A stretch of 27,265 bases of DNA from a virus, in IMG/VR virus record IMGVR_UViG_3300030107_007911, positions 1 to 27,265 of that record; one strand, given 5' to 3'. This document shows positions 1 to 27,265 of this stretch, piece by piece. How positions within the stretch are numbered: position 1 is the first letter of the stretch; the number at the start of each line of letters is the position of its first letter. A program made the translations under genes and the position numbers. The notes below the pieces were generated by a model. The model searched no databases. It worked only from the letters and a program-made list of their open reading frames with translations, and was not told the origin of the DNA.

Positions 1-1691
1 CCGTCTGCGAGATCTTTTATACCACCACCTAATTTAGAAAGTCTGTCTGCATTAATGGATGTATCTTTAGATATTTCTGCAAATACATGGAGAGGGCCTT
101 TTTTCTCACTACCAAATAAACTTCCAATTGCATTACCAATTCCTCCAGCTAGATCTGCAATTCCTCCTGCAGCTCTACCACCAGCAAATGCTAGCATTCC
201 AGTACCAAGATCAAAAATACCTTTTCCTATTTGTGCAAGTTTATCACCATCAATACTTTCCATTTGTTTCATTGTTTCCCCAGCGAATCCACCAAGAAAA
301 CCACCAATACCTTTACCAATGTTTGTAAGGAGTGTTGCCAAACTTCCACCAACATTATCTCCACCTAATTTTGCAATAAAGTCTGCTGCTAAGATTGGTA
401 ACATAAAAGCAGCAATACCAGCACCGATTGCACCCATACCAATTGGAACACTTATGAGAGCCGCAGGCCCAAGAGCAGCTCCAAGAATACTACCTGCTAT
501 TATTAATCCACCAAGAGCAGTAAGTCCAATTCCATCAAACGCACCCATGAAGTTTTTCAAAAGAGTTGCAACACTACTCCCATCTATTGAACCTAATGCT
601 TCTAATCCTCCAACTTTTGCAAGACCATCAGCTAAAAGAAGACCAACAGAAAATCCAGCGATACCAATACCAATTGCTGTCATTCCTGCTGCTAAACCAA
701 TTGCACTTTTTATGTCTTTAATTCCAAGTTTTGTTGCTATTCCTGCAAGAGCAACAATTGATCCCAGCCCTATCGCAATCTCTGGTGTTATTGCAGAGAA
801 AAATCCTTGTAGTAAATTTGTAAGTGCACTAAAATCTATTGCTCCCATTGCTGAAACACCAAAATCAACAAGTTTAGAACCCAATAATATACCACCAGCG
901 AAACCAGCAATACCAGCACCGATTCCTGTCATCATTGTAGCCATTTCACGGCCTTTGACCTTAAATCCAGCCAATAATCCAGCAATTGTAGCAAGAACAC
1001 CCACCCCAGCAGCAGTTTCTGGTGTCATTGCACCAAAAAAACTATTCAATAAAGTAGCAAGAGCTCCTCCATCTAATCCACCTAATGTTGACAAGCCAAA
1101 CTGAGCAATTCCAGAACCTAATAATATACCACCAGCAAATCCTGCAATACCAGCACCCATTGCTGTCATCATTCCAGCAAACATTAATGGTTTAACTCTG
1201 AACCCAGCCAATAAGGCAGCTATTGTAACTAGTACACCCATCTTTGCAGCGTTTTCTTCACTAAATGCATCAAAGAATGTAGAAATGATACCTACTAAAA
1301 CTTTAGGATCTCCACCTATTAATTCTGCAATTTTAGATGCACCACCTAATGCTATAACAAAACCACCGATACCAAGACCAAGAGCTATCATACCTTTTCC
1401 AAATCCCATGGCAAGGCTTCCAACTGCTTTTCCAATTACACCCACTCCTGCACCAATACCACCAAGAAGACCTGCAATAAGTCCACCAGATTTTTTATCT
1501 TTAGCAGTTGCAGCACCAAAACCTTTATTAAGAGTATTTAAAATACCTTGAAAGATACCTTTTTGTTCTGCATCGGCACGAGCCTTTTCATCCGCAGCTT
1601 CAACATCTGCCGCAGATTTTGGTGGATTTTTAATGGTATCTTCAACCGATTTTAATGAATCAACTACATCATTTAAATTTTTTTCAGCCAT
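1..1691 (-). CDS. Probable tail tape measure protein (Gly/Ala-rich repeats), C-terminus beyond window
   Basis: Seen: an open minus-strand frame of 563 codons from ATG at 1691 to the left edge, no stop. It starts MAEKNLNDVVDSLKSVEDTI, has a charged N-terminal region of about 65 residues, then a long very hydrophobic Gly/Ala/Ile/Leu-rich body. The body has about five related units of roughly 79 residues, each with a core like GAGIAGFAGGILLGS. Tape measure proteins run inside the tail tube and set its length; hydrophobic, repetitive helices and a position directly after tail-assembly chaperone genes are typical. Here the gene follows a gp26-family gene with a probable -1 frameshift, the canonical context. 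No clear sequence match to T4 gp29 is recognised, so the role is inferred from composition and position. There is no strong Shine-Dalgarno before the ATG. An alternative is another membrane-like virion protein, for example one ejected with the DNA. The antisense strand shows long proline-rich open frames that are shadows. Confidence 0.6.
   Translation of the reverse strand, partial: MAEKNLNDVVDSLKSVEDTIKNPPKSAADVEAADEKARADAEQKGIFQGILNTLNKGFGAATAKDKKSGGLIAGLLGGIGAGVGVIGKAVGSLAMGFGKGMIALGLGIGGFVIALGGASKIAELIGGDPKVLVGIISTFFDAFSEENAAKMGVLVTIAALLAGFRVKPLMFAGMMTAMGAGIAGFAGGILLGSGIAQFGLSTLGGLDGGALATLLNSFFGAMTPETAAGVGVLATIAGLLAGFKVKGREMATMMTGIGAGIAGFAGGILLGSKLVDFGVSAMGAIDFSALTNLLQGFFSAITPEIAIGLGSIVALAGIATKLGIKDIKSAIGLAAGMTAIGIGIAGFSVGLLLADGLAKVGGLEALGSIDGSSVATLLKNFMGAFDGIGLTALGGLIIAGSILGAALGPAALISVPIGMGAIGAGIAAFMLPILAADFIAKLGGDNVGGSLATLLTNIGKGIGGFLGGFAGETMKQMESIDGDKLAQIGKGIFDLGTGMLAFAGGRAAGGIADLAGGIGNAIGSLFGSEKKGPLHVFAEISKDTSINADRLSKLGGGIKDLAD
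380..1400 (-). repeat. Tandem ~79-residue hydrophobic repeats in the probable tape measure gene
   Basis: Repeat cores fall near 1390, 1160, 925, 685 and 440 (minus strand), a period of about 237 nt. The pair at 1120-1176 and 883-940 is very similar at DNA level, implying recent duplication. At protein level each unit carries a Gly-rich hydrophobic segment (GIGAGIAGFAGG type), then a polar segment (such as ALTNLLQGFFSAITPE) and a further hydrophobic helix. Confidence 0.75.
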
Positions 1692-1711
1692 CTGTATCTT
1701 TATTACTTGGT

Positions 1712-1912
1712 TTATTGAATTTTACTTTTACGATTTTGTTCTTCAATCTTAGCATTTTCTTCATTTACCCATTGCATAAGTAATTCTGAATATAGTGTTC
1801 TTTCGTAGGGCAACATATCCTCGATTTCCGTCAAACTCCATTTATGGTGTTGTATCATTGCAAAATTTTGTAAATAATACGCTTCAAGTGAGTTATGACT
1901 TAGGCAGATGCG
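1712..1912 (-). CDS. -1 frameshift extension of the gp26-family protein (GT-like tail assembly chaperone part)
   Basis: Seen: reading one base back after the TTC codon at 1914-1912 opens 66 sense codons before TAA at 1714-1712, filling almost the whole gap between the gp26-family gene and the tape measure gene. The extension starts RICLSHNSLEAYYLQNFAMI and continues with HHKWSLTEIEDMLPYERTLY, then a charged helical end. The only internal ATG (1858) would give 48 residues and has no Shine-Dalgarno in front, which favours expression by frameshift. The fused product would be about 299 residues. Known: in most long-tailed phages the gene pair before the tape measure makes two proteins through a programmed frameshift (lambda gpG/gpGT) and chaperones the tape measure. 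Inference: this is the same arrangement in a T4-like phage. It could instead be a separate small gene with a weak start. Confidence 0.7.
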   Translation of the reverse strand, partial: RICLSHNSLEAYYLQNFAMIQHHKWSLTEIEDMLPYERTLYSELLMQWVNEENAKIEEQNRKSKIQ

Positions 1913-2610
1913 AAAAAAGAAGCTAACCCCTCTAAAGTTTCCTTTTCAGTATTCCCACACTTTGGACAAGTGTATTCAATGTCTTGTTTCATTTTTGGTA
2001 AAGATTCATAATAATCTTGAATCTTTTTAAATTGTCCAGAATTTAGTGAATTTAAAAATTCATCTAACTCTTCTCTAGTATGATCTTGAGCAGAAAATAC
2101 ATCTGCACCTTGGATAATTTCAACTAAACATTCTCTAACTATCTCCATAACCAAATCCACTTGATTTTTATTTCCAGCCCCGATTAAGTTATCTATACTA
2201 GGAGGTTTTAAACGAATTGAAATATCATCTGTTATGTTTACTAAATCAGATATGTTTTCATTTCTAACTATTTCTACTTTAGAAAGATCTACATCAAGTT
2301 TAATAGTTTCACCACATTTTTTACATTCAAATGAAATTGAACTTATATCACCAACTGCTTTTCCTCTAATATTAAGAAAAAGATACTCAAGATCAATCAT
2401 TGAAATTTTATTGACATTAAAACCCTCAGTTGTTACGCACTGAGTTATTATTTGTTTTATTGCCTTTATCATCTCCTTTTCATCTTGTCCTTCTAGAGCC
2501 ATAAGAAGAATTTTTTCTTCTTTAACTAAAAAAGGTCTGTATTCAATCTTTTCACTAGATGATGGTAATTTTAAATCATATAGTATAGTATTTAATTTTG
2601 GCAAAGCCAT
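1900..2610 (-). CDS. gp26: gp26-family baseplate hub / tail assembly protein (T4_baseplate family)
   Basis: 236 residues from ATG at 2610, chosen because an AGGAG Shine-Dalgarno (+ strand ctcc at 2617-2620) sits just upstream; an upstream in-frame TTG at 2628 has no such support. The N-terminus (MALPKLNTILYDLKLPSSSE, then YRPFLVKEEKILLMALE) is the signature of the T4 gp26 family. Two CxxC pairs, C96/C99 and C215/C218, look like a zinc ribbon near the C-terminus. In T4, gp26 is annotated as a baseplate hub component of 208 residues. Its place just before the probable tape measure gene, and the slippery site four codons from its C-terminus, suggest that in this phage it acts as a tail assembly chaperone like lambda gpG. 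Family assignment is firm; the chaperone role is inferred. Confidence 0.82.
   Translation of the reverse strand: MALPKLNTILYDLKLPSSSEKIEYRPFLVKEEKILLMALEGQDEKEMIKAIKQIITQCVTTEGFNVNKISMIDLEYLFLNIRGKAVGDISSISFECKKCGETIKLDVDLSKVEIVRNENISDLVNITDDISIRLKPPSIDNLIGAGNKNQVDLVMEIVRECLVEIIQGADVFSAQDHTREELDEFLNSLNSGQFKKIQDYYESLPKMKQDIEYTCPKCGNTEKETLEGLASFFASA
1912..1918 (-). promoter_or_regulatory. -1 programmed frameshift slippery heptamer TTTTTTC
   Basis: On the minus strand the codons TCT-TTT-TTC contain T-TTT-TTC in the X-XXY-YYZ register for simultaneous -1 slippage of two tRNAs. It lies four codons before the zero-frame stop (1902-1900). The -1 frame stays open for 66 codons. I did not find an obvious strong downstream pseudoknot or an upstream internal Shine-Dalgarno by eye. 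Confidence 0.65.
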
Positions 2611-2644
2611 AATATTCTCCTTTTTCAAACCATTATTTTATATT

Positions 2645-3238
2645 TTATAAACTACCAGATAAAGCTCCTAGTAAAATACCATTTGTAGTACCCAATGCAT
2701 TCCACCTTCTATATTTAAATGTTACAGGAAGTCTTAATACTTCATTTCCTCCTGTATGACCCAATGCAACTTCACCAACAGCAGATGGATATGCATCTAC
2801 TAATTCTATGTTATAACTTGACCTTGCATCTGCTTGAGAAAAACTAGTTGCATCATTAGATAATCTAGATATTTTAATTGCTCCAACATAATCATTATAA
2901 TAACTTGGATTATTAGTAATAGGATTTATAATATTTGCTTGCCATGAGTCAAAAAATTCTTTTACGCGAAAAGCATCATCTAAAATAAATGATAATGCAG
3001 ACTCTGTGAATGTTTCTCTGTAAGCTATTTCTCTTGGTGGGCCGTGTATGTCCTGTGGATTAGTTGCTATACCTTTAGTTGGAAGTGAAACGGATTCACA
3101 CAAGTATTGTAATGTATTTGGCATATTTACTGGAAATGGAAAATTAGGAGCTTCGATTAATACATTATATCTATTTCCTTTGGCAAATTCACCAACAGTT
3201 GCTTTTAATTTTTCTATACTAAATTGAGTTTGTGCCAT
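2645..3238 (-). CDS. Tail-tube-fold baseplate protein, gp54/gp19-like
   Basis: 197 residues. The C-terminal half (YNIELVDAYPSAVGEVALG, then VLRLPVTFKYRRW) has the closing strands typical of T4 tail-tube-fold proteins (gp19, gp48, gp54). The segment AFRVKEFFDSWQANIINPIT resembles the gp54 region in which a Trp-containing helix is followed by 'DPVTG'. In T4, gp54 sits on gp48 and starts polymerisation of the gp19 tube. Since a gp48 is present across the divergent promoter, gp54 is the most natural role, though this protein is shorter than T4 gp54 (320 residues) and nearer gp19 in size (163). The ATG overlaps the stop of the upstream gene (TAATG, 1-nt overlap), so translation is probably coupled. 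It could instead be a second tube protein or a gp3-like tube terminator. Confidence 0.5.
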   Translation of the reverse strand: MAQTQFSIEKLKATVGEFAKGNRYNVLIEAPNFPFPVNMPNTLQYLCESVSLPTKGIATNPQDIHGPPREIAYRETFTESALSFILDDAFRVKEFFDSWQANIINPITNNPSYYNDYVGAIKISRLSNDATSFSQADARSSYNIELVDAYPSAVGEVALGHTGGNEVLRLPVTFKYRRWNALGTTNGILLGALSGSL

Positions 3239-3828
3239 TAATAGAATTTCTTACTGTCATTCCAGACAGTTCTTGTACTTTCTTTTTGAAATCTTTCAAC
3301 TGGTAGGAATATTGCTATTTCCCACTCGTCTGCGTTTATCCTCACAGTATTTGAACGAACATTAGAACCAAGATATCTTTTTACACATGGAACTGCTCTA
3401 CCAAATCCTTTTAATATATCATATGTTAATTTTAATCTTGTAGTTTCATCATACTTTTTATTAGTTGCATATCTTTTTAATTGATCCATAAGAACTGCTC
3501 GTTCTCTTGGTGGAATATAATGTAAATTTAAACCATAAAATCCACCTTTAGCTTTTTCAAATGGAAACACTAAAGGGTACATATCCCAATAAGGTAACTT
3601 CTTAGCGAACTTTGGATCATACTTATAGAACAACATTTTTCCAAGTGTCGCACTACCTTCTTCTTGTCTTCTAAGAAGTTGGTTTGGAGTTACTGCTCTC
3701 ATTTGAGCACTTGCACTTGCCTGTCTTACTTTTTCCTTAAACCAATCTCCAGCTGCTCTAGCTTTTGCACTAGCTGCACTTGTCTTGATTGATTGTTTAA
3801 GTGTATCTAAAAAACTTTGTTCAGCCAT
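3238..3828 (-). CDS. gp2: Probable gp2-like DNA end protector / head completion protein
   Basis: 196 residues. The first 60 are Ala/Lys/Arg-rich and probably helical (ASAKARAAGDWFKEKVRQAS); the conserved-looking core is LFYKYDPKFAKKLPYWDMYP followed by LVFPFEKAKGGFYGLNLHYI and RAVLMDQLKRYAT. I associate this core with the gp2 family of T4-like phages, from memory of family style and not from an alignment. T4 gp2 binds packaged DNA ends and protects them from RecBCD; it is 274 residues, so this one is shorter. Synteny helps: in T4 the order is 3-2-4-53, and here gp4 lies 4 nt upstream in the same operon. The protein is basic, fitting DNA contact. If gp2 is wrong, it is still a conserved T4-like virion or head-completion protein. 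Confidence 0.5.
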   Translation of the reverse strand: MAEQSFLDTLKQSIKTSAASAKARAAGDWFKEKVRQASASAQMRAVTPNQLLRRQEEGSATLGKMLFYKYDPKFAKKLPYWDMYPLVFPFEKAKGGFYGLNLHYIPPRERAVLMDQLKRYATNKKYDETTRLKLTYDILKGFGRAVPCVKRYLGSNVRSNTVRINADEWEIAIFLPVERFQKESTRTVWNDSKKFY

Positions 3829-3832
3829 AATA

Positions 3833-4252
3833 CTAATATTTAGTTAAATCTTGTTCAGTTAATATTTTCCAGTTCCAACCTTTGTTTTCACAGTAAGACA
3901 TTGCTGCTTTCCACTTAGCTTCGTTAACTCCCCATGTTCTAACTTCTCTAATATACCTTCTTTTATTTGATTTCAATTTGGGTGGTTTGGTTTGAACTTT
4001 AGGTTTAATTTCTATGAGTGTTTCACCTTGAGTAGTCTTTACCCAAAAGTCAGGAAAATAACGATGCACCTTACCATCAATGGGAGAGCGATATGGAATT
4101 ACTATTTCCTCACTTGACCATTTCAAAACATTATCTCTGCCGTCACAATATTTCATAAAGGTAAGTTCAAGTTTAGAACGATATACAATTTTCCTATAAT
4201 CACCTTTATATTTTGAAATATTTTTTGGTCTAAAAAATCCTTTATACCTCAT
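3833..4252 (-). CDS. gp4: Head completion protein gp4 (nuclease-fold)
   Basis: 139 residues from ATG at 4252; the longer reading from TTG at 4285 adds eleven residues that do not look like the family, whereas MRYKGFFRPKNISKYKGDYR matches how T4 gp4 (150 residues) begins. gp4 joins the filled head late in assembly and is needed for head-tail joining. The protein shows the restriction-endonuclease-like core: E29 in YRSKLEL, D68 in HRYFPDFW, and E81-x-K83 in LIEIKPK, so the PD...ExK active-site residues are intact. A Lys/Arg-rich stretch follows. It is the first gene of the minus-strand operon and diverges from gp48. The + strand late promoter box overlaps its first codons. Assignment is firm; the start is very likely. 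Confidence 0.88.
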   Translation of the reverse strand: MRYKGFFRPKNISKYKGDYRKIVYRSKLELTFMKYCDGRDNVLKWSSEEIVIPYRSPIDGKVHRYFPDFWVKTTQGETLIEIKPKVQTKPPKLKSNKRRYIREVRTWGVNEAKWKAAMSYCENKGWNWKILTEQDLTKY

Positions 4253-4259
4253 ATAAATA
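4252..4259 (+). promoter_or_regulatory. T4-type late promoter box TATAAATA driving the plus-strand baseplate operon
   Basis: Exact TATAAATA, the consensus -10 element read by the T4-type late sigma factor gp55. The transcript would start near 4266 and give a leader of about 53 nt before gp48. The box overlaps the start codon of the divergent gp4 gene. Confidence 0.7.
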
Positions 4260-4318
4260 TGTAGTAACGGCACAAAATCGCCCAAATAAAAATTATCAAG
4301 TTATAAGAAAGTAACATA

Positions 4319-5251
4319 ATGTCAAATGGAGATCCACTATTAACTCAGCAACCAGTTCAACAACAAATTGAAGAAAATTCAGCTGATACAGGACAATTAT
4401 TCAAATATCCACCAGGCGTGGGGGGTACTGGTACGGAATATCCTCATTACATAAAATTTACTGCAAAAAGATCATATACTTCATCTACACAAGGTAGAAG
4501 GGGTACAGAAAATGGAGAAGTTGTTTTGTATATGCCTCCCGATGCCTTGAAAACAGCATACACTCAATCCATTGGTGATGTAGAACTGGGTGGTTTTATT
4601 GCGTTAGCTAATCAAGACCTTGCTGGTGCTGGAGATGCATTAGCAGCAGGTGATATTACTGGGGCTATGAGAGCAGCTGGTGTGATAAAAGGAAATGTTG
4701 CAGGTGCTGATAAACTTAGTGTTGCTAAAGATTTTGGTAAGGTAGCCGTAACTGAATTTGGTAAAAGAGCATCTGCCTTTGCTGGTGCTGGAGCTCAAGC
4801 AGTGTCACGAGCAACAGGACAAATTTTAAATCCACATAAAGCAGTTGTGTATCAAGGGCCTGGCGGGTTTCGTACTTTTAGTTACACTTTTATATTAATT
4901 CCACGATCAGCTGAAGAAGCTAAAGAAATTTATAATATAGTTAGATTTTTTAAGATAAGAATGCATCCCGGCACTGGTGCACAACAACAAATTAACTCTT
5001 CTGTTACTTTAACATATCCAGACGAATTTTCAATAAGATATTATGTTAATAATAAAGAAGCAACTGGTGAAGATCCTAGTAAACCACTATTTAAAATTCA
5101 TAATTGTTTCTTGGAAAGTTTTAATGTAGATTATGCAACTTCTGGTTTAACTTCTTTTACAGATGATAATCAACCATTAACCACTACAATATCATTATCA
5201 CTTAAAGAGACACAACTTCTTACTAAAAGAGATATAAGGGCGGGGTATTAA
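4319..5251 (+). CDS. gp48: Baseplate tail tube cap gp48
   Basis: 310 residues; T4 gp48 has 364. gp48 caps the gp27 hub and, with gp54, forms the platform on which the tail tube grows. Matching landmarks: a low-complexity middle (residues about 95-175, rich in Ala/Gly), then GGFRTFSYTFILIPRSAEEA, equivalent to the T4 'FTWDLTPRSTEDL' strand and helix, and a C-terminal block FKIHNCFLESFNVDYATSG ending in TISLSLKETQLLTKRDI, equivalent to T4's 'EITMREIITLNRASLYTG' end. It is the first gene of the plus-strand operon behind a TATAAATA late promoter, followed 1 nt later by gp53. The Shine-Dalgarno is weak (AAGAAAG). The gp48 call over gp54 rests on the C-terminal pattern. Confidence 0.75.
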   Translation: MSNGDPLLTQQPVQQQIEENSADTGQLFKYPPGVGGTGTEYPHYIKFTAKRSYTSSTQGRRGTENGEVVLYMPPDALKTAYTQSIGDVELGGFIALANQDLAGAGDALAAGDITGAMRAAGVIKGNVAGADKLSVAKDFGKVAVTEFGKRASAFAGAGAQAVSRATGQILNPHKAVVYQGPGGFRTFSYTFILIPRSAEEAKEIYNIVRFFKIRMHPGTGAQQQINSSVTLTYPDEFSIRYYVNNKEATGEDPSKPLFKIHNCFLESFNVDYATSGLTSFTDDNQPLTTTISLSLKETQLLTKRDIRAGY

Positions 5252-5252
5252 T

Positions 5253-5834
5253 ATGTCAGAATTTTTTGCAAATTATCCAAGAATAGCTTATGACATAAGT
5301 GGTAATAATTCTACAGTTCCAGACTTTACTGTTGCTGTAAATTTGATGATTAGAAATAAATTAAAAGATGCTGCTGTAGATGATGTAACAGTCTTTTATC
5401 CTTATGTTGTTCCAGAGGGTATGCGACCAGATGTTCTTGCTTATCAATATTATGGATCTACCATTTATACTTGGACAATATATCTTGTAAATAATATAGT
5501 AGATCCATATTACGAGTGGCCACTTAGTTACAAAGATTTAAGAGCATACATTATACAAAAATATGGTTCAATAGAAATAGCTCAAAGTCAAGTTCATCAT
5601 TATGAATATATTGCAAGAGCTAGAGTTGAACAAACAAAACTTGATGATGCGGTTCCAGAGTATACATTAGAAATTGATTATCAAACTTATACAGGAACAG
5701 AAGATGATGAGAGAAAAATAGTCTATGCATATGGATATGAACAAGATTTGAATGAATCAAAAAGAGAAATTCAGCTAATTGATGCTCAATTCATACAAGG
5801 TATTCAAGATGAAGCTAGAGGATTATTTAGATAA
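5253..5834 (+). CDS. gp53: Baseplate wedge protein gp53
   Basis: 193 residues, close to T4 gp53 (196). gp53 is the last wedge subunit and links the six wedges around the hub. The diagnostic stretch lies at residues 55-105: EGMRPDVLAYQYYGSTIYTW, then YLVNNIVDPYYEWPLSYKDL, parallel to T4's 'RPEELANAIYGN...YW...DPYYGW'. The N-terminal FFANYPRIAYD is also typical. It is translated from an ATG just after the gp48 stop, and its own stop overlaps the next start (TAATG), so the three genes are probably translationally coupled. Confidence 0.9.
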   Translation: MSEFFANYPRIAYDISGNNSTVPDFTVAVNLMIRNKLKDAAVDDVTVFYPYVVPEGMRPDVLAYQYYGSTIYTWTIYLVNNIVDPYYEWPLSYKDLRAYIIQKYGSIEIAQSQVHHYEYIARARVEQTKLDDAVPEYTLEIDYQTYTGTEDDERKIVYAYGYEQDLNESKREIQLIDAQFIQGIQDEARGLFR

Positions 5835-7801
5835 TGGCTGATCCAATATTAACTGAACAAGAGAAAAAAACTGCATTTAATCCTGAGAGTCAACCATCTA
5901 TAGTTGGTGATTTTAAAATTACTAAGATGGTGTTAACATCTGCAAATGTTGATATAGATACTGGATCTGGTGCTAATGTTTTAGATCTTCTCACAAGTGT
6001 TTGGCACCAATTAAATTTATATGAAGATATATATTCTCCAATTGTCTCTGGTGATATTACATTTACTGATACTGTAGGTTTAATAGAATCTTTTCCTATT
6101 ATTGGAGAAGAAATATTAGAACTTTCTTTTTCTACTGCTGGAGCTACTGCTGCGCCTATTCCTGTATCTAATGCACCTGTAGAACTTAATGCTGCACCAC
6201 AACCAGCAGATGCACCAAAAGAAATAATTAATCGTTTTAGAGTTTACAAAGTAGATCCACCAATTCAAGTGACAGATAATTCTAGAACTATTAAATTATA
6301 CTTTGTAACAGATAGTCAATTTACAAATTTGTTATCAAAAGTTAGAAGAATTTATCCAACAAAAGAAAATATTAGAGGAACACAAACACCTATTACTGAT
6401 AAACCTTACACTCTTGCGGATATAGCAAGAGACATATTTCTTGATTATTTTATTAAAGATAAAAAACCAATAAGACAACCTAAAGCAAGAAAACCATTTT
6501 TGGTTGAACCCACGAGATTTCCAGTTGAAGTAGTAATTCCAAATATGAATCCTTTTAGAGCTATAAATTTTTTGGCTTCAAAAGCAGTTTCTGCAAGTAC
6601 ACTAACAAAAGGTGCAAATTTTGTATTTTACCAAACTCTTCAAGGATTTAGATTTGTTTCTATAGAAACTCTCATGTTAGGTGGTTTTAGATTGTTCAAA
6701 GAAAAAGACCCTACTGAGATAGAGAAAGAATTACCTCACTTACGCGTAAATGCTGTTTTAAATGATGCTAAAAATGATGGTTCTTCACATATTCCAGTAT
6801 TTAAAAATGATCCTGAGCCCCAAGAAAATATAAAACCATTTGTTGCTTCTTATAAGTATATACCAGCAAATATGGGAGAAAATAAAAATGATTCGTATGA
6901 AGCAGTGACCAGTTTTAGATTAGTAGATTCTTTTGATACAATGAAAAATTTGACATTAGGTATGTACGCAAATCGTATTATTACTCATGACCTTATCCAA
7001 ATGAAAGTAGATCGAAGAGAATTTCATTATGTTACACCACCTAATAAAATTACTGTAAAAGATCTATCAACCAATACTTTTTCATCTACAACAAATAAAG
7101 AAAAAGGTGATCCAGAAAAAACACAATTTGATGCATCTGTTTCAACTGAAAGTGGTAGACTATGTTCAGACAATGCTGATTTTTTGGGTAGACCCGAAAC
7201 ACACATATCACTAGTTCCATCAAATGCTGGACAAGGAGCATATCTTAATAATGGGCCAATAAAAAGAGTTACTATAGGAAAAGATAATGAAAAAGTAGTT
7301 AAAGAACAAAAAACTCTAGGATCTGATGGTCATCCTATAAGTGAAGATATAAAAGAAAATCACGTTGAAGATGTTTTGGCTAGAAGAATATCTCAAAGAC
7401 TACAACTTGATAGTGTCAAATTAAATTTTACAGCTCCTGGCGACTCTGCAAGAGAAGTTGGTGATTTAATTTCATTTGATTATCCTACAGAAAATCCAGA
7501 AGTGTCTACCACATCTGGTCGAGGAGCTGGTCATAAGTATTATAGTGGTAAATTTTTAATTACTGCATTAAGACATAAAATTACACAAGATGAATACACA
7601 ATGCATGTTGAGGCAATTAAAGATGGATACAAGTCTGCAGTATCTTCTGGATTTGAAGCAAAAGAACCAATCATACAAGTACCAAACCCTATTACTGGAT
7701 TACCATTAACAAAAGAAGAACTGCAGGCATCTGCGGATGAGTATACTGAAAATAGACTTGAAGACTTTGCAAAAACAGGAAACGCAAGTAGAGGATTTTG
7801 A
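5834..7801 (+). CDS. Baseplate hub protein, gp27-like
   Basis: 655 residues. The N-terminal region (GDFKITKMVLTSANVDIDTG, then LNLYEDIYSPIVSGDITFTD and SFPIIGEEILELSF) has the pattern of the first tube-like barrel of phage hub proteins of the gp27/gpD group. The central part (residues about 190-290, including NPFRAINFLASKAVSA) resembles the helical lid between the barrels, and the C-terminal part (GDLISFDYPTENPE, KYYSGKFLITALRHKITQDE) the final hub strands. gp27 is a trimer joining the sixfold tube to the threefold gp5 spike. Supporting context: it stands directly before the gp5-like spike gene with only 3 nt between. It is much longer than T4 gp27 (391), mainly through the region at residues about 300-520. 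Role inferred from pattern and position. Confidence 0.62.
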   Translation: MADPILTEQEKKTAFNPESQPSIVGDFKITKMVLTSANVDIDTGSGANVLDLLTSVWHQLNLYEDIYSPIVSGDITFTDTVGLIESFPIIGEEILELSFSTAGATAAPIPVSNAPVELNAAPQPADAPKEIINRFRVYKVDPPIQVTDNSRTIKLYFVTDSQFTNLLSKVRRIYPTKENIRGTQTPITDKPYTLADIARDIFLDYFIKDKKPIRQPKARKPFLVEPTRFPVEVVIPNMNPFRAINFLASKAVSASTLTKGANFVFYQTLQGFRFVSIETLMLGGFRLFKEKDPTEIEKELPHLRVNAVLNDAKNDGSSHIPVFKNDPEPQENIKPFVASYKYIPANMGENKNDSYEAVTSFRLVDSFDTMKNLTLGMYANRIITHDLIQMKVDRREFHYVTPPNKITVKDLSTNTFSSTTNKEKGDPEKTQFDASVSTESGRLCSDNADFLGRPETHISLVPSNAGQGAYLNNGPIKRVTIGKDNEKVVKEQKTLGSDGHPISEDIKENHVEDVLARRISQRLQLDSVKLNFTAPGDSAREVGDLISFDYPTENPEVSTTSGRGAGHKYYSGKFLITALRHKITQDEYTMHVEAIKDGYKSAVSSGFEAKEPIIQVPNPITGLPLTKEELQASADEYTENRLEDFAKTGNASRGF

Positions 7802-7804
7802 TAT

Positions 7805-9664
7805 ATGACTGAATATATGGGAAAAGATGGATTTGTCTGGTGGCAAGGAGTTGTTGAAGACCGCTATGATCCATTATATCTTGGAAGATGTAGAATTAGA
7901 ATCCTTGGATGGCATACTGAAGATAAAGCTGATATGCCAACGGAAGCTTTACCTTGGGCATATCCTGTTCAACCGATTCTTTCTGCTGCACAAACTGGTG
8001 TAGGTATTAGTCCAACTGGGCCCGTTGAGGGAACGTGGGTTGTTGGATTTTATCGTGATGGGATGCAAGGTCAAGAACCAGTTTTCTTTGGAACTTTAGG
8101 TGGAATACCTTCGGCTGAATCAAAAATTCCTAGTGATGAGGGATTTTCTGATCCAAGGGGAGATACAGGTGGCCCAGTTCATCCATTACTTGCACCATTA
8201 AAAAAAGATGCACCAATCAGTGCTCTTACATTTAATGCTGAAGACCCAGCAAAAAATATTCCATATCCCCCACTAGAAATTACACATTATAAAAGTCAAA
8301 CGGATGCTAATACTGCTTTAGATGTTACAGGAAAATTTAGAAAAAATTTATCAGCAGGGCCTAATGCTGCAAAATCTGTTAATGTTGTTTTGGAAGAACA
8401 AACAACTAGATCTACATATCCTCGCGACGAGTATCTTGATGAACCTACCACACCAAGAGAAGCTAGAGGTAAATATGGAACTACTGATAATGAATATTCA
8501 AACGGAATTCATGGTCAAAAAAATAAAAACTGGATAGCAACAGATGGATTAAGAGGATTTCTACAAGCAAGAACAGAAGTGATAAGAGATCCCGATACTG
8601 ATACAGTTGTATCTCAAAGCCGAGTTAGATGGAAGGAGCCTCGGCCTGATTCACTTTATGGTGCGGTATATCCATACAATCATGTTAGTTTATCAGAAAG
8701 TGGTCATCTCATAGAGATTGATGATACACCAAGTAGGGAAAGATTACATCGTTATCATAGAACAGGAACTTATGAGGAAATTGGTTCATTAGGACAAAGA
8801 ATTGTTAAAGTAGTGAATGAGAATTTTCACATGGGAATGAACAATGATTATACCTCAATAAAAGGTAGTAAGTTTTTGAATATTACACAAACATTAGATA
8901 TTGTAGCTAAGGGAGGATATTTTCATAATAGTAACCCAGGCCCTATAGAATTTTCTGCCAAATCTTTTAGTTTTAAATCTACTACACAATCTTTCTTAGT
9001 AAATGAAGGTTCTGGTATAACTATTGATGCTGGTGATAATCCTATAACTTTAGTAGGTTCATCTTTAAAAAAAGACTTTAAAGATGGTAGTCAAACAGAC
9101 AAAATTAAAGGAAGTTTTACACAAATAACAGGTGGAATACATTCTATGGAAGCTGGTTCAAGTTCAATAGCTACAAAAGGAGCTGCTGGAATAACTACTG
9201 GTGGATCTTTTAATGTTCTTGCAAGTGGTAATATAACAGAAACTATTGTAAATTTTTCTGTACCACCAGCACAGGAAGCTAGAGTAACTAAAGCTACTTT
9301 TGGTGATATTAATTTTAATACTGCAAACTTTGGATTGGGTAATTTTAATGTTGATCTTGGCCCAATGCTTCCAGGCCAGCCGGGTGGTACTGGCACACTG
9401 GCTTCTTTTCAAATGACTCCAGCAAGTATTACGTTAAGTTCACTTCTTGGTGCTGGAGGATTACTTACAATGTCTGCTGCAGGAATGACCCTAACTTATG
9501 GGGCGTCTTCAATATCTCTTACTGCAGCTGGAGTTTCAATAATAGGGCCAACTGTAACAGTAGGAAGTTCAACGTCAGCACAAACTACCATTGAAGGAGC
9601 TCTTGTTAACGTAAAGGGTAGTGGTGTTACTACAGTTGAAGGCTCTCTAGTTAAATTGAATTAA
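7805..9664 (+). CDS. gp5: Baseplate central spike gp5-like, without lysozyme domain
   Basis: 619 residues. Residues about 1-110 form the OB-fold domain (WWQGVVEDRYDPLYLGRCRI, then LPWAYPVQP, VEGTWVVGFYRDG and EPVFFGTL). Residues about 285-336 hold the VgrG/gp5 hallmark SESGHLIEIDDTPSRERLHR followed by YHRTGTYEEIG. The remainder (from about 340) is Ser/Gly/Thr/Ile-rich with alternating small residues, as expected for the threefold beta-helical needle. The domain order differs from T4 gp5 in that no lysozyme domain is present: the 110-285 segment shows no T4-lysozyme-like sequence. The protein should form the trimeric needle that pierces the outer membrane, bound to the hub encoded upstream and capped by the PAAR protein encoded at 12272. 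Known marine T4-like phages also tend to lack the lysozyme part. Confidence 0.85.
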   Translation: MTEYMGKDGFVWWQGVVEDRYDPLYLGRCRIRILGWHTEDKADMPTEALPWAYPVQPILSAAQTGVGISPTGPVEGTWVVGFYRDGMQGQEPVFFGTLGGIPSAESKIPSDEGFSDPRGDTGGPVHPLLAPLKKDAPISALTFNAEDPAKNIPYPPLEITHYKSQTDANTALDVTGKFRKNLSAGPNAAKSVNVVLEEQTTRSTYPRDEYLDEPTTPREARGKYGTTDNEYSNGIHGQKNKNWIATDGLRGFLQARTEVIRDPDTDTVVSQSRVRWKEPRPDSLYGAVYPYNHVSLSESGHLIEIDDTPSRERLHRYHRTGTYEEIGSLGQRIVKVVNENFHMGMNNDYTSIKGSKFLNITQTLDIVAKGGYFHNSNPGPIEFSAKSFSFKSTTQSFLVNEGSGITIDAGDNPITLVGSSLKKDFKDGSQTDKIKGSFTQITGGIHSMEAGSSSIATKGAAGITTGGSFNVLASGNITETIVNFSVPPAQEARVTKATFGDINFNTANFGLGNFNVDLGPMLPGQPGGTGTLASFQMTPASITLSSLLGAGGLLTMSAAGMTLTYGASSISLTAAGVSIIGPTVTVGSSTSAQTTIEGALVNVKGSGVTTVEGSLVKLN

Positions 9665-9674
9665 GGAAGAGATT

Positions 9675-12260
9675 ATGGGTGATCCTAAAGTAGTATTTAC
9701 AACTTACGGAAATTCTAGTTCGTTTGCTACTACAAATGTGTCTGGTCATGGTTCTGGAAACTCTACTCATGAACCATTTATTGAATTAAAAAGTGATTTA
9801 ATTCCACAATCTGCACAATTTTCTAATGGAGATTTTTCTGTAACAGATTTTGATACATTAAGAATTTTAACTACAGAGAATACTATAAATTCTGAAGGAG
9901 GAAGCACTGAAACTCATGAAAATACTTCTTATGTATCAAGGGGTGGGCCTCAGGGAACTTTCTCTTTAAGTGGTGGACAATTTGAGTTGTGTTCATTTGA
10001 TACTGGTGCGAAAGGTTCTTCAGTTGCAGACCACATAAGTAAATCTGGTGTAAGTCACAATTATGTAGCATTTGCAAATACAGGAGATGGTGATGGATTA
10101 ACTTTTAATCCCGATGGTACATTGGCTGTGGCTGCATCGACAGCAGTTGGCCCACCAACTGCTCATGCTTCAAGTACACCTTTTTCAAATATTGAATTTG
10201 ATGTTTCACATACGTCAACTCCATTACAAGCAATAGCTGGTGGAGGAACAAAGCCAGGTGAAAGTGCTGGAGTGGGGCTTCGTACAAATATGGAAGATGT
10301 ATTTATTGGTACAACTTCAACAGATACTTCTGTAGATCCTAATACACATCATTTTACTGTTACAAATTTTGGAGCTAGAACGGATTCTAGTCTTACAAGA
10401 AGATTTAGTGATCGTGTGCAAGTTACAGATGGCTCTGGAGCCACTTTTACACAAGAAGTTTTCTTTACTAATGTTTCTAACAAAATATTAGAAAATTGGT
10501 TTCCACAACAACCATTTAGAGAATCAACATCTAGTTCTACGGCACACGAAGGAACTATTAAGTTTAGAGTACATCCAGATTCAGAATATGAGTTGGATAA
10601 TCATATGACAACTACTAATGTAGCTGTTGATTCTGTAACAATTGCTCCTAGTAGTGATGTAGGCCCAATTGCTACACATTCTAAAGTAACAGTTACCACA
10701 GATGGTGCTCATGGATTGACAGATCAACAAAATCAAATAATAATGACTGGCTGTGATAATCCAACTCATATTAATGGAATTCATAATGTACACTCAGTAT
10801 CAAACACAACAGTTTTTACTTATGAAATTATAAAGAGTACTGTTGTTGGTGGACAAACTTGTGAAGGTTCTTTTAAATTACAAACTTATGATGGAATAGA
10901 CAAAACAGGAGCGGTAATAAAAGTTTCTGGAACAGGAAGTGGAGCTGGAATTGCAGAGATTGTACATGGAGGGTGTGGAGGAAATAATATTGTTCTTCTT
11001 AGAGGAGATACAAGTTCAAATATATCTTTAGGTACACAATATTATGTCTATGCGGATAACTCTGCAACTGCTTCAATTGCATCGGTTAAGTTTACCAGTG
11101 GCCCAACATACAAGTCTATGTTCAGAGATATGGGATTAAAGTTGAATGAGGATACTGGTCAAATTTCATCAAATGGAGCTTTTTCTGGTGGTTTGGCAAC
11201 AAGTAAAATTACTGCTGGTGGATTTATAAATCTTGAAGATGGATTGGCAAAATCTTTTGGAACAGAGTTTATTTTACAAGAAGGTGAATTTGGTGGAAAA
11301 ATAGAAACTGAAGATTTTAATCGTGTCGTTACTTTTCCCGATTCTGGATTAAATGAACTTGATTCTTATTTTCCAAAATTCAAACACGCAAGAGATTACG
11401 CATTGAACAGAGTAAAGACTGATGGAACAATTATTCAGTCTGGTGATGTGGTTACTATCCAAGGAGTTGATGCAGTCAGTAATATTATTTTACTTGAGGA
11501 TGAGTCAGGAGGTATACTTACAGAAGGTGGATTTTTTATATTTGGACTTGAAACTGGTTCACAGACTTTTCCAACTAAATTTGCTAATGCTTTACCATCA
11601 CCAGCAAGATTTAAAACTTTAACATATCAAAATGGATTTACTACCAATGTAAGTTATGCAACCTCAAATAGTGAATTTGTGGTACAATCTAATGCAGAGA
11701 TTACTTTGTCAAGTGATACAGGTGATGGAGAAACTTATGAACTTTCATATGCAGATACTTCTTGGCCAGTTACAAACTCTAGTTCTTATTGGTTTTTAGA
11801 TAATGTAGAAAATGCTCCTGTAGTAGATGACCAAAATAATATTTTACTTTTTAAAACAACTTCTGAAGGTACAAACTTTAAAGTTCACTTTACTATTAGA
11901 GCACAAAAAGTTCATAATCAAATGGGAGTATACACAGGAGGTCAAGGTACATCCACAGCCGCTTCGGTGTTAAATACTATAGATGGCTTTGGAGATGCAT
12001 TTGAAACTGGTACAGGAAATTATAAAGATGGTTTCTTTTTTGTTTCAGTTTACAATAATACAGATAGTGATAGAGATGATCAAGTAATAGTATTTTCAGA
12101 TCAAAATAATGCATCAAGTACTACATTAAATTTTAATGGAAATGCATTTAAACACAGAGATGATCCAGATGATTCAGATACAGAAGTTAGTATTCTTAAT
12201 GAAGAGTCACTAGCAAATTCATATTCAAATGGATTGTTCACAATTTTAGAGTCAGTATAA
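9675..12260 (+). CDS. Large virion structural protein of unknown role (861 aa)
   Basis: Not recognised as a named T4 protein. It is Ser/Thr/Gly/Asn-rich and looks all-beta, with no signal peptide or membrane segment. One module is visible at residues about 335-395 (TTDGAHGLTDQQNQIIMTG, then GIHNVHSVSNTTVFTYEI), a small beta-domain also found in the giant gp7-like protein of this window. The C-terminal third (SYADTSWPVTNSSSYWFLD, VHFTIRAQKVHNQMGVYTGG) looks like a compact folded domain. A good Shine-Dalgarno (AAGGAAGAG) precedes the ATG. Lying between the spike gene and the PAAR tip gene in a late operon, it is probably a virion component of the baseplate or an attached fibre or decoration. 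An adhesive role is possible but not shown. Confidence 0.5.
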   Translation: MGDPKVVFTTYGNSSSFATTNVSGHGSGNSTHEPFIELKSDLIPQSAQFSNGDFSVTDFDTLRILTTENTINSEGGSTETHENTSYVSRGGPQGTFSLSGGQFELCSFDTGAKGSSVADHISKSGVSHNYVAFANTGDGDGLTFNPDGTLAVAASTAVGPPTAHASSTPFSNIEFDVSHTSTPLQAIAGGGTKPGESAGVGLRTNMEDVFIGTTSTDTSVDPNTHHFTVTNFGARTDSSLTRRFSDRVQVTDGSGATFTQEVFFTNVSNKILENWFPQQPFRESTSSSTAHEGTIKFRVHPDSEYELDNHMTTTNVAVDSVTIAPSSDVGPIATHSKVTVTTDGAHGLTDQQNQIIMTGCDNPTHINGIHNVHSVSNTTVFTYEIIKSTVVGGQTCEGSFKLQTYDGIDKTGAVIKVSGTGSGAGIAEIVHGGCGGNNIVLLRGDTSSNISLGTQYYVYADNSATASIASVKFTSGPTYKSMFRDMGLKLNEDTGQISSNGAFSGGLATSKITAGGFINLEDGLAKSFGTEFILQEGEFGGKIETEDFNRVVTFPDSGLNELDSYFPKFKHARDYALNRVKTDGTIIQSGDVVTIQGVDAVSNIILLEDESGGILTEGGFFIFGLETGSQTFPTKFANALPSPARFKTLTYQNGFTTNVSYATSNSEFVVQSNAEITLSSDTGDGETYELSYADTSWPVTNSSSYWFLDNVENAPVVDDQNNILLFKTTSEGTNFKVHFTIRAQKVHNQMGVYTGGQGTSTAASVLNTIDGFGDAFETGTGNYKDGFFFVSVYNNTDSDRDDQVIVFSDQNNASSTTLNFNGNAFKHRDDPDDSDTEVSILNEESLANSYSNGLFTILESV

Positions 12261-12271
12261 GGAGAATTATT

Positions 12272-12568
12272 ATGTCAATGCCATGTGCAATAGCGGGAGA
12301 TCAATCAATAGGTCATGCAGGTTTTTCACCATCACCAATAACTGCAACTACAACCGATGTAACAGTTATGGGCTCTCCACCACTTGTCGCACAAGATGTA
12401 ATAGGAATTCATGTTCTTGGCCAATCAGCTCATACAGGAGTAGTTCAACAAGTATCAACAACTGTTATGACAGCAAAAGGCACTAAAGGTGTAGCTAGAA
12501 TGATGGATAAAGGAGATTGTGGGGCTTTAATTTTAGGAACAGGTTCAACAGTTATGGTGGGAGGCTAA
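12272..12568 (+). CDS. PAAR-domain spike tip protein (gp5.4-like)
   Basis: 98 residues, the usual PAAR length. It shows the family's layout: MPCAIAGDQSIGHAGFSPSP with an early His, a 'VMGSPPLVAQDVIG' strand, and later HVLGQSAHTGVV and a Gly-rich end (ILGTGSTVMVGG). PAAR proteins form a small metal-bound cone on the end of the gp5/VgrG needle and sharpen it; T4 gp5.4 is the counterpart. His residues (H15, H47, H52 region) and C81 in KGDCGALI could provide metal ligands. A perfect AAGGAG Shine-Dalgarno at 12260-12265 precedes the gene. Its presence in the operon of the gp5-like spike supports the call. Confidence 0.85.
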   Translation: MSMPCAIAGDQSIGHAGFSPSPITATTTDVTVMGSPPLVAQDVIGIHVLGQSAHTGVVQQVSTTVMTAKGTKGVARMMDKGDCGALILGTGSTVMVGG

Positions 12569-12569
12569 T

Positions 12570-12749
12570 ATGAGTAAAGAAGGTATTTGGCAAGATTCAA
12601 AAGCAATGAAAGATTCTGAAATGGTTAAAAAATGGACTGAAGTTTTACATACAGTAGAAAGTACAATAGAACAACTTAAATATCAAAAAACAGCTTTAAT
12701 AAAAAAGAAAGAAAATACTGTGAAGTCTGAGGAAAATAAAAATGGCTAA
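12570..12749 (+). CDS. Small charged helical protein, 59 aa, unknown
   Basis: An open frame from ATG at 12570 (1 nt after the PAAR stop) to TAA at 12747-12749, overlapping the next gene's start by 8 nt. The product MSKEGIWQDSKAMKDSEMVK continues with WTEVLHTVESTIEQLKYQKT and a Lys/Glu-rich tail; it is strongly helical and probably coiled-coil. Tight overlaps on both sides and ordinary codon use argue that it is real. Function unknown; it could be a small baseplate component or an assembly chaperone for one of the large neighbours. Confidence 0.65.
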   Translation: MSKEGIWQDSKAMKDSEMVKKWTEVLHTVESTIEQLKYQKTALIKKKENTVKSEENKNG

Positions 12750-15700
12750 CTGGAATAGTAAAGAATTACAAACGCCACCAGAAATTAAACAGATTGCTCA
12801 AAATGCCCAAAATGCAATAAACAATTTAGATATATTGTTAAAACTTGTTAAGCAGGGTGCAGATGTAGCTAAATTATTTGTGTTATTGATAAATCCAGCT
12901 GGAGCCATAATTAAAATAGCTGCCAATGAAATTATTAAGTTGTGTAATGATTTTAAAGAAATTGGAGTATTTTATTTGTTTATTAATCCAAATGATGAAA
13001 GTTATGGAAATCAAACTGATAGAGAATTTGGACTAGCCATACAACAAGATTCAAATGGTTTGTATCAATTTGAAATAGGTTCTTTTTCCTTACCACCTGT
13101 AAATAGGATTGTAAATACTGAGTATCGGAGAACTCTTGCGATTGCTGATCTTTCAACTGATTATCTAGATAGTGAGAAAAGAAATAAAAATGATCCAAAT
13201 TTTGATCCACCAATTCCAATATTAGCTAGTCCGGCTCAATGGGAGCTGGGTGGATATAACCCCGAAACTTGGACAGGTGACGCACCAGTTTATGCTAATA
13301 TTCCAATAGTTAATGATTTTGGAGAAACATTTGGAATAAACCCACCACAAATGAAACCTTCTAAAGTACTTAGAATTATGTCTGAGGCTTTTGATGATCC
13401 AGGCGATGTTTCAACATTTAGAGTTCTTCCTCAATGGAAAGATATTGTTCGGCCAAATACTAAATTTGCAGAAATATACACTGCCTCTGGTGAGTTAGTT
13501 GATAAAGGTACTTTTAATCCCGATAGGTTACAATCCGAGTCACTTTATTTTTTCCCCGATCAATACATCCATCATTCAGATGGCCCAAGGTATCGTACAC
13601 TTGAAGAGCGTCAACCAATTACTGAAAGAGTACAATCTGGAAAACCTAATTTTTCGGGAAGTGCTAATATTCAAGGAATTGAAGTTCTTGCTGTTGTTGC
13701 AATAGTTGGTGTAGATAATACAAGCTATAAAAGGTTTGTAGAAGCTTTTGAGGCTCTCAAAAATTTGTTTGGTAATTTACCTTCTATCTCTGAATTTACT
13801 GATGATATCTCTGCAATTTTTCAAAGAGCTACTGCTCCACCAGATACACCGATGACTGTTACCAATGACAGTAAATGGGGGAATTTTAGAGTAAGCACTG
13901 ATCAAAGTCCATATTACATAATAGGACAAAACAGTAACGCAAAAGCTAAAATAACAAAGATAGTAAAAAAAGAAGATTATGAATTAAAAAAAGTAAAAGA
14001 AACTGTTCTCACATTAGCCAGTGGAAAAACCACAATATTTAAAAGCACAGTAGATGATAATGAGGATGGAAGAATACAAAAATTAGAATTACTTGTTAAA
14101 ATGATTGGTGAGGAAACTTTTTTTCCAGATGAACAAATTTTTGAGGGAATAACAACGCCTGATATTATAGTCGAGGCTGGTGCCTCTGGTGAAACTAAAG
14201 TGCCGGGCAGTATAATAGTCAAACCAGCTAAAGGTTCAGCTCTTGATCGTACTGTACCATATGATCAAGTTAATCCAGATGATGTGGCTTCTTATGGAAA
14301 AGTATTGGGAGTTAATACTGCAGCTCCAGACTCTATTCATCCAGATTTTGAATCAATCAAACTAAAAGATGTAATCCCCGGCTATTCAGATTTCTTTGAT
14401 GAAATCATACAATTTGCGGAGGGATTAAAAGGATTCGCTGCAACTTCTGATGAATTTATTGCAAGAATAATAAAACTTATTGATGAAACAGTTGAACAAT
14501 TTGAAGAAATAGCAAGTAAAATTAAAGCTTTCCTTAAAATATTTGCGGATGGACTTCCTGCTGCAGGAGTTTATTGGTTGACAATTAAAACCTTTGGAGG
14601 AAATCAAGCAATTCAAGAAGCTTTAACTAGTTCAGAAAATCCACCACCAGATACTTTAACTTACTCTGCTGGTTTTATAATGGTATCCGTTAGTGGAATG
14701 GGAGGATTAAGTGCAACAAAAGGTTTTGAAAAATTTTTTAAAGGATTAGGATTAGAGTTTCAAGAAGTTGCTTCTATTCCAGATGTATCTGAATTGGATG
14801 CTGCAGTACAAAAATTAAGTGATGATTATGGTAAAGCCACTGCTGCTCAAGCTGAATTAGCAACAGATGTTTTTGATGCTGCTGGTCTTAATCCACCAGT
14901 TACCTTTAGAGATGCAACAACAATACAATTTACAGAATGGAATAACGTAAAACCTAATGTTGGTGATTATGTTCTTGGAATGAAGTCTGGATGTTTTGGT
15001 CAAATTCTTAGGTTTGATGATCTTGGTAGTTTAGTAGTAGACCATATCAAACTTGGGCCTACAATAACTGGAACTACAGTTGATGAAGAAAGAATAGTTA
15101 GACAGTATGATAACAGTAGTGGGCAATTTATAGAGTTTCCTTATGATGGAAGTGCACCATTAGAACCAGATAGAGAAACTTCAACTGGCCAAGATCCAGA
15201 ATTGGCAATTGATTTTACTAAAGGAAATACAACAACACTTGTTGGAGAGGGAAGATTTACAAAAGAAGTATTGACAAATAGATCATCTCATAAACCAAAT
15301 GGTAAAGGTACTACAGTTTATGAAGTGTTTCAAGGAAATGAAAATACTTTTGCAGCAGTAGAAGATTCAATAGAACAAATAGAGGGTGATAATTTCGATT
15401 GGACAATGACTGCTGATGCACCATTTAATACTTTTCCAAGTGAAAGATCAATGCAACAACAAATATTTAAAGTTATTGATGGTGCTGTAAAAGATCCAGA
15501 ATTAAATGCTGGATTTAATGGTAGATTTGGTTTCTTTACAGGTGATGATACCATTATTTCATTTACTGAAACTACATCAAGATCAAGTGAGGAACTTGCT
15601 CAAATTTTTATTGCAGATGTTGAGGGAAGAAATACTGAAGAAGATGGTGTTACTCGTTTGCAAATTCCACCCACAGATGATGATACTGAATATAAGAAAA

Positions 15701-15840
15701 TGGTAATTACAGTTAAAGGTGATGATGCAATAACTGAAACTGGCCAGGGAGGAATAGTTGAATCTTATGCTAAAGCTTTAGATAATGTACCAAACCCCGA
15801 AAATTTACCAGCAGATAGAAATTTGTTGGAAGATAACTAA
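12742..15840 (+). CDS. Large virion structural protein of unknown role (1032 aa)
   Basis: Not recognised. Residues about 10-75 form helices with a hydrophobic run (ADVAKLFVLLINPAGAIIKI). The centre contains a region rich in Tyr/Pro/Asp (residues about 140-290), a helix-rich segment (about 540-600, FDEIIQFAEGLKGFAATSDE and onward) and a Gly-rich hydrophobic stretch (about 640-660, GFIMVSVSGMGGLSATKGFE). The C-terminal part is acidic and ends shortly after NVPNPENLPADRNLLEDN. It lies between the PAAR/small-protein genes and gp25 in the late baseplate operon, where marine T4-like phages commonly carry a very large structural gene. Role in the baseplate periphery is likely but inferred only from location and size. 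Confidence 0.5.
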   Translation: MANWNSKELQTPPEIKQIAQNAQNAINNLDILLKLVKQGADVAKLFVLLINPAGAIIKIAANEIIKLCNDFKEIGVFYLFINPNDESYGNQTDREFGLAIQQDSNGLYQFEIGSFSLPPVNRIVNTEYRRTLAIADLSTDYLDSEKRNKNDPNFDPPIPILASPAQWELGGYNPETWTGDAPVYANIPIVNDFGETFGINPPQMKPSKVLRIMSEAFDDPGDVSTFRVLPQWKDIVRPNTKFAEIYTASGELVDKGTFNPDRLQSESLYFFPDQYIHHSDGPRYRTLEERQPITERVQSGKPNFSGSANIQGIEVLAVVAIVGVDNTSYKRFVEAFEALKNLFGNLPSISEFTDDISAIFQRATAPPDTPMTVTNDSKWGNFRVSTDQSPYYIIGQNSNAKAKITKIVKKEDYELKKVKETVLTLASGKTTIFKSTVDDNEDGRIQKLELLVKMIGEETFFPDEQIFEGITTPDIIVEAGASGETKVPGSIIVKPAKGSALDRTVPYDQVNPDDVASYGKVLGVNTAAPDSIHPDFESIKLKDVIPGYSDFFDEIIQFAEGLKGFAATSDEFIARIIKLIDETVEQFEEIASKIKAFLKIFADGLPAAGVYWLTIKTFGGNQAIQEALTSSENPPPDTLTYSAGFIMVSVSGMGGLSATKGFEKFFKGLGLEFQEVASIPDVSELDAAVQKLSDDYGKATAAQAELATDVFDAAGLNPPVTFRDATTIQFTEWNNVKPNVGDYVLGMKSGCFGQILRFDDLGSLVVDHIKLGPTITGTTVDEERIVRQYDNSSGQFIEFPYDGSAPLEPDRETSTGQDPELAIDFTKGNTTTLVGEGRFTKEVLTNRSSHKPNGKGTTVYEVFQGNENTFAAVEDSIEQIEGDNFDWTMTADAPFNTFPSERSMQQQIFKVIDGAVKDPELNAGFNGRFGFFTGDDTIISFTETTSRSSEELAQIFIADVEGRNTEEDGVTRLQIPPTDDDTEYKKMVITVKGDDAITETGQGGIVESYAKALDNVPNPENLPADRNLLEDN

Positions 15841-15862
15841 TAATTAGATTTAGATAGTTTAA

Positions 15863-15869
15863 CTAAATA
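15863..15869 (+). promoter_or_regulatory. Possible late promoter box CTAAATA before gp25
   Basis: CTAAATA is a one-base variant of the TATAAATA-type late box and lies in one of the few intergenic gaps of this operon. The same CTAAATA occurs before gp8. The expected start, near 15876, would leave only about 8 nt of leader containing the gp25 Shine-Dalgarno (GAGGA), so the spacing is tight and the call is tentative. Confidence 0.4.
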
Positions 15870-15883
15870 ATAACAGAGGAATT

Positions 15884-16276
15884 ATGGCAACATACAAAAA
15901 ATCTTATGCAGATTTGAGTTTTGATTTTACGGCAAATCCACAGACAGGAGATGTTGCAACAGTAAAGGATGCAGTTTCTGTAAAAAGAGGAATTAAAAAT
16001 ATATTATTGACAGCAGAGTTTGAAAGATTATTTCAACCACAGATTGGTTCTGGAATTAAGAATATACTATTTGAACCAATGACACCTCTTACTGAACAAA
16101 GGCTGACAGATGCATGTGTATCTGCAATAGAGGCATGGGAAACTAGAGCTTCTTTAGTAGATATAACAGTCACTTCAGACGAAGAATATAATCGTTATAG
16201 AGTTGCTATAAAATTTAATATCAATAATTCTTTAGAAACAGAACAAGTAGATGTATTCTTAAATAGAGAGAGATAA
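15884..16276 (+). CDS. gp25: Baseplate wedge protein gp25
   Basis: 130 residues, nearly the same as T4 gp25 (132). It shows the GPW/gp25 family pattern: YADLSFDFTANPQTGDVATV, then VKRGIKNILLTAEFERLFQP with QIGSGIKNILFEP, and the closing strands VDITVTSDEEYNRYRVAIKF. gp25 forms the core bundle with gp6 in each wedge, joins it to the sheath and belongs to the conserved lysozyme-like EPR-containing proteins of contractile machines; no catalytic role is expected. A Shine-Dalgarno (AGAGGA) precedes the ATG, and gp6 follows 5 nt later. Confidence 0.93.
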   Translation: MATYKKSYADLSFDFTANPQTGDVATVKDAVSVKRGIKNILLTAEFERLFQPQIGSGIKNILFEPMTPLTEQRLTDACVSAIEAWETRASLVDITVTSDEEYNRYRVAIKFNINNSLETEQVDVFLNRER

Positions 16277-16281
16277 AAAAA

Positions 16282-18177
16282 ATGAGCGATGTATCTTCTA
16301 AACTTAAAGTATCTGAATTAGATTTCGATAATATTAAATCAAATCTTAAAAATTTTTTAGGTGATCAAAATGAATTAGCTGATTATAATTTTGATGGTTC
16401 AGCAATGTCTGTTCTCATGGATCTTTTGGCCTACAACACTCATTACAATGCATTCTATTTGAACATGATTGTAAATGAGATGTTCCTTGACACAGCATCT
16501 CTCCGAAACTCTGTAGTGTCTAGGGCCAAGCATTTAGGTTATACTCCTACTTCTGTTAGGGGTGCAAAAGCTTATGTTGATTTAACCATTACTCCTGCAA
16601 ATACTCCTGCTACTATTGTAATTGCAAAAGACACACAATTTAATGCTGTAGTAAATGGTATCTCTTATGTATTTTCTACATCCAATTCCACTACTTTGAA
16701 TGTTAATTCAAATGGTGTATATACAACAGCTAATGTAGAGTTACAACAAGGTATACTTTTAACACATAGATATACTGCGAATGTCTCAGATCCAGATCAA
16801 AGATTTACTTTACCTAATGCAAATACAGATACAAGTTCACTTGTGGTACAAGTACAAACTTCTGCAACTAGTTCAAATTTACACACCTATTCAGTAGCAA
16901 ATGATACAACTACAATAAACTCTACAGCCAACGTATACTTTTTAGAAGAAGATACAGACAATAAATACAGAGTTTATTTTGGTGATGGAACTATTGGAAG
17001 AGCATTAACAAGTGGTAATATTATACTTTTAAAATCTTTAATAGCTGATGCGGGTGCTACAAATGGTGCAAGGACATTTACTCCTGTTAGTACAGTTGGC
17101 GGTTATTCAAATGTTACAGTAACAACATTATCAGCTGCTTCTGGTGGTGCAGACAGAGATTCAATTAGTGATATAAAATTTAATGCACCAAGAAATTACC
17201 AAGCTCAAAATCGTGCAGTAACACTTAATGACTATATTAGACTAGTTCAAAGAGATTATGCAGATGCAGAGTCAGTTATTGCTTGGGGAGGTGAAGATAA
17301 TGATCCACCAGTTTATGGTAAAGTGTATCTAGCAATAAGGCCAGAGTCTGGACTTAATCTTTCGGTCACTGCTAAAAATTCAATTAAAAATGATATTTTA
17401 GCAAAAAGAAATGTGGTATCTATTTCAACTGAAATAGTAGATCCAGATTATTTGTATTTAACTTTTGATAGTACTGTTAAGTATGACTCCTCTAAGACTT
17501 CAAATACTGCATCCACCATAGCAGATTTAGTTTCTAATACTGTTTACAATTTTGGTGTAGACAATCTTAAAGGTTTTGCAAATGAGTTTAGATACTCACC
17601 TCTGATTAAAAAAATTGATGAGTCTGAAACTTCAATCGAAAGTAGTCTCTCTACAGTTAAATTAAAAAAAATATTTGTTCCTTCTCTTAATGTATCTAGT
17701 TCTTATACTTTAAATTACAATAATGAAATTTTTCACCCTTATACTGATTATGTAGATTCTGTTACCAGTACAGAATTTGCTCATTTTGATGCTGACGACA
17801 CTTTAAGAACAGGGTGTAATCTACAAGATGCAAATGGAGTAATGCAAGTTTATCGTACAACAGGAGATACTAGAATTATTGTTGCAAACAATGTTGGAAC
17901 TGTTACTTATGGTTCGGGTGTAGTTGCTCTTGCTGGATTTAAACCAGTTTCAATTGGAGATGGTACTGCAAATTTATCGGTAACTGTTGCGTTAGCGTCA
18001 AGTGATGTTACACCAGTTAGAGAACAAGTTTTACTTATTACCAATAATGATATTTCTGTTGCAATGGTGGATACCTTTGGAACAGGAACAAGTACTACTG
18101 GTACTACTTCTTCCGCTGTTAGTGGTTCAACTTCTGGTGGATCAAGTGGTAGTGGTGGCTCGGGAAGTAGCTACTGA
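16282..18177 (+). CDS. gp6: Baseplate wedge protein gp6 (baseplate J-like)
   Basis: 631 residues; T4 gp6 has 660. N-terminal wedge-core segment: LKNFLGDQNELADYNFDGSA, then LLAYNTHYNAFYLNMIVNEM and RAKHLGYTPTSVRGAKAY, the hallmark of gp6/gpJ proteins. A second conserved block is at residues about 310-365 (LNDYIRLVQRDYADAESVIA, WGGEDNDPP, GKVYLAIRPESG). gp6 dimers form the iris-like ring that joins the wedges and holds the hub. The last 30 or so residues (from about nt 18079) are an unusual Ser/Gly/Thr-rich low-complexity tail that does not look like part of the fold. The stop overlaps the next start (TGATG), so gp7-like synthesis is probably coupled to gp6. Confidence 0.92.
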   Translation: MSDVSSKLKVSELDFDNIKSNLKNFLGDQNELADYNFDGSAMSVLMDLLAYNTHYNAFYLNMIVNEMFLDTASLRNSVVSRAKHLGYTPTSVRGAKAYVDLTITPANTPATIVIAKDTQFNAVVNGISYVFSTSNSTTLNVNSNGVYTTANVELQQGILLTHRYTANVSDPDQRFTLPNANTDTSSLVVQVQTSATSSNLHTYSVANDTTTINSTANVYFLEEDTDNKYRVYFGDGTIGRALTSGNIILLKSLIADAGATNGARTFTPVSTVGGYSNVTVTTLSAASGGADRDSISDIKFNAPRNYQAQNRAVTLNDYIRLVQRDYADAESVIAWGGEDNDPPVYGKVYLAIRPESGLNLSVTAKNSIKNDILAKRNVVSISTEIVDPDYLYLTFDSTVKYDSSKTSNTASTIADLVSNTVYNFGVDNLKGFANEFRYSPLIKKIDESETSIESSLSTVKLKKIFVPSLNVSSSYTLNYNNEIFHPYTDYVDSVTSTEFAHFDADDTLRTGCNLQDANGVMQVYRTTGDTRIIVANNVGTVTYGSGVVALAGFKPVSIGDGTANLSVTVALASSDVTPVREQVLLITNNDISVAMVDTFGTGTSTTGTTSSAVSGSTSGGSSGSGGSGSSY

Positions 18178-21100
18178 TGATAACAGATGGTGGAATTCTT
18201 TATAGTCAAATAGATTCACAACTTCCTAGTTTTGTTCAAACTGACCACGCAAAATTTTCTAAGTTCATAGAAAAATACTATGAGTTTCTTGAACTGAATC
18301 TTATTACCTTCACAGATTTAGACCTCAATGAAGATGCCATTTTACAAGAAAAGGCAAATACCACATACACCATAACTGTTGCTACTGGTAATAACTCATA
18401 CAGTAATTCTGCAAATAAATTTTATGTTGATGGTGCAGTTTCTCCAACCATAACACTTACCACAGGTGCTCATGCCATCTTTGATCAAGGTGATGAAACT
18501 AACGCCACACACTACTTCCACATATCGAAAACACCAAATGGTATTCACACAGCTGGTGGTGAACAATTTATTACTGATGACAGAGGGGATATACTTTTTA
18601 CCTATGATGGTGAGCCTGGAGATCTTGACAATATTACACTTCAAGATAATTCTGGAATTTTGCTCTATGAGGATATGACATTTGCGATTGGTGATACTAA
18701 TATAGTTTTTGATAATATTACACTTGAAGATGATTCTGGAATTTTAATTTACAATGAAATTATTACGGCCGGTGGTTACCTTTCATTTGAAGCTGGTCAC
18801 CAAATATTGTTGGAAGAATTTACAGGTTTATCTGAAAATAAATTTATACAATCTGAAGACTTTACTATAGATGGAACTGGAACAGTCGAAGTTGCTTATG
18901 AAAAAACTACTGGAATAGAAGTTGGACTTGAATCATCCTCTACTGCAGCATTTTATGTTTCACCAGATCTTGCTGGGGAAACTCTCTACTACTATTGTAA
19001 TAATCACTCTGGAATGGGTGGAAGTATTACAGTATCTAATGTTACATCTTATATTTCTCAAGAAAATGGAAATACTGAGTCCTCAAATACTTCTACAGAT
19101 TATATCACTATTGAAAATGATAAAAGACAGGGTGATCAATTTTTAAGTGGTGAAATAATTCTTGGAGCAAATTCTGGTGCCACTGGTATTGTTAAGGGAA
19201 AATACTCAAATACTCAAGTTTATATTGAAGAAACAAATAATGGTGCTTTTGAAGTAGGTGAAAGTATTAGTGGTAAATCCTCAAGAGCCACTGCTAATAT
19301 AAGTTCATATTCTAGACAACCAATCAATGCATCTAGAAATGTAAAAGCTTTTCAAGATATTGATAAAGCTCCAGCAGGTTTTGTTGAACTATTCAGAAAA
19401 GAATTTTTAAGTGGGTTTAATAAAAATGAAGATATAAACACAGCTAATTTACTCAAAAATATAAAAGATTATTATCGTGCAAAAGGTAATGAAAATTCTT
19501 TTAGATTTATTTTCAGTTTACTTTTTGGTATAGATGATGTAACTTTTTATTATCCTAGTAATGATATGTTGAGACTTTCTGATGGAAGATGGACTCTTGA
19601 CAAATCAATTAAAATTCTTACAGACTCAGCAAGTTTTCCAGATTCTTTTTTAGGTAAAAGAATTGTAGGACAAACATCTAATGTTTCTGCAGTTGTAGAA
19701 AGGGTTGAAAGATACGCAGTTGGTTCACTTGATGTTACAGAATTTTTCTTATCTGGATTTGATGCTAATAACGCTAATTATCAAGCAACTGAGAATGCTG
19801 ACTATACCACATTTTTCTTGGGTGAAGCAATAAAAACTCAGACTGCAGATGATGATGGAAATTTCGCAACAGCAACCACAAGTGGAGTTTTACAAAGTGT
19901 CGATATAGTATTTGGAGGCTCTGGTTATACAAAGGGTGATGAACTACTAGTTACTGGTGGAGGTGGTACAGGAGCTAAAGCTAAAATTGGTTCGATAGCT
20001 GCAGCCTCTCTTACTGGAATTACTGTAGTAGATTCGGGCGATGGTTATACAGTAGGTGATGTAGTTACATTTGTTAATGATGGAACTGGTGGTACTGGTG
20101 GTACTGCTAGAGTTGATAGTATCGTTAAGACAGTAAATGTATTTACACAAACTGAAGTTATTAGTACATTTAAAACTGATACATTGGATGCTTCTGCATT
20201 TTCTTCACCTTGGTCATCATTTACAGTAAACACTCACTTATCATCAAATTCTACTACCACCTTTACTGTACCATTTGATGGTCTTTCTGGTACTACTCCA
20301 AAACAAGGAGATTTTATTGCCAAGTTTGGAAGTGGTGAAAGTATTACTTTATACACTCCAGGCACCTCAAAATTTGGTACAGTAGTTAGTACAAACTCTA
20401 CCTCAATTACTTATGCGTTAGGTTCAATAGACTATCAAACAACTCATAATGTAGATCCAACTTTAAATAATTTTGTAAACAATGATGAAGTAACTATTTT
20501 TGATCTTTCTAAAGATGGTGATGGAAGTGCAATAACATCTAATGGATACAATGCCACATTTCGTGCAACTGGTGCAACTTTTGATATCAATGGAACTCCC
20601 GCTGCAAATACAGATTCCACTTATCATGGTTCATTTACAATGCAGGAATCTTCAATCGGTGGTGTTCGTTCAGTTCAAATATTATCTTCTGGTCAAGGAT
20701 ATGAAACAGTCCCGCCTGTTTCTGTAGCAAATACTGAGATAGCTTCTTATCGTAATGCACCAGAAAAAGTTGGTGCAAATTCTATATTTGTTAATCTTGC
20801 AAATACTATTGCGAATACATTTACAGCAAATACTTTAGTCAAGAATGCTTCAAATAATGCTTTTGGTATTGTTCTTGATTTTCTTGACCTTGCTTCAACA
20901 ACTTTAGCTGACACAGGGAATACTACTTTAAGAATTCAAATGACAAGTGCTAACACGTTTAGCTCAAATGATATTCTTACTGCTTATAGTAGAGCTGATA
21001 GTAGTCCAATCGGAATTGGTGATTTTGGAACTGCAAATGTTTCTACATCTGGCACTACTGCTACATTTACCCAAACGAATCATGGATTTGGTGCGGGAGA

Positions 21101-24100
21101 TAGAATTGTAATTACTGGTTCTGAATCTGCAACAGATAATACAGTATACAATAATAATCATACAATCTCAGGAATTACAAATTCTTCTACTTATACTGTA
21201 ACTCTCGCGAGTGATCCTACTGATGATAGTGAGACTTCATTAACTGTTAGAAAAATTGTTACAGCAAATGTATTGGCAGATTTATTACTTACTGAAGATT
21301 CTACAACCACACAAATATCTTTTGAAAATGGAATAGGAACTGCAAATGATGATTACAGTAATTCTGCAAGTAATGGATCTATTATAGTTGAGAGTGGAAT
21401 AGATGAAGCGAATAGTACATTTGCAAATACTGGAATACCTGGCAACAACGCAATTATTGAAGTTGCACAACTTGCAGTTGGTGCAATTGAAACTGTTTTA
21501 GTTTACGATTTTGGTGCTGGATACGCTTCGGCTCCAACGATTAATGCTTCAGCTGTTGGTGATGGTACTGCAACATTGACAGGAAATGTTGGTGTTTATG
21601 CAGAATATACTGGATACTTTAATGGTAACTATGGATTATTGAGTGGTACAAATAAAATGCAAGACAATTTGTATTATCAAGATTTTTCATATGTTGTTAA
21701 AACAAATAAAGACGTTGCCACTTATAGAGATAAGATATTAGAACTAGTACACCCAGCTGGAATGGCTTTGTTTGGTGAAATTTCAATGACAGATCAACTG
21801 TCTGTTAAACTATTCAATGATGCTACAAATAATATAAACTCAACTCAAGCAAATACTGCACAAGTAGCAAATACAGAAAATGCTTCACTTTATAACTTTC
21901 ATGAAATTGAGTTCTATACTTCAAATACAGCTTCAACCAACAATCAAATTGAGGTTGAATCTAGTTTTGAATTCAAATCATTTTCTTCTGGAATTTTTGC
22001 TGGCCCAGAAAATGATGCAAGACTTGACACAACTGGATCTAGCACTGATTTTGATTTACAGTTAGAACATGGAAGTGATGTAATTTCTTTAGAAGAATTT
22101 GATTTTTTCCTCGCATTTGAAAATACTGGTGAAATTCTTCTTGAACAAGATTTAGGTGGAGAAGTTGGAGATAGACTAATAGAAGAAACAGCTGACTTCT
22201 TACTTACTGAAGATATGTTGTCTCGTACAAGGTTAGAAGATGCTACAAATGACAATGGAGATGTACTTCTTTTAGAAGATGGTGAAACAAGTAATGATAA
22301 TTTTTCTCATGAAGGTGTTTTATTAAATGAAGAAAATGATGGTTCTTCACCAATAATATTTGAATTTTTTGAACCAGAACTTGGAAGAGTTACTACTGAA
22401 GATGGCGATAATATATTGGTTGATGTTCTAAGTTCATTTACTTTACAAATAGATGAATTTTTTGGTAATTATATTATTATGGAAGATGGCACTTTTTTTG
22501 TTCAAGAAGATGAGGCTGGTAAATTTTCACAGGGATTTAAAATACAACAAGAAGGTGTTTTTACATTTACTGAAAAAGAAGGAAATCTTATACAAGAAGA
22601 TGGTGCTTTTGTATTACTTGAAAGACAACTAATTGATGAATCAGACCGCCCAATAGGATTAGAAATTCCATTAGGTGGTACTTTTGAAACTGTGTACATG
22701 GAATTGGAACAAGCTGAAGGGGGTGATTCTCAAGTTAGAGAAGATAGTGTCTCATATTTTGCTCTTGAAGAGGATGTAGATTTAGTACAAACTTTAAGAT
22801 TAGAAGCTGAAGATGGTGATCTTTTATATGAGGATGGACTTTCTATTCTTCTTCAATCACAAGGAGTAGAAAGAACAATTAGAATTCGTAATGAAGAAGA
22901 AGCTTCACATTTTCAAATGGAAAATTTTGATAGTGATCTAGTACAAGAAGAACAATATCAACTTCAACTAGAATCTTATACTCTCCCCTCTCTCACAGAT
23001 GTAGGATTTATTATACAAGAAAATAATGATGCCCTTCATCTTGAAGAACCTAGTGCATACGATACTGATAATGACGAGTTCCGTACTGCAATTTACGCGG
23101 AATACGGCCTCTTTACATTTGTCCAAAACTCATCTAATTTAAGGGCTCAAGATGGTGATGTGAGAGATGTGAAGTTTAATAATGATGGAACTAAAATGTT
23201 TGTGTTAGGTAGGGGTAATGATGGAGTTTATGAATATTCATTATCAAAAGCATTTGATGTTTCAATATTAACTTTTGTTCATAAGTTAGATATTAGTGAT
23301 GAAGAGACAGCGGCAAATAGTATAGAATTCAATCTAGACGGAACTAAATTGTTTGTGTTAGGTCAATCTGGTGATAATGTTGATGAATATGCATTAAGTA
23401 CAGGTTTTGATCTCTCAACAGCCTCCCCAAATGGTACTATTTTTGATGTTAGTGGCCAAGAAGGTCAGCCTTATGGTTTGGCATTTAATAATGATGGAAC
23501 TAAAATGTATGTTAGTGGTTGGCAGGGTGACGATATTAATGAATATGCATTAACAACTGCATTTGATGTTTCGACAGCATCATTTACTCAAAATTTTTCA
23601 ATAGAAGGAACAGGACGCAGTAATCCATCAGCAGTACAATTCAATGCAGATGGAACTTTCATGTATGTTTTACAGGGTAATACCAATGCTCGCATTCATG
23701 AATACTCATTAACAACTGCATTTGATATTTCAACAGCATCTTTTACAAATAGAGTTTTTGATGTAACAAATGAAGAAAACAGAGCAAGAGGCTTCTGTTT
23801 TAGTAATAATCATTCTCAACTGTTTGTTACTGGTTGGCGTGGAGATGATATTAATGAATATACTGTAAATTATTCTCTTCCAGATACATCACACTCAGAT
23901 GAGCCGGTAGATAGAAGTCCTTCATATTTTCTTTTTGAAAATGATGATGCAGATGCTAGAGCATATCTGTTAGAAGAACCAACAACAATTTATCAAAATA
24001 TTCAAAGTGAAGATCCAAATGATCAATTTGTTATTATTACAGATGATACTGCAGATACCATTATACTTGAGATAGAAGAATTTATTACTGATACAAATTT

Positions 24101-26240
24101 TAAAGGTGAGTCTTATGATTCTGGAACTGGTTTCTTGTTACCAATGCTTCTTTTTCCAACAGCTGAATCAGGCTCTGCAACACTAGACCTTAGTTTCACT
24201 AGTCGAATAGTGATGGAAATTGATGATATACAAAATGTAAGATTAGAAAATGATGGTGGTGATCTGCATTATGAGGATGATGGTAAAATTTTATATGAAC
24301 AGCAAGAAACAACATCCGTAGGTTATCAGTATGACTTCATATTATTAGAAGAATCTGATGGTACAAATCCAGTATATATTGCCACAGAATCTTCTATGAC
24401 AGAAGAAGTAGATGGTATAGGAGAAATTGAAATAGTCTCTGATGGAGAAATGTTTCTACAACTTGAAAATGTACATGGAAAACATGATAATGGATTTCTT
24501 ATAAATGAAGAGGGTTCTGGTATTGAATTAGAAGTTGGCACAAGTGGTGGTGGAGGTGAAATTATTTTTGAAGATGGAGAAAAACTCCTTCTAGAAGTTG
24601 ATGAAGAAAATAAATTTAAAGTAGAATTTCCTAGTGTTGCTGCATCAGTTAGACCTACAGTTTCAGCTTTAAATACTGGTGACACTCTTAATGAAGGTAG
24701 TTTCTTAACTAGAGGTTTTGGAAATAGAACATACGGATCAGTTGCTCTTTCAGAATTATCGGGTGAAGTAGTAACTGCAACTGGAACTGTCACTCAATTT
24801 GAATTTGACTTTAATAATCTTATAGTTCTTGAAGCTGAAAAAGGAGTTATAGTATTAGAACAAGATACACCAGAAGAAAATTCAATTATTTTAGAAAATA
24901 ATAATCCAGATATTTTTGGTCTTCTCCAACAAGAAGATGGAAGTAAAATTTTTACAGAAGAAGATATACACACACTAATTCCAGCTCCAGAAAGACTTTG
25001 CCATGTTGGATTACACGATTTAATTTTAGAAGAGGAAGGTATTCTTCAAGAAGCAGTTGATCAAATTAAATTAGAAGATTTTACATTAGATAATGTAGTT
25101 CAAGAAGATTTTATTATAGGGGAATTCGTTCCATTTCTTGGATTTGGAGATGAGGCTGATGAATCAATAACTATTGATGACAATATATTATTAGAAGCTG
25201 CAACACATAAATCAGAAAATGTAGTTATTGAAGCTGAAAATGGAGATTTAATTGCGGATGAGTCTGATGGCTCAAGTCATTTTGTTTTGGAGAATTTTTT
25301 CTTTAAATATTATAATGTAGGAACTGTTACTCAAACTGGAACAACTATAACTGTATCTGGTGGTCAATTTCCTTCTGCTGTAGTAGAAAATGGAAGATTT
25401 TATTATCAAAATGGACAAGATTCAACAGTTATTACAGCAGTATCTGACAATCTTAATGAAATAACAGTTGAAGAATCTAGAACAATAAGTTCACCAGAAA
25501 ACTATAAAGTTGAATACGCACTTGATGATACTCCAGCAGATTCTACCTCAGTTATAATAATGGAAGCTTTCAGTCTTGATCCAACAACTGAGCGTGTTAG
25601 AATTGATTTAATTTTTAATGGAGAGGGTGATGTCAATCATGGATTTACTAGAGGTGAAGACTCAGATGGTCTTGGAACATTTACATTATCTATTGCGGCA
25701 TTTACTGATATCGTTGGAAATGATATTATATATGAAGATGGAGAAAGAATTTTAGCTGAAGATTCAATTGGTGGATATATTGCTTTTCAAGATTCACCAC
25801 AAAATGTTTCTTTAGGTATTGCTCATAGTAAAGTTTTAAATGAAGATGATTCTGGTGGTTTTATATCAACTGAAGATCATGAAGGTAATGAAACAACTCA
25901 AGATGATAATGTTCTCTTAAAGGAATTGAGTGACGCACTTCTACTAGAAGACAGCGAAACTGAAACTTTAAATTATGTACTAAGTGAAGAAGGAGGACAA
26001 ATGATGCTTGAAGATGTCTTTCAAGTTTCAGAACATAAAATAGTTTTTGATAGTAATGATTCCATATTAATAGAAGATCAACCCGCTGGTAATGATTATA
26101 GATTATTGAATCTAGATATGGGGAAATTTGATATTGAAACAATAGCTAACAACACATCAATGACAATTAATGCATCAACAGATTTTTTCAAAAGATCTGA
26201 TTCTGCTATATTAGTTTCAAGAACAGAACAGATTGTTTGA
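18177..26240 (+). CDS. gp7: Giant gp7-like baseplate wedge protein with cupredoxin-like, propeller-like and acidic repeat regions (2687 aa)
   Basis: T4 gp7 has 1032 residues; this is over twice that. Layout: 1-60 N-terminal helix (LPSFVQTDHAKFSKFIEKYY, typical of marine T4-like wedge proteins); 91-287 cupredoxin-like domain split by an insertion (H112, C274, H277, M280); 385-480 core block NLLKNIKDYYRAKGNENSFR then YYPSNDMLRLSDGRW; 570-650 Gly-rich 'TGITVVDSGDGYTVGD' modules; about 955-1022 a 'NHGFGAGDRIVITG' beta-module; about 1170-1210 return of core-like sequence (YQDFSYVVKTNKDVATYRDK, LELVHPAGMALFGE); 1257-1650 acidic LLED repeats; 1651-1901 five propeller-type repeats; 1918-2640 more acidic repeats with a beta-module at 2382-2445. 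The gp7 role is supported by position between gp6 and gp8. The large C-terminal half is probably surface-exposed, perhaps host contact. No frameshift is seen across the 8 kb. Confidence 0.68.
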   Translation: MITDGGILYSQIDSQLPSFVQTDHAKFSKFIEKYYEFLELNLITFTDLDLNEDAILQEKANTTYTITVATGNNSYSNSANKFYVDGAVSPTITLTTGAHAIFDQGDETNATHYFHISKTPNGIHTAGGEQFITDDRGDILFTYDGEPGDLDNITLQDNSGILLYEDMTFAIGDTNIVFDNITLEDDSGILIYNEIITAGGYLSFEAGHQILLEEFTGLSENKFIQSEDFTIDGTGTVEVAYEKTTGIEVGLESSSTAAFYVSPDLAGETLYYYCNNHSGMGGSITVSNVTSYISQENGNTESSNTSTDYITIENDKRQGDQFLSGEIILGANSGATGIVKGKYSNTQVYIEETNNGAFEVGESISGKSSRATANISSYSRQPINASRNVKAFQDIDKAPAGFVELFRKEFLSGFNKNEDINTANLLKNIKDYYRAKGNENSFRFIFSLLFGIDDVTFYYPSNDMLRLSDGRWTLDKSIKILTDSASFPDSFLGKRIVGQTSNVSAVVERVERYAVGSLDVTEFFLSGFDANNANYQATENADYTTFFLGEAIKTQTADDDGNFATATTSGVLQSVDIVFGGSGYTKGDELLVTGGGGTGAKAKIGSIAAASLTGITVVDSGDGYTVGDVVTFVNDGTGGTGGTARVDSIVKTVNVFTQTEVISTFKTDTLDASAFSSPWSSFTVNTHLSSNSTTTFTVPFDGLSGTTPKQGDFIAKFGSGESITLYTPGTSKFGTVVSTNSTSITYALGSIDYQTTHNVDPTLNNFVNNDEVTIFDLSKDGDGSAITSNGYNATFRATGATFDINGTPAANTDSTYHGSFTMQESSIGGVRSVQILSSGQGYETVPPVSVANTEIASYRNAPEKVGANSIFVNLANTIANTFTANTLVKNASNNAFGIVLDFLDLASTTLADTGNTTLRIQMTSANTFSSNDILTAYSRADSSPIGIGDFGTANVSTSGTTATFTQTNHGFGAGDRIVITGSESATDNTVYNNNHTISGITNSSTYTVTLASDPTDDSETSLTVRKIVTANVLADLLLTEDSTTTQISFENGIGTANDDYSNSASNGSIIVESGIDEANSTFANTGIPGNNAIIEVAQLAVGAIETVLVYDFGAGYASAPTINASAVGDGTATLTGNVGVYAEYTGYFNGNYGLLSGTNKMQDNLYYQDFSYVVKTNKDVATYRDKILELVHPAGMALFGEISMTDQLSVKLFNDATNNINSTQANTAQVANTENASLYNFHEIEFYTSNTASTNNQIEVESSFEFKSFSSGIFAGPENDARLDTTGSSTDFDLQLEHGSDVISLEEFDFFLAFENTGEILLEQDLGGEVGDRLIEETADFLLTEDMLSRTRLEDATNDNGDVLLLEDGETSNDNFSHEGVLLNEENDGSSPIIFEFFEPELGRVTTEDGDNILVDVLSSFTLQIDEFFGNYIIMEDGTFFVQEDEAGKFSQGFKIQQEGVFTFTEKEGNLIQEDGAFVLLERQLIDESDRPIGLEIPLGGTFETVYMELEQAEGGDSQVREDSVSYFALEEDVDLVQTLRLEAEDGDLLYEDGLSILLQSQGVERTIRIRNEEEASHFQMENFDSDLVQEEQYQLQLESYTLPSLTDVGFIIQENNDALHLEEPSAYDTDNDEFRTAIYAEYGLFTFVQNSSNLRAQDGDVRDVKFNNDGTKMFVLGRGNDGVYEYSLSKAFDVSILTFVHKLDISDEETAANSIEFNLDGTKLFVLGQSGDNVDEYALSTGFDLSTASPNGTIFDVSGQEGQPYGLAFNNDGTKMYVSGWQGDDINEYALTTAFDVSTASFTQNFSIEGTGRSNPSAVQFNADGTFMYVLQGNTNARIHEYSLTTAFDISTASFTNRVFDVTNEENRARGFCFSNNHSQLFVTGWRGDDINEYTVNYSLPDTSHSDEPVDRSPSYFLFENDDADARAYLLEEPTTIYQNIQSEDPNDQFVIITDDTADTIILEIEEFITDTNFKGESYDSGTGFLLPMLLFPTAESGSATLDLSFTSRIVMEIDDIQNVRLENDGGDLHYEDDGKILYEQQETTSVGYQYDFILLEESDGTNPVYIATESSMTEEVDGIGEIEIVSDGEMFLQLENVHGKHDNGFLINEEGSGIELEVGTSGGGGEIIFEDGEKLLLEVDEENKFKVEFPSVAASVRPTVSALNTGDTLNEGSFLTRGFGNRTYGSVALSELSGEVVTATGTVTQFEFDFNNLIVLEAEKGVIVLEQDTPEENSIILENNNPDIFGLLQQEDGSKIFTEEDIHTLIPAPERLCHVGLHDLILEEEGILQEAVDQIKLEDFTLDNVVQEDFIIGEFVPFLGFGDEADESITIDDNILLEAATHKSENVVIEAENGDLIADESDGSSHFVLENFFFKYYNVGTVTQTGTTITVSGGQFPSAVVENGRFYYQNGQDSTVITAVSDNLNEITVEESRTISSPENYKVEYALDDTPADSTSVIIMEAFSLDPTTERVRIDLIFNGEGDVNHGFTRGEDSDGLGTFTLSIAAFTDIVGNDIIYEDGERILAEDSIGGYIAFQDSPQNVSLGIAHSKVLNEDDSGGFISTEDHEGNETTQDDNVLLKELSDALLLEDSETETLNYVLSEEGGQMMLEDVFQVSEHKIVFDSNDSILIEDQPAGNDYRLLNLDMGKFDIETIANNTSMTINASTDFFKRSDSAILVSRTEQIV
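18447..19037 (+). other. Split cupredoxin-like domain inside the gp7-like protein
   Basis: First half (residues 91-130): TITLTTGAHAIFDQGDETNA then THYFHISKTPNGIHTAGGEQ. Second half (233-287): GTGTVEVAYEK, then AAFYVSPDLAGETLYYYCNN and HSGMGGSITV. The C-x2-H-x2-M loop (C274, H277, M280) with an upstream His (H112) has type-1 copper ligand order, with the loop spacing of amicyanin. Residues 131-232 interrupt it with acidic repeats. Copper binding is inferred, not shown. Confidence 0.6.
18627..18770 (+). repeat. 84-nt spaced direct repeat within the cupredoxin insertion
   Basis: The segments beginning at 18627 (DNITLQDNSGILLYED) and 18711 (DNITLEDDSGILIYNE) are nearly identical at DNA level and 84 nt apart, in frame. 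They are the first members of the acidic LLED-type repeat family that expands later in the gene. Confidence 0.75.
21945..23130 (+). repeat. Acidic 'LLEDG' repeat tract 1 in the gp7-like protein
   Basis: Many irregular copies of a short motif, roughly hydrophobic-hydrophobic-x-E-D-G-x-hydrophobic-hydrophobic-x-E (for example GEILLEQD, DVLLLEDGE, NYIIMEDGTFFVQEDE, GDLLYEDGLSILLQ), spaced about 12-25 residues. The region is extremely rich in Glu/Asp/Leu/Ile and encoded by recurrent GAAGAT codon pairs. A beta-solenoid-like or extended beta structure is possible. Confidence 0.7.
23150..23880 (+). repeat. Five ~48-residue beta-propeller-type repeats in the gp7-like protein
   Basis: Each repeat follows the pattern V-x-F-N-x-D-G-T-K-M-F-V-x-G-x(4)-D-x-[VI]-x-E-Y-x-L-[ST]-T-A-F-D-[VI]-S-T-A-S. 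Repeats start near 23157, 23300, 23460, 23615 and 23770. DNA identity is high between repeats 1 and 3 (FNNDGTKM) and 3 and 4 (LTTAFDVSTAS), implying recent duplication. The pattern resembles YVTN/SMP-30-like propeller blades. Confidence 0.75.
23930..26100 (+). repeat. Acidic 'LLEDG' repeat tract 2 in the gp7-like protein
   Basis: Same motif family as tract 1, for example DLHYEDDGKILYEQ, EIIFEDGEKLLLEVDE, DLILEEEGILQEA, DIIYEDGERILAED, NVLLKELSDALLLED. It is interrupted near 25321-25510 by a beta-module of the 'GTVTQTGTTITVSGGQFPSA' kind often seen in marine phage structural proteins. Confidence 0.7.
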
Positions 26241-26243
26241 TGA

Positions 26244-26250
26244 CTAAATA
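26244..26250 (+). promoter_or_regulatory. Possible late promoter box CTAAATA before gp8
   Basis: CTAAATA lies just after the gp7-like stop, 63 nt before the gp8 start, a spacing close to that of the TATAAATA box before gp48 (60 nt). Transcription would start near 26257, giving gp8 its own late transcript. Confidence 0.5.
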
Positions 26251-26255
26251 TATTA

Positions 26256-26291
26256 GAAAAGCTTTTCAACAGCTTTAGAATAATTTTTTTA
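26256..26291 (+). terminator. Weak hairpin plus T-run between gp7-like and gp8
   Basis: AAAGCT (26258-26263) can pair with AGCTTT (26271-26276) around a 7-nt loop, and a seven-T run follows at 26284-26290. The stem is short and AT-rich, and GAAAAGCTTTTC (26256-26267) is an overlapping palindrome. It might be a leaky terminator or a 5' leader structure of the gp8 transcript. Confidence 0.3.
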
Positions 26292-26312
26292 AAAAAGGTT
26301 TTGGAGGAAACA

Positions 26313-27265
26313 ATGGCCGCTTTAGTAACTAACAAATTTCGCATTCATAACGCTAAACAATTTTTAGAAGCGTTTGATGAGGTGTCATTTTCATCTGGGG
26401 CAGCTGTCACAGACTCTAGTGGACTCCTCAATAGTAATATGTACCTTTTTATCGGAAAGGTAACTGGATGGAGTGATGATGCAAATCCACCTAGTCCAAC
26501 TGATTCTGTAGCAAACACTCACTATGAAAATTGGCGTGACATGATTGCTGCAAAAAAAGTTACATCTTCAGATGTATCACACGCTATTCCAAGAAAAAAC
26601 TGGACTAACAATACTAATTATTTTGCTTTTACTGATAACACTAGTACACTTTTTAGTCAAGATTTTTATGTGATGACAGATGACTTTAATGTATATAAGT
26701 GTTTATCAAATAGTGAAACAAACTCATCTGGATCTGTCGCAACAACTTCTACTGTTAAACCAACTGGAACTGGAACAAGTATTATTTCAACAGCAGATGG
26801 TCATAAGTGGAAATTTATGTATCAAATTTCTGCTTCAGATGCATTAAAATTTGTAACACCAAATTTTATTCCAGTAGACACAGTAAGACGTGCAAATGGA
26901 ACACTTGCCAACACATTTGATAATTCTCCAGCTCAGGTTCAGTTTGATGTTGAAACTGCAGCTGCAGCATCTGGTGGTGGTAATGGTGCGATTGAAGTTA
27001 TTCATCTGACCACTAGAGGATCACAGTACTTAGGTGAAGTAGGAAACCTTTCTAGTGTTACAAATACAACCACAGTTACAATTACTGGTTCTAGTCTTGG
27101 TGCTGATGATTCTATCGTAAATAGTGACATATATTTTACAAGTGGAGATGCCTCTGGAACTGGCGGAACTATTACAGACTACAATGGTACAAGTAAAGTT
27201 GTAACATTTTCTCCTGCTGTCGGTACTGCACCATCTTCTACTGATGGTTATGCCATTGGGCCTAA
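26313..27265 (+). CDS. gp8: Baseplate wedge protein gp8, C-terminus beyond window
   Basis: 317 complete codons from ATG at 26313, open to the right edge; T4 gp8 has 334 residues, and this version may be longer. The N-terminus is diagnostic: MAALVTNKFRIHNAKQFLEA, then MYLFIGKVTGWSDDANPPSP with TDSVANTHYENWRDMIAAKK and SHAIPRKNW, parallel to T4's 'FGRSEPWSS...PPYPTDSV...AVIPRRDW'. A further family-like block is HKWKFMYQISASDALKFVTP. gp8 dimers attach to gp10/gp7 at the wedge periphery. A Gly/Ser/Thr-rich stretch begins around residue 215 and may be an insertion. A strong GGAGG Shine-Dalgarno (26303-26307) precedes the start. Confidence 0.88.
   Translation, partial: MAALVTNKFRIHNAKQFLEAFDEVSFSSGAAVTDSSGLLNSNMYLFIGKVTGWSDDANPPSPTDSVANTHYENWRDMIAAKKVTSSDVSHAIPRKNWTNNTNYFAFTDNTSTLFSQDFYVMTDDFNVYKCLSNSETNSSGSVATTSTVKPTGTGTSIISTADGHKWKFMYQISASDALKFVTPNFIPVDTVRRANGTLANTFDNSPAQVQFDVETAAAASGGGNGAIEVIHLTTRGSQYLGEVGNLSSVTNTTTVTITGSSLGADDSIVNSDIYFTSGDASGTGGTITDYNGTSKVVTFSPAVGTAPSSTDGYAIGP

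Follow-up and report, generated by a model that had tools for sequence, protein, structure and literature searches.

A conserved slippery heptamer near the 3′ end of a gp26-family gene points to a lambda G/GT-type pair of tail assembly chaperones in marine T4-like phages

The window analysed here, a stretch of 27,265 nucleotides from IMG/VR virus record IMGVR_UViG_3300030107_007911, carries on its minus strand a gp26-family ORF of 237 amino acids (1900..2610; putative short form, TAC-N), which begins with an ATG at 2610 preceded by a good ribosome-binding site (AAAGGAGAATATT-ATG) and closes with a stop ending at 1900. Its product matches PF12322 (T4_baseplate, gp26/gp51; E 2.6e-58, 197.7 bits versus a gathering cut-off of 24.5) as well as phrog_150 (E 4.6e-61), and displays zinc-ribbon-like Cys pairs beyond its N-terminal domain. 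On the minus strand the 3′ end of the gene reads TTA GAG GGG TTA GCT TCT TTT TTC GCA TCT GCC TAA, and includes the slippery heptamer T-TTT-TTC (1912..1918) in X-XXY-YYZ register, with TTT as the predicted P-site codon and an A-site codon that would change from TTC to TTT. A preliminary description of this DNA had placed the heptamer four codons before the stop, and both its coordinates and its register were confirmed: counting back from the zero-frame stop, the TTC is codon four, and the zero-frame part of a slipped product would end with residue 233.

Slippage by one base at this site would open a -1-frame extension of 66 codons and a stop (1712..1912, minus strand; TAC-C, 'gp51'), generating a predicted fusion of 299 amino acids (TAC-NC; 1712..2610, minus strand). 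As had been proposed, the extension nearly fills the gap to the next gene, since its stop ends at 1712 and the ATG of that gene, at 1691, is 20 nt away. A stop located 11 codons upstream of the slip site closes the -1 frame, and the extension therefore does not belong to a longer ORF in its own right. A single internal ATG lacking a Shine-Dalgarno sequence had been described previously; there are in fact three in-frame ATGs (1858, 1816 and 1777), along with two TTGs, while the second part of the claim stands, as none of the three ATGs is preceded by a convincing Shine-Dalgarno sequence.

The ORF that follows (3..1691, minus strand) runs off the window and encodes a long, hydrophobic product with repeated GAGIAGFAGGILLGS-type segments. 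It had no match in Pfam, PHROG or NCBIfam, nor by tblastn in 50,697 phage records, and BLASTP against the annotated tape measure proteins of HTVC008M and Cr30 gave nothing significant; a homologue of 851 amino acids is encoded in the contig of locus L004. By its position and its repetitive, hydrophobic make-up, this ORF is probably the tape measure gene. Of the lambda-like gene order suggested earlier, what is seen is a long repetitive ORF after the chaperone candidate, its tape measure identity being proposed from position. Elsewhere in the window, on the plus strand (18177-26240), lies an ORF for a product of 2687 amino acids in which degenerate acidic repeats of the LLEDG/LLEESD type are numerous; few baseplate or fibre proteins would be expected to be this long.

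The window is AT-rich, and among its 8,527 codon positions there are 8 in-register T6Y heptamers; a single heptamer is therefore weak evidence, and conservation decides. We scanned IMG/VR with the zero-frame gp26 protein alone and obtained 80 loci, with relatives at 79-35% identity. Every one of the 80 has TTTTTT[C/T] in the register seen in the window, with 0-8 codons left before the stop, and its -1 frame then encodes a homologue of the extension, truncated in a few cases by the end of the contig. The heptamer and the extension were also identified in 14 phage genomes, which include cyanophages, a pelagiphage, Cr30, and KVP40-like and Aeh1-type phages: S-CAM1, HTVC008M, P-SSM2, S-PM2, Melnitz, Caulobacter phage Cr30 and MA01; Aeromonas phiAS5, Vibrio D527, KVP40-like V09 and Cronobacter S13; and three further Straboviridae, Aeh1, vB_VmeM-32 and Citrobacter Ci1. 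For most of these named phages the search had started from the fusion sequence, a query biased towards genomes that contain both parts, and the IMG/VR set is therefore the cleaner test. The in-register TTTTTT[CT] is present in 92 of 92 loci, window included (72 with C and 20 with T), and in addition in the three further Straboviridae. The preliminary description had proposed that the heptamer and the -1 frame be compared across relatives, and within this group no relative that was compared lacked either of them, so that the outcome named there as refuting did not arise.

The codon preceding TTT-TTY is GAT, AGT, AAT, TCT or GCT, such that the encoded amino acid varies and the final T is always kept; a T ending is expected at approximately 0.65 per site from codon usage, a value that gives no exact probability for the set because the loci share ancestry. 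The Tevenvirinae serve as a control, as their two-gene arrangement makes a frameshift unnecessary; their gp26 proteins keep the KEFF motif, spelled GAG TTC TTT and without the heptamer, in four of four cases (T4, VAC36, Cronus and PhiZZ30). Thus, Phe-Phe is kept for the protein, and the slippery spelling is tied to the -1 extension. Judged from these sequence comparisons, the slippery signal is under selection.

The extension itself was assigned to the gp51 family phrog_634, named 'baseplate hub assembly catalyst', with an E value of 1.8e-24. In an alignment of 48 sequences its mean column identity is 58%, and the third codon positions of the -1 frame are the most variable (mean entropies of 1.04, 0.74 and 1.46 bits). 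Its predicted model consists of three helices (pLDDT 84), for which Foldseek, run with the extension alone, returned no significant match. Both gp26 and gp51 of T4 belong to PF12322. When profiles were compared with hhalign, T4-type gp51 aligned with the fusion over residues 1-288 (99.6% probability), whereas the alignment with T4-type gp26 stopped at residue 239, shortly after the slip site. T4 gp51 therefore corresponds to the long form and gp26 to the short form. Genes 26 and 51 of T4 are separate and divergent, an orientation shared by VAC36, Cronus, PhiZZ30 and L9-6.

This correspondence also bears on earlier observations. Compared with gp51 from other phages, the cyanophage protein was noted by Sullivan et al. 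2010 to have 'only ~20% of the length', and gp51 to be 'missing only in Aeh1' (PMC3037559). In Aeh1 (L105:2778-2944) and S-CAM1 (L083:3215-3396) the -1 extension is present and unannotated, and gp51 is seemingly missing. Both the shortness of cyanophage gp51 and its absence from Aeh1 can be explained because the missing 200 residues would be gp26, joined by the frameshift.

Some other phages also carry a -1-frame gp51-type extension after the gp26-family gene, without the TTTTTTY heptamer: the Ackermannviridae Madison, EspM4VN and Sajous1 (L093, L095 and L096), which have a conserved GA(A/G)-ATT-TTC-AT(T/C)-TAA gene end, and Vibrio phage K388 (L094). A TAATG stop-start overlap is found in K388 and EspM4VN. 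In Streptococcus phage vB_SagM-GXN1 (L097:3980-5000), a gp26-like gene is accompanied by a 'YYGNYSVTDIESM' extension that is apparently in the +1 (or -2) frame, which suggests a different recoding direction.

Candidate stimulatory elements were sought on either side of the heptamer. In relatives, the anti-Shine-Dalgarno duplex energy peaks just upstream of it (GGAGGG, about -15 to -10), and over the 57 related loci that remained after dereplication at 85% extension identity this stretch is stronger than in synonymous resampling (mean -6.6 versus -5.0 kcal/mol, p 7e-8). The window carries a Shine-Dalgarno-like GAGGGG at 1927..1932 on the minus strand (-8.2 versus -5.5 kcal/mol). GGAGG, GAGGG or AGGAG precedes the heptamer in 25 of the 57 loci; the closest relative, L002, has the weaker GAAGGA in place of GAGGGG, so the element is not universal. 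Downstream of the heptamer, the window shows no convincing hairpin (MFE -3.2, weaker than the synonymous controls). Stable hairpins are predicted after the heptamer in several loci, among them S-PM2, P-SSM2, L006, L042, L050 and L076. The idea that such a conserved hairpin is required was nevertheless rejected for the window and many relatives, as it is restricted to a subset and the overall excess is weak (p 0.026). A tentative scheme, to which we give somewhat less than even odds, is that T4-type slippage uses an internal Shine-Dalgarno-like stimulator approximately 10 nt upstream, as in dnaX, that the hairpin is limited to certain lineages, and that Ackermannviridae employ another slip site or start.

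The gp26 protein was also examined by structure prediction. The AlphaFold model (pLDDT 89) gave as its best three VIA-align matches 3fgx (Z 6.3), the HK97 chaperone 2ob9 (Z 5.6) and YqbN 3klu (Z 5.1), all within gp26 residues 1-96, a trio that includes prophage proteins and values that at this level a common arrangement could also give. Below them came 5ir0, from a phage satellite of Vibrio cholerae (Z 3.8), and a clearly unrelated fold did not appear until Z 3.3. Of the Foldseek matches listed, 2ob9 had the highest probability (0.66), though its E value was 1.0, and a PDB sequence search with the gp26 profile returned nothing. The fold match of the predicted N-terminal domain to chaperones is thus suggestive. 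T4 gp26 and gp51 are themselves listed as hub assembly chaperones, gp51 being essential and of unknown function (PMC3004832). The assignment of gp26 as a tail assembly chaperone forming a G/GT-type pair, as put forward in the preliminary description, is supported by the conservation of the site, by the colinearity with gp51 and by this partial fold match.

The reading that best accommodates these data is that one gene yields two tail assembly chaperones by -1 slippage of the lambda G/GT type, with a probability of roughly 0.93. It is very unlikely that the extension is instead a separate small gene whose translation depends on reinitiation or on a start codon of its own. It is annotated as a separate 'gp51' in many cyanophages and, among the genomes compared here, in P-SSM2, S-PM2, HTVC008M, Cr30, MA01 and D527, and in some loci an ATG occurs only a few codons from the stop; however, just 16 of the 57 dereplicated loci have an ATG no more than 12 codons from the slip site, the first extension ATG of the window, which lacks a Shine-Dalgarno sequence, falls deep within the conserved domain, in T4 this segment is joined to a gp26-like domain, and an invariant heptamer would have no reason to exist. 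An independent gp51 gene was rejected, as its starts are not conserved.

That the long form arises from transcriptional rather than ribosomal slippage, as a run of T might suggest, has very little probability: a T precedes TTT-TTY and the register for tRNA re-pairing is kept in all 92 loci, and the run is only six T in most of them, which is short for polymerase slippage. The family names ('baseplate hub') could be taken to mean that gp26 is merely a part of the baseplate hub and the -1 frame a decaying remnant, an idea that can hardly be credited given that the extension is strongly conserved as a protein and varies most at the third positions of the -1 frame.

Under -1 slippage, most ribosomes would terminate at 1900 and produce the short gp26 form. 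A minority would slip back by one base at T-TTT-TTC, with tRNA-Phe re-pairing from TTC to TTT, and would go on to synthesize the 299-residue form with its helical gp51-type domain. By analogy with lambda G/GT, the short form could coat the tape measure protein, and the extra domain of the long form could recruit the tail tube protein. We infer the occurrence and rate of slippage and, through this analogy, the binding partners.

A study by Vladimirov, Gautam & Davidson (Virology 566:9-15, 2022) is said to have found frameshifting conserved in several T4-like groups, with T4 using genes 26 and 51. In the account given by the PRFect paper (PMC10885494), which cites that work, there are T4-like phages that have a short gene and a longer fused one in place of frameshifting; as cited in the Adele paper (PMC12846349), TAC-N genes of T4-like phages carry poly-T slippery sequences. 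The preliminary description, whose author knew of no established frameshift of this kind for T4-type gp26 proteins, lacked this earlier work: the chaperone assignment and the poly-T sites had been proposed in 2022 according to these two citing accounts (PMC10885494, PMC12846349). On the same accounts, a frameshifted chaperone in T4-like phages is already published, and the window is another case. Its significance is that a chaperone isoform is wrongly annotated, or has no annotation, in many genomes of marine T4-like phages. Lambda-type G-T frameshifting was described by Atkins et al. 2016 as widely conserved 'except T4' (PMC5009743), and while T4 is the named exception in that review, its wider relatives are no exception.

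The arrangement described here resembles that of lambda gpG/gpGT, in which a short chaperone and a long form, made by a -1 frameshift near the 3′ end, precede the tape measure gene, here a probable one. The two systems differ in that no sequence relation was detected between the lambda and window proteins, and in that lambda slips on GGGAAAG, whereas the window site is TTTTTTC. With the HK97 tail assembly chaperone (2ob9), the window protein shares a partial predicted fold over gp26 residues 1-86 (Z 5.6), but the two are only 8% identical and gp26 carries further domains. T4 gp26 and gp51 are likewise members of PF12322, with gp51 colinear with the entire window fusion; unlike the window, T4 employs two divergently placed genes, and its gene 26 ends without a slippery heptamer. 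Finally, the window, from an uncultivated marine lineage that may lie outside the set of Vladimirov et al. 2022, has in common with their T4-like chaperones, as the citing papers portray them, gp26 as the short form, the extension/gp51 as the long form and a poly-T slip site.

Follow-up and report, generated by a model that had tools for sequence, protein, structure and literature searches.

Some cyanophages have plastocyanin (petE) among their auxiliary metabolic genes. Tail fibres of the T4 gp37 type contain HxH iron sites, and iron in tail fibres is the subject of the Ferrojan (Trojan Horse) idea (PMC11705849). The YHYH domain (PF14240), a predicted metal-dependent hydrolase (PMC7824862), occurs in phage tail and baseplate proteins (PMC7824862, PMC7029224). 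The analysis of an IMG/VR virus fragment of 27,265 bases from a marine bacteriophage (the window, meaning the whole stretch of DNA analysed) points to a cupredoxin-like domain with a putative type-1 copper site inside a baseplate protein.

The right part of the window is a T4-type baseplate operon encoding a tail tube cap, gp53, a gp5-like hub, a PAAR protein, gp25, gp6, a 2687-aa protein and a wedge protein at the gp8 position. The closest relatives of gp6 are those of Methylophilales phage Melnitz and Pelagibacter phage HTVC008M, with about 40% identity. Two ORFs inside the operon, 9675-12260 (861 aa) and 12742-15840 (1032 aa), gave no Pfam or PHROG match. The genes and gene parts surrounding the domain are as follows.

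15884..16276, plus strand: gp25-like baseplate wedge protein (PF04965, 48.2 bits)
16282..18177, plus strand: gp6-like baseplate wedge protein (PF21379, 76.2 bits)
18177..26240, plus strand: ORF of the 2687-aa gp7-position baseplate protein, between the gp6-like and gp8-like genes
18177..18353, plus strand: N-terminal wedge segment, residues 1-59, common to phages without the cupredoxin (tblastn; Melnitz, S-PM2 and others)
22077..26240, plus strand: C-terminal extension, residues ~1301-2687, with more LLED-type repeats (PSSM scan, repeat search)
26301..27263, plus strand: baseplate wedge protein at the gp8 position, truncated at the window end (phrog_438, E 4e-57)

The preliminary description had taken the 2687-aa protein for a baseplate wedge protein, and this was borne out by matches to Pfam Baseplate_wedge PF23786 (39.1 bits against a cut-off of 27) and to the PHROG baseplate wedge subunit phrog_17744 (E 6e-35). 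The name "gp7-position" refers to the place between gp6 and gp8 and is used instead of gp7, because T4 gp7 is reported to be absent from pelagimyophages and cyanomyophages (PMC7029224). Residues 11-46 of the N-terminal segment align with residues 15-50 of the Melnitz protein (blastp). The C-terminal part also contains 4-5 beta-propeller-like repeats of ~52 residues with a weak Kelch match (23175-23870).

The presence of a cupredoxin-like domain with the four residues of a putative copper site was confirmed. The 2687-aa protein has one such domain, composed of residues ~62-148 and ~254-290.

18360..18620, plus strand: first half of the cupredoxin, residues 62-148, containing H112 (alignment with uninterrupted orthologues; masked HMM)
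18510..18512, plus strand: H112, first ligand (aligned with amicyanin H53 by hhalign)
18936..19046, plus strand: second half of the cupredoxin, residues 254-290 (orthologue alignment, masked HMM)
18996..19016, plus strand: C274-x2-H277-x2-M280 ligand loop (letters identical in 9/9 orthologues)

As was found by direct reading of the residues and by the hhalign register, H112, C274, H277 and M280 occupy the positions previously assigned to them, in type-1 order and with the loop of amicyanin. The motif C-x2-H-x2-M occurs only once in the protein, which contains three cysteines in total, and its spacing equals that of amicyanin (PDB sequence search and alignment). The order His ... Cys-x(n)-His-x(n)-Met is in register with known cupredoxins. 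A family HMM with masked ligand columns recovers both halves in the window protein (residues 62-136, E 2e-17; residues 234-288, E 2e-4) and all four residues are retained in nine of nine orthologues, so the ligand pattern is more than a product of chance. In classical type-1 sites, the residue following the first His is commonly, though not universally, Asn or Ser, which makes a hydrogen bond to the Cys sulfur; Pro stands there in 87% of the family and Tyr in the window. A second His is located three residues past the first ligand in the insert-bearing clade (HYFH, residues 112-115, 18510-18521), where relatives have HPLR or similar. H124 was considered as a fifth invariant residue and rejected, since Trp and other residues stand there in relatives.

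The profile comparisons argue for homology to known cupredoxins. The profile of 79 family sequences aligned with amicyanin/plastocyanin over 81 columns with H/C/H/M in register (hhalign E 6.8e-7, score 40.9). Of 300 column-shuffled controls, 298 scored 19.8 or lower; the two exceptions, scoring 131 on only 7-8 columns at the profile end, were dismissed as a program artefact. The hhalign probability of a match to cupredoxins was 16% for a narrow profile of 32 sequences and 92% for a broader one. With the ligands masked in both profiles, Cys and His remained in register and the first His was off by two. A bridging protein from a marine Bacteroidetes cell scores above the Pfam Copper-bind cut-off and matches a phage member by BLASTP (2e-6), its ligands in register. 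Neither the window record nor the family members reached the cut-offs of Pfam Copper-bind PF00127 or Cupredoxin_1 PF13473, and the Pfam and NCBIfam scans of the domain gave no match to any cupredoxin model; the best stray Pfam match, CBM_4_9 (6e-4, four of 32 members), was rejected. The profile search against cupredoxin families proposed earlier succeeded with amicyanin/plastocyanin and failed with the Pfam and NCBIfam models.

AlphaFold models of the window domain and of an uninterrupted orthologue were each compared with the PDB. The mean pLDDT was 58 for the window domain, the low-confidence insert included, and 71 for the orthologue. In blocks of 10 residues, the window model has values of 60-90 over most of both halves, namely 69-90 over the first 60 residues of the domain and 60-85 over the second half. 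The matches of the window model include the cupredoxin domain of Hyphomicrobium denitrificans nitrite reductase (Z 8.8), rusticyanin (8.4) and AcoP (8.1), each spanning both halves (model residues 1-234), and Z values of 8-8.8 are at the edge of what the structure-comparison tool calls meaningful; the case for the fold was therefore not rested on Z values alone. The uninterrupted orthologue gave the same list of matches, with Foldseek E values of 3e-4 to 8e-4 for rusticyanin and nitrite reductase. In the lists of both models, 50 of the 50 top aligned PDB entries are cupredoxins or have the cupredoxin fold, laccases, ceruloplasmin and factor VIII among them. The matches suggest a Greek-key beta-sandwich across the whole domain, and the cupredoxin-superfamily fold, put forward in the preliminary description, can be predicted with moderate confidence. 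The domain might instead be a generic Ig-like or other beta-sandwich, in which C-x2-H-x2-M arose by chance or binds zinc, as the middling Z values and the weak antibody matches in PDB sequence searches would allow. It seems very improbable, given that both aligned structure lists hold cupredoxin-fold entries only and that the profile homology keeps the ligands in register; the antibody matches were put down to chance in view of the fold and profile results.

The two halves of the domain are separated by an insert.

18621..18935, plus strand: insert, residues 149-253 (105 aa), LLED-type acidic repeats (orthologue alignment)
18620..18676, plus strand: insert repeat unit 1, DNITLQDNSGILLYED (repeat search)
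18704..18760, plus strand: insert repeat unit 2, DNITLEDDSGILIYNE, 79% identical to unit 1 (repeat search)

At the corresponding site, five of the close relatives (L002-L006) have an insert and four (L007-L010) do not, and the lengths form a graded series: 2 residues in L007-L010, 60-62 in L004-L006 and 104-109 in L002/L003. Since four orthologues are uninterrupted and three have a shorter insert, the segment is an insertion. Its limits follow from the junctions, which read GTPG-EA-GAQTSIYITPDLAGNTLYYYC in an uninterrupted orthologue and GEPG, 105 residues and SSTAAFYVSPDLAGETLYYYC in the window. The preliminary boundaries (91-130, 131-232 and 233-287) were accordingly corrected with the insertion-free orthologues to 62-148, 149-253 and 254-290, and the insert length was changed from 102 to 105 aa. 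The view that both halves belong to one domain held, as the masked HMM finds both of them, the structure matches span them and the orthologues have them joined.

The two 57-nt copies of the insert repeat are 79% identical and lie 84 nt apart. In the PSSM scan, the insert unit matched "DIQNVRLENDGGDLHYEDD" at residue 2017, the one such place, with a score above that of any of 1000 shuffled versions of the C-terminal part. Together with the uninterrupted orthologues, this similarity supports the earlier proposal that a repeat of the LLED type entered the domain, the insert and the C-terminal LLED repeats being one family. A search with the insert among phage records returned no match. The insert is modelled mostly with a confidence below 50. 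The insertion loop is bordered by strands 76-81 and 90-95 in the uninterrupted-domain model, where the Cys strand is 103-108; traced back from the Cys strand, this strand order suggests that the loop is at the ligand end of the sandwich, in which case the repeat would be displayed beside the predicted metal site.

The gp7-position proteins of cyanophages contain several copies of the domain, some with the ligands and some without them. The search of 2507 ORFs from the collected loci used an HMM in which the four ligand columns were masked, and yielded 351 family domains; the counts are those of round 1, chosen because the third round dropped ligand-less copies. Among the 61 clusters formed at 60% identity, 37 have four ligands, one has three, one has two, five have one and 17 have none. 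Loss of the first His goes with loss of the Cys, some 50 positions away (Fisher 1e-11, clusters); this value overstates independence because most rows represent one clade of second copies. None of the 61 clusters has Cys-His-Met without the first His. In the tree built with the ligand columns removed, the first His changes six times and Cys/His six times, which gives about six concerted losses, a number with which a sign test cannot reach significance. Some loci were gathered by ligand-containing motifs, so that masking cures the bias of the HMM and not that of sampling; the ligand-less copies came mainly from other locus sets and from flanks. Copies without the site retain the core (F41, N48, S56, P95, L97, Y98, G108) but have drifted at the ligand positions and at the residue next to the first His. 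As either all four or nearly none of the ligands are present, the four residues behave as one site, and such a pattern is what a metal site predicts. In gp080 of cyanophage PSS2 (L168:1492-1830), annotated as a baseplate wedge subunit, the domain stands alone and lacks three of the four copper ligands.

Since some copies have no site, the metal is not needed for the role of every copy. The module could be metal-free in the virion, the four residues being a relic or making packing or hydrogen-bond contacts at one end of the sandwich. Several family copies do well without the ligands and Asn/Ser is missing after the first His, which is consistent with that explanation. It is nevertheless considered unlikely, because side chains used only for packing are not expected to vanish together, and these four are invariant over long divergence in the intact copies and drift in the lost ones with the core kept.

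At least 101 phage records out of 50,697 contain the domain, from phages of Synechococcus, Prochlorococcus, Pelagibacter and Methylophilales. It also occurs in more than 570 stretches of viral contigs among the matches listed, and genomes of marine Flavobacteria and of Prochlorococcus encode it within large proteins. The large flavobacterial proteins (L103, L107 and similar loci) carry it with intact ligands. Annotations of the phage proteins that carry it read wedge, tail fibre, connector or hypothetical protein, and intact copies are present in the cultured phages S-TIM5, Melnitz and P-SSM2. None of the open-licence papers searched names the domain, and it may have been described earlier elsewhere. 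The family thus has no name in Pfam, NCBIfam or the searched papers and is common in virion proteins of marine phages. Of the initial impression that such a domain is unusual, the part concerning its lack of a name in Pfam and NCBIfam stood; its rarity did not, as it is widespread in phage records and marine bacterial proteins. The YHYH domain is combined with the cupredoxin family in cyanophage gp7-position proteins (L355:14097-19259, L167:385-3255, L356:6319-19680).

In the wedge orthologues of Melnitz and HTVC008M and the more distant one of S-PM2 (L359, L360, L361), the wedge body follows the N-terminal segment with no domain between them, at the place corresponding to 18360-19046 of the window. 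Because of these orthologues, the domain is regarded as an accessory module outside the wedge machinery. We estimate at roughly two in three the probability that residues 62-148 and 254-290 form one cupredoxin beta-sandwich with a type-1-copper-like site, belong to a family of surface modules in virion proteins of marine phages and serve as a metal-locked, displayed structural or host-contact module. With the fold as predicted, we infer the identity of the metal (copper), where it originates and what the domain does, as follows. In this lineage, a cupredoxin would have joined a T4-type baseplate wedge protein at the boundary of its N-terminal segment and wedge body, and one of the domain's loops would later have grown by expansion of acidic LLED repeats. 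The domain would most likely take up a copper ion supplied by the lysing host or by seawater. With the metal bound, the sandwich would be locked at its ligand end, and the baseplate would then display the domain for a structural purpose or for contact with the host. As ligand-less copies exist, the fold must be useful in itself, the simplest possibility being a displayed module for structure or contact, and as ligand-bearing copies have stayed intact over long divergence, the metal probably contributes something. The proposal that asks the least is that it stabilises the exposed end, host contact or copper carriage being more demanding. Of the roles suggested in the preliminary description, the structural or host-contact one is plausible, and redox sensing found no support.

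Copper might also be used actively, the virion delivering it to the host surface in a manner like that of the Ferrojan (Trojan Horse) or employing it in redox chemistry during adsorption or injection. The location of the domain in baseplate and tail-fibre proteins, its intact type-1 ligand set and the iron of the T4 tail fibre, also proposed for marine phages (PMC11705849), would fit such a use; the ligand-less copies adjoining intact ones and the stand-alone ligand-less form of PSS2 make it distinctly improbable. The broader idea that the baseplates and tail fibres of ocean phages commonly bear genuine type-1 copper proteins, so that virions form a pool of copper ligands and copper takes part in host recognition or entry, is quite doubtful. 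A family with intact copper ligands that is common in marine phage virions raises a plain testable question, namely whether ocean phages carry copper, and the natural ligand-less copies in the same proteins are ready controls. The window can be viewed as a three-layer mosaic of wedge protein, cupredoxin and repeat, the intermediate steps of which persist in relatives.

Among the known systems, the YHYH domain is likewise a predicted metal domain of baseplate proteins and occurs in the same cyanophage proteins as the cupredoxin family, but it is an unrelated domain, absent from the window protein (Pfam scan). The HxH sites of T4 gp37-type fibres are also metal sites in a phage adhesion structure, but differ from the window domain in fold, metal and ligands. 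Rusticyanin, AcoP and the N-terminal cupredoxin domain of the H. denitrificans nitrite reductase, the best structural matches, have the same type-1 fold and the order H, C, H, M; they are periplasmic electron-transfer or enzyme domains, whereas the window domain would be a structural module of the virion, contains the repeat insert and has no match in the sequence libraries. Amicyanin and plastocyanin (PF00127) have the ligand order in common with the phage domain, which has the C-x2-H-x2-M loop of amicyanin and profile homology with E 7e-7; the phage domain stays below the Pfam model, has Pro or Tyr for Asn after the first His and is not a soluble electron carrier. The likeness to petE is that of a blue-copper-type protein encoded by a phage, but petE is a stand-alone carrier derived from the host, whereas the domain of the window is built into a baseplate protein.
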